Below, piece by piece: positions 1 through 64,000 of a DNA stretch of 64,000 nucleotides. How positions within the stretch are numbered: position 1 is the first letter of the stretch; the number at the start of each line of letters is the position of its first letter. The notes below the pieces were generated by a model, which ran no database searches, was not told where the DNA came from, and saw only the letters and a list, made by a program, of their open reading frames with translations. The stretch is taken from positions 434,839 to 498,838 of the forward strand of contig SDOX01000128.1 in assembly GCA_004565275.1 (NCBI GenBank), read 5' to 3'. This DNA is from Nannochloropsis salina CCMP1776 (Eukaryota > Sar > Eustigmatophyceae > Eustigmatales > Monodopsidaceae). A program made the translations under genes and the position numbers.

Positions 1-313
1 CAGAAAGGGGTTTAGCCTGATTGCACGTTATTAAGCTTGAAGACTCGGAACTCCAGGAGGTTTTACCGCCCAGCACGGCGATCATCAGTTCGCACCCCAT
101 ATATGTCTGCGAGAATTTCAATTCTCATCTTTTGGTCGCCAAATTCTAATCTTGTCTTGCATACATTCACCTGGGGGCATGCAAAGGTAGTTTTTCATCG
201 TCTCTGAGTACAAGCAGGGAGGGCGCATTCGTAATGCGGGCAAAAATACGAGTGATCATATCTAAGCAGCCCTCCCCGTTGGTTCTACAGAAAAGTGTTC
301 ACATTCAGAAAAA
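1..313. other. 5' flank of the ZNF830-like gene
   Basis: No gene is recognised here. The stretch probably holds the promoter and 5' untranslated region of the gene starting at 314. A gene may end to the left of the window, but nothing in these bases shows it. Confidence 0.4.
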
Positions 314-1675
314 ATGGGGGACAGCGTCAGGGATCTAATGCGAAAGGCAGCCAAAGACAAGCAGCGCAAAGCTGAGGCAATAGCAGCGGCTGTGGCAAAG
401 AGCAAAGGGAAAGAAGAAGTGAGTGGCAGGGCTGGAACTCTCATTTGCTGCATCGAGACGCAGTACTCAATGTGTTGTTAGTGTTTACAACACTCATCGA
501 TGCTTCGTGTACATACTTCAAACCTTTTTCACCCTTTATCACAGTTTTTGGCACTATTGCGCAAGAAAGTCGGGGAAAACGCACCGCCAGCCAAGAAGAC
601 TCTGGCCGCAGCTGCAGCCGCCTCGCCATCAGCCCAAGAGCAGCATTCTACTCTGTTTGGATCAAATCTACCCGATGCTACAACATCGTCATCAGTATCC
701 ACGCAAAAAACAAGGAAAGTCGCCCTCTCGGCTTTACCGGGCGCGATGGCCCCTCCGCCCCCTCGGAGCAGGCAACCTCCTCCACCCCCTCCCTCTCCAG
801 CACTTCCACCTCCTGATCCTCCTGCCACGACCAAGGCGCTGCCAGGCATTGAACACGTGAACTCGGACGATGAAGAGGAGGGAGAAGCAGTGCAGGCCAT
901 CACTCCTTCCCTCCCTGTCCCGCCCGCGGCTCTACCCGCCGGGTTCTTCGATGAGGGCGTGGACGATGCGGAGAATACCGCAGTGAGAAGGGGCAACGTA
1001 GAGGAAAACGATGGCGATGGGGAGGCCGGCTCGCTTCCTTCCTCCCCAAAACCCGAGAAGTCCAGTGCCAGCACCAGTGCCCTGCCCACTGGCTTCTTTG
1101 ACGACCCTGAGGCGGACGCGCTCGCCCACAACATTGACCTGAACGCTGAAAAAGAGGCGGAGGCAAGAAAGGAATGGGAGGACTTTCAGAAGTTCGCGGC
1201 GGACGTGGCGGTGGCCGAGGCAGGCCAGGAGGTGGTGGAGGAAGAGGAGTGGGAGGAGGAGGAGCGACGGAAGGAACTCGAACATTTGTACTACACTGCC
1301 AGGCTCGCAGGACTCATGGCCACGTCGGGGGAGGCGACGGAGCGACGGAGGAAGAAACGGGGGAAGGACGGAGAGGGGGAAGGAGAAGAAGAGGGGATGA
1401 AGAAGGGTGAGGCAGTGAGTAATTCAGGGGCATTGCCGGGCGTGCCCTCCGAGGCGGAGGCCCCTACATGGCGCGCCGTCCCTGAGGACGAGGATGGGGA
1501 TGGAAAGGAGAGGGTTGGGGACGAGGGTCGCGAAAAAGAAACGGTGGCCGCTCTGGAGATCTCGGCCATGCTTCGGGAGAAAAAGCGTCGGAAGAAAGAG
1601 GCGATGCAGGAGGTGGTGCAGGACGGGTACGTCGCTCCCGACCCCCTGGACTGGAGGGCGAAATCATTTGCATAA
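314..1675 (+). CDS. ZNF830/CCDC16-like nuclear protein, zinc finger not found
   Basis: Two exons, 314-418 and 545-1675, joined in phase 0 across a GTGAGT...CACAG intron, give about 411 residues. The family acts in pre-mRNA splicing and genome maintenance in the nucleus. Support comes from two copies of an LPxGFFDD/E motif. The second is followed by an acidic-basic segment containing EWEDFQKF, and the C-terminus ends DPLDWRAKSFA, which matches the family's terminal DWRxKxx signature. Between them lie a proline-rich stretch and long charged, probably coiled-coil, segments rich in Glu, Lys and Arg. Human ZNF830 has a C2H2 finger after an RRLMKEKQ-like start. Here the related start RDLMRKAAKDKQRK runs straight into low-complexity sequence, and neither the exons nor the intron encode a C2H2 pair. 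The family call is fairly good; the function without the finger is unknown. Confidence 0.68.
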
Positions 1676-2285
1676 TGAGGGAGGGCGGTAAAGGAATAAT
1701 AGCTCGATGTTCTTGAGAATATGTTTTCTTTTTAAATTCGTGATGGTGCTGGCTCTGCGGGATTGAAACGTGTCCAGTCCGCAGTGTGAGAGGAGAGGTC
1801 GCAGAGAGTCGTGGCCGCTGGATGTCAACCCAAGAATAGAATGTTGTGTCCGTGTCCGCGCCAACAAGATTGGGATAGCTATGGGATATATAGCACCTGA
1901 TACAACACACATAACCTGTTACTTTCCCTCAAAGCAATCAATCTCATGCGCCTCACTCGGCACAGCTTTCCCAGAGGATTGCCCCTAGCGTGGAAACCGA
2001 CCCGGATGTAGGAGCCCAAGTCCAGGACACACGCCTCTTTAACACTCCCTGCGGTCACATGCACGAGCAACCGCAAGTTTTCATTGCGTACACACAGAGA
2101 AGCACGAGTAAGGCGTTTCAATGCGGGCCGACAAAGCGTGCATCGTTCAGCCGGCGCTCACCTTCTTGCGTTTTTCTTCTTACATTGCTTCCGCGTTCCA
2201 GTTCAGGGCAAGAGGAACACTCTAAAAGGGACGTGCTTCTCCACCACCGCAGCCTGCCACACCTTGCCCACCACAAAAAGACGCC
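1676..2285. other. Intergenic, tandem (+/+) genes
   Basis: It holds the 3' flank of the ZNF830-like gene and the 5' flank of the TOM1-like gene. A TATA-like run lies near 1880-1893. I recognise no gene or repeat. Confidence 0.4.
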
Positions 2286-3787
2286 ATGCTCATCCTGGAC
2301 GGGCTAGGCGTCACTCCTTTCATCCTTGCCCTCCTCTACCTGGCCACGACGGCCCTCATATCCTCCCGCCTCCGAAACCTTCACACTCGGCACCCCGAAA
2401 TGAACACCACTAAGCTCTTTGTGCTCTCCGTCCTCTTGAGCTGTGGTATGCGTTGCCTGAGCTTCATTGCTTTGGGTGCATTTTCGGTACAATCCATCGC
2501 GATTGATAACGACGCCAGCGGTCGCGCCTCTTCACCCTCTTCCTCCTGGTCCTCCACGCAAGACCCTGACACCCAATTCTACGAAAAGGTAAGCCTGAGA
2601 GCCAGGAGGCTCCGTGCTGCACCGTTTTCTACGTTTGGCGGCAAGCATACGCCTCATATCAGTGGGTCTCCGCCTCCCACCACCCTCTTCATGACTATGC
2701 CCCCCTTTCCCCATGTCCCGGCAGGCCCTCCTTATCCTATTCAACCTCCCCGACTTCGTCTTTGTCTCCGCCTACGTCCTCCTTGCTCTTGTCTGGGCCG
2801 AGGCCTTCATCCAGTCTCGCTCTCACTGGCTGTCCATCAAGCAATTCCGCCGAATGTGGCTGCTCTCGTACCTGGTGTTCAACGCCTGCCTGTACCTGGG
2901 CCAGCTCGTTCTCTACACCCTCCTCTTTCTGCCCCACGGAAACCAAGACTTCCTCTCCAAAATCATCTTTCTCACCCTCTGCGTCATCAATTTCTCCCTC
3001 CCCATCATATTGCTCCTCCTCTTCTTCTACCTCTCCATCATGTTCGCCGGTTTCCCTTACAAGAGCCGCCGCGCCCCGGCAAAGTTGAACAAGATCAGCA
3101 AGGTGCCTGACTCGCGCGGGAGGCATGGCGATACCGAAGGGGGGAGAGAAAAAGGAGAGAGAAGGTTTGACATGGGTTTTGACGATCGTGCATGAATACA
3201 TGCGGTCGCCAGCACCTCTCAGGGACGCGTCTCACCCTGCCCCCCCCGCCCTCCCCCCCGTCTTCCCCCCAACCCTCCCCTGACCCGTGCAGGTGATGGC
3301 CTGGTGGACGATCGGGCGCATCATTTGGGGCATCGTGGTGCTCACCTCCATCCTGCAGGGCTGGCTCTCGGACGCCCACAAGGACCGCCAGGTGTACTCT
3401 GTGGTGCTGGTGGGACTTTTCCTGATCACCGAGCTCATTCCCTTCTTCGTGGCCATGGACGTGTCGCTCTTGGCCTCTCTGTCCACGGCGTCAGCGGTGG
3501 GGGAGGAAGGGAGGGAGGGAGGGGGGGAGGGAGGGGAGGGGGGGACCTACGGGGCCTTGCTGGTGCCGGCGACCTTGTCGGAGGTGGAGGGAAGAGGGGA
3601 GGAGGCGGCAGAGGACACGAAGGAGGCAGGGAAGAGGGAGAACGGGATAGGTGAACGAGTGGGAGGGCTGAGGAGCGTGAAAGAGGGGGAGGAGGACGAG
3701 GAAATGGGAAGAAGAGGGCCTGCGCAGGCCACAGGAAGGGGGGGAGGGGGGGAAGGGGGGGGGGAACGGGGCCGTGCTGGAGAGTAA
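2286..3787 (+). CDS. THH1/TOM1/TOM3-domain multipass membrane protein
   Basis: Three exons, 2286-2588, 2725-3102 and 3293-3787, all phase 0, give about 391 residues. The first two introns use GTAAGC...GGCAG and GTGCCT...GTGCAG; the second donor is weak. The family is a seven-transmembrane group named after Arabidopsis TOM1 and TOM3, endomembrane and tonoplast proteins exploited by tobamovirus replication, with animal GPR137 as a relative. Hydrophobic segments are clear: one near residues 10-25, one near 45-70, and four or five more in exons 2 and 3, with typical family runs such as ALVWAEAF and GIVVLTSILQGWL. After the last membrane segment the chain becomes a long Gly/Glu/Arg tail of about 95 residues, encoded by an almost pure purine tract. 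That tail is probably disordered and may vary in length between strains. Confidence 0.72.
3490..3785 (+). repeat. Homopurine low-complexity tract in the TOM1-like tail
   Basis: Nearly all bases are G or A on the + strand, with many GGGAGG-type runs, and the tract codes for the disordered C-terminal tail. A C-rich tract at about 3241-3285 in the preceding intron is its compositional opposite. Such tracts can form triplex or G-quadruplex structures; that is inference. Confidence 0.6.
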
Positions 3788-4175
3788 GGGAAGAAAGTGA
3801 AAAGAGGAGGGAGACGGTCTGTTCAAATTGCGCAAGATGGTAGCCCGGTGCCCGTGACTGAATCTCAGGGGGGCAGAAAGTAGGGGGCATGGGGATGGAG
3901 GGAGCCGTGCTAGGCGCCAGTGTACAGAAAGAGGTATAGCGAGCGCTCGGGCGCGTCATGTAACAAAATATTTCAAAGTAAATCCAGATGGAAATATCGC
4001 CACGAAATCCCCGGCGCGGGGAGGTGGTAGCCGAGGACCCCGGGCTTGGCCTCTGGACTTTCTAAAAATTTCCTTGTATGTCATTCCCCCGCCCCCTTCC
4101 TTTGGGAAAGGGGGTACCGCCAAACCTCTCGCGCTCGCCTCCTCTCCCTCCTCACTTCTCCATCTCCTTTCCCTC
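3788..4175. other. Intergenic, convergent 3' ends
   Basis: It lies between the TOM1-like gene (+) and exportin-7 (-). A short AT-rich island lies near 3957-3986 and could hold a polyadenylation region. I see nothing else. Confidence 0.4.
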
Positions 4176-7100
4176 CTAACTTGCTAAGAACTGCGAGACC
4201 GCAACCCTGAAGACAGTCAATTTCTGCCCCACCCGCTCCCTGTTACTCGGCTCCAAATTCCTTTGCAAATCGTTGCAGAGCCTCGCAAACTCTTCCCGCA
4301 GCCGAGCCTGGTTTTCAGGGGAGGACTGGGAGCTGATCATGTGCTCCTTGTAAGCGTTGAAATCCTCCTCCGAGGCAAGCATGAGGGAAAGGACGGGCCG
4401 GGTGATCGCCCAGTGGTTGACAGAGCCGAAAAGGAGTTGGTTGAAGAGCGTGGACAGGAGGGTGAAGATCACGTCGGGCTGCGCCTGCAGGTGGTTGCGA
4501 AGGGCGCGCATGGGCGGGCGGTCTTTGGATTTGTTTTGGTAGTAGTAAGTGGCCAGGTAGTCGATGGTGGAGGCGCACTGCGCCGAGAGGAGAGGGTCGA
4601 CGGACTGGAGGCCTTCGTGCTGGGCCTGGATGACTTGGAGGAAGACGGGGGTGGAGAGGGAGAGGACGGCGGGGATGTGGTTCCGGAAGAGCACTTCGAA
4701 GAAGGCGAAGTAGGCTTTGCTGAGCTTGGGGAAGGCCAAGATTTCTTGGAATGGGATGGAAAGGGCCAGGCGGAGCACGACGTCCAAGGCGTTGTCGAGA
4801 GCCGGGTCCTCGTAGAGGGCAAAAACCCCGAAATTCACATAGTTCCCCGAGAGAGCGCAGGTCAAGACGTTCAAAGAGATGGCAATGCCCTTGTACTTCT
4901 CCTTGTACACGTCCACGCGGAAGGGGTGTTGGAGCACGCGCGTCCCGTAGGCGACCAGGACGCGGCTTGCCTCCCGGAAGAGTAGGATCCCGTTCGGACT
5001 GCTCTGGTCGAACATGAGGCGCTGCGCCTTGTTGTGGACGAACTCTTGCATGAATTTCAAAAGGGCCGTGGTCACCTCCGGCGTGTCGAACCAAACTTCC
5101 GCCGCCCGGACGAAGACGGGGAGGTACTGAGGGTAGAGGAGCTCGAAGAGGGCACAGTAAGCCTTCCTGTTCTGGGTGGCGGCCGTCACCCCCCGCAGGT
5201 CCCGGCATACGCCGATCACCGCCTGCTTGGCCTCCTCGGTTCGCATCTCGGTGGTCTCTTGGAGACGGCCCAAGACCCGCAGGATGGGCTCCATGAAGGA
5301 CTCGAAGGCGGCCGAGGTCCCCTCGTCTACCACCGAGAGGATGAGCCGCGCCAAGGTCGTGTGGAAGGACGTCCGGTGCCGACTGTTGGCCGGGACCGAG
5401 AGGAAAGGGAAGTACTCGGGCGTGTGGTGGTGGAGCAGGTATTGGATGGGGTCGAGGGAGAGGAGGACCTTGGCACTTCCACAGCCCATGGTCATCTCCA
5501 AGAATAGCTGCAGGGTCCGGGACACCACGTCCTCGTTCTTGCCCCAGTATTTCAGATTGTTACCGACCTGGTGGAGGGAGGAAAAAGAGGAGGTTTTTAT
5601 ATGCTGGGCATCCAGTGCACAAGGAACTCGCCGTCGAGAAAGCACTGGCGTCACGGCGAAAACGGGACAAGTCCACGACACACAGGGGGGGGGGGGGGGC
5701 AAGTCAAGCGTCCTCACGGCCTCCCCTCCCTTGCTCTCACCTTAGTGACGATGATGGTGGTGATCCCCACCTGGTCCCCCAGTCCCATCAGATCGTAGAC
5801 AGTCTGGTAGGCCTTTTGCTTCATCATCCCGCCGCCTGCGTCCATCCGTATGGCCGCGGACAGGGAGGCCGGCGACATGGAGAGCATGTGGGGCATCTCG
5901 CTCGCGTACATCTTCCGAAAGCTTTGAAAGAAGGAGACGAGCGCAAGCTCCAAGCGCGGCGAACACGGCCCGGGGCCCCCCGTTTGCTGCGCCCGGACAT
6001 TGAAGTCCTGAGCCAGGAGGAGGCACCGCGAGGCCAAGTTGGCGTCCATGCTCTCCTGGCTGAGCGCGCCCGAGTCGGAGGAGGAGGATGACGTCCCGTG
6101 GATCTCCGAGGTGTGGCCTCCGATGATGGCGCCCACCACATAGACCAACCAGGTCAATTGCCCGTCCAAGATCTTCAACTGGGAGGCGGCTTCCCCGGGC
6201 GCGGTCGCCGCCAGCTGGGCCGGGGGAAGGTTCTTCAAGACCTTCTCCCGGTAGGTCTGCAGAAGGGGATCCAAGAAGGACATGAGGTACTGAGCGACGG
6301 CGGGGTATTGGAAGAGGCAGATGACGGGGAGCCGCTCCAGTTGATCTTTCAGGGACCCCTCGTCGTCCAGGGGGTCCTCCAGGCCCCCGTCCGAGCGCAC
6401 CACCACCTCCACCGAGTCGACCATGCATTTGATGTAGGACTGCACTACCTGCAAGACGCAACGCTGCATGTTTTCCCGATAGTTTTTCCCACCCCCGTTC
6501 GCCCCTGAGGCCGACCCCGCGGGCTGTTGCGGCACGTATGGAATGGCCGCGATCAAGCGTCCCCACAAGCCCAGCAGGTAGTGGATCGAGTTCCCAAACC
6601 ACTGCCACTGTTGAAAGCTTCTGACCGTAAAGGCAGCCGCAAGGTCGCACCATTCATTGAAGCCCTCCGTGCGGACCAATTCGCAGAGCTGGTAGTTGGC
6701 TTTGAGACGGCCAAGGAGGCGGCAAAACTCGTGGTAGTTCTCCTGGAAATTGAGGCCTTGCTCGGTCTGGAGGATTTCGCGGATGGCGGTGACCAGCTGC
6801 TGCAGGAAGGCGGCTCGGTCCTTGTCAGTGGCGAAGAGAGACCGGCGCACGGAGGAGAGCAAGATGACCGCCTGGAGCGCCAAGGACGAGGACGGGGGCT
6901 GGGTGTTCTTGTAGAAGTCAAGGAAAAGGCTCATCGTCTCCGGGTTTTGCACGAGCCGTCGCCACGTGTTGGGGACTTGGATGGTGCCCACGTCCTCGGC
7001 CGACTCGTCCGGGTTGGTGCCGATGAAGTCGAAAGAAAGGGCGCGAACGGAGAGGGCGAGGGCCTGCTCCGCGATCTTCACCTCCTGTTGGGGGGAAGCG

Positions 7101-7705
7101 TTGGCGAATTGCCGGCGTTGGACTTGCTGGAGGGTGGAGAGGCAGATTTGGAATATGTGAAAAAGGCAGAGGTCTCGGAAAGACACAGCCGTTTTCCGAT
7201 GCAGGGTGAGGGTGCGCCCGCTCGTCGGGAGGTTAAACTCCTCCACCACTTGGTTTAGGATCCGCAGGCCCACTATGCAGTAGTCCACGTTTGCATGCAA
7301 GAATTTCTCCACATCTTCCACAAGCTCCCTGTGCTGGGGATCGTCGAACCAGCCTAGCTTGGTGATTCGACAGACGAGCTGGATGAGGCTCGTCGTCACA
7401 AAATCTGGCACTTGGTGACCCTGGTTGGCCAGATAAGAGAGGACGTAGTTTCTAATTTCCACGCGTTGAGCGACCGAAAAATTGTTCCAGTACTGAGTGA
7501 TAAGTTTTGTGAGGGCATTGGCGGCCACAAAGAGGGCGTACGAGGAGTGGGAGTGGTCGAGGATGTATTGGCACTGGGGTATATATTCCGCTGACGATTG
7601 CAGGGAAAGAAGCTGCTGTTGCGCTTGTTGCCGTTCCGATTCACTGCTGGAATTATATAGGGCATCGCACAACAACTCTAACTGCTGGAGGCCTTGTGTA
7701 TCCAT
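4176..7705 (-). CDS. XPO7: Exportin-7 (RanBP16/17 family)
   Basis: Two exons on the minus strand, 7705-5741 and 5567-4176, phase 0 (AAG|GTGAGAG donor, ACCAG acceptor), give about 1118 residues, against 1087 for human XPO7. Exportin-7 is a Ran-GTP-dependent karyopherin that moves cargo through the nuclear pore. The start MDTQGLQQLELLCDALYN and the following YWNNFSVAQR and VLSYLANQG segments are typical of the family's importin-beta N-terminal domain. The rest is helical-repeat sequence, with the diagnostic LSLDPIQYLLHHHTPEYFPFL region about 50 residues into exon 2. The gene is full length apart from untranslated regions. It is head-to-head with the EFM7-like gene across about 0.9 kb. Confidence 0.93.
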
Positions 7706-8624
7706 GGCTCGAGTAAGCTGGTAGGGATACCACCCTACGGCCGGTAGGAGGGAGGGGCTGCCAGCGGGCGGCAGTCGCCGGCCTTACCGACGAAGCAGAT
7801 GTCCTGGTGTCGTTCTAGAACAATAAAAATGGTGACGAGCAATCGTTAAACTAGTTTCAAATGTTCCTTTTTGTCAGTCCAGGACAGCCACGCTTCATGG
7901 AACGCAGTAACGTCGGTGCCGCAGGTTGCAATAGGATAGGGCGAGCGGGCGGTGGCGTTGGCAAGAAAATAGTCACAATCCGGCCTTTCCGGCTCCGAAA
8001 GCTTGTTCTCGTTCACAATCACCTGGGACACCACCCACGCAGTGGCCTCCTGTAAACGTGTGGGCAGAAAGGAGAGTGTGGAGCGGCAAGAGGCATGGGA
8101 TTAGAGACAAGTCAGTGTACGAGCGCAAGGGCAACAACGGTTTGGCAGGCAAAGCGAGCAAGCTGTCGCTGAGGGCGAGCTGGCCTTTAAAAACCTTGCA
8201 ACCGAGCGGGAGAGAGTGTGGAGGAATTGCAAGCATGGAAACGAGGGGCAGATTGCCGTTTGCAAGGGATATGAATGAATCTGTACAAGGCAAGTGGTTT
8301 GATGCCTACGCAAGTTGCAGCCAGGCCTTCCTCCGGGCATCTTTTTTGGCCCCACGGACTTCTATCGCAGCAGCCAGACAGCACTCACCGTCAACGTAAC
8401 CAGCCGCCACTCACGCTCCAAATGACAGCGAGAATCATTTTTAAGTACATTTTTGTATTGTATGGAACCTAAAGAGGGAACCGCGGCGGTAGCAGCCCGG
8501 CAGGCTGCGGAGAAAGAAACCCGGGCGCGCCGTATACTCCAGGCACGTTTGCGGAAGTTTTTATCTGATCCTTACGACCGTTAGTGACATTATCCTCATC
8601 TCTTAACGCTAGAATTTTTTGCAG
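7706..8624. other. Divergent promoter region, XPO7 / EFM7-like
   Basis: No gene is firmly identified. An ATG at 8462 opens a 40-codon frame ending at 8582 just before the methyltransferase, but no donor in it joins in phase to the acceptor at 8624. It may be 5' untranslated sequence or an upstream ORF. Confidence 0.4.
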
Positions 8625-9554
8625 ATGGAAGGGGTGCAGGTTTGCGTGCCCCGACATGGGGTCGAGGACAACGAGGAGGAGCAGGACTGGGAGCTCGAGC
8701 AAGGGCTGCTGTCCCTCTTTGCCACGAGCGACAAAGCAAATCCTTCTTCGGCTGAGAATAGTGGTGATGAAGATTCTTCACCCATGCTCATCACACACAC
8801 GTACACGCGCAGAGACCCGACAGCCCTCCCGCTGGAACTAGAGCTTAGTCTGCTTTCATGCCGCCATTCCCTGTGGGGCCACAAGCTCTGGAATGCGGCC
8901 AAAGTTCTCGGGGAGATGATCGACAGTCGACCGTCCCTTATTCAAGGAAAATATTGCTTGGAGCTGGGAGCAGGGGCCGCGCTTCCTTCCCTTCTGGCTG
9001 CCTTAAACGGGGCGAGGCGGGTCGTGTGTTCGGATTATGCCACCAGCACGGACCGAGTCCTGGTGAAAGCCATGCAAACGAATATTGACAGGCTGGTGGC
9101 TCAGGTATCCTTACCGCACGACGTATTAAGGGCGGTCGGATACGTGTGGGGCCAGCCGATCGACAGTCTGCTGGCGCCTTTGCAGGAGGAAAAGGGAGGG
9201 GGAGGGAGCAAGTTTCAGGTGATCTTGTGCGCGGACCTGATTTTCAATCGAAGTGAGCATAAAAAACTGTTGTGGACGTGCAAGACGTGTTTGGAAGAGG
9301 ATGGCGAGGTGCTTGTGACCTACTCGCACCATGATCCGGGAAAGCGTGCATTAGACATGGCTTTTTTCGCATTAGCCACGCAAGAGGAAGTAAGGGAGGA
9401 AGGGGTGGAGGAAGGGGTGGGTGGGTGGATCGTGGAAGATGTGAAAACGGAGCAGCATGTAGATCTTTTTGTAGAAAGTGATGGGTTGGATGAGGAACGG
9501 GGTAAAGTGTACGTAAAGCGGCTCAGGCGGAGGAGGGGGGCCAACAGAGGATGA
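8625..9554 (+). CDS. EFM7/NNT1-like protein methyltransferase (family 16)
   Basis: A single exon of about 309 residues. The family is a seven-beta-strand, S-adenosylmethionine-dependent methyltransferase group; yeast EFM7 modifies the N-terminus and an adjacent lysine of elongation factor eEF1A. The hallmark SLWGHKLWNAAKVL precedes motif I, CLELGAGAALPSL, where SAM binds. Later come CSDYA (acidic end of strand 2), VILCADLIFN (motif IV region) and GEVLVTYSHH. The C-terminal GKVYVKRL strand also fits. The N-terminal 55 residues are acidic and poorly conserved. ATG 8625 is chosen because it is the first in-frame ATG; it directly follows a TTTTTTGCAG acceptor-like sequence, so an upstream exon remains possible. 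The substrate is inferred only from family. Confidence 0.72.
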   Translation: MEGVQVCVPRHGVEDNEEEQDWELEQGLLSLFATSDKANPSSAENSGDEDSSPMLITHTYTRRDPTALPLELELSLLSCRHSLWGHKLWNAAKVLGEMIDSRPSLIQGKYCLELGAGAALPSLLAALNGARRVVCSDYATSTDRVLVKAMQTNIDRLVAQVSLPHDVLRAVGYVWGQPIDSLLAPLQEEKGGGGSKFQVILCADLIFNRSEHKKLLWTCKTCLEEDGEVLVTYSHHDPGKRALDMAFFALATQEEVREEGVEEGVGGWIVEDVKTEQHVDLFVESDGLDEERGKVYVKRLRRRRGANRG

Positions 9555-10212
9555 TGGAGATTTTGATAGTGTTGCCCTCATATTCGAGAGCTGTCGCACA
9601 TAATGTCTACAGAGGAAGCCGAACGTCTCTTTTACAGCTCTATAAATTAAGTTCTTTGTCGCCCTTAACACGGGACTCTCTAATGATTCGAATGCGCGTA
9701 ATCTAGTTCTAAAACGTTGGCCCCACTTTTTTCAAAGAATCTCGTACACTCGAGATACTTATCTCTTTCCAGGTCACACAGGCAGTAGAGTACTTGAAGC
9801 CACAGGCCAGCATGCACACAGCCCACGTGCCACGCGCTGTGTCATGCCCGCACGTAGTCCATGCTCGCGCATTAGCTTTATTTATTGCTTTTTGCCATGC
9901 CACGTGGCCAGATTGAAACGGAGCGCTGTATCTTCGAGACATCATGGCGTATTCACTATCGCGTCAATGGCTCCTCCTATCAGTTCAGTCTATCTGCCAG
10001 TGCGCTATTAACGATCCCTAGTTTGTCCTTGTATCCCCCCGTCCAGTCAGTTAAATATATCTTCATGTTGGAAGGGCTTTATTTTTTGTCCCATTTATAA
10101 AAAAACAAAATTTCTTTAGTATACGTGTGCCCCCTGTTCCCCCGGTCTGTCACCTCGTTCTCTGAAGGTGGCGGCATCAAAATCATAATGTACACACTGA
10201 GTACCATTTAGC
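9555..10212. other. Intergenic, convergent 3' ends
   Basis: It lies between the methyltransferase (+) and patatin-like gene (-). The right half is AT-rich, with A-runs near 10096-10112. I recognise no gene. Confidence 0.4.
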
Positions 10213-11919
10213 CTATGCTAGTCGCGGTTGATGTGGTCCCTGCCGAGGAAAGAGCACTTGCTCCTGTTTTGTTGCCCTCAATCCGTTTTCCTCCGCCTGC
10301 CCAATGCCTCCTTGGAAGACTGTACTGAATCTTTGAAAGGTCAGGTCAAAAGTCTCCACATCCTCACAATCAAACAGCTCACTCGCGACCACCTCCCCTG
10401 GGTACACTTCCGCCAGCTCGGGCGCCGCCATCAGCTTCCACGCGGCCGCAAAGCCGTCTTTCAACCCCTTCCGCAAGGCTTCTCGGGAAGAATCGAGGGT
10501 GTCCACCTCGGTGGTGCCCATGGGTGGGGCCACGGGCAACAAGTGGACGGCCCGGCCCCCGCCTTTCCCGTCCGGCACATGCACGCCCGCCGCTTTGGCG
10601 TGGGAACCTTCGTTCAAAAGGAGCAAGTCCGCGGCGTACTGCCTCAAATGATCGAACTTGGTCATGTGCATGGCAGCCGGGCGGAATTTGTGGAGATCCG
10701 CCAAGAATCTGCGGGCAATGAATCGCTCGTAAATCCCCGTCACTTTGTGCCCCAAGACCTCACTGCCGTCAGGGCGCGTGCGCAAAGTGACGATGTGCGT
10801 GCACCCGTCCTCCACTGCACTTTTCAGGGGAATGGGCTCAAATACCAAGGCATCCGCGAAGGCCCGTTCTTTTCTCTCCCCCGTCTGCCGGCACGTCACG
10901 TTCAGAAACACAGGCGGCCCCGCCACCCCGGGAACGCACATGCTGCTCTTCAGGCATTGGATAAGACTCTCGAAGGAATCGAAGTCGCCCTTGTCACTCC
11001 TTAAAGCCAAGCTTTCCATCCCATCTAGGCTACTGGCTACCACATTGAGCGGTTGCACCGCGTTTTTTGCCCAAAAGGAAGCCCAATCCAAGCGCACCGT
11101 GTTACGGATCACGTCCTCCAGGAATTGCAAGTTCAGGACCGGTTTCGCCTCTACCCCTGGCAGCAAACCCATGGCCGGAATAAGCTGCGCCCGGTCGAGG
11201 AATCTCTTGCCTGCGGCAGGGAGGACGTCCGAATAAATAATGGTCCCGTTTAATTGCCCCGAGACGAAAAAAGCAGCGATCAGGGCCCCAGCGCTGGAGC
11301 CGTAGACGGCGTCAAAGCCGTCCGACAGACCCAGCAGATTGATAGCGGCGGCTGCCCCCGCCGAGACGGCCCCCCGCATCCCCCCCCCTTCGATCGCCAA
11401 TCCGATTTTGTATGGATCTGTCCGCTGGCCTGGCTGAGACTGAGTGCGGACTCGGGCGTGGAGGACTTCCAAGACGGGGTGCTCCCGAACCCGCTCCGCT
11501 GTTTTCCCCACCACACTCAAGCGGGAGAGAGCTCGCCGGCGTGCTTTCTTCTCCTTTTCCGAAAGGGATTCAAACGCTTGGTGGAAATCCGTGTAGGTCT
11601 CGATGACTTGACGGGTAGGAGGGGGGCCAGGCTGGGACAGAGGGGGAAGCGGGGAGGGAAGCGGGGGAAGGCGGAGGAGAGGCAAGTCAAATACCCGGCC
11701 CTCCGTGACGGTGACCGTGCTCTCCTCCGAAGTCTGCTGTCGATAAGACACTGCGCCGCCAAAGCGCCGGCGCCGACGGGACTGCTGGTTGTGGAGGAGG
11801 GTCTCGGGGGGGTGGCCAAGGGCCTCGTCGTCTTCTTCAAAAGGTGAAGACGCCGGAATACGTGCAACGTTTCTGTATTGAAAACGTGAAATGGCGCCAT
11901 GCATAAGGGAATAAATCAT
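10213..11919 (-). CDS. Patatin-like phospholipase / acyl hydrolase
   Basis: A single exon of 568 residues. Patatin-domain enzymes are lipid acyl hydrolases with a Ser-Asp dyad. Visible here are the oxyanion-hole motif EGGGMRG (residues about 177-183) and the nucleophile elbow GSSAG (207-211, Ser209). The second active-site segment is ADALVFEPIPL (Asp356), followed by the typical DGCTHIVTLRTRP. The dyad motif, usually D-G-G/A, reads D-A-L here; the aspartate itself is kept. The first 110 residues are basic and proline-rich and could be a targeting or regulatory region. Downstream the sequence shows the AARFLADL-type helix common in bacterial-style patatins. The class is clear; lipid substrate and compartment are not. 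Confidence 0.83.
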   Translation of the reverse strand: MIYSLMHGAISRFQYRNVARIPASSPFEEDDEALGHPPETLLHNQQSRRRRRFGGAVSYRQQTSEESTVTVTEGRVFDLPLLRLPPLPSPLPPLSQPGPPPTRQVIETYTDFHQAFESLSEKEKKARRRALSRLSVVGKTAERVREHPVLEVLHARVRTQSQPGQRTDPYKIGLAIEGGGMRGAVSAGAAAAINLLGLSDGFDAVYGSSAGALIAAFFVSGQLNGTIIYSDVLPAAGKRFLDRAQLIPAMGLLPGVEAKPVLNLQFLEDVIRNTVRLDWASFWAKNAVQPLNVVASSLDGMESLALRSDKGDFDSFESLIQCLKSSMCVPGVAGPPVFLNVTCRQTGERKERAFADALVFEPIPLKSAVEDGCTHIVTLRTRPDGSEVLGHKVTGIYERFIARRFLADLHKFRPAAMHMTKFDHLRQYAADLLLLNEGSHAKAAGVHVPDGKGGGRAVHLLPVAPPMGTTEVDTLDSSREALRKGLKDGFAAAWKLMAAPELAEVYPGEVVASELFDCEDVETFDLTFQRFSTVFQGGIGQAEENGLRATKQEQVLFPRQGPHQPRLA

Positions 11920-13093
11920 ACTTTCCGTGATGTATATTTACGAAGGGGACGGGAAGGGGACAGAAAAAGGAGGAAAACCTATGTGCTTCTACAAGACAGG
12001 GGAAAGAAGCGCGGGTCTTCCACTTCATACACATCGGAATCAACAACAATAACCCACGAGAAAGGTAACACGTATCTTCACTGAGTGCTGGTTGAAGTAG
12101 AGGAGGCATCAATAGGAGAAAGTTAAATACGTGATACCGTACCGGGAAAAATTAATGCCGCGGATGCGTCGTATGGTCGGCCGAATGCGGAATCGCTTGA
12201 GGAAAGTGAAGCGTTGCCGGGTAGGAGCGACGGAACTATACACAAGAGGGCGAATTGATGACAGCATAGTCGTTGCCAGGAAACAGACCATGACCGCGCG
12301 GGCAGGCAGGCCGGCCGCACGCCCCGACATGTCGTTCTTTGGGGACGCCTGTCTTATCCTGTCCCAAGTGTTCCACACACTCCCTGTCTGACCCAGACAC
12401 CAGAAGAAGCAGGTATAAAGCTATTCCTCTTGCAGACAATGTGGAGCCGTGCTTATAGCTGTAGTGACGCGAGTGGCTGGCAGCGCTGGATGATAGCCCG
12501 TGTTGTGGCAAGGAAATCAGATAGGGTGCGCCTGGGAAAGCGATAGATCTTTTGAGGGTCGCCTCGAAAACCGCAACGCAACGACAGCCTTGCCAACTCT
12601 CGACAAAATCCTGCGTTGATGCAGTGCTTGGACGAAAGGTACCACGAAAAATGTTCCCTGCGCATAGATCGCGATGCCAGGGAAAATGACTTGTCGTTAA
12701 GCTTAATTTTGCCCAAATTGTGGCTCCCAAAAGCCCGCACGCCACCAACTTACAACAATTTGCGGTCATACGCACATAACAACATGACCACAGACATCAT
12801 TAACCCGCGAGTGTGGCAACATGCCAAGAAAAATAACGCCCACAAGTGCCAAGACACCCGACGCGGTCCGAATGTCGGGACGTTCAAGAAAAGGCACGAA
12901 TGTCTTTTGATTCGAGCACCCGCGGTCTGACCTCAGCGCACAACAACACGATCGCTGGGAGTGGGCCACGGCGAGCAAAGATCGACGCTTATTCCCTCAC
13001 GTCGCCAGTACCAGCGAGTCCCGCTCAGTTCAACTGAGCAGGCTGCGCAATGCTAACTTTCCCGGGTGTTCTATCTATTTATTGGTAGATTCG
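11920..13093. other. Divergent intergenic region (patatin-like / VOC)
   Basis: This 1.2 kb has no frame resembling a known protein, no tRNA-like box and no evident repeat. It presumably contains the promoters of both flanking genes. An uncharacterised non-coding RNA cannot be excluded by eye. Confidence 0.35.
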
Positions 13094-13747
13094 ATGCTGC
13101 GGTGTTTTTTAGGATTGTCGCACCCGGTGACTGTCCGTTACGTGCGTCGACTCCGGCCACACGGTCATACACTCCAGTCTGAAAGCCCAGGAAATCCTAC
13201 GTCCATGCCATCCTGTCGCCCTCTTTCTTCATCTGCCCTTTTGCCGCGTCCGTTTCGTGTCTTGGGCTTGCAGCAAGTGGCCATCGGCGCGTTGGACAAG
13301 TCAGGGCCATGCAGATTATGGGGCGATGTCCTCGGCGTTCCCATGACCGGCACGTATAAAAGCGAGAAGGAAAACGTTGATGAAGACATCTTCCGTGTTG
13401 GCGCTCCGGACTGCCCGTGGGCTGTTGAAATCGATTTAATGCAGCCCATCGACCCCGCTAAGGCGCCTAAAGTGCACGTTCCAGCTCTCAACCACATTGG
13501 CCTCTGGGTTCACCCTTTGACAGCCGCGGTGGAATACCTTTCCAAGCAAGGTGTGCGTTTTACACCAGGTGGAATCCGACGTGGCGCCGCTGGGCACGAC
13601 GTCTGTTTCATTCATCCGAAAGGCAACGAGAAAAGCCCCTTGTCAGGGGAGGGGGTTTTGATAGAGCTTGTGCAGGCCCCCCCGGAGGTCGTGAGAGCGT
13701 ACGAAAGCGCCGTGGAGACTGCCGACTTGGCGCGATCCAAGGGTTAA
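13094..13747 (+). CDS. VOC (glyoxalase-fold) protein, probably organellar
   Basis: A single exon of about 217 residues. The vicinal-oxygen-chelate fold is shared by glyoxalase I, methylmalonyl-CoA epimerase and dioxygenases. Two beta-alpha-beta modules are visible. The first starts [12 protein letters not shown] with LWGDVLGVP; the second starts [22 protein letters not shown] and continues [15 protein letters not shown] and VCFIHPKG, then VLIELVQAP. Histidine and glutamate in the HIG and LIELVQ strands fit the usual metal ligands. The first 55 residues are rich in Arg, Ser, Leu and Pro with almost no acid, as in a mitochondrial or plastid targeting peptide. ATG 13094 is the first in-frame ATG. 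The close run of [16 protein letters not shown] suggests a lactoylglutathione-lyase-like or epimerase-like subgroup; the reaction is not established. Confidence 0.72.
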
Positions 13748-14756
13748 TTGCAATGAAGCCGATTGAGCACAAGCAGCGAAAATTGTACGTTTTTTTAATT
13801 CTACGAGCGTGGCATCGAATCACGAGCTGAATTGTAGTTCAGGCTCATCAAGTCAAGAATCTGCCTTGCCCCTCCCAACAAAAGGTGACCAATGAAGTCA
13901 TCAAAGTAGAGACAAAGCAGGATCCACGCTAGAGATCGCAGAAATCGACGTGTGCGATTTATTTTGAATGTTCCCATTTCGATTCGGACCAGGCTATTCT
14001 TTTTGAACAATTTAAAAATCGAAAAATTGAATTTTGGACGTTGTACACTTTGAGAGCAGTCTCCTTTCCAGAGTAAGATGATGTCGTTAACCTCAAATTT
14101 GACAGTCAACACAATGCCCTGGTGGAAATGTAGGGTATCGCGTTTAAGTGACGTTTGGCTTTTCGATCATGCAGCACACTACGGTTTTCCCTGGTCCCAC
14201 CGCCTCCTCGCAGGTGTTCAAACACAGCCCCCGACAATGACTTGTGTTCTGCACGCAACTTGTCCCACGCTATGGTAGCTTTGCTATCTTGCCTTAGTAC
14301 CTTAGGCTGCGGACACTGATTCTTTCCCTGACTTTTCCGCCTGATGTACGACAGGCCTGGGTAGCCCGGCTGGCTTTGACCGTATTTTCTATTTACTGGC
14401 CTTATCCATCGTGATGCGTAAGAAATACATCTCTTTAAAATTTCTGGTTAATAACAATGTCGTGCATTCGAAAGACTATGATCAACAAATCAATTTCATC
14501 AGAACTTGGCTGGGAGAGAAGGGGACTGATCGCGAGCGCCATCCCCTCTCCCGCTGCTGTACAAACTATCGGATGGTCGGGTGTCGAGGCGCCACGGCGG
14601 CCCCTGGGGGACCCTTTCGGACCTCAACCTCCCCTTGTCAATCGGAATAGTAAACACATATTGGGCAAAAAACAAGGTCTCCACACATGCACATGTACGC
14701 ATGCGGCTGCTTGATCATGCCGTCTACCAAACTCGGGCCTCCCCTCGCCATCAGTC
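13748..14756. other. Intergenic, convergent 3' ends
   Basis: About 1 kb between the VOC gene (+) and the fibrillin-like gene (-). It is AT-richer than its surroundings. Short open frames exist but look random. No recognised feature. Confidence 0.35.
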
Positions 14757-15965
14757 CTAGGATTGCCCGCCCCATGTCTGGAGTGCGGAGCCCGCCATCT
14801 CCTGGAGCAGCATCCATTTGACATGGGCCGCGGCCAACAGGTGAGGACTGGCCTTCACAAAGGCAGGAAAGGCGAGGACCAGGAAAAGGGACACTTTCTC
14901 CTCCTCCAGGTACTCCCAGAACGAATCGTAGCCCCCGAGCATCCGCCTCTGCTGCCGCAATTGCTGCAGGCGTTCTTCTGCGTTCGCATACCGGGGTTGC
15001 CCCTCGCGGTTGGCTTTCTTCACATGTCCCCACCTGTCCTTACCATGAGGGCCTTCGGCTTCGGCCTCTGGTGCGGACTTGTCCTCGATTCCCGTCCCTG
15101 CTTCCGTTGAGCCGACCTCCCTCCACTGTACACTCTCTCCTCCCTCTGGCGACTCCCCCCCCTCAGCACTGAAGGGCGCCACCTTGTTGAAAATCAAGAG
15201 CGACGATTCAAGCGCCCCGCCTAGGTGGTAGCGAAGGGCCAAATGAAGCTTGTCTACCTGAATCACCTCGAAAAAGCTACCCGGACGCAAAAAGGCGTCC
15301 ATTAACGGCAGCTCCGACTCGGGCAAGAGCCGACCCCCCCCGACCTCGACCACCGCCTCCTCCTCCTCATTCGCGGGGTCCATGGCTTTTAAGAGTTGGA
15401 CGCGCGTCACGTCCACGTGCACCTTTTCCCCGCGATCCTTCCAGAACGTTCCTTGAAAGGACTTGGGCAGGGGTTCCTGCAAAGAGTCCAGCACAATGGT
15501 CGAGGCGCGGGTGTCGATGCGCAGACCCATCACCGCCACCTCCTCCTCTGCCTCTCCCTCCTTCTCCTGCGCCTGAATCAAATACCCCCACCTGTCCCGT
15601 CGGCTCTCCAAGAAGGGCGCATCCCCATTGAAAGCCAGACGCCACTCGCCCTCCAAATCGCCCACCTCCCACCCTCCATTTGCCCCGGCTTCGAAGGCCG
15701 CATCGTACTCTACCATGTGTAGGGCGGCCATTAACATCTCTTTGCTCACGCTCTGGTCCTGCGCTGCCTCGATAATCATCTTTTTGGCGAGGGGAAGAGG
15801 CATATCTGCGTGCCATGAACGTCCCTCCAGCGTGGTGGGCCGAGCCCCTTCTTTTGTCCAGGGCCGGTTGAGCCCGTCGTACAGCGTGCAGTGGAAAGGA
15901 CTGGTGTCCAGGAAGGGTTGTCTGTGGGGTCGGAAAACAAAGGAGGGGCCGTGAACCACATGCAT
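14757..15965 (-). CDS. Fibrillin / plastid-lipid-associated-like protein (tentative)
   Basis: The readable frame gives about 402 residues from the ATG at 15965; an upstream exon is possible. Fibrillins are lipocalin-like proteins on plastid plastoglobules and thylakoids. Supporting features are LEGEWRLAFNGDAPFLESRRD, resembling the first family strand, and then beta-rich segments LRIDTRASTIVLDSL and FFEVIQVDKLHLALRY with SSLLIFNKV near the end of the domain. These recall the FEV..D.LRI..G..FVF pattern. A low-complexity acidic stretch and a helical C-terminus rich in Arg and Gln follow. The N-terminus starts MHVVHGPSFVFRP; in-frame codons just upstream read LPLFSLFFL, a hydrophobic run that would make a signal peptide followed by a PSF plastid-like motif if translated. 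However, a CCCCACAG acceptor lies in the same stretch, so the true start is uncertain. Confidence 0.42.
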   Translation of the reverse strand: MHVVHGPSFVFRPHRQPFLDTSPFHCTLYDGLNRPWTKEGARPTTLEGRSWHADMPLPLAKKMIIEAAQDQSVSKEMLMAALHMVEYDAAFEAGANGGWEVGDLEGEWRLAFNGDAPFLESRRDRWGYLIQAQEKEGEAEEEVAVMGLRIDTRASTIVLDSLQEPLPKSFQGTFWKDRGEKVHVDVTRVQLLKAMDPANEEEEAVVEVGGGRLLPESELPLMDAFLRPGSFFEVIQVDKLHLALRYHLGGALESSLLIFNKVAPFSAEGGESPEGGESVQWREVGSTEAGTGIEDKSAPEAEAEGPHGKDRWGHVKKANREGQPRYANAEERLQQLRQQRRMLGGYDSFWEYLEEEKVSLFLVLAFPAFVKASPHLLAAAHVKWMLLQEMAGSALQTWGGQS

Positions 15966-17284
15966 GAGGAAAAAGAGGGAGAAAAGAGGCAAGAGACTGC
16001 GACCGTGAACGCAGGCAAGGGCACGAAAATCAAGTGCAGAAGGACGCTACTCAGAGGAAAAGCCAGGATTCGATATAGGAGGCAACCAAGTTTAGAGGAT
16101 ATGCGTACGAAATGGCCGCCGTACATGCACAATGGCTCCTTAATACCAACAGAGTAATAAGAGGACAAGCTGTTTCGCATGCTGTGCATAAAAATTACAT
16201 GCCCAGGGACCATCGGAAAGCAATTATACATGGCAACGAAGTGACATGGAAAGCACACATGCAGGCCCGTCAATTTACGTCGGAGAATAGCGGTGGCGGC
16301 GTTTGAGTAGAAAAAGAGAGAAGGGGTCAATGCGGGTGGGAGGAGGGCAAAGGGCAACGGCGGGAATAAAAGTAAGACCGCATCGTATTTCACAAAAATA
16401 CGTACTTGTTCTTATTTGTAGTGTCTGCCTCTGTCGTTTTCGTTGTCTTGATTGTGTCTACCGCAGAAGGAGGTACCTTGTATTGGTTGTTGAGAGTTTT
16501 GCGACGCTTGTGATGAACGCCACCCCCGACTGTCATGCGAAGCTGAAAAGAAGAAGCAAAATGATAGGAGGCGGCAGCCAACGAAAAGGCAACGCCAATG
16601 TAGGAGATGCGACTCGGCATATTGTTTGTGTTGCCTGGATTGAATTTTTGTGAATTTCAAGAGTGAATTGTGAAGGGACGTAAAAAAAAACGCGTGCGCA
16701 CGGGTGTCAACATATTTGAAGAACGCGAGGCAGCAGAAGGCGATCGGAACGACGCGGGAGCGAAAAACATTATCAACCCGATCGTGCCGAGCAACGAAAT
16801 TCATTGTGCGGTCAACTATCAGTATCTGTGTTCTAAATCCTTTTATATGTCTCTAGTAAGGTCCTATCTGACTGCACAATATTATTCATGGCCTTTAAGG
16901 CCCAAAACCAGACATAGCCCGCAAGAACCTTGAGAAGATCGGAACGGTCTCCCCGAGAGGAGGGAGAGGAGGTCGCTCGACAGCCACGGCCGAGCCCATG
17001 CTGAATAAAGTCTTTACAAAATGCGCCCCATGGCAACTACTTGCCTGTGGTACTCTTGCGTACGTGCTGATTTTAAACCTTTGCTTGCTGCGCACGCTTT
17101 GCAAGGCTCACTCACTCGTCCTTTGTTTTTTCATCTCCACCCTGAAAGTTTGTTCTTTGTGTGCCTCGAACCGTCTGAAAAATATTGCACGCATAGGCAA
17201 TTAACGAACGTATCCCTCAAAATTTTCCTTACTCACAGGCCTCCCGATTATAATTAAGCAATACACTAAAAAATATACGCCACT
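15966..17284. other. Divergent intergenic region (fibrillin-like / RUVBL2)
   Basis: About 1.3 kb. An upstream signal-peptide exon of the fibrillin-like gene could lie at the left end. Nothing else recognisable; AT-rich toward 17200-17280, next to the RUVBL2 start. Confidence 0.35.
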
Positions 17285-18938
<1,654 letters not shown>

Positions 18939-19622
18939 GGACCAAATAAAGGGAGTAAAGCCCGTTAGCTATAGTCACTACACAAATAAAGCGGTAATAA
19001 AGTTCAGTTGTGCCCCGGTTCAATGGTAACAATAATAGTTGTTGCACGAATTATTTCTTTATCCGAAGCGCAGGAACATGTAGCTCTAGCACCACTGCAT
19101 CGAAGACGACCTTATGTTTGCCCTCCGCAGACAGAAATAGAGGGGAGAAAGAGCGTCGCACACACTTTTAAACGTGCACGTCACGCGATTTTCAGAATTC
19201 AGCCCGGTGGTTTCAGATGACACGACCCAAAAAATTCGGGCATTCGTTCGTGAGACATCTCCCGTCGTCCATGGCGGCGTGTGCTTTTTCCATGCAATCT
19301 AAAATTGTACGCCGATGTCCACGAGATTCCGACAGCCTCTACCCGTACATGGTGCCCAAGAGATACAATACGCATCCATTGTGTCCGAACCCCCGTGCAT
19401 CCAGACGCTCCGATGACAAGCACGCTGTCGCCGGTTTGGCAACACTTGGTATCGCGAAAGGGAGTGCTGGACTTACATGTCGTTCATTGCCTTCAGAAAA
19501 CAGGACATTTGCACCACATACGCATGCACGGGTCATGCTTTCTTTTAAAAATATTCCAAATTTATTTAATCGTGCAGCAAAGCTTTCTATTTTTCATTCA
19601 CTGGCAGGTTGCGACAGCAATA
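18939..19622. other. Intergenic, tandem (+/+) RUVBL2 to UCH
   Basis: No gene is recognised. A CACTGGCAG acceptor-like site directly precedes the UCH reading frame (about 19612), so a 5' untranslated exon may lie here. Confidence 0.38.
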
Positions 19623-20423
19623 ATGGTGCCCGATAAGCCAGTTTCCCCTCCTCCTCCACCTCCCCCCTCCCGGGAAACCACTGCATCGGAAGCCGCAAAA
19701 CCAGGCAAGCGGGCAAAGAGGTGGTTTCCACTTGAAAGCAATCCATCAGTCATGCAGAAATACGTGCTAAGCCTTGGTCTCATCCCCACCTTCTACAAAT
19801 TCACCGATGTTCTCTGCACTGAGGAGTGGGCGCTTGAGATGGTTGTTCCTCCTGTCCTTGCCCTCATCTTCCTGTACCCCATCAAGCCTGCGAACGAGAT
19901 TTTCCGTCAAGAGGAAGATGTCCGTATCAAGGCGCATGGGCAAATTGTATCGCCACGCCTGTTTTTCACCAAGCAAACCGTCGGGAACGCTTGCGGGACG
20001 GTCGGGCTCCTGCACGCTCTCCTCAACAACAAGGAGAAACTCGAGTTTCGAGAGGGAAGCTTCCTGGAAAATTTTGCAGAGCGGACGCAAGACAAGACCT
20101 ATGATGAGCGGGCGGTGATTCTGGAGGAGGACGAAGGCTTGGACGCCGCCCATGGTTGCGCCGCGGCCGACGGCCAAAGCCAGCAAGTCCCGATGGAAGA
20201 AGCAATCAATACGCACTTCGTCACCTTCGTCGAGAAGGATGGCTACCTGTACGAGCTGGACGGGCGAAAAAATTTCCCCATCAACCACGGGAAATCCTCC
20301 CCAGAGACGCTCCTGCAGGACGCGATGGCGGTGGTGCGACGAGTGATAGCGATGGACCCGCAGGAGCTCAAGTTCACGATGGTGGCGTTGAGCAGCGCCG
20401 CGGGGGGGCAGGAGGAAGAGTGA
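19623..20423 (+). CDS. UCHL3: Ubiquitin C-terminal hydrolase, UCH-L3 type (peptidase C12)
   Basis: One coding exon of about 266 residues (human UCH-L3 has 230). These cysteine proteases cut small adducts from the ubiquitin C-terminus. The catalytic set is complete: oxyanion-hole Gln118 and nucleophile Cys124 in TKQTVGNACGTVGLLHA, His198 in THFVTFVEKDGYLYELDG, and Asp213 just after. The start of the domain reads WFPLESNPSVMQKYVLSLG, with YKFTDVLC typical of the family. The extra length is an N-terminal extension of about 33 residues with a run of seven prolines. The crossover loop before the histidine is rich in Asp, Ala and Gln, as in other UCH enzymes. ATG 19623 is the first in-frame ATG near the domain. 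Confidence 0.9.
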   Translation: MVPDKPVSPPPPPPPSRETTASEAAKPGKRAKRWFPLESNPSVMQKYVLSLGLIPTFYKFTDVLCTEEWALEMVVPPVLALIFLYPIKPANEIFRQEEDVRIKAHGQIVSPRLFFTKQTVGNACGTVGLLHALLNNKEKLEFREGSFLENFAERTQDKTYDERAVILEEDEGLDAAHGCAAADGQSQQVPMEEAINTHFVTFVEKDGYLYELDGRKNFPINHGKSSPETLLQDAMAVVRRVIAMDPQELKFTMVALSSAAGGQEEE

Positions 20424-20696
20424 GAGGGGTCAAGGGGGAAAAGGAGAGCAAGGGCGGTGAAGAAGTGCAATGAAAGAAATATGGCCGGGCATGTGTCTCT
20501 GCGTCGCTTTTTAAGCCTTGTCGTTACGTTTTTGGGGGAGGACCTTTCAATTCGTTCGGTCGTTCATCAAGATTGCACCTTCTTCAGAATCCTGCCCTCC
20601 AACTTTGCATTAGCCAGAGACAGCATTGACTCCTTCTTTCTTACCGAGCACAAGCCAGGGCCCCGTCCCCCCTGGCCACCCACCCCCTCCCTTCCC

Positions 20697-23600
20697 TCAC
20701 GAAGCCAACAAGCCCAACCCCTTACCCTTACTGTGCCCCCCCCCCCCACTCAAGGTACGCGCCAGCTTGCGGCATTCCTCGTCCGGGTCCCCATCCCCCG
20801 TCGCAGCCGTCCATTCCATCATCGCCCGCAATGCTTTTCCTCCCTCCTGCCCTCCCCCCCTCCCTTCCCCGACGAACCACTCCATGTTCATGAAGGTCAT
20901 GGCGCAGGCAACGGCCAACAAAACCGCCCGGCGGAGTTCCGGGAAACGGCTGGTGCGTAACGGCCAGGCGACCGTTAGCAGGGCCTCGGCCAGTTGGGGG
21001 GTGCCGGGATTAAAGGGTCCGGCGCAGTCGACAAAGGTGGCGAGCGCATGGATGGTCTGGGAGAGGGCGAGGGCCTGGTCCGAGTCCCGCGCCCACAGGG
21101 AGGGGCAGGGGGAGGAGGGAGGGAGGGTGGAGGAAGGGGAAAGCGGGGGGAGGATGTGGAGGGCAGCGGAAGGAGGGCGGGACGGAGGGGAGGTGGAGGG
21201 GGAGGCGACGCTCAGGAGGGAGGAAGGGGGCGAGGTCGGGCCTGAGGAAGGGCGGGGTGAGCAGGACTCGATCATCGCCGCCAGCAGAGGTTCAAAAAAC
21301 GCAGGGGCGGCCACGGGGGCGAACCGGTTCCGAATCACGCGGGGGGGCGGACGCCGGCGGTGGCCCCACCGACGGGTCAGATCCGAGGGCCCCCCCACCT
21401 CCTCCGCTTTGTCCGGGCGGGGATTTGGGGCAGGCTCTATGGCTGTCGCAGGGTCTCCTTGGGGCGACAGCGTTTCTTGGCGGCTACTTGAGGTCAAGAC
21501 CTGCCCCGACGCGGACACCAGCCGCCGTTTTCCCTGCGTCCGGGGCCTGTTGTCCGCCCTCTCTTCTCCCCTCGCGCCCTCCTCTCCGCCCTCCTTCCCG
21601 CCCTCCTTCCCGCCCTCCTTCCCGCCCTCCTTCCCGCCCAGCTCCCTGGCCCCTCGCACCATCAAATCCAACGCCTCCAATCGCGTCCCGAACGCCATGT
21701 TCCCGTCGTAGGCCAAAATCGCCAAGGCCGGAGCCACTTCCCCGGGTGAGCTGGCCACCAAGGCAACCAAGGCTTCGCGTTTCAAATGTTCAAAATTTTC
21801 GAAATTGAAACGGTTTTCCAACGTCAGGAGCTCCCGGGCCAAGTTCCTGCCTAGGTCGGGCAGGTCCACCGGGAGTCGTCGGATCAAGGCGGCAGCTTCC
21901 GTCAAAGCGGCGCGCACTTTCTCCGGAGCGTCCTCCTCGTCCCGAAGGCGCAAGGCATCCAAGAGGCGCCGCAAGTACCGAGGGGGGGGGGAGCGGCCGC
22001 CAGGTCGGCTTCGTCGTCGGATAAATCCAACGGCTCGTACCACGGGGGCTCCCTCCTCCTCCTCCTCTTCCCCCCTCCTCCTTACTTCCTCGCCCCCCCC
22101 TTCTTCCACCCCCGACGGCCCCCTTTCCGATCTCTCTTCGCTTCCCTCGATCCGGACCACCCCCTCCTCCTCCCCCATCCCCTCCCCCTCCCTCTTCCCG
22201 TCCAACTCTTCGAACTTCAAGTCCTGGCCCATGAGGACGGCAAAGGCCTCTGCCACCCGCATCCCCTGCTCCCGGACCGAGGCCAAAGCCGAGCCCAAAT
22301 GCGCGCTCACGCCTTCCACCAGGGCCGGCATCAGACCCGCTTCCCCTTCCAGAGCCGCGCGTCCGCTGAGGGCGTCGGAGGGAGTGACCGAGGGGCGGTG
22401 GAGGAGGTGGAGGGCGCGAAGGAGGGCGTGGGTGACGAGTTCTTGGCGGGACAGATCGGAACGGAGGATGAAGCGCCGCTCTTGCCAGAGGGTGGCGAGG
22501 GGAAGGAGGAGGCGGGAGGGGAGGAGGGAGGGCGGGAGGGAGGAGGCGAGGAGGTCCGTGAGGAGGAGGGCGGTGGTGCGGGGGTGGAGGAGGAGAGGGG
22601 AGAAGGGAGGGAGGGAGGGGCAGAGGAGGACCTTGTCGAGGAGGATCGTCCTCAGGGCCGGCGCAGCGGGGGAGGAGGGGAGGAGGGAGGGAAGGAGGCA
22701 GTGGTGGAGGACGCCTTGTGCGTGGGGCAGGGAGACGGAGAGGGAAGAAGGGGTAGGAGGGAAGAGGAGGACAACCAGACGTCGGAGAAGGGCGAGGAGG
22801 AAGGGCTCGAGGGCGGGGAGAGGGATGGATTCGACGAGGAGGGAGGGGGAGGGGGAGGGGGAGGGGGAGGAAAGCCCCAGGTCGAGCCATCGGGAGGCAG
22901 GGAGGTCGGCTTGGCCCGTCTTACAGGCCTTGAGCACCAAGCAGCCCCAAAGGAGAAGCAGGGAGGGAGGGAGAGAGGAAGGGGTGGAGGCGAGGAAGCG
23001 AGTGAGGAGGCGGTCGGTGAAGGCGGTGTAGAGGGCCGGGAGGTTGAAGAGAGGGGGGAGGGCGCCCTGGAGCCGGTTGGCGAGCCGGACGGGAAGGAGG
23101 GAGAGGGACTGGAGGACGCGATCGATGGCGGAGCGGGCGCTGGCCTCAGAGCTTGGGCCGAGGGATTGCTGGCAGAGCTCGTCTACCATGCGAGTGAAGG
23201 CGTCGGCGGGGGGAGGGGCGAGGAAGCTTTCCAGGGCGCGAAGGAGGAAGGTGCCGGAGGGCGTTGATGAGGAGGGAAGGGCGGGTCGGGCATGGGATGA
23301 GACGCGCGGTGGTGGATCGATTGTAGACGTTGAGGCGGGAGGGGAGGGAGGGGAGGAGAATGCCTCCGAGAGCGCGACGAAGAGGCACCAGCTGGGGAGG
23401 TTGGGAGGCGAAGTGCCCGCTTGTCCTGGCTTCAGAAAGTGCTCTAGGACCTGCACGCTCTCCGGAAATCCACACAGGTCCGCTTCGTGTCTTTCCTGCC
23501 TATCATATTCGGGCCCAGCAGTATCGTGGCTGTCGAGGAGGCGGGGCAAAATGTCGCGAAAGAGAAATAGGAGGAAACTAATGATACTTTGAGGCGGTGT

Positions 23601-23801
23601 TGCGGGAGAGGCCAACGTGACTTTAGCCTGGGTCAACGCCTCCGCAAGCGTCGCTTGAAAGGAGGGAGAAGAGGACGATGATGCGAGTGGGGTGCACTTG
23701 GTGGAGTTTGTGGATGGAGAGGAGCAGGAAAGTCGGTCGAGGGAGGCGATCAGGTCCGGCAAGGCAGGGCTTGCAGGGGCCGGGGGGCTGGCGGGCTTCA
23801 T
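20697..23801 (-). CDS. TELO2: TELO2/Tel2, PIKK-maturation HEAT-repeat protein
   Basis: A single exon of about 1034 residues (human TELO2 837). With TTI1 and TTI2 it forms the TTT complex, which hands newly made PIKK kinases such as TOR to HSP90 through R2TP. The diagnostic part is the conserved Telomere_reg-2 segment. It begins PPRYLRRLLDALRLRDE and continues with DLPDLGRNLARELLTLENRF, NFENFEHLKREALVALV and TRLEALDLMVRGARELG. The C-terminal helices FVDCAGPFNPGTPQLAEALL and RFPELRRAVLLAVACAM also match. The N-terminal half is leucine-, serine- and proline-rich helical repeat sequence that I could not match closely. Extra length comes from low-complexity inserts: Glu/Gly/Arg tracts, and a four-fold GGKE repeat from a 12-bp minisatellite. 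ATG 23801 is used because the reading frame upstream has only GTG. The last about 20 residues are glycine-rich and could hide a final intron. Confidence 0.85.
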   Translation of the reverse strand: MKPASPPAPASPALPDLIASLDRLSCSSPSTNSTKCTPLASSSSSPSFQATLAEALTQAKVTLASPATPPQSIISFLLFLFRDILPRLLDSHDTAGPEYDRQERHEADLCGFPESVQVLEHFLKPGQAGTSPPNLPSWCLFVALSEAFSSPPSPPASTSTIDPPPRVSSHARPALPSSSTPSGTFLLRALESFLAPPPADAFTRMVDELCQQSLGPSSEASARSAIDRVLQSLSLLPVRLANRLQGALPPLFNLPALYTAFTDRLLTRFLASTPSSLPPSLLLLWGCLVLKACKTGQADLPASRWLDLGLSSPSPSPSPSLLVESIPLPALEPFLLALLRRLVVLLFPPTPSSLSVSLPHAQGVLHHCLLPSLLPSSPAAPALRTILLDKVLLCPSLPPFSPLLLHPRTTALLLTDLLASSLPPSLLPSRLLLPLATLWQERRFILRSDLSRQELVTHALLRALHLLHRPSVTPSDALSGRAALEGEAGLMPALVEGVSAHLGSALASVREQGMRVAEAFAVLMGQDLKFEELDGKREGEGMGEEEGVVRIEGSEERSERGPSGVEEGGGEEVRRRGEEEEEEGAPVVRAVGFIRRRSRPGGRSPPPRYLRRLLDALRLRDEEDAPEKVRAALTEAAALIRRLPVDLPDLGRNLARELLTLENRFNFENFEHLKREALVALVASSPGEVAPALAILAYDGNMAFGTRLEALDLMVRGARELGGKEGGKEGGKEGGKEGGEEGARGEERADNRPRTQGKRRLVSASGQVLTSSSRQETLSPQGDPATAIEPAPNPRPDKAEEVGGPSDLTRRWGHRRRPPPRVIRNRFAPVAAPAFFEPLLAAMIESCSPRPSSGPTSPPSSLLSVASPSTSPPSRPPSAALHILPPLSPSSTLPPSSPCPSLWARDSDQALALSQTIHALATFVDCAGPFNPGTPQLAEALLTVAWPLRTSRFPELRRAVLLAVACAMTFMNMEWFVGEGRGGGQEGGKALRAMMEWTAATGDGDPDEECRKLARTLSGGGGHSKGKGLGLLAS
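21588..21635 (-). repeat. 12-bp coding minisatellite in TELO2
   Basis: Four perfect tandem copies (GCCCTCCTTCCC on the + strand), plus a partial one, encode GGKE repeats in frame. The flanks show decayed copies. Since 12 is a multiple of 3, length changes would keep the frame. Confidence 0.85.
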
Positions 23802-24501
23802 GCCAGAATTTTTTGGGGGAAGCACGTGGACGAATATGTCACTTTCAAATCAACAGTTACGTTTCTATTGATTGTCCATGTGGAGTTTCGGCGACAAGGG
23901 GCCGGCATGTATTTATTGTGCCTGATGCTATCGGGGAGGGGTGGATGGGGAGTGAAGAAGTAAATATTGGCGCATGTACGCAATTTTTCAGGTCAACACG
24001 CTTTTTTTGGCCGGTCAGGATCACTTCCCAGCAATTATACGACGATTAATGCAAGGTACCGTTTGAAACGCTGTTTCCGCGGATGGATTACGTCAACGAA
24101 GTGTTCTTTTGTGCGAGGTGTGCTGAGATGGAACATGCTGGCCTGCATCGCCGCAGCCTCTCCCTCTCAATCCCAGGGAAACCAAGTCCTATGCACTTTT
24201 CATTCTACCTGCCGCCAGGGCACATGCTTCACGGTCTCAGCCTCGTACTAATGTGCATGAATTGCGACTGTACAGTTTATGGTCGCTGTGACGTGAATTT
24301 CTGAAGGTCCATCGCCCATTCCCACCGCCCTCGTGCCGTCACCTCGGCTTCAACGTTCGCAGCATGGTCGAGATACTGCCTGGCCTTTTTTTCACCCATG
24401 CACGCAAAATATGCCACATTAACACGACCTCTATGTATCAATTATATTCAGGTGCGAGCCCTGCCAAGTTGGTTGGCGGAAAGGTACCTTCTTGAGCCAA
24501 A
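23802..24501. other. Divergent promoter region, TELO2 / GMC oxidoreductase
   Basis: About 700 bp without a recognised gene or repeat. It presumably carries both promoters. Confidence 0.4.
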
Positions 24502-26584
24502 ATGAGGAGCGGCATCTCTCTGATTCGCTCTACCTCCTGCTCCTGCCTCTTCTTCGCCGCACTGCTCCTCGTGCACTGTTTGAAAACCACAACAGCGGAA
24601 AAGTTCGCGTCAGAAAAATCTCCGGATACATATGACTATATTGTGGTGGGAGCGGGTGCCTGCGGAGCTGTCGTGGCCACGCGACTCGCTGGTACGTGGT
24701 ACAAATAGGGGCGAGTGTGGTGAAATGTGATGGAGATCTACTGGATGTATCATGTCTCTTTCACCCCTGGCCTCGAATTACCACGCTCATCCGTGCAGGC
24801 TTGAGCATGCTTGTCGGCCTTTGATTCACAGCACGCAACCTTTCTCCTCTTCTCCATTGCCAGAACGGGGCGAGCAAGTCCTCCTGATCGAGACCGGGGA
24901 GGACGAACACCTGAACCCCCTTACGCGCTGGGGGTATTTTTTCCCCTCAGGCTCCTATTCCCACCTGTATCGGAATTACTTCACGGAACCGGAGCCAAGA
25001 GTGAACAATCGTAGGCTTTACCACCAGGCTGCCAAAGCCTTGGGAGGAGGAACGGCGGTGAACGCCATGGGTAAGTGGAAGGCGCTCGCCAAGGATGGGG
25101 GGATGGAAGAGAGGGAAGGGAAACGAATTCACCACATGCGCATAGGGCAGATACGTGCACGTTAATCCGCACCATGCTGACGCGACCAACGCCCTGCAGC
25201 CTCACACCGTAGCTCCCTCGCTCATCCTCTCAACCTCTTTCCCCCAGTATGGACGTGGGGGGACCGTCAGGACTGGGAGCTCATCGACTTGGAGGGCTGG
25301 TCCTTCGAGGACGTCTATCCCTATTTCCTCAAGTCTGAAAACTACACGGGGGCGTCCTCCGCCTACCGCCACGCCGTGGCCCGGGGGCACGCCGGGCCCA
25401 TAACCCTGACCAGCTTTCCCGCCAACGAGGCCACCTTAACGGCCGTCTCCACGGCGGCAGAGACCTTCAACGTTCCTCCCGAAGTAGACAACAATGGTGG
25501 CGTGCACGAAAGCGTGGCGGTCGTGCAACGGGACTTCCAGGGGCCCACCATCGACACGGGCGTGCGGATGGGCGCCTTCATGGCCTACCTGCGTCCTGCC
25601 ATGGCCTCTCTTCCCCCCGAGCGCCTCCGAGTCTTGACACGCGCAACGGTCTTGCAGGTGCTGGTAGAACCCTCAAAGGACACGGGGATGGAGGGAGGGC
25701 TTGAGGCGGTGGGCGTGCGCTTTCTCCACGACGGGGTCTGCGGGGAGGCCTATGCGAAGAGGGAGGTGGTCCTGGCCGCCGGGGCCTACAACACGCCTAA
25801 GCTCTTGCTCTTGTCCGGGATCGGAGATCCAGGCCATTTGGAGGAGATCGGGATCGAGTGCGTCCTGAGCCTCCCTGGGGTGGGGAAACGCCTGGTGGAC
25901 CACATCAACCCGGGCTCCCTCATGTTCACCGGGCCCCCCCGCAAGGATTACGACGCCAACATCGTGGCGTCCTACACGCGGACAGGCATCGTGCCGGATC
26001 TGACACCGGACGTGGAGTTGGGATTCATCATGGGCCCGCCGGTGGAGGAGCCAGCGCATTGGGACAAAGTCCCCTCCCTTTACGTCTTCTACGCGCTCTG
26101 GCTCTTGCACGACGGCGTGGGCTCGGTCCGTTTGAAAAATCGAGACCCCTTGGAGGACCCGGTCATCGTCTCCGGGTATTTGAAGACCGCCACGGACTTG
26201 AAGAGGCTGGTGCGGATTTTCCGCATGCTCATCGAGTGGTCTCAGACCTTTGCGCGTTCGTCGGGGTTGAAACTGGAGCAGCAGCGATCGGGGGGGAACG
26301 CTATTTTTGTGACAGAAGACAGCAGTGACGAGGAGATTCTCAAAGCGGCGCGTATGGTCCTATCCACCCACTGGCACGCCGCTCAGTCCTGCAAAATGGG
26401 AAACCCCGAGCACGACCCGGATGCGGTGGTGGACCCGGAGTTCAAGGTGGTGGGGATGGAGAAGCTAAGGGTAGTGGACGCCTCCTCCCAGCCCGTCCTG
26501 ACTAACGGACACCCAATGGCAGCTTTAGTGATGATGGCCGAGCGGGCGGTCGATTTTATGCTGGGGAAGGCAAAGGAAAGATAG
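24502..26584 (+). CDS. Secreted or luminal GMC-family FAD oxidoreductase
   Basis: Three exons, 24502-24691, 24864-25070 and 25248-26584, with phase 1 junctions, give about 577 residues. GMC enzymes oxidise alcohols, sugars or choline with FAD. The N-terminus has a signal peptide (hydrophobic core near CLFFAALLLVHCL). The FAD-binding start YDYIVVGAGACGAVVATRLA is split by intron 1 just before the LLIETG strand end. GMC signature 1 appears as KALGGGTAVNAMVWTWGD, interrupted by intron 2. GMC signature 2 appears as GAYNTPKLLLLSGIGD. The active site reads THWHAAQSCKMG, with the first histidine, and later TNGHPMAAL, where His aligns with the second catalytic position. A complete enzyme is therefore likely. 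Substrate cannot be told; choline dehydrogenase, aryl-alcohol oxidase and related classes all fit. Confidence 0.85.
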
Positions 26585-27329
26585 CAAGACGAAATTGGTG
26601 AGCGAAACGATGTGTTCGGGGAGACGGGTGTGGTGGAGGATGTCTGCACTTTTTGGCTACGTGCATTGGGAGAATGAGCGAGGCGACGGGGCAAAGTTAC
26701 GTTGTTGAAAAGAAAGGGAGCGTTGTGTAGATAATGCGGAACGGAGTGGGAGCGGAGGAAACATGGGCGGAGGACAAGCACCGCGCGTGGGGTCGCACAG
26801 ACTGGCGCCAGATTTAACATACATGTGCGTGTGCGGACATAGCACGGCGTGATGCCGAACAGAACGATCTGGGAGCTAAAAAGAGACTCAATGCGATAGG
26901 CTGCTATTTAATTTCTCATCTCCCTCCAGCCGAGCCCGATATCAGGCTCACTCAATGCCATGCGTTCTTTCTAAATCCATTCCCTTCTTGTGGTCCTTCG
27001 TACATGGTTGTCACTCTTTCCCCTCGACGGTCAGCGTCCTTTCCTGACTTGACTCAGTATGGAATCCAAAACAACGTCGCCGCATACACTTTCCCGCTCT
27101 CCCCTTTCTTCATGTTTATCTCACGGATATCATGTCCACCCACATATTCCTTTTCAGCTATATATCCCTTTCCTCTCCAACCAAGCTTGAAAGCGTGACC
27201 TGTCATGATCCTGTTTTCTTCGCCGTCTGAGGGGTGCACTTCTCGAGAGAAACAACTCGCTCACTAAGAGAGCACTGCCATAAAAAGCTTCGACCTCCTG
27301 AAGCCACCGACAGTCCCTTGCTAGCATCA
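26585..27329. other. Intergenic, convergent 3' ends
   Basis: It lies between the GMC gene (+) and the ISWI gene (-), about 745 bp. I see no gene, RNA or repeat. Confidence 0.4.
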
Positions 27330-34570
<7,241 letters not shown>

Positions 34571-35508
34571 TGTCCCGTGCTGTGTATAATGGAAGGCAAA
34601 TAAGAAGGATGGATATGAGTGAAATTGTACGTGCTCGAATTCATGCTTTATTTTTCTTCCCTCCCCCTTTTTCGTGATCGCATGTCTCTGTTCACGGATG
34701 GAAAACCGACATACTGGTACATGGCAAGGAGGCATAATATACGCCTGGTTGAGGACGTGTCTGCATTGTCAAGTGAAGCAACGTCAAAGAAATGAAAACA
34801 GCACGCAGGGCAGGCCAAGGCCTGGGTGCACGCATCACAAGGCAGGCAAGCCACTGGGAGGGCGTGGAGGAGAATGCCCGGGACCGGCAAAGGGAGAGCG
34901 AACACAGGGGAGGCGGAAGTGGTGACGTGCTGCGTGGCCACCTGCCCCAGACTCACGCGACCCGCATCCCATCACGTCCGACCGCGCTGGCCTTCTTCGG
35001 TTTCTAGCAGGACATGAAGTGGCGAACGTACTCATCTCTTTTCGATGGCCGTTTGGCACAAGGACGGTTTGAGGGAATAGAAAGGCATTTCTTCCATCTT
35101 CATCACAACGGATGCTCGCTTCGGGCGAAAAATGGCGCGAAACCCGGCTTCCCGCTGGAGGCATAGGCATTTGGGGAAAGTTGATGACATGTTTGCGAAG
35201 CGATGGAGAAAAACAATACTACTGTGACTTGGAAAGTGTGTCATAATTGTTCTGTCGACGGGATTGGTGCTTTGTGTTTGGTGTCGATGCTCTGGCCTCC
35301 ACGTTCTTTGTTTTCTTCGCCCCCTCTACCTCCTCCCCCATCCATATGTCCAGGCCCTTCGAAACGTATTCACGACGCTATTTCGCTGAATCATCCTTTA
35401 ATGTAAATCTACCAAGCTATGAAAATAGACATACAGCTCACCGTCATTGACGGCGGGCATAACAATCCGAGATTTACCAATCCGAGAATCCCCTGTTCCC
35501 CCGTTCTA
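34571..35508. other. Intergenic, upstream of ISWI and downstream of the MFS-SEC14 gene
   Basis: About 940 bp between two minus-strand genes. It should hold the ISWI promoter and the end of the transporter transcript. No gene or RNA recognised. Confidence 0.38.
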
Positions 35509-38500
35509 TCACACTAAATGCTTTGCGCGCTCGGTGTTCCCTTCTGCCTTCCTTTTCGTTTTTCTCTTCTTCTTCTTCTTCTGTAAAAATATGAAGGCAT
35601 TCCCGCTGAGTCCGTTGCTGCTATCATCCATCCTCACTGACCCGAAGTCTCCAGTGACGACCAGCTGAAATTGAAGGCTCAGGATGTAGAGACCCACTGA
35701 GCTTAATGCGCTCACGTGCCACATCAATCGTGTATCCATCGGATAATGAAGACCGGCCCTCAGGGACCAAGACAACGTCCATGCACCTAGAAGGGGGCCC
35801 ACAGCTGGGATGGAAGAGGCAAAAGTGGTAAAGAGAGTGGAAAAAGGCCCGGATGGGAGAGGCGACACGAGGCGGAGGAGGGTGGTTGTGGCTGCGCGCG
35901 CGGCAGAGAGGGACGCGTAGACCGCCGTGAGGAGTACAAGGTAAAATATCCCGGCAAAGATGTACCTGGTTCCGGCTGTGATGGTGTTGGAGGGTGAAGA
36001 GGAAGGTTTGGAGGACATGCGTGGATGAAGCCCGCAGATGAGGACGGTGGAGGCGACTAAGACGACGGTCGCGAGGCGGAAGGTGCGGAGAGGATGGGCA
36101 TCGGGTACTCGGAGGAAAGAGGGAGAAGGATAGGCGTGGAGGAAGAAAAGGAGCGTGGTGCCCAGGGAGAGAAGCAGGCCCAGGGAGAGGGGGGTGAGTC
36201 CGAGCCCGCCCTCCTGGTACGGGGAGGCGAGCCACACAGGGACCATGGGAAGGAAAGAGAAGTGGAGAAGGGACGTGCCCAGATAAAGCACGGTGGTCTG
36301 GAGGACAAGAAGTAGGGAAGGCGCCGAGGCAGGGGCAGGCTCGCCGACGTCTCCGAGGCTGTCCGCGTCGGAGCGCGGGGGATGGGGCCGAGGGAAGGGT
36401 CCACGCTCAGAGGGGTCGACAGACGGAGGTTTTGGCGCGAAAATGTGAGGAGACGCGTGACGCGGGTGAGACGAGGGGTTGGGGGCGTGGGGAACCCAGG
36501 ATGAGGGGCATTTGGTCTTGCGACGTGCGAGGTGCTCCGCAATATGGGCCGCTTGAATGGCCAAGACTAAGCCGTCCTCCTCGGTCTTGGGCAACAGCGG
36601 CTCTTCCTCCTCCCCCTCCTCCCGCCCTTCCTCCTCCTTGTCTTCTCTAGTCCCACTCTTGGTTCCGTGCCTGCCCTTGAGCTGCCTTCCGCCCAGAGCA
36701 CCTCCCATCCCCTCCTCCTCCTCCTCCTCCTCCTCTACCTCCCCTTCGTCCCCCTCTTTTTCCTCCTCCCGAAGCACCCAGGCGCCTCGCGCCCGGTCGT
36801 AAATGAACTTGTTGGCAACACCCAGGTGCGCCGTGCGGGGGGTGGAGCGCCGGGTCCCGGGGATGAGGGAAGAGGCCGCGGTCACCAGGGAGGGCAGCCA
36901 GGGGGAAAGCCGCGAGGGTGCCTTGTGCGGGCCGTTCCCGTGTCGGACGGAGAGGTTGGCGTGGAGGGAGGGGCGGGGGGGGGGGAGGCAGGAGACAGGG
37001 AGGAGGAAGCGGAAGGGCCCCGTGGCGGCTTGGAGGAGGAGGCGGAGGAGGGGGATAGACCCAGCTCTTTTACCCCCAGCCCCGCCCATTGCTCCTCCTG
37101 ACCCCCGCCCTCCCTTCCTTCCTCTTTCCCCCCCTCGTGGACCAAGGCCCGCAACTTTTTCTCCTCCGCCGAGTCACCCAGGCCCATCGGAGAGGTTCCC
37201 CCAAATTCACTTGGGAGGTTTTCGGGGGCAATGTACTTCAACAAATCCACCGAGGGTTGCGCCGAGACTTCGATCTTCTCCTGGACTGCCTGCGGCAGGA
37301 CCGAGGCGAGAAGGCGCCAAGCCCCCCCCACCAGGAACGGCACGTTCACCACGCAGATGCGGAGAACCCGACCGGGGTAGTGGGCGTGCATCAAGTGGGA
37401 GGTGGTCCGCAGCACCTCCAGCACGTCCGGTGTGAGGCTGGTCAGCCCCAGGCCCCCTATGTCCAGCACGGTCATCGCCCTCCCGTCGTCCTCCCCCTCC
37501 CCTTCCCGCCGGAGCGCCCGGTACAAAAACTCGTTGAAGTACACGTAATGCCGACCAATCTCCGCCGCGCCGATCCCCCGCTTTCGCAAGGCCCCCAGGT
37601 CCATCCGGCCCGGTTGTTCGAAGACGACGAGTTCGCCCCCCCGACCTCGGCCGTGCACGTAGTGCGGGTAATGCTCCTTGATCGCGGCAAAGTCCGGGTG
37701 AGGCCGTCGGAGGATCCCGTCCACCCCTTCCCGCGCCCGCCACGCCAAGGAAGCCCGGTAGTGCGCCTGGGCCTTGACCCGATCCCCGCCTGCAGCCTGG
37801 AGGAAGGTGGCAGGGACAGGTCGATCCCATTCCGGGCCGGTGAGGTGGGAAGAAGAGACGGAAGGGGGCGAGGCAGGGAGGGAGGGAGGAAGGGAGGGAG
37901 GAAGGGAGGGAGGGAGGGAGGGAGCGCCGGCCTGGAACCGTCTAGTTCCTCCCCCTGGGGACGGGACGGGCGGCGTGAGGGACTCCCTCCCAACTTCCGG
38001 CCCTCCCGAGTCCTTGCGCTCCTGCCTGCCAGAGTCCTTGCGCTCCTGCCTGCCAGAGCGCATCCACCCACCCTTATTCTGAAGCGCTGTGTCCCCCCTC
38101 CCTCCCGCCCTCCGCCACGCCCCCGCCTTCTCCATTCTGCGGAGCACCAGGCACGAGACCAACGTCACGCAGACGGCCGCCGTCACTGAGGATGCCCAGG
38201 CGGGGTATCCGCCCACCATCACCCAGGACCGCCTCGAGAACGTGAGCGCGCCGACGCCCGCCCCAACGACCCAGCCTAAGGCCTCCATGGGGCGCAGAAA
38301 AGCTTCCATTTCCCCCCCCACACGGACCCTGGCGCTGGAAGGGTCCCCCGTATGCTGTCTTCTCCATCCGCCCCGGCCTCCTCCCCGCCCGTCCCTGTCT
38401 TTCCTCCCCCACGTTGTCCTCTCTGCCGCGTGTCCCCAGACCAGCACGGAAGCGAAGCCGGTCCACGCACGCACTCCCAGCAGATACTCCACGCGAGTCA

Positions 38501-38885
38501 CCCAGCCTGTCCCTAGCACCGCCAGCACCAAGATCAACAACCATCCATACACCCTGGCCTTCGATCGGGGGGAAAGCGGGCGCGTCATCCCCAACCTCCA
38601 CCTCACCAAGCGAGCCCCCCACTGTCCCCCCCAAAAGCTGAGCAGTGTCAAGGCCCACCAATATGGCGTGTCCGAAGCATAAAAAAAACCCGCATTCAGG
38701 CGTCGGTCCAGAAAGGATGGTGCGAAAGGGACCATAAAGGATGCAAGAAAGGCATTGCCTAGATCGGCCAGGCCAGCTATCTGATGTCCCGTCGAGTTGC
38801 TCTCTTTGGAACTTTTTCCCACAAGTTCCGTCCTCAAGCCGTCCTGTTGGTGAGGCTGGTACCGGAGAGGCAGCTCTGCCGTCAT
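35509..38885 (-). CDS. MFS-type transporter with central CRAL-TRIO/SEC14 domain
   Basis: Two reading frames on the minus strand, best joined as 38885-37103 and 37028-35509, give about 1100 residues. The proposed junction (GGGG|GTCAGG and CTCCAAG) keeps phase but is weak, so the exact splice inside 36900-37110 is unsure. Residues 1-260 hold six hydrophobic segments (for example LGNAFLASFMVPFAPSFL, YGWLLILVLAVLGTGWV, ASSVTAAVCVTLVSCLVL). A low-complexity linker with PSLP repeats follows. Residues about 355-563 read as CRAL-TRIO: FLQAAGGDRVKAQAHYRASL, then VFEQPGRMDLGAL, YFNEFLYRAL, VLDIGGLGLTSLT, CVVNVPFLVGGAWRLL and YIAPENLPSEFGGT. SEC14 domains bind phosphoinositides and other lipids. A beta-rich stretch ending VANKFIYDRARGAWVL may be GOLD-like. 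After an acidic linker come six more membrane segments and a Lys/Arg tail. The 6+6 pattern suggests a major-facilitator fold; the substrate is unknown. Confidence 0.72.
37872..37924 (-). repeat. GGGA-type coding minisatellite in the transporter linker
   Basis: Repeats of GGGAGGGAGGAA and shorter variants on the + strand encode PSLP repeats on the minus strand, in the linker between the sixth membrane segment and SEC14. Confidence 0.75.
38008..38055 (-). repeat. Exact 24-bp tandem duplication in the transporter linker
   Basis: Two identical 24-bp units beginning GAGTCCTTGCGCTCCTG on the + strand encode an eight-residue repeat (RQERKDSG) in frame. Confidence 0.9.
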
Positions 38886-39523
38886 GATAGGTAAGATTTT
38901 GGAGTGTTTTAGACAGGGGAGAAGTGTGTCATTCTCATTGCAGTGGTTGACCGCAAGTCACGATCCCGCTTGGTTGTTGCCGGTGGAGGGGGGAGGTAAT
39001 GCGTCATGCCTTTTCTCGTCGTGGCAGGAAAATGTCCTTTGATGGGGCGACCTCGCTGTGAAGGAGAAGTGGTCAATTAAAGGCGTGGTAAGCAGCGGCA
39101 GCCGACGGAACACAATGGTGGAGGCGTGCAATACGGACCTCGCAAAGAAAAATATTAACCAAATGTGTCGCGTCTCCTTCTCGCCTCGCTCGCTCAACTC
39201 AGGCTTTGTAGCAGGGGGAGGCGGGTACTCGTATACCACGCAAACGCGGGTGTCAATCCGTCCCTTGATCTCATGCTGTCGTCCACACATGCTCAACATC
39301 GTTTCCTTGAAGTCTCCGGCTGTCCCGAGTGTGTTGGGTGGATAGTTTTGGAGTTCCAGCCCCCCAAATCCTTAGGGCCCGTCTGCCATGTGTGACGGGG
39401 AATGAGAAAGTGCTTCTCCCTCATGCCCTTCAACTATCTCCCGCACACGCAGCACCAAGCACCCTAAGTACCCTCCGCGCTCCTGTACCGACGCACAGTT
39501 GTCGGACGGGTGGCACGCATGAT
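38886..39523. other. Divergent promoter region, MFS-SEC14 / CCA-adding enzyme
   Basis: About 640 bp without a recognised gene. The frame of the CCA enzyme stays open upstream to about 39329 but offers no earlier in-frame ATG. Confidence 0.4.
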
Positions 39524-41793
39524 ATGAGGGCCATGTTCATGCTCTTCATACGTCTGTCACCTTTCCCCTTCATTTATCTCCTCTTGATGATGCTGGCCTC
39601 CTCCACTGTGGTCAGCTCCCTTCGCCGTTCCTACAGCCTGGCCATGACTAGCACAGCCGCAGCGACTGGGACGTTGTTACTTCCCCCAAAATCTCACATG
39701 CGCGTTTTGCCGGCTTTTGTTACCCTCCCTCCCCTCTCCTTGGCCCCACTGCCCCTCCATGCATGCGGCAGCAAGATGGGCTCCGGCGTCCCCGACTTCT
39801 GGCTCACGGGGGGAAGCCCGAAGGCGAGCAGCAGTTGTCAAAGTCGTCCCCAGGCTCCTTCCTCGCGCCTTGCGGCGGTCGTTTCTAGAAGCACCAGCCG
39901 GAGCAAGGCCACTTCCAGCATCGACAAGCGCACTGCGGGAGTGGGCGGAGGAGACGGCATGGATACTGCGGGGGGGCGCGAATCTCCTTCCATCCCTTTG
40001 TCCCCGGCAGAGAGCAGGCTCTTCGAAACCATGCTGGCCGTGGTGAAAGACGAGAATCTGGGAACGACCTTGCGGGTGGCGGGGGGCTGGGTGCGGGACA
40101 AGGTGTTGGGGCACTGGAGCGCAGATGGCGAGGTAGATATTGACATTGCCTTGGACAACTTGATGGGCTCTGACTTCGCCGCGATGCTGAATGGGTGGCT
40201 GGCTAAGCGGGGGCGTCAAGTATACAATGTGGGGATCATCAGCGCGAACCCGACGAAGAGCAAGCATTTGGAAACGGCGACCATGCGGGTGGGCTCCTTT
40301 TCCATCGACTTTGTGAACCTGCGGACAGAGGCGTACACGGACGAGTCTCGCATTCCATCCATGGGCATAGGAAGTCCAGAGGAGGATGCCATGAGGTAGG
40401 GAAAGAGGGAGGAAGGGAGGAAGGGAGGGAGAGGGGAAGAGCGAAACTTGCGGTCGCCAGGTGGCGGTGAGGGTCCGACTGCCGGATCCAGCGTCCTGAT
40501 CAAATACCGCGTTGCTTTGACTTAATCTTTGCCTGCCTTGTGGCATTTCACGGGCACAGGCGTGACCTGACCATCAACGCCCTCTTCTACAACCTGCACA
40601 CGGGCCAAATCGAAGACTTCTGCGGCCGGGGCCTTCGGGACATGCGGGAAGGCGTGATCCGGACCCCCCTCCCTGCCCTCACCACCCTCCTAGACGACCC
40701 CCTCCGCGTGCTCCGGGCCGTGCGCTTCGCTTCCCGCCTGGCTTTTTCCATCAGCGACGAACTCGTCGTCGCCGCCTCGGACCCCCGGGTGCACGGGGCC
40801 TTGGCCCATAAAGTCAGCCGGGAGCGGATCGGATCGGAGGTCGATCTGATGATGCGGAGCGGGCAACCGGCGCGGGCGATGGGCTTAATTGCCGAACTGG
40901 GTCTGGCAGAAACGGTTTTTCCCGTCCCTTTGACGGGAATTGAAATGGAGGGGGAGGGCGGGGGGGAGGGCGAGGGGAAGTGGTTCCCGCTGGGCTTAAA
41001 AGCGTTGAAGGAGATGGAATTGGGCCTTCGGTTCCGACATTGGGGCCTGTCACCCGCGGAAGTGCGCCTGGCGCTCTACGCGGCTTTGCTGCTGCCGTTA
41101 GCAAACCTGAGGTACCGGGAAAAGACGGGGAAAAAGTTGAATTTGAATTCAAACAAGAAGCCGCTGGAAGTGAGTCGTTACGTGTTCGCCCGCATGCTGA
41201 AGATGAAGGCCAAGGACGCGGACAAGTTGATTCTGCTCCATCAAGTCGTGGATGGCTTCGTCCCTTTTCTGGAGGAAGGCAAGGAGGGAAGGAGGGAAGG
41301 AGGGAAGGAGGGGGGAATGGAGGTGCGGTTGAAACGGGAGCAGATAGGAGGGTTGATGCTGCAGGTTGGCCCCTTATGGCGAGCCGCCCTGCTGCTGGCG
41401 GCTGTCAAGTGTAGCGTCAGGGAGGAGGAAGGAGAAACGAGGGCGCAGACCATGGGCAGGGACTCGTTCGTGAGGACAGGGGCCTCCGAGGGGAAGGACG
41501 GGATAGAGGGGAGGGACGGCCAGGGGGAGGGGGAAGGGGAGGGGAAATTCTCCTACCGACAGGCGGCCTTGCAGGTTTCCGACTACATCCAATCCGCGGG
41601 GCTGTCGGAGATCTACCTACAAGGCCCTCCGCTGGATGGAGAAGGGTTGCGAAGGGTCCTCCCTGGTATTCCCCACGGCCCGCCCTTTCGCCTTGTCATG
41701 GATGCGCAGGTGGGCATCTGGCTGAGGGAGCCGGAGGTAGGGGGGGCAGAGATGGGCAGGCGTCTGCGGGAAGCGTTTCCCGAGTATGGCTGA
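39524..41793 (+). CDS. TRNT1: CCA tRNA nucleotidyltransferase (poly(A) polymerase family)
   Basis: Exons 39524-40395 and 40560-41793, phase 2 (AG|GTAGGG donor, GCACAG acceptor), give about 701 residues. The enzyme adds or repairs the 3' CCA end of tRNAs. Visible class II features are RVAGGWVRDKVLG, the metal-binding DID pair in GEVDIDIALDN, and DFVNLRTEAY. Intron 1 falls within the AMRRDLTINALFYN motif. Next come DDPLRVLRAVRFASRLAF and the neck and body helices. Body inserts are Gly/Glu/Arg-rich and purine-coded. A leader of about 165 residues precedes the domain. It begins MRAMFMLFIRLSPFPFIYLLLMM, a signal-peptide-like helix, with later Met codons (such as MTSTAAATG near residue 45) that could start a form lacking it. 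Such a layout would allow organelle and cytosol supply from one gene, but this is inference. Confidence 0.9.
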
Positions 41794-42186
41794 GGATCAG
41801 GAGGGGCGGAGGGGGGGGCTGTACATACGACGAGCACGGCGTTTAGACTTACTAAGAACACTGAACATGGTCTCAACACCACAAAAGAAAGAAGAAAACT
41901 GTATGGATCTACCTCGGACAGTTCAGATCGTTTGATCTTCCCTGCTTCCGATTCTTTGTGCTGCCTGAGCTCCTTCGCAGAGACATGAAAGTGATCCTGG
42001 ATTCCAAAATTTTGCATATCTACACTATCTACGTTACACTGCGCCTCCCTTCCCCCGCTTCTCGCCCCTCCCTCTCCCCCTTTTACCGGGCAGACAAGCT
42101 ACAAGGTGGCCGTGAAAACCCTTTCTTCTTCCCCTCTCCATGTCCTCCTCTGCCATTTCCTCCCTCCCCCCCTCTCCCCCTCCCTC
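41794..42186. other. Intergenic, convergent 3' ends
   Basis: It lies between the CCA enzyme (+) and the CREST-like gene (-). The right part (about 42120-42188) is a pyrimidine-rich tract. No gene is recognised. Confidence 0.4.
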
Positions 42187-43478
42187 CTAACACACGGGCA
42201 TGACACCCGCCCAGTTCCCGACGATGTTCAAGGACAAGGCAAAGGCCACGCAGGCCGTTGGAACCACGGGTAGGTGGGGCAAGACGCCAAAATTGGAGCC
42301 CCCGCATTGAAGACCCGGCCAATGCTTCTGGAAGAAATGCGCCGTCACCACCGTCCCTGCCCCAGAGACCAAGTGCCAGGCCGTGTGCCAATCATCGTAC
42401 TGGCGGCCCGCGCATTGCCGGAACCCGGGGCCGTGTTTATGCTCCCGGGCCAGAGAGGCGGGCATGCCGCAGAAGACGATCAAAAAGACGGCAATCGGGA
42501 GACCGACCACGGTGGCGAAGCAATGGGTCCAGTCCTGCACATGGATCGCCATACACCCTGCATACAGGGTGAGGAAGAGAAGGGAGGAGGCAAAGGTGTT
42601 GTCAAAGTTAAAAAAGACAGCCTCCTTCCGAAGGTGGTAGAGGCTGGAACCGGCGCATGTGACGATTTGCAAGGTCCCGAAGGCGTATTGTCCCAAATAC
42701 AGGGAATAAACGCCAGCGATACCGTACACGCAAGATGACCAGACGAGCTTGTCAGAGATAGGCCGTATTAGATCGTCCACGTGCAGGCGCACCGTCACGT
42801 CGTCCAATAGGGGCGAGGGCTTGATGAAGTAGTCGGCGTATGAGCTGATGAAAAGGGCAAGGCAGGCTTTCTTCAGGAGCAAACTGTTTAGAGGAGAGGG
42901 ATGAGATCTTGTGTTTCAGAGCATGCAGAGGGCAGCCTGGATGAAAGAAGGATGGGATCGTAGAGTGCTGGTACTTCAGGTCTGATTTGGCCTTTCTTGT
43001 AATGACTTGGCTTTCAGTCCGATAGTGACCTCCCTTCCACTCCGTGTGCTCAAGATTCTATTCCTCGAATCAACGACCGTCGATGAACTCACCTCACGTC
43101 GTCATTTTCCAAAAATATGAGGGCCGCAGCCAGCAAGCTTAAACAAAAGACGTGGCGTTTGCTCAGCGCTCTGTAATGCCGACCGAGCTCGCCTACATGC
43201 TCCCGGACCTCGACAGGCACGTCCTTCTCCTCCTTGTCCTCCACCAACGTATGTGGCGTAGACATTAGTCCTACAGCAACCACCGATGGTAGCAAGCGCT
43301 CCTCTTCGTCGACGCGGGTTGATACCATCGTCGCAGGCCCCACGGTGTTCGCCGCAAATGCTGCTCCTCCCTGACCTGGCGTAAGATATGACTGATTAAA
43401 TGCTTTTGGTATGCAACATGACGACGTTGCATCGCTAAAACCTCCTGGCCGCACAGGTTTTCCTAATCCAAAATTCAT
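42187..43478 (-). CDS. Multipass membrane protein, CREST-hydrolase-like
   Basis: Exons 43478-43093 and 42883-42187, phase 2 (AG|GTGAGTT donor, AAACAG acceptor), give about 360 residues. The first 95 residues are soluble and poorly conserved. About seven hydrophobic segments follow, starting FCLSLLAAALIFL. Polar residues match the CREST superfamily (alkaline ceramidases, PAQR receptors, TMEM8/PGAP6), whose metal site uses a Ser and His in one helix, an Asp, and a late HxxxH. Here these would be GSSLYHL, FNFDNTF and WHTAWHLVSG. Those enzymes hydrolyse lipid amides or esters in endomembranes. The match rests on these short motifs and topology, so a different seven-TM family is possible. Its start lies only 47 bp from the epsilon-tubulin start on the other strand. 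Confidence 0.5.
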
Positions 43479-43525
43479 GCATCTTTTCCTGTCGTTTTTC
43501 GCTCACATGACAATTTTGTCACTGC
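43479..43525. promoter_or_regulatory. Very compact bidirectional start region
   Basis: Only 47 bp separate the ATGs of the CREST-like gene (-) and epsilon-tubulin (+). The two transcripts must share a promoter or overlap at their 5' ends. If tubulin starts at the second ATG (43547) the gap is 68 bp. Confidence 0.6.
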
Positions 43526-45190
43526 ATGAATAGATTTCCTAGAAAAATGCCTCGGGAAGTCATCACGCTGCAAGTGGGCCAGGCAGGGAACCAGATAGGT
43601 CGACGCTTTTGGGAGCAGGCCCTTGAAGAACATTGCCAACCCGACGAGGACGATGACCACGGTGAATTGAAATTTACGGACAGCATGTCTTCATTTTTTC
43701 ATCTTCATGACAATGACGATTTGATATGTGGGACTGCTAGGCAAGTCCGGGATCGTATTGTCAAACCTGGCGCTCTAAAGGCCCGGGCTGTATTAGTAGA
43801 CATGGAGGAGGGCCCGGTCACGGAGACCCTTCGAGGACCTTTACGAGGACTTTTTGACAGCCATCAATCATTGACAGACGTCTCAGGGGCGGGAAATAAT
43901 TTTGCACACGGCCATCACTGTTATGGACCGCGATATGGGGAGAGTGTTTTGGAAGCTGTTCGTCAGGCGGCAGAGCTGTGCGACTCACTGCAATCCTTTT
44001 TCCTGATGCATTCTTTGGGAGGAGGAACTGGCTCTGGCCTCGGCACATACATACTGACATTGTTGGAAGACGACTTTCCGCAAGTCCACCGTTTCGTAAC
44101 GGCTATATTTCCTTCGGAGGATGACGACGTGGTCACCTCGCCCTATAACAGCGTTTTGGCTCTGCAGCAACTAACGGCGCACGCGGACTGTGTTCTCCCC
44201 GTGGAAAATCAGTCCTTGATGACCTTGGCCGCCCCCTTTCCATGGGTGACCAGATCCGGCAGCACGGTCCCAGGGTTTCACCGGCCGTCGACCATGGATC
44301 GGCTACTCGCGCCTCCCTGCCCCCCGGCGGGATTGCCCAAGGAAGGAAAGATGCGGCCTCTGCCTCGGCCCATACCAATGGCCGTACCGGCCCCAGCTGC
44401 AGCCGCTCTGGGGGGGGCAGCCGGAGGAGCCGAGCGGCCAGCGTGTGGTTTCGATGGCATGAACGATTTGGTGGCCAGGCTGCTGCTGGACCTGACGGCC
44501 TCCATGCGGTTCGGCGGCGAGTTGAACGTGGATCTTAACGAGATCACCACCAACCTCGTCCCCTACCCTCGCCTGCACTATCTCATGTCCAGCCTAAGCC
44601 TGTCTTCAGCGACCGGTACTTCCCGCAACAATGCTCAGGAATGGGAACCGCTGGGCAGTGCTCAAGCCGCAGCCTCTCTCCATTTGCGTCAAATCTGCTC
44701 GAAAGTCTTCGCCCGGGAGAATCAGCTCTTGCGTGCCGATCCACGGCAAGGGTCCGTCCTGGCGTGCGCCCTTCTCTTCCGGGGACAGGAGCTCTCCCTT
44801 GCAGACGTGACTGAAAACGTCAAAAAATTGCAGCGGGAAATGAACATGGCGTCGTGGAACAAGGACGGATTTAAAATCGGCCTCTGTCATGCTACGGGCT
44901 CTTCCTCCTCCCCAACCTCCTCTGGGCCTCCCTTTCCACCTTCCTTGCTTTCTCTGACGAACAACAGCTGCGTGACTAGCACGTTCTTGCGTCTGCTCGG
45001 GCGGTTTCAGAAGCTTTACCGACGCCGGGCGATGGTGCATCACTACGCCGAATATATGGACGTTACCCTTCTGGAGGAGGCGAGGGAGGACTTGCGCGGG
45101 CTGATCGAGGAGTACCACGGCGTTGGAGCGATAGGAAAAGCGGTAGGGAGGAGGGTGACAGGCTGTAGGGCGGGCTCGCTTGTTGCTTAA
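43526..45190 (+). CDS. TUBE1: Epsilon-tubulin
   Basis: A single exon of 554 residues (human 475). Epsilon-tubulin is needed for the triplet microtubules of centrioles and basal bodies. After MNRFPRK the canonical start MPREVITLQVGQAGNQIGRRFW is clear; the second ATG at 43547 may be the true start. Epsilon-specific features are LKARAVLVDMEEGPV, GSGNNFAHGHHCYG and PSEDDDVVTSPYNSVLAL. The nucleotide-binding signature reads SLGGGTGSGLG. The T7-loop region GGELNVDLNEITTNLVPYP and the C-terminal helices are present. An extra loop of about 60 residues, rich in Pro, Ala and Gly (about 250-310), interrupts the usual sequence, and another Ser/Pro loop lies near 455-470. It lacks introns, unlike many neighbours. 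Confidence 0.93.
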   Translation: MNRFPRKMPREVITLQVGQAGNQIGRRFWEQALEEHCQPDEDDDHGELKFTDSMSSFFHLHDNDDLICGTARQVRDRIVKPGALKARAVLVDMEEGPVTETLRGPLRGLFDSHQSLTDVSGAGNNFAHGHHCYGPRYGESVLEAVRQAAELCDSLQSFFLMHSLGGGTGSGLGTYILTLLEDDFPQVHRFVTAIFPSEDDDVVTSPYNSVLALQQLTAHADCVLPVENQSLMTLAAPFPWVTRSGSTVPGFHRPSTMDRLLAPPCPPAGLPKEGKMRPLPRPIPMAVPAPAAAALGGAAGGAERPACGFDGMNDLVARLLLDLTASMRFGGELNVDLNEITTNLVPYPRLHYLMSSLSLSSATGTSRNNAQEWEPLGSAQAAASLHLRQICSKVFARENQLLRADPRQGSVLACALLFRGQELSLADVTENVKKLQREMNMASWNKDGFKIGLCHATGSSSSPTSSGPPFPPSLLSLTNNSCVTSTFLRLLGRFQKLYRRRAMVHHYAEYMDVTLLEEAREDLRGLIEEYHGVGAIGKAVGRRVTGCRAGSLVA

Positions 45191-45960
45191 GCCGGTGCCG
45201 AGCAGGGACTTGTGAGCAATGTGAAAAAATTTGGGGCCTGCCAGGCCGTACCGCGATCGGAAAATGGCGGACCTTGAGGTCCTGCTATTTGAGAATATGT
45301 AGTAACGTCAAGGCGACGCAAAAGTGTATTTAAAGGGCAACACGTTCACTTCTGCCCAATGGATGTGGAAACATATGAATTCACGGGCAGGAATCACAGC
45401 ATTCCTGATTTTTTTCATACACACATGTTTTCTTTCTGTTCACCTTTGTACCTGGCAACTTTCTTCTCACTTTCTCCTCCCTCTACGACCCCCACGCCAA
45501 GACTCCAGGATCTAGAGGTAGCAGAGCCTGTCGAAATCCTCTTTTTCCTGAACCCTCGAGGCCTTATCTTCTACCCTCTCTATTCCAAGTGGTCTTTTGT
45601 CCGTTTAAATGCATTACCACCTGGTCGCCTTGCACACCTCTCTAACGTGCACATTCGTCCGCTGCTTTCTTTCTTGCATCCTGCTGCGTGCTATGTAAAA
45701 TGTGCTCCTCCAACTTCCAGTGCTTCTTGCTTTCTAACAAGCGCTGGCAGGTACCTTTACGTTTCTCCGAAGAAGTGCTCTTGACTGTTGATAGTTAAAA
45801 TGCTTAGCTAAAGAAGTGGTTTGTTGTCCTATTCTCTACTGTTCTAATATTACAAGGTGTACCCCCAATCCCTTAATCCACGAGTCAATCGCCAACTGCG
45901 CCCCCACGAACGTCGCGTGAACGACCTCGAACACGTTTCGTGTCCGATACGTTTTTTTGA
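45191..45960. other. Intergenic, convergent 3' ends
   Basis: It lies between epsilon-tubulin (+) and the F-box gene (-), about 770 bp. Open frames near 45324-45784 have no family resemblance and look random. Confidence 0.4.
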
Positions 45961-48900
45961 TTACCTCTGCAAAGACAAGCTTCGCAGATTGTAGGGGACG
46001 GGGAGAATCATTTGCATCCTGTGGTTCTTGGAGTGCTCGCTGAACTGGTTTTCACGGCGCCATCCGCGATGCTCATACTTGTACCTGTGTGCGGCCGCTT
46101 GCGGATGCTCTTGACAGCTCCCACACAAATCGTAGTCATAGCACTGTGAGGAAAAAAAATGGTCAAAGGATATATGGTGAGGCGCAAGAGGAAAGCATCG
46201 AGTGTGCCGGAGAAGGCTTCAAAGGGGCGACAAGTCGCTTCCCGTCCCGTCCGCGCGCAACGGACGGGGCTTCCACACGTACCATGCAGCATTTGTATCT
46301 AGGCCCTGTGAAGTCCGTCGCCCCACAACGGTCGCAACAGAAGCCCAAGTGCCGGCCTTGGATCACGTAGTCCATCGTTTGTCGGGCGTTCATGTGCTTG
46401 TGTTGGTAATAGACGTTGCGGACGCGGAACGATTGGTAGCCAAAGCGTTCAAACATGTTCACGACCTGCTCCAATTTCAAGGTGCTGTACTTTGGAGACG
46501 GTCGACGTGGGCGGACGCGAGGGTGGGAGGAAAATAAAGCGGCGTTGGCCAAGGCGGGCGGGGCAAGGAAACAGGAAAGGGCCCCCGCCGTGCCGTCTCG
46601 GTCTTCCGTGGTTGCTCCCGCAGCAGTCACCCCCTTCTTGGGATTCCCCCGAGATGGGCCCGTCTTTCCCATCCGTTGGTTTTTTTGATCACCGGCACTG
46701 CTGCTTTTTCCCACGTATTGCTGGGAACAGTCCTCCTCGACCATCTCATCCTCCACGTCCATACACATCAAGGAGCGCGCTCGCTCCGCGGCTTGTAGGC
46801 TGTCTTGGCCGTAGTACATGACGCAGGCCTCGTGAAAGAGCTCCTCCAGGTACCCGCGGTAGGTTCCTTCTACAATAGCTTCCATTCCCTCCACATAAAA
46901 GGTCAAAATTTGTCCATTCTCGACCCCGATGTCCCGCAGAGTCGCCTGCTCCTCAGGCCGTTCCCTACTGCCATCCCGAGGACGGGCCAACCCGCGCAGA
47001 TGTTGCGCGGGAAGGGGACAGGCAATCATCCGGTGCATTGCTTGGCCACAGCGCTGCCACGTGGCAGGCGTGGTTTCCATGTGGGCGCCCAAGGTCTCTG
47101 GAGGCCTGTGCACAAGACCCCCGACCAGGACGAACATGTGCCGCAGGAGGGTGCGGTGCGTCACCACCGCGTGGGAGAGGTAGGCGATTCGACCAGAGAA
47201 AGGATCCATCCACTTGAGGAAGACCAGGACGTGCATATCGGGGGAGGGCATGGGGCAAGGGGAAACGACAGCCACGGCGGCCGGATCCTCCGTAGCGGCG
47301 GCCGCGGATTGGGCCGCATGGGATTGGTGGCACAGGTCACGCGAGTCCGGCATTAACGCCACAGGTGAGAGCGTTTGGTGGGCCTGACACCGGTGCAGTC
47401 CTGGTATATCGGGTAGGCATCCGTCAGCTTCCCCTCTTGAGTTCTCTCCCTGGCCCGGCTGGCTGCCTTGCCCTTCATCTTGGCTTGTGGCCATCAGGAT
47501 GGAGAGCTCTGGCGCGTCCATCTCTTCCTCATCCATCTCCTCCACGGCCGTTGTGCCACTGGTGCAGGCTGGTGTGGAGGCAAAGCCTCCATCCTCCGCG
47601 CATTCCGCCCAGACCCTGGCGACGCCGAGGCCGTCCATGTGCAGTTGAAGGAGGGAGAAGAGGGTGACAGCGGAAGCATCTTCGTCGGCCAGGGGGGCGG
47701 CTGGAGGGGCGGGCACCGTGGGAGGGACGGGTGCCAAGGGAGCTAACGGCGTGTGCTGCGGAGGAGTCACCGCGGCGTTGGGGTTGAGCTGGTGGGGGTT
47801 TTGGTTTTGTGCCACGGGGGGCGCGGTCGTTGGGGTTGGTTGCCCGTTGCTGCTGCTGCTGCTGCTGCTGGCCCCTGCATTCGTCAGAATCTCCCGCGGG
47901 CACAGGATGGTGTCAGGCCATGGCTGGGTGAAGACCCAGAGCCGGAAATGCTCCGGGGAAGGCATGCCCAAGTCCCGTGCCAACATCTCCTTGAAGGCCG
48001 TCAAGGTCGTGCAATGGAAAAGCTCGTACGTGAGGCTGTCGTCCGCCCCGGCCGGGGCCTCGGCCCCCGTGTCCATGATCCCAAAGCCTTCGTGGGCGGC
48101 CAGGTGGGCGTTCCGCACCACTTTAACGGTCAGGTACAAGAGGCGCAGGCGGACCTTGAGCTTGAGTGCGTCGTCCACCACGAATCCGGAGGCTGGGTCT
48201 TTGAGTTTAGTCACCGGCAAGAGGGAATGGACTCCCCAATTCTTCCGATTCTTGTGGAAACGATCATTAAGCATAGAGGAATGCCAGGTCACGTTCCGAC
48301 CTTTGCGTTGCTGGTTGCAAGCAGTGAGAGAAAAGGCACAGCAACACTCCCAGTCCCCCGGAGGAGACCCAATCCCCCCCCCATGACCAAAGCCACTCAG
48401 CGCCGCCATCGCGGCCGCCTCCATGTGATGGTTCGGATTCAGGCCCGTGGGCATCCCTGTCGCGGCAGCAGCCGTAGCCGCGGCTACGGCTTCCGAAAAG
48501 CCGGGGTTTTGAACCAGAGCCTCGGCGTCGGGAGGGATGGGTTGGCCAGCGGCTACGGAGGCAGCCAGTGCGGCGGTCGCAGCGGTGGACGGCGGAAGAG
48601 GAGCTGCCGGTGAACAAGCCAGGTACACTGACACACCGGGCTCGAGAAAATAAACGTTGGGGTTCCCAATAGGGTCGACGATCACTTTGAAGGTGTAGTC
48701 CTCGACGCGGAAGGAAGGGGAATATCTCCGCTCAGGGTTGGAGAGGAAGTCCGTGACCGTCCATTCAAAGACAGCGGACCGATTGCGCCGATTCCGGTCT
48801 TGAAACAAAGCTTTCCAGTCTCCGTTGTATGGCATGATGTCGTAGGTTTCCTTCAAATGGGGGAAAAGTCGCCAAGCTGCATTTTCCCAGTATGAACGAT

Positions 48901-49009
48901 GGTCCGTCAATTGGCAAAAGTCCTTGCACACGCACGCGCACGTGAGCAAGGCATCCCCGTCAAGAAAGGACAGCATACGGGACAACATATCTAACGGAAG
49001 ATTATCCAT
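45961..49009 (-). CDS. F-box / MATH / USP7-type UBL / ZZ-finger protein
   Basis: Exons 49009-46283 and 46143-45961, phase 0 (TGCATG|GTACGT donor, CTCACAG acceptor), give about 969 residues. F-box proteins recruit targets to SCF ubiquitin ligases. The F-box is LPLDMLSRMLSFLDGDALL plus CACVCKDFCQLTD (about 3-45). A MATH/TRAF-like domain starts FEWTVTDF, continues YSPSFRVEDYTFKVIVDP, and resumes after an Ala/Pro insert at DWECCCAFSLTACNQQRKGR. Next, FKEMLARDLGMPSPEHFRLW and HVLVFLKWMDPFSGRIAYLS resemble the ubiquitin-like repeats of USP7, with a final GQILTFYVEGME. No USP7 protease core (Cys or His box) lies between MATH and these repeats. The C-terminus is a ZZ zinc finger, CCDRCGATDFTGPRYKCCM joined by the intron to CYDYDLCGSC and a late His. 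Low-complexity Ala, Pro, Gln and Ser stretches separate the domains. Confidence 0.75.
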
Positions 49010-50233
49010 GACTTGCACAGAAATTTCCAGGGATACAGCGACTTTGGCCTCGCTCTACAGAGGAAAACGGCGCAGGAGGAAAGATGGGATGGGCTCAGGA
49101 AGGACTGCACACGGCTTTCGACGCACCTTGCGCGTCCACAAGACCCTGGCCCTATATGTTGTGAAAGATTGGTCTGATTAGTCCGCACGAGCAAGAGCGT
49201 TGCAATTTGGTGCACGGAGGCTTTTGAAAATATCACTTCGAGTTTGCCTATGTGTATGGGCGCTCTCGCTTCGTCACACTAGAAAATTATAAGAGCTGGA
49301 ACAATACCATCTCTCTGGAAATTAAGGTATTTCTTGTGCAAGCGTTCAACACAGCATGATTTAAATCGTAGGATGGCGGCATTGAGAGGGACGGTCACTT
49401 CGATACGTTCTACAATGTCCGTGGGCGTGTAAAGTGAAGGATAAGTAGACAGAGGGCATAAAACACTCTCGCAGACCCTAATAGCAGGCACCGCAAAAAA
49501 CAGAAAAATGAGGAGTCGACGGCTCCAGCATGCATCCTCGCAATCGTTACGCAGGCATCGAAGCCATCCAGGTCTAGTTCAAAAGAGCAAGCCATCTATA
49601 TTCATGGGTTCAATTTCGAGAGCTTGGGACCCCGTGCTGAAAGTCTCGCCGAGTCATCTTGAGCGACACGGAAGCACCAACGACATTACAAGGGGACGTA
49701 ATGTCCCGGGAACGACAGGATACGCTCGCAGGGTCGCGTGGTGCCGAAAATCGCATGCCCATGTGCATGCACGTCCCGTCGTAGTGCTGTGTTTCGCCGG
49801 GGGAGCATTTCTCTCCCTCATATTAGGGAGATAACGTGAGAGAGGAGAGGGTCGGTTCACACATAACACGCAGACACGCCCATACCCCAAGCCCATATTC
49901 CATGCCCACGAGACATATGGCACGTAAAGGCCTTGTCGCATTTGAGGGGGTTGTATCATTGCTGTACAGCTTTTTTATGATTTCCCTCCACTGAGGCCAG
50001 CATCAAGGGAGCGGCAGCCCTGCGGTGGCAGCTTGTCTTTCCCCTTTCCCCTGACCTCCTGTCTTTTTTTAGTCATGATACCATCCCGTGTGCGCGATTA
50101 GACACGTAGCAGGTCGGCTGCAATAGCATGTGGCACAAGAATAAATGTAAAAAGTAACGAAGGAGCTGTCGTTCATAAAGAGATTGTTCGGCTCCTTCAT
50201 TTTGAAAGTTCATTTTTGAAAGGTAGCATACTA
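49010..50233. other. Intergenic, tandem (-/-)
   Basis: About 1.2 kb upstream of the F-box gene and downstream of the oxygenase. I checked for tRNA boxes (a GGTTCAATTTCG at about 49608 has no matching stem), repeats and protein frames, and found none. Confidence 0.38.
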
Positions 50234-51436
50234 TCAATAGTAGCTCGCTAGTGTCTTGGCCGTAAAATCGGCAAAAGACATGCCTGGCTCCCATCGACTG
50301 TCCAAAGAGGGCAGATGCACATGCGCCCCTTTCTCGTGAATCCTCCCACCGTTTTTTTGGGTGACATCTTCGCGCGATCGACCTGCGGGCATAGTCATGG
50401 ACTCGTCCATCTCCGGCTCCATGAAGACCGCAAACGTCTCTCGACTGAGCCTTCGCTTGGCCAACGTCGTCCCTTTGACCGCGTGTGGAGTAGCTTTTAA
50501 CAAGCCTCCGGAGTGAATCTGGGCCGTCTCACCGATTTGGAAGGCCAGATGGTCGGGGGGAATGTTGACTTTCACCACCTGCCCGTTCCGGCTGAGCACG
50601 AAGAGGCCCCCCTCCTCCTTTTCTGACTCTCCATACACACCCTTGCCAAAGCAATCGCTCAAATCAACTTCCTCCCCTTCTTCGTCCACATAGAGTGCCG
50701 ACGTCAGCCCCGTCAGTGAACCATGGTCATTGTGCCAGCCACACCATTCGCTGGCACCCGCCCAAGCCTCTCCCGTCCCTTCCCATCCCCTAGCTGCGCC
50801 ATCAGGGCCCTTTCCTTCCGTCATAACGGGGAAATAATGCAGGAGCCGGGCTTTGCACACCCTTGACTCCCTCACGATCTTCTCCAGTCTGTTGGGGGGG
50901 TACGCAGGGCACATCCTAGAGACGTAGGAATCGCATTGCCGTGCCACCAGCGCCCCGACCTCCACGATCAACCCTCCCATGTCTTTAAAGGCTGATTCTA
51001 AGGCGGGAAGATCGGCAGTGGGCCAGATGTTGGGATGGAGGAACGCTGGGTATTTCTCGATGAGGTTCTGGTCGGAGCAGGGGGTGTCGTGCAAGGGGTT
51101 GGCGTAATATGAACCCTTCAGCAAGTCAGGCCGTCCCTCCTGCAAACATTCCTTCCCATGGCTCCAACCGAAGGAATAAGAACTCAACGAATGTTCGTAT
51201 TTCGCCCGGACAGTCGAGGGTAGAGAGGCGAACGCGTAAGCTAGATGAAGGATGGAACGGCGCTTTTCAGAGAGCCCCGGGACTCCCGAGACTGTCAACA
51301 GGCCCATACCGTGCTCTCCGAAAGCCTGGTGAGGTAGGTCATCATCAAAATTTAAAGTGAGCGCCGTGTCAGAACACGTGGAAAGGACCACGCTTAAAGT
51401 GACGGGCAAAGCTCTCAGGAGTGGACTTTTTCTCAT
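50234..51436 (-). CDS. 2-oxoglutarate/Fe(II) dioxygenase, IPNS-like fold
   Basis: A single exon of 400 residues. This superfamily couples 2-oxoglutarate and oxygen to hydroxylation or related oxidations. The iron triad is visible: WHNDHGSLTGL gives His235 and Asp237, and ATPHAV gives His318. Arg332 in LSRETFAVFMEP matches the co-substrate-binding RxS/T position. The N-terminal half has FASLPSTVRAKYEH and a GWSHGKECL / DLLKGSYYAN segment, recalling the DIOX_N region of isopenicillin-N-synthase-type enzymes. The first 22 residues (LLRALPVTLSVVLSTCS) are hydrophobic and could be a signal or membrane anchor. The C-terminus carries a His-rich HEKGAHVHLP stretch. The fold is well supported; the substrate is unknown. 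Confidence 0.82.
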   Translation of the reverse strand: MRKSPLLRALPVTLSVVLSTCSDTALTLNFDDDLPHQAFGEHGMGLLTVSGVPGLSEKRRSILHLAYAFASLPSTVRAKYEHSLSSYSFGWSHGKECLQEGRPDLLKGSYYANPLHDTPCSDQNLIEKYPAFLHPNIWPTADLPALESAFKDMGGLIVEVGALVARQCDSYVSRMCPAYPPNRLEKIVRESRVCKARLLHYFPVMTEGKGPDGAARGWEGTGEAWAGASEWCGWHNDHGSLTGLTSALYVDEEGEEVDLSDCFGKGVYGESEKEEGGLFVLSRNGQVVKVNIPPDHLAFQIGETAQIHSGGLLKATPHAVKGTTLAKRRLSRETFAVFMEPEMDESMTMPAGRSREDVTQKNGGRIHEKGAHVHLPSLDSRWEPGMSFADFTAKTLASYY

Positions 51437-52120
51437 GTCGTGTTACTTTATATATATCCCCGCCGTAAACCTCCCCTTCACCTTCTCAATCTCCCATGAC
51501 AAGTCTTTGCTGGCCAGCAAATCATCGTATCGGACCTCTACAATTCTTGTACGTGAGTTGCTGTCATCGAGTTGTTGTGATGAAAAAAGTGAGGTCATGT
51601 CTGTTGTGGCTTCTTCGATCGAGCTTCGTTCTTACCTCTGCTCCATCTTGAAGGCTTCAGGCACCAAATTAGGTTGGCACAGTCTGGGTTACCCTCTTTC
51701 ACCCTTCTTTCTCAAAAGACTCAAATAAAGCATCTGTATAACATACAGCATTGATCAGAGAACGTACATGAGGCGTCAAGGTCGTTCATAAATCAGCGGC
51801 CCTTCGGCGACACTCCTCAACTCCCAAGCGCGAGCGAGTACGTCGTTCGAAGTATCTTCCTTTCCAAGCCCGACAAACTCCCTTCCGCCGAGAAGGAAAA
51901 AAATTCCGCCCCATTGCTAACCCCAAACTAAGTATTATATTTCTTACATTGATCAGGTGGGATATCGAGTTTCTCACGGACTTGTTTGACAGCGTCCCTG
52001 GTGACAAGGGTTAAGATAAGCCCTTCGGCCCATATCGAGCTCCTCGCACTCCAAGGAAGTCGGCCTACCACCTCCCTTGCCGCTTGAATCGAGCAACTTA
52101 GACGTAGCCTTGTAGCTTTT
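51437..52120. other. Divergent intergenic region
   Basis: It lies between the dioxygenase start (-) and the GH16-like gene (+), about 680 bp. No gene is recognised. Confidence 0.4.
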
Positions 52121-53104
52121 ATGTCAGAGCTATCTGATAATGATGCGTTTCGATGTTATCCCTCCTTGTCAATCAAATCTATCGCATGGCTTTGCTTTGT
52201 ATTGATTGCTCGCAGTGCTTCCATTGTGCAAGAATATGTCCTGTGTCCAAGTCTTCGCTCGGCGCCGACTCTGTACTCTTCATCTGACATTTTTTCGACG
52301 GACTTCACAGAACAAAAACAAGTTCAATTGTTTTTGAGCGAAAATTATGGCCGCGTGAACACTGACGGGGTCTTGGCCTGCCGACGCTCCGATCACTTGC
52401 TCTATAACACATCGATGGGCGGCGCAGGTTTGGAGACCGATGCGCGAGGTTTACGCATTGTAATGGACAACAACGGGGGGGCAGTATGCGATCATAATTC
52501 AGAGATAGCTACGGGTCACCTGTTAACCAGATTTTACCTGCAAGAAGGGCGGATCGACCTGACAGCACGTATGGGATACGGGCCTGACGCCGCTCCAAGA
52601 TATCATAGCGAAGACAGTTTCTCATGCTTTGGTTTGTATGTGCATCAATCTGTATCCCAACATGGCTATCGAAACGAAATCTCGATGTGCGTGAGTTCCA
52701 AAGACCCAAGCACTGTTCGCATGGGGGTTTGGAATGGATCCCCTGCCGATCGAGAGGAGGCCAGGCAGGCCAAGACGTCCATGGATTTGTCCCAAGCTTT
52801 CCACACCTTCAGCATCGAGTGGACTGCGAGCCGCGTGCGTTTTTTGCTTGACGACTTGAAGCTCTGGGACATGCCGGGCCAACGATTTTGTGCGGGTGTA
52901 CACGCGGCGAAAATCGACGCCGGGATGAGCCAAGGGCGGCGGCTACCTTACGAGCCCATGTCTGTACGGATTATTTTAAGACCGTTGGGGATCAGATACA
53001 AAGCCACGACATACATGGATGCCACAAAATTTTCCTACTCCCCCCTGGTCCAGGCACAGGAGGAGTCAGAGCCGGTGTTCCACGTGTCGGCGGGACATCT
53101 TTGA
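52121..53104 (+). CDS. GH16-like concanavalin A-fold protein, catalytic motif degenerate
   Basis: A single exon of 327 residues. An N-terminal hydrophobic stretch (SIAWLCFVLIARSA, about 20-33) suggests a signal peptide or anchor. The middle shows a GH16-type jelly-roll pattern: LEGRIDLTARM-like strand (LQEGRIDLTARMGYGP), SFSCFGLYVHQ, then RNEISMCVSS where active enzymes have ExDxE, and AFHTFSIEWTASRVRFLLDD, the usual strand pair after the catalytic sheet. GH16 enzymes cut beta-1,3/1,4-glucans and galactans. Here the motif reads E-I-S-M-C, so the central Asp and the acid/base Glu seem to be replaced. The protein may be a carbohydrate-binding, non-catalytic relative. The family match rests on a few strands, so confidence is moderate. 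Confidence 0.5.
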   Translation: MSELSDNDAFRCYPSLSIKSIAWLCFVLIARSASIVQEYVLCPSLRSAPTLYSSSDIFSTDFTEQKQVQLFLSENYGRVNTDGVLACRRSDHLLYNTSMGGAGLETDARGLRIVMDNNGGAVCDHNSEIATGHLLTRFYLQEGRIDLTARMGYGPDAAPRYHSEDSFSCFGLYVHQSVSQHGYRNEISMCVSSKDPSTVRMGVWNGSPADREEARQAKTSMDLSQAFHTFSIEWTASRVRFLLDDLKLWDMPGQRFCAGVHAAKIDAGMSQGRRLPYEPMSVRIILRPLGIRYKATTYMDATKFSYSPLVQAQEESEPVFHVSAGHL

Positions 53105-53987
53105 CAACGGAAGGGTTGGGGAAGGCGCGGGGCCTAGAAAATTTGTGGCAGCTCCTCAGCATGTGTGTAATTATTGTGTATTTCATTTGAAAGCATTGGC
53201 CGATGTACACGGGCACGGCCTTTGTGAATTATTGGACGCGGGTGTCGCTGCTTGTGAGGTTCGCTTGCATGATTCATTAAGCTCATATATTTTCACGCAA
53301 ATACCACGCGACGACATCAAAGAAAAATAATTGGGCATGGTATCTGCATTCAGGCATGCACAGAACAGTATGGCTTCCAGAAGGAAACATGTACCCTAAC
53401 AGCATCGCTTTCAAACAGTGACTGTCGTCTCGTGACGTTGTGTTTTACATTTGACTTGATCCCTTCGACTGCGGTCTGTCAAAGCCCCTCGTACACACAT
53501 TTTTGCCGTGTGCATTGACCGTGGGACCTGCAACGATAGTAGAAATAGCGACAGGTAAGGAACCCTGGGGAGTGTGCGCAATCCGCCGACGAACATCAGC
53601 TCGGGAAGGGCCATCGCCTTGACTTTAACTAAGATGTCGTTCGCTCGACTCTTTTTTTCAATAAACCACGAAATAACAATGTACACCAAGCAATAAATTC
53701 GATATGCAAACAATCTATCCTAGAAACTGCGTAAATTTGGGGGCATGTGCAATGGTCAGTACGTCATCGAGAAGACTTGTCCCATTCCGCCTTGCACTCC
53801 CCATCTCCTTTCCCGTAGCAGGCACCATCCCGGCCCGAGTCATGAGAAGCCCGTCACACTCCTACCCAACGTTGTTGCATCCCATGTAGTTAAGACTCTT
53901 CTCTTTGCTCTTGTACGCCTTCGCATTTCCCATCTCTGTCTGGCGTGTGAGATGCTCAGCCCCTCTATCCTTCTCTCCCAAGGGCTC
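53105..53987. other. Intergenic, convergent 3' ends
   Basis: It lies between the GH16-like gene (+) and WEE1 (-), about 880 bp. Nothing recognisable. Confidence 0.38.
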
Positions 53988-56031
53988 TCAATAAGTCTGC
54001 GTCCGTTCCAACTTCCGTCCCTTGCTCTGCTGCTGTTGGTTCTGCACCAAGGCCTTTACAAGCTTCTTCGATTTCATTTTTTCTTGGAGCAGCTCCCGCT
54101 CGAGTTTACTACGCAGACGCGGGTGTGTCAACAAGACAGCTGCCGAGGGTCGTTGAGACGGTTCGCGCTGATGGTAGAGGGAGGGAATAGGTCCGGGTAC
54201 GGTGAAAAGGTGGGCATGTGGGTGTGGTGGTCAAGATACACATGTGAAGAATAAAAAGTAATAGGCGTGGCATCAGATTGGCAATTAGGGCATGGAAACG
54301 AGCACTGTCGTGGGCCCCTGTTTCAAAAAGGGATGGTCTCCACCACTGTTCTCACGGAGGCACCCCTAAATCCCTGCCAATTCTCTTTCAGCTACCTACC
54401 GCCATCATCTGGGCGAGGACCCGCATCAAATCAGAGACCACAACCGCCGGTTCTCCTTTCAAAGAAGGGGGGTGCCCAGACCGCAAGGCGTGCCACTCCT
54501 CCCCGTTCGGTGGCAGAGCCCGGCCCCGGCACATTTCGTAGACGGTCGCCCCCAGGGAGAAGATGTCGCATTTCGTCAGGTCCTTCGGTCCGTCCTGGAG
54601 GAGCTCGGCGGACATGTAGCGGGAGTCGCCTTCCACCAAGCTATCGCCCAGGCCATCGCTGCTGTTGACGGAGGCGACCAGGCCGAAGTCCCCCAGCTTA
54701 TACACACCTGCCTTGATAAAGATGTTGCCAGGCTGGGAAAACGGGAATATGAGGGATCAAAGGAAGGAAAGGGGGGAAAATAAAAGACGTTAGTGAGACG
54801 CACGGGTCATGGGGCGGACAAATGCCCTCCGGCTGCCCTGAGCTCGCCCCATACCTCCCTAGCCCCTCTGTTCTTTCCCCCCTGTGGTCCTGGGTGCTCC
54901 AAGCCACTTTCGCACCTTCACGTCCAAGTGTACGAGGCCATGTCGGTGCAACACGTCCAAAGCCAGGAGCATCTGTCGCATGAAATCAAACACCTCTTCG
55001 AAGCCCATCTTCTCCCCGGCCTGAAGGGCCCCGTCCAAGCTCTCCTCGCACAACTCCGTCTGCATGAAAAGACGCTCGTCCTCGATCCAAGCCTGGTGGT
55101 ACCGAACCACATGCAAGACTTCCTCGCTGCTGTCCGCAGCGCACACTTTCGCCAACGCCTTCACCTCTTGCAGGTAACGGTTTCGGTCTGCGGGCCCCCG
55201 GAAACGGCGACGGGTGCACTTGACCGCATACTCCACCCCGTCCACCCGGCTTCGGACACGGTAGACCTCCCCGAAACAGCCCGAACCTATGACGCGGACA
55301 ACGTCAAAGTCCGTTTGGAAACGCGACACCGGCGTGGTCGGCCCATGGCCCTGGTGGAGGGAGGTCCTCCGGCCGCTGCTTCCTGGCCCGGCCCCGCTGC
55401 CTCGGTGCTTGTCGGTGCTACAGGGGTTGCTGCTGCGGCCGTTCCGTTTGGAGGAGTGCGTGGGGTGATGGTGGAAATGCGGTTCGTGGGGATGTCGGTG
55501 GAGAGAGGAAGGCGTCCTGGTAGCAGAAGCCGGGGCATAGCCCGGGTGGGCGGGTTTGTATGGAGTGGGAGGAGGGAAAGCCATCACATCAGACGGGCTC
55601 TCATCCAAGAAATAGTTTTTACCAAGTTCATCTTGCATAGCATAGCCACGTTTGAAATCTCGGTTAATACTCTCGCGTAGAGGCGCCTGGGGAGGTCCCA
55701 TCGGTGCGGAGTGGGGCTGGTGCTGCGAATTACGACCAGAGAAAGGGGAGGCGATGGGCCGTGATAGGTGAAAATCACAATTAGCACGTCCATTTCTCTT
55801 GTAATCGCTGGATGTGGAAGACGAAGAGGGGGCCAGGGGCGGCAATGGTGAACAGGTGGTTTCGTAGTCATCGACAGGCGTGAATGTACGTTTACGTTGC
55901 AATCCTCCTGGGGAAGGTGGACGGGGCAGAATATAGTCGTCACTACCGCCTGGGCTACCGCCACTTCCTCCCTCATCTTCCATCTTTAGCGGACCGTCGT
56001 CGTCGTCCAGGTCCATCATCATTGATGACAT
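53988..56031 (-). CDS. WEE1: WEE1-type inhibitory kinase
   Basis: Three exons, 56031-54916, 54732-54400 and 54167-53988, all phase 0, give about 542 residues. WEE1 phosphorylates the glycine-loop tyrosine of CDK1 and delays mitosis. The N-terminal 230 residues are disordered, rich in Ser, Pro and His, with several SP/TP sites. The kinase domain has the glycine loop VIGSGCFGEVYRV, VEYAVK (Lys), and HGLVHLDVK|PGNIFIK with an intron in the catalytic loop. Then come LGDFGLV and the family-specific VEGDSRYMSAELLQ followed by KCDIFSLGATVYE. The small last exon gives REPSQRPSA, the conserved arginine before the C-terminal helices. The DFG triplet is standard, whereas animal WEE1 often has DLG. The start ATG 56031 follows a CAACCAG acceptor-like site, so a 5' exon is possible. 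Confidence 0.88.
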
Positions 56032-56784
56032 CTGCGTCGGAGTATGACTGGTTGAAAGAACGGGCAAAGGGAGATGAGATTCCGGGGATCGAGAAAGAGT
56101 GACATAACTTTTTCGAAAAGATAGAGGGGCAATGAGTGCGCCATGTCAGTGTCAGGTCTTCATCTGTATCTCATATGCAAGAGATCTCTCGTAAAGTGCA
56201 CGCATACCGTGTCAAGGCGATTGTGATGCTTGAGTATTGGTGCACGTGTCCTTGATTTTTTGAACAGGGCTTTGGGCGGGAACGGGGGGCAGGGATGGGG
56301 CTGGCAGCCAGCGTCAGCTGTCGCTCGATCCGTCGCTAATTATGATGGAAAAGATACCCTCGCCCGTCATCTTCAAGTCGTTCCTTACCGGTGGTTTTGG
56401 GGCTCACTCGCATTAAGAGGGCAAGAAAATGCTTCACAGAGGTCCCTCACGACTTATTTGCTGGATTTTGATACAGGATTGTCATTTATTTGGCGGACAT
56501 TTCACGCTTTTGAGGTCTTCTGTTCTGCTCTTCCTTCGATGCCGCGCATCCTGTCCGTCGCTTTCGTGTGTTGCTGCTATCATGCCTCAACAAGCGCATT
56601 TTTCTTGCAGCCAACCTTGTCCACGAAGCTGGTCTCTATTACAAGCGTGCGCCAAACAGCGGCATTGGAAGCAGGGACATCAGCCTCATTGGATGATCAA
56701 GCAGAGTACGTACTTGTTCGTAGGCCAATATCCACGCCTCCACATTCCTGTTTCTGGCTGAGTCTCGTCTTGTACTTTTCGTAG
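56032..56784. other. Divergent intergenic region, WEE1 / GIY-YIG
   Basis: About 750 bp. Open frames exist on the + strand (about 56230-56784) but lack family resemblance; part may be 5' untranslated sequence of the GIY-YIG gene. Confidence 0.38.
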
Positions 56785-58118
56785 ATGAAGATCAGACGCA
56801 TGCTTTGTTTTAGATACAACACCCTTCGTTTACTTTGTGCTGTGTCTTCGACCTTCGGCATACTCCACGCGATTCTTGCTATTTGCCCTCCTCCCTTCGG
56901 GCTAAGAAGTCACGCTTTCTTACATTTAAATTCTTCCCACAATTCTAGCTTCGTGAAGGCAGAACTCGCTCGTAAGAAGCAAGAATACGATGCCTCCCTA
57001 AAAGCGAGAATTTCTGCCTCCGTTGCCAATGCAGACGTAGCCGACAGTATCCCGCCTCTTGATTCTCTCCCTTATGTGCCCTATTTGGATGAGACCGGTA
57101 AAATCAACGACTGCGGCGCTGACGCTAAGGTGAAGGCGAGTGTATACGCACTGTATGATGAGAGCGAAACCGTGCGATACATTGGTGTTTCCCGCTCCGT
57201 GGCGCAAAGCCTGCGCTTGCACTTGGCGCGGATGCCTGAACAGACCTACGGCTTCCGCGTTTATCACATTTCCAAGCCGACCCGTGTCTTGTTGGAAATC
57301 ACGCGCGATACGTGGGTCGACCAGCTTGGCTACCAGCCTCAGGTATGTGCTTGCTTGAGTAGGTTCCTTTCACTACTGTGTGGGTGGTGACGCGTGACGG
57401 AGTCGGGTGCACGGTGTCCACGCCAGACTACTTGAGTATCTCCAAGTGAAAGAGGCAAAAAGAGTTGTACATCAGTACGAGGGAGAGATAAATGAAGGAT
57501 CGTCTCCGGCGAACGAAGCATGTTGCAGGTGGCTTCGTCTCAATTACTCCTTTCCTCTTCGTATATGCACTCCCTCTTCCATGCAGGGCAACGATAACGG
57601 GCCTAATCAACAGCTTTGGGAGAGCGCTTTGGATGTAAAACCTTTGATGAACGAAGCGGATCACGCAGCCCTAGGTATGTGGGTATCCGTGGTGGGCGTT
57701 GCAAGAGCCTGGCCTTCTGTTTTTTTCCTCTCGACGATGCGATCTCATTCCGTATATATTCCTCCCATGCCCCTTTGTGATAGTGATTTTGTGACTATGA
57801 ACAGTATCTTCCTGTTTCTTACCCGGTATAATGAAACCGTCTTTCCTTCCTTCCATTTATATACTTTATTTGTTTCCTTTCACGCTGACCTTGACAGAAA
57901 CTGCCCGCATCAAGCAGCGTTCCGAGGAAAACGCAATGAAGAAAGTGACGCGCCGCTTCGAAGAGGCCAAAATTTCTGTTTTGAATGCCCGAGGTGTAAC
58001 TGAGAGTCTTCGATTCGACCCCAAATTGAAAGGAAAGGGGTTGCTGGATTTGTACTTAGAGAAGCAACCTGATTCAGCGGTGCCTGATTCCAAGCCTTCA
58101 TCGAAGAAAACGTCGTGA
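56785..58118 (+). CDS. GIY-YIG-domain protein with N-terminal targeting signal
   Basis: Exons 56785-57342, 57587-57674 and 57898-58118 (phases 0 and 1) give about 288 residues. GIY-YIG folds are nuclease domains of homing enzymes, UvrC and SLX1. The hallmark pair appears as SVYALYD...RYIGVS, with the helix QSLRLHLARM after it. A basic start and a hydrophobic segment (LCAVSSTFGILHAILAIC) form a signal peptide, and a PPPFGLRSHAF-like stretch follows, compatible with delivery to a complex plastid. The C-terminal half, in exons 2 and 3, is Lys/Glu-rich helix. The catalytic Arg and Glu of true nucleases are not obvious, so activity is uncertain. Similar proteins of algae and plants are of unknown function as far as I know. 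Confidence 0.62.
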
Positions 58119-58873
58119 GAAAGCTGACTACAAGAATAATTAGAATACCAGAGCTTCGTGTGAAATGTACGAGAAGCTGCAAAGAGTAAGGGGAACAAGG
58201 AGGAGTGGATCCCCGGAACAAGGGATGTTTTGGTTTTTGATTGGGTCATCAAAGGAATAGGAAAGAAGCGAAATGGCTTTAGAGCTACTTCTTCAACCTG
58301 CAATATTAATTTGATAGCTTGCAATTAAAAGTCCTTTGTCGCGCTGTACTTTTTCCTAATTTAAGAAATTCAAGGTTGCTCCCCAAATTTCGACGCATTA
58401 CTTTCTGCACGTCTATTCTACACAACGGCCTTCTCCAACAAACAATCAAAGACATAAATTACTTACCCAACAATCTAAAAATTTGATGGAAGCCCTTGTG
58501 TACGTTCGTGATCTGCTCCATGCAGAAAAATGGCGGCCAAATGCATGCTATCCTTGGGGAGTGGGGAGGTTATAGGAATTCCTGTCCCCGACTGACGCCA
58601 TCGACACAGCGTGGTATTCCTCTTGTTTCCCGTTTTCATGTCCGCGACTGGAACTCGCGCCAATACATCTCCCCATGATGCAACATACGTAACAGGTGAA
58701 GAGCCTTTTGTGTAGCTTTCCATGCGTTTTTTTAACGCAGCTCTCCACTATTGCGACTGGCAACTCGCTATCTGAAGCGTCAAAGACGTAGCCATGATAT
58801 CCGCCTCTTGATGGGACTTTGGCAGTTTCTTGCACGATAAAAGGTGACCTAATTGAGCATGGCAACATTGGAG
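58119..58873. other. Intergenic, tandem (+/+) upstream of TOR
   Basis: About 755 bp; no recognised gene. It should contain the TOR promoter and 5' untranslated region. Confidence 0.38.
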
Positions 58874-61800
58874 ATGGAAAACTCGTCAGTACACTTTCTA
58901 ATTCAGGGCCTAAGGAGCAAAGATGCCCAAACACGGACTCGGTACGTTTCATGATTCTCATCTCGACAGCCAGAAGTTTAGGGATAACATGTGCAGGCTT
59001 CAAGTGGTACAATCGCACGTTCACGGTGTTTCCTCATGTGTCTTGTTCTTCCCCGGTATAAAGTACAATGACCTCGTGTTTCTCACGGTTTTTCTTATGC
59101 GTGCCCTTCCCTTTGGCTTATCGCGGATCTCGAACATGCCCTCAGTGCCGCCAAAGAGCTTCGCAGCTCGATGGAGTCCGCTTCCCGAAGTCTGTCCATT
59201 GAGACTTTTGCCCGGTTTGAACAAGAACTCTTCCAACGAGTATTTTCTCTGGTTCACGCGCCGGATTCGCCACTATGGGAGAAGCTGGGCGGGTTGGAGG
59301 CAATGGACGAACTCCTCGACGTCCCCTCCGCGGATACTGAGACCAAAGTGATCAAATTCGCCAACAAACTTTCCTTCTCACTACGGTATGGCCTGGAGGG
59401 CCACGTTTGAAGGAGAAAGACTGCGTTTTCTTGGGGAAGGATGGTCGATGTGGGGCCTTCGCTGACCTCCCGAGTGGCTTCCCCCCTCTCCCCGTTGCCC
59501 TTCCTCCAGATCCTCCATCGAATACGAATTTCTCCTCCAGGCATCCAGGACGCTGGGGCACCTCGCCCGTTCCTCTGTGGTGCCCAATGCGGACTACGTG
59601 GAATTTGAAGTGGACCGGGGGGTGGAATGGCTGTCGTCGGAGCAGTCCTCGCGTCGCTTGGCGGCTTGCTTTGTCTTGAAAGAACTGGCCGCAAACGCGC
59701 CTACCTTGTTTTATGCCAAGACGGGGGATTTCCTGGACAGGGTATGGGTGGCCCTACGGGACCAGAAGCCCATCATCAGGTTGAATGCGGCGCGGGCCCT
59801 GAGTGGGTGCCTACGGATGCTGTCGACTAGGTAGGGCGACGGCCTTGGGGAAGCTCGGGCGCGGCCCCTCTCGCTGGAGGGGCACGCCTGCGGAGTCTTC
59901 CCGCGCAAAAGCTTGACGTTGATGGCTTTTCTACTTATGACAGGAACGCGTTGAACCACGTGAATTGGTATTGCAAGGTGTATGAACAGGTCCAAGTGGG
60001 TCTTCTGAACGGGCCGGGCAAGGGGGGGCAGACGTCGGCCATGCATGGCTCCCTGCTGGTTGTGGGCGAGATGCTTTCCTACACCGGCGATTTCATGGTG
60101 CCGCGGTTCCAGGTAGGGAGGGAGAGCTTGGGGGGGGGGGGGGTCGTGCATCTTCGTCGTATCATGAGAACTTCCTATGCACCAAAGCTCCATGCGGCCC
60201 TCCCTCCTTTCTTTCCTTTCCTTCATCAGGAGGTCTGCCAAGCCATCATGGCCGTCCGTGAGCACAAGGACAAATGCATCCGTGTCAGTGTCTTGGAGCT
60301 CCTGCCCCGCCTGGCCCATTTCTGCAGCGACATGTTCGCCCGTACCTATCTGAATGGTGCCCTCGCTCATTTGTTGGAGGCGACCAAAACCCCGGAGCTT
60401 CGACCGCAAGCCTTCGTGGCCCTGGGTAAACTAGCCTTGGCGGGTGGAGACTACCTGCGTCCGCACCTGCCGGAGGTGCTGGGGCAGGTGAAAGAGAGCA
60501 TGAACAACAAGAACAAGAGGTAGGGTATGGAGGGGGGCTGGGGGTGCTCGGGTCTGTGTAGGCGCGGGCTCGTGGTGGTGGTCCGATAATCCCTCGCACA
60601 GAGTGAGATATCTCTGCACCTGCCCAACCCCTCCATTTTCCCCCTGTTCCAGGGTCTACTGTCGCGAGGCTTTGGACTGTGTGGCTTCCCTGGTTTTGGC
60701 GGTGGCGGAAGACATGTCTCCCCACATCCCGGAGCTCCTCGAGCCCATGTTTGCCGGCGGATTGAACCCCACCCTGATCAATACCTTGACGGTCATTTCG
60801 GACCGTTCACCCGCTCACCAACGCCTGGTCCAAGACCGCTTGCTTCTGGAACTTTCTTTGCTCCTGGACGACGGCCGCCCCTACACCTCTCCCGGCGCCC
60901 GATTGCCCGTCCGCTCCCTCCCTCCCTCGTGCTCTCCCTCCCTTGCCGCCCTCCCGCCTTCGCTCTCGGACCCAGTTCCGGCGCTGGGACATGGTCGCTC
61001 AGTGGGAGGCCCCAGTACGGTCGCCAAGAGGGTTCCCTCTTCCTTGTCGCCTGGTGTCGCCGTGGGAGGGGCGGCGGCGCCGGGCGCGTTCATCCGACGG
61101 GCTCAAGGAGGGGAGGCACGAGGAGGGCAAGGGGATGGAGAGTGGGGAAGTGGAGGTGGAGCGGCCGCAAACTCCATCCCAGGCTCCAACGGTCACGGTT
61201 CGGAGGGAGTGTGGAACAGTGAAGCCGGTTTGAATGGTCATTTATCTTCGGAAATGCCTCCTAAGAAGCCTCCCAGCGGCCCTTCGGGTTTTTTTACCAA
61301 AATCCAGCAGTTGGCCACATCCGCCCGGGGCAAGCGCGGCGGAGGAGGCAGGGTGGGAGGGGCGGGCGGAGAAGGAGGGAACAGCGGGGCGGGGGAGAAT
61401 CCAGGTCAACGGAAGGTGGATGAACCCCCGTCGCGAGCGCGCCAAGTCCTTCCCCCCGAGATGACTGAGGTGGTGGTGCTGGCCCTGCGGACACTGCGGA
61501 ATTTCCCTGTGGACCGGGACGTGAACCTCCTCCCCTTTGTCCGCGACTGCTTGGTCCACTACCTCGACAGTCCCCAGGCCCTGATCCGCCGGGAGGCGGC
61601 ACTGACCTGCTGCGGTCTATTGCTCGTGCAGGAGAAAGGGCAGGGGCCGGGGGAGGGCCTGCGGGTCCGAGGCCCCTCCGCGGAAGTGATCGAAGAGGTG
61701 CTCCGACGCCTGTTGCAAGTGAGCATCGCCGATCCCGATGCGACGCTGCGACTGACCCTCCTGCATGCCCTCGATCGCCGCTTTGATCCGTATTTGTGCC

Positions 61801-64000
61801 AGGCCCCGCACGTGCAAAGCGTCTTCTTTCTCCTCCGCGACGAGTACTTCCCCGTCCGGGTCGCCGCCATCCATCTCCTGGGGCGCTTGGCGGCACGCAA
61901 CCCTGCCTACGTCCTCCCCCCCATGCGCCTGGCCCTAGCCCGCCTCTTGACAGACGTCCAGTACGACGGTCCTCCAAGGGGCAAGGAGGGTGGGAAGGGG
62001 GGGGGCAAGGGAGAAGGGAATGGAGGGACGGGTATGGGCGGGGGGAAAGGCGGGCGGGCGGAGGAAGCAACCGTGTTGCTCGGGCACTTTTTGCGGGCAG
62101 AAGCTCTCCAGCGGCTCATCCGTCCCTTCATTCCCACCATGGTGCGAGCCTTGCCCATCCAGCACGGTTCCACCCGACTCTCGGCCGTGGCCCTGGAGGC
62201 GTTGGGGGAGCTGGCCTCGGTGGTGAAGGCGGACATGGCGCCCTTCCTGGACCAGCTCCTTCCCCTGACGATCGAGCATCTGAACGATCAGTCCTCAGCC
62301 CACAAACGGGAGATGGCCATGCGGGCCTTGGGGCAACTGGCATCCTCCACCGGCTACGTGATCAAACCCTACCTCCAACACCCTACCCTCCTGCCCAAAA
62401 TTTTGTCTGTCCTGCGGGAAGGAGGGAGCAACGCCATGCCCTGGTCCTTGCGGCGGGAGGCGTTGCGGACGTTCGGGGTGTTGGGGGCCTTGGACCCGTA
62501 TCGCTTCCAGATCATCCAAGAACGGGCACGACTGACGGCGGCGGCGGGGGGGAGCTCACGCCCGATGCCCACAGGGACGGGGGGGGCAGGTGGACAAGGG
62601 AAGGAAGGGTACAAGTCGCACCAGCATCAACAGCTATCGGTAGCCTCATCAGCGGCGGCGTCGGGGTTTTTGGGGTCCTCGCAAGTCTCCCAGTCAGAAA
62701 TGCTGCAGCAATTCTATAGGGAAGGAGCGTTTCAGGCCGGGGCCGTGGGAAAAGGTGCCGCCCCCAACACTATGAGCACCGGGTTGGTGGCCATAGGTGT
62801 CGGGCTTTCGGACAGCACGCGGGAGGAGGACGAGGAAGAGGAAGAGGAAGAAGGAGGGGCGCACTCCTACATGTACGAAATCTCCGCCATGCGGGCCCAG
62901 CCCATCGATGACTCGACGCCCTCCGGTCCCCGGTTGACGGCGACCAGCGATGAGTACAGCCCCACGGTGGTGATCAAGGCATTGATGAGCATCCTCCGGG
63001 ACCCGTCGCTCGCCGTGCACCACGCGATGGTCACGCAGGCCGTTGTCTTTATCTTCCAAAGCCTGAGTTCCCGGTGTGCCCCCTTTCTGAGCAAGGTCAT
63101 TCCCAACTTCCTTTACACCGTCCGGGTGTGCGAACACGGATTGCGCGAAAGCATCATTCAAGAGCTCGGCGTGCTGGCATCGGTGGTCAAGCACCATCTC
63201 CGACCGTATTTGGGCCCTATTTTCGACGTGGTGATCGACTATTGGGGGGAGTACCTGGAGCAATGCGTCGGGGTGGTGGAGAAGCTGGCTCTTCACCTTC
63301 GAGAGGACTTCCGTGCCCACCTGCCTAAAGTCGTTCCTCTTCTCCTCTCCTCCCTCGATGTCTTAATCTCTGCCCTGTCTCCCACCTTGCTTCCCACCCC
63401 CGCGACGACACCTGCTCCTGCTGAACTTGCTTCTCCCTCCGCCTCCCTCTCCTCCCCTGCCCATTCCACCTCCAAATCCAGCATCGCCAACGTGCCCTCT
63501 GCGTCTTCCAGCAGCGTTCTTGGGCCCGAGGGCGGCCTCTTAGGCCCCACTGCCGCCGCTCGTCGTCTCAGGCTGGACCTTCTCCTTCGCTGTTTGACCG
63601 TCTTACGCCCCATCTTCATCCAGGAGCAGCTCCTGTACCTCGTCCTCCCGAGCGTCATCGACGTGACGTATGCTCTGGAGGAAAGGAGGGGGCGGGGGAG
63701 GGAGGGAAAGTCGGCAGCCGTGCAGGAAGCGCGGGCCATCAAGACCCTGGTGCACTTGATTCGGCCTGTGTCAGCACAGGGGGTGGCCAGAGACATGGCG
63801 AGTCCGATCATGCACATGTTCCACCGCGTGGTGTCGTCCGGGGCGGGGGAGGGGGGAAGGGCGAGCGAGCGACGAGCAGTGCAGCGAGGGGGGGGAGGGG
63901 GGCTGTGGTCGGCAGCGGTGGTGGGCAATGGGGTGGTGGGAGCGGGGGGGGGGGCGGGGAGGGCATGGGAGGGGGGGGGGGCGGAGGGGGGGCTGGCAGC
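58874..64000 (+). CDS. TOR: Target of rapamycin kinase, N-terminal HEAT region (partial)
   Basis: Six exons so far: 58874-58941, 59146-59385, 59510-59830, 59944-60112, 60230-60519 and 60653 onward, giving about 1478 residues before the edge cuts the gene. TOR is the growth-controlling PIKK. The start MENSSVHFLIQGLRSKDAQT joins across intron 1 to RAAKELRSSMES, matching the family's GLxSKxEETRxRAAKEL. Later hallmarks are EFEVDRGVEWL, ELAANAPTLFY, AMHGSLLVVGEML, IRVSVLELLPRLAHF, MAMRALGQLASSTGYVIKPY, LRREALRTFGVLGALDPY and TVVIKALMSILRDPSLAVHH. All are HEAT repeats. Two low-complexity inserts interrupt them: about 190 residues coded near 60870-61455, and a Gly/Lys stretch near 61977-62060. FAT, FRB and kinase domains lie beyond the window. 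The last exon stays open for over 3.3 kb. Confidence 0.93.

Follow-up and report, generated by a model that had tools for sequence, protein, structure and literature searches.

Can a Sec14 module, a fold chiefly known as a carrier of greasy ligands, form part of the same polypeptide as a membrane carrier, and what would it do there? This question is raised by a gene of Nannochloropsis salina CCMP1776 that lies within a stretch of 64,000 nucleotides (here called the window), in a genome of 26.5 Mb assembled in 103 contigs. To our knowledge, a Sec14 protein and a membrane transporter usually occur as two different polypeptides. It is not yet understood how a soluble carrier passes its lipid on to a membrane machine, and a natural one-chain version would make such a hand-over, or the lipid gating of a carrier, testable with a single protein. 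No Sec14-transporter fusion is named in the paper listings searched, and the terms 'transporter', 'transmembrane' and 'major facilitator' do not occur in the passages of PMC3313917 that were searched. The gene comprises the following features:

35509 to 38885, minus strand: whole gene, with a membrane half, a Sec14 module, linker motifs and a membrane half (ORFs, hydropathy, relatives).
38885 to 36882, minus strand: ORF1, 667 aa, a hydrophobic half followed by a CRAL_TRIO domain.
37089 to 35509, minus strand: ORF2, 526 aa, linker and six hydrophobic segments.
38115 to 38780, minus strand: membrane half 1 (residues 36-257), with five segments that pass the hydropathy threshold and segment 2 placed by alignment.
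37176 to 37820, minus strand: complete Sec14-like module with N-terminal helices (residues 356-570; phmmer to Sec14p, relatives, fold match of P0002).
37197 to 37676, minus strand: Pfam CRAL_TRIO core (residues 404-563; E 1.7e-20).
36975 to 36985: 11-base G run on the plus strand (C run on the minus strand), site of the frame change between ORF1 and ORF2.
36778 to 36825, minus strand: linker motif LGxxNxFx(Y/F)D...W, kept in relatives and also present in a second gene, L025.
36520 to 36585, minus strand: helix motif TEEDGLVLAIQAAHxAEHL, between an acidic stretch and half 2, conserved, its core AIQAAH also in L025.
35659 to 36315, minus strand: membrane half 2, six hydrophobic segments (hydropathy, relatives).

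The flanks carry other genes. On the minus strand, 32724-34735 encodes an SNF2-type remodeller, of which one ORF (33623-34735) combines an HMG box (HMG_box_2, E 8.9e-12) with the beginning of an SNF2 domain, the latter below the cut-off, and another (32724-33071) has a further part of the SNF2 domain (E 7.9e-22). On the plus strand, 39329-41793 carries a Poly(A) polymerase head domain over two ORFs and is likely a tRNA nucleotidyltransferase-like gene.

In this assembly, ORF1 and ORF2 overlap at 36882-37089 in different frames, as would be expected if two adjoining genes encoded half 1 plus Sec14 and half 2 as separate proteins. Database predictions (P0001 to P0006 and P0008) argue strongly against such a split. 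P0001 is near-identical to the window protein (143/143 residues in the Sec14 part, 142/143 in linker 2 and 240/240 in half 2), from which, in the part they share, it differs by one substitution and by the poly-C junction, and it stays in a single frame from the Sec14 domain through the poly-C run up to its C-terminus. P0003, also partial, reads in frame from Sec14 to the end, and P0002 (1032 aa) contains the entire order in a single frame, the only one of the seven database relatives to do so; the same order is found in L025. The two-gene reading is therefore very improbable. Since the two frames meet at the 11-base run, a difference in homopolymer length is a simpler explanation than an intron: many GT-AG pairs could link the frames, and we set an intron aside in favour of the poly-C length difference because P0001 needs none. 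Because P0001 passes from CRAL-TRIO into half 2, and P0002 through the full order, without leaving one frame, ORF1 and ORF2 would most simply be one gene split over two frames in this assembly, as the earlier note had supposed.

The remaining relatives are all partial. P0006 covers half 1 and Sec14, P0008 half 1 only, and P0005 Sec14 to about segments 7-8, after which the frame looks lost. P0004, annotated 'sec14 cytosolic', covers segments 5-6, Sec14, the motifs and segments 11-12; it comes from Nannochloropsis oceanica, an alga that is amenable to genetic work in the laboratory. P0002 has a stretch of 26 residues absent from P0006, which may be a retained intron. A protein search with both frames as one chain gave five proteins from 8000 scored candidates, and wider searches gave four and two, each among the 8000 candidates sharing most words; among the 8000 word-sharing candidates scored per search, we found no fused protein in another named taxon. 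P0007 (E 2.3e-7) proved to be a different Sec14 protein, and no relatives were confirmed in viral contigs.

Conservation varies along the chain. The Sec14 part is the best kept (P0002 135/209, P0003 123/179, P0004 141/213, P0005 126/183 and P0006 132/209 identical residues, i.e. 63-69%). The membrane halves are clearly less conserved, at 43-53% against P0002, P0003 or P0006: half 1 has 100/212 identities with P0002, 103/216 with P0006 and 32/54 with the partial P0004, and half 2 has 102/236 with P0002, 125/234 with P0003, 36/62 with the partial P0004 and 62/178 with P0005, whose frame is lost. They are nevertheless kept over their full length and better than linker 1 (11/59 in P0002, 25/79 in P0004, 14/68 in P0006). 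Linker 2 is mixed, with 29% identity in P0002 (30/104) and 40-43% in P0003 (45/113), P0004 (54/127) and P0005 (54/128), plus 6/18 in P0006, so that the contrast between halves and linkers holds for linker 1 only.

That a full CRAL-TRIO/SEC14 module sits mid-gene is well supported. CRAL_TRIO (PF00650) is matched in ORF1 with 73.9 bits, above its curated cut-off of 22.6, and phmmer aligns ORF1 residues 359-567 with yeast Sec14p (E about 2e-16). The fold is complete including its N-terminal helices, and the equivalent part of P0002 gives a fold match. The earlier note had also suggested a phosphoinositide or another hydrophobic ligand, of which the former is not favoured by these data. The phosphatidylinositol (PI) and phosphatidylcholine (PC) contacts of Sec14p, which we take to be R65, K66, Y111, D115, Y122, S173, T175, E207, T236 and K239, agree with the letters at these numbers in the Sec14p chain; mapped through the phmmer alignment, the window protein keeps two of the ten (T175 and K239), and a canonical PI/PC exchanger is for this reason not favoured. 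P0002 and P0006 have retained E207, and at the K239 position all of P0002 to P0006 carry K or R. The fold itself suggests a hydrophobic ligand.

By hydropathy, the window protein has 5+6 segments above threshold. The six segments claimed after the Sec14 module are all found in ORF2; before it, five pass the threshold. The sixth, segment 2 (WWALTLLSFWGGQWGARLV), falls below it in the window protein and owes its place to the alignment with P0002, P0006 and P0008, in which the corresponding stretch does pass. The same count gives 6 and 7 segments in P0002. Loop charges, with segment borders set by hand, are inside-positive and fit a cytosolic location of both ends and of the central loop; judged from hydropathy and charge, the protein is polytopic, probably with 12 segments and both termini inside.

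Whether these halves belong to the major facilitator superfamily (MFS), as the earlier note had proposed, is less clear. The topology and loop charges make an MFS-type fold plausible; the profile comparisons do not bear it out. Neither half matches an MFS family, and no MFS profile (PF07690 or its clan) appears in Pfam at E up to 10, a range in which the HMMER filters discard most matches above about 0.1, in the window ORFs, P0001 to P0006, P0008 or the L025 ORFs. Across the genome PF07690 has at least 11 matches (9 of 73 first-look candidates scored), none of them at the window or L025. NCBIfam assigns no family to the window protein, PDB profile searches (phmmer, hmmsearch) gave no MFS match above controls, and hhalign, run with each half against seven MFS frames from the same genome, gave none above the reversed controls. 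The two halves align with each other at chance level (hhalign, E 0.35), and what we take to be the MFS signature of loop 2-3 is, by eye, degenerate. An AlphaFold model of P0002 is too poor to decide the fold (mean pLDDT 42.4, pTM 0.29), and its fold comparison (VIA list), which barely covers the membrane parts and so carries no weight for or against MFS, has no MFS chain among the matches listed. A DUF3959 match in half 2 of the window protein and P0001 (E 0.007-0.016) is below the cut-off and absent from P0002 and P0003, and we took it as chance, as we did Colicin_V in the first L025 ORF (E 0.017, below the cut-off).

The segment that had been read as GOLD-like has no match to any GOLD family in Pfam at E up to 10. 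It is made up of two well-kept islands of the second linker, the short motif HLGxxNKFxFDxxRxxWVL and the helix motif EEDxLxLAIQAAHxAE, with an acidic stretch between them; a helix is predicted at residues 703-723 of the low-confidence P0002 model, matching the second. The first, in the LGxENxFxYDxxxxxW-like form shared by the window and L025, presumably resembles a C-terminal motif of Sec16, and if real this resemblance might connect the window protein to ER exit sites. Pfam finds no central Sec16 domain in the window protein. In this genome PF12931 matches one place, which by eye is Sec31-like and has no match to the linker motif pattern, and it was dropped as a Sec16 candidate.

The order of membrane half, Sec14 module and membrane half is conserved not only in the relatives but also in a second, similarly built gene (L025), recognised by motifs and segment counts:

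G000:C52:1052800-1058500, minus strand: L025, second gene with a CRAL-TRIO domain between hydrophobic stretches.

Besides the window itself, a 57-residue query around the first linker island matches the genome at a single place, C52:1054682-1054780 (E 1.5e-6, 61% over 33 residues). On one strand, L025 carries, in this order, a hydrophobic ORF (354 aa), multi-exon CRAL-TRIO pieces, the linker motif as ANLGRENRFVYDEHRRQWVL, RAIQAAH and another hydrophobic stretch, with five and seven hydrophobic segments on the two sides of the split CRAL-TRIO exons. Genome searches with each half of the window protein found only the window and no second copy, so the membrane halves of L025 must have strongly diverged; its C-terminal ORF aligns significantly with P0001 only in the Sec14 end (BLASTP, E 1e-7). 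By eye, its first half (GGALCGRFGCRPS) comes closer to what we take to be the classical MFS loop 2-3, in a region where Pfam finds no MFS.

The 23 CRAL_TRIO matches of the genome, grouped into 21 loci (19 plus L025 and the window), served as a control set. The LGxxNxF pattern occurs in two of them, the window and L025, and by a crude count it is again these two that have five or more hydrophobic segments on each side. A pattern of IQAAH with L or I three residues before matched L025 only, the window motif having been read from the sequence. Motif and segment count reveal no further fused gene among the 21 loci, a screen that an intron-split motif would escape and in which the downstream side of L040, cut by a contig end, lies outside the segment count. 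L027 (4+6 segments) is by eye an ordinary Sec14 gene whose neighbours are unrelated, and was dropped as a fusion, as was L037 (2+5 segments) after reading by eye. Hydrophobic stretches before CRAL-TRIO were noted by eye at two places:

G000:C70:1141000-1150000: L037.
G000:C2: L010/L029.

A tree of CRAL-TRIO domains (16 sequences from 11 of the 21 loci) groups the window family with the soluble L032 (support 97/98), and its starred branch forces two label changes. Since L025 falls outside this supported group, the tree does not show that both fused genes go back to one fusion event. L032 may descend from a fused protein whose membrane halves were lost, or the course of events may be more complex.

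What might such a protein do? Our main reading, to which we give a probability of about 0.45, is a carrier to which a cytosolic Sec14 domain is tethered, the domain either gating it or swapping ligand with it. Since the central loop appears to face the cytosol, the Sec14 module would be held by flexible linkers beside the cytosolic mouth of the membrane part, whose two halves would work like an alternating-access carrier of MFS type, with MFS membership not claimed. The Sec14 pocket would bind a hydrophobic ligand other than, chiefly, PI or PC, and its load could either gate the adjoining carrier or be exchanged with it as lipid. The fullest version of the exchange, a new lipid-carrier family in which the central-loop Sec14 passes a hydrophobic molecule to or from an alternating-access transport path, we regard as unlikely; if true, cytosolic lipid transfer and transmembrane movement would take place within one polypeptide, with pickup from membrane or cytosol. 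The gating half of the main reading might also hold by itself, with Sec14 purely a sensor of ligand load, similar to the gating role assumed for SPX in SPX-MFS carriers, and with a small polar compound or an ion as the solute; this would suit the central loop position and the long acidic linkers. The greasy ligands of Sec14 folds in general speak against it, and we consider it improbable.

The membrane halves could also be a degenerate, non-transporting scaffold, making the protein a membrane-anchored Sec14 lipid-transfer or lipid-presenting protein. The halves have no recognisable MFS profile, and L010/L029 and L037 likewise place hydrophobic stretches before CRAL-TRIO. A simple anchor would nevertheless need fewer conserved segments than are found in halves that match P0002, P0003 or P0006 over their full length, and because both are so kept, and better than linker 1, a carrier is likelier than a passive anchor; we hold the scaffold to be possible but on the unlikely side. 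A membrane fold other than MFS would be in keeping with the negative outcome of every MFS profile test; it is doubtful, given that a large central loop between two halves, together with loops that are positive inside, fits MFS, though not MFS only. A carrier with a tethered Sec14 domain remains our preferred reading.

Among known systems, yeast Sec14p and the CRAL-TRIO family share with the window protein the whole module with its N-terminal helices (61/207 aligned residues identical, and a fold match), from which the window module differs in sitting between two membrane halves and in having eight of the ten PI/PC contacts altered. In Sec14-GOLD proteins, too, the Sec14 module is followed by a further conserved segment, but that of the window protein is a short motif without a GOLD match. 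In the same genome, L010/L029 and L037 combine CRAL-TRIO with hydrophobic stretches by eye; they differ in having no LGxxNxF, three and two upstream segments, respectively, and no recognised second membrane half. The closest parallel in idea is that of the SPX-MFS phosphate carriers invoked by the earlier note, which unite a soluble regulatory module and a carrier in one chain. Pfam finds no SPX family in the window protein at E up to 10: its module is instead a Sec14, placed centrally, in a protein that no sequence comparison places in the MFS.
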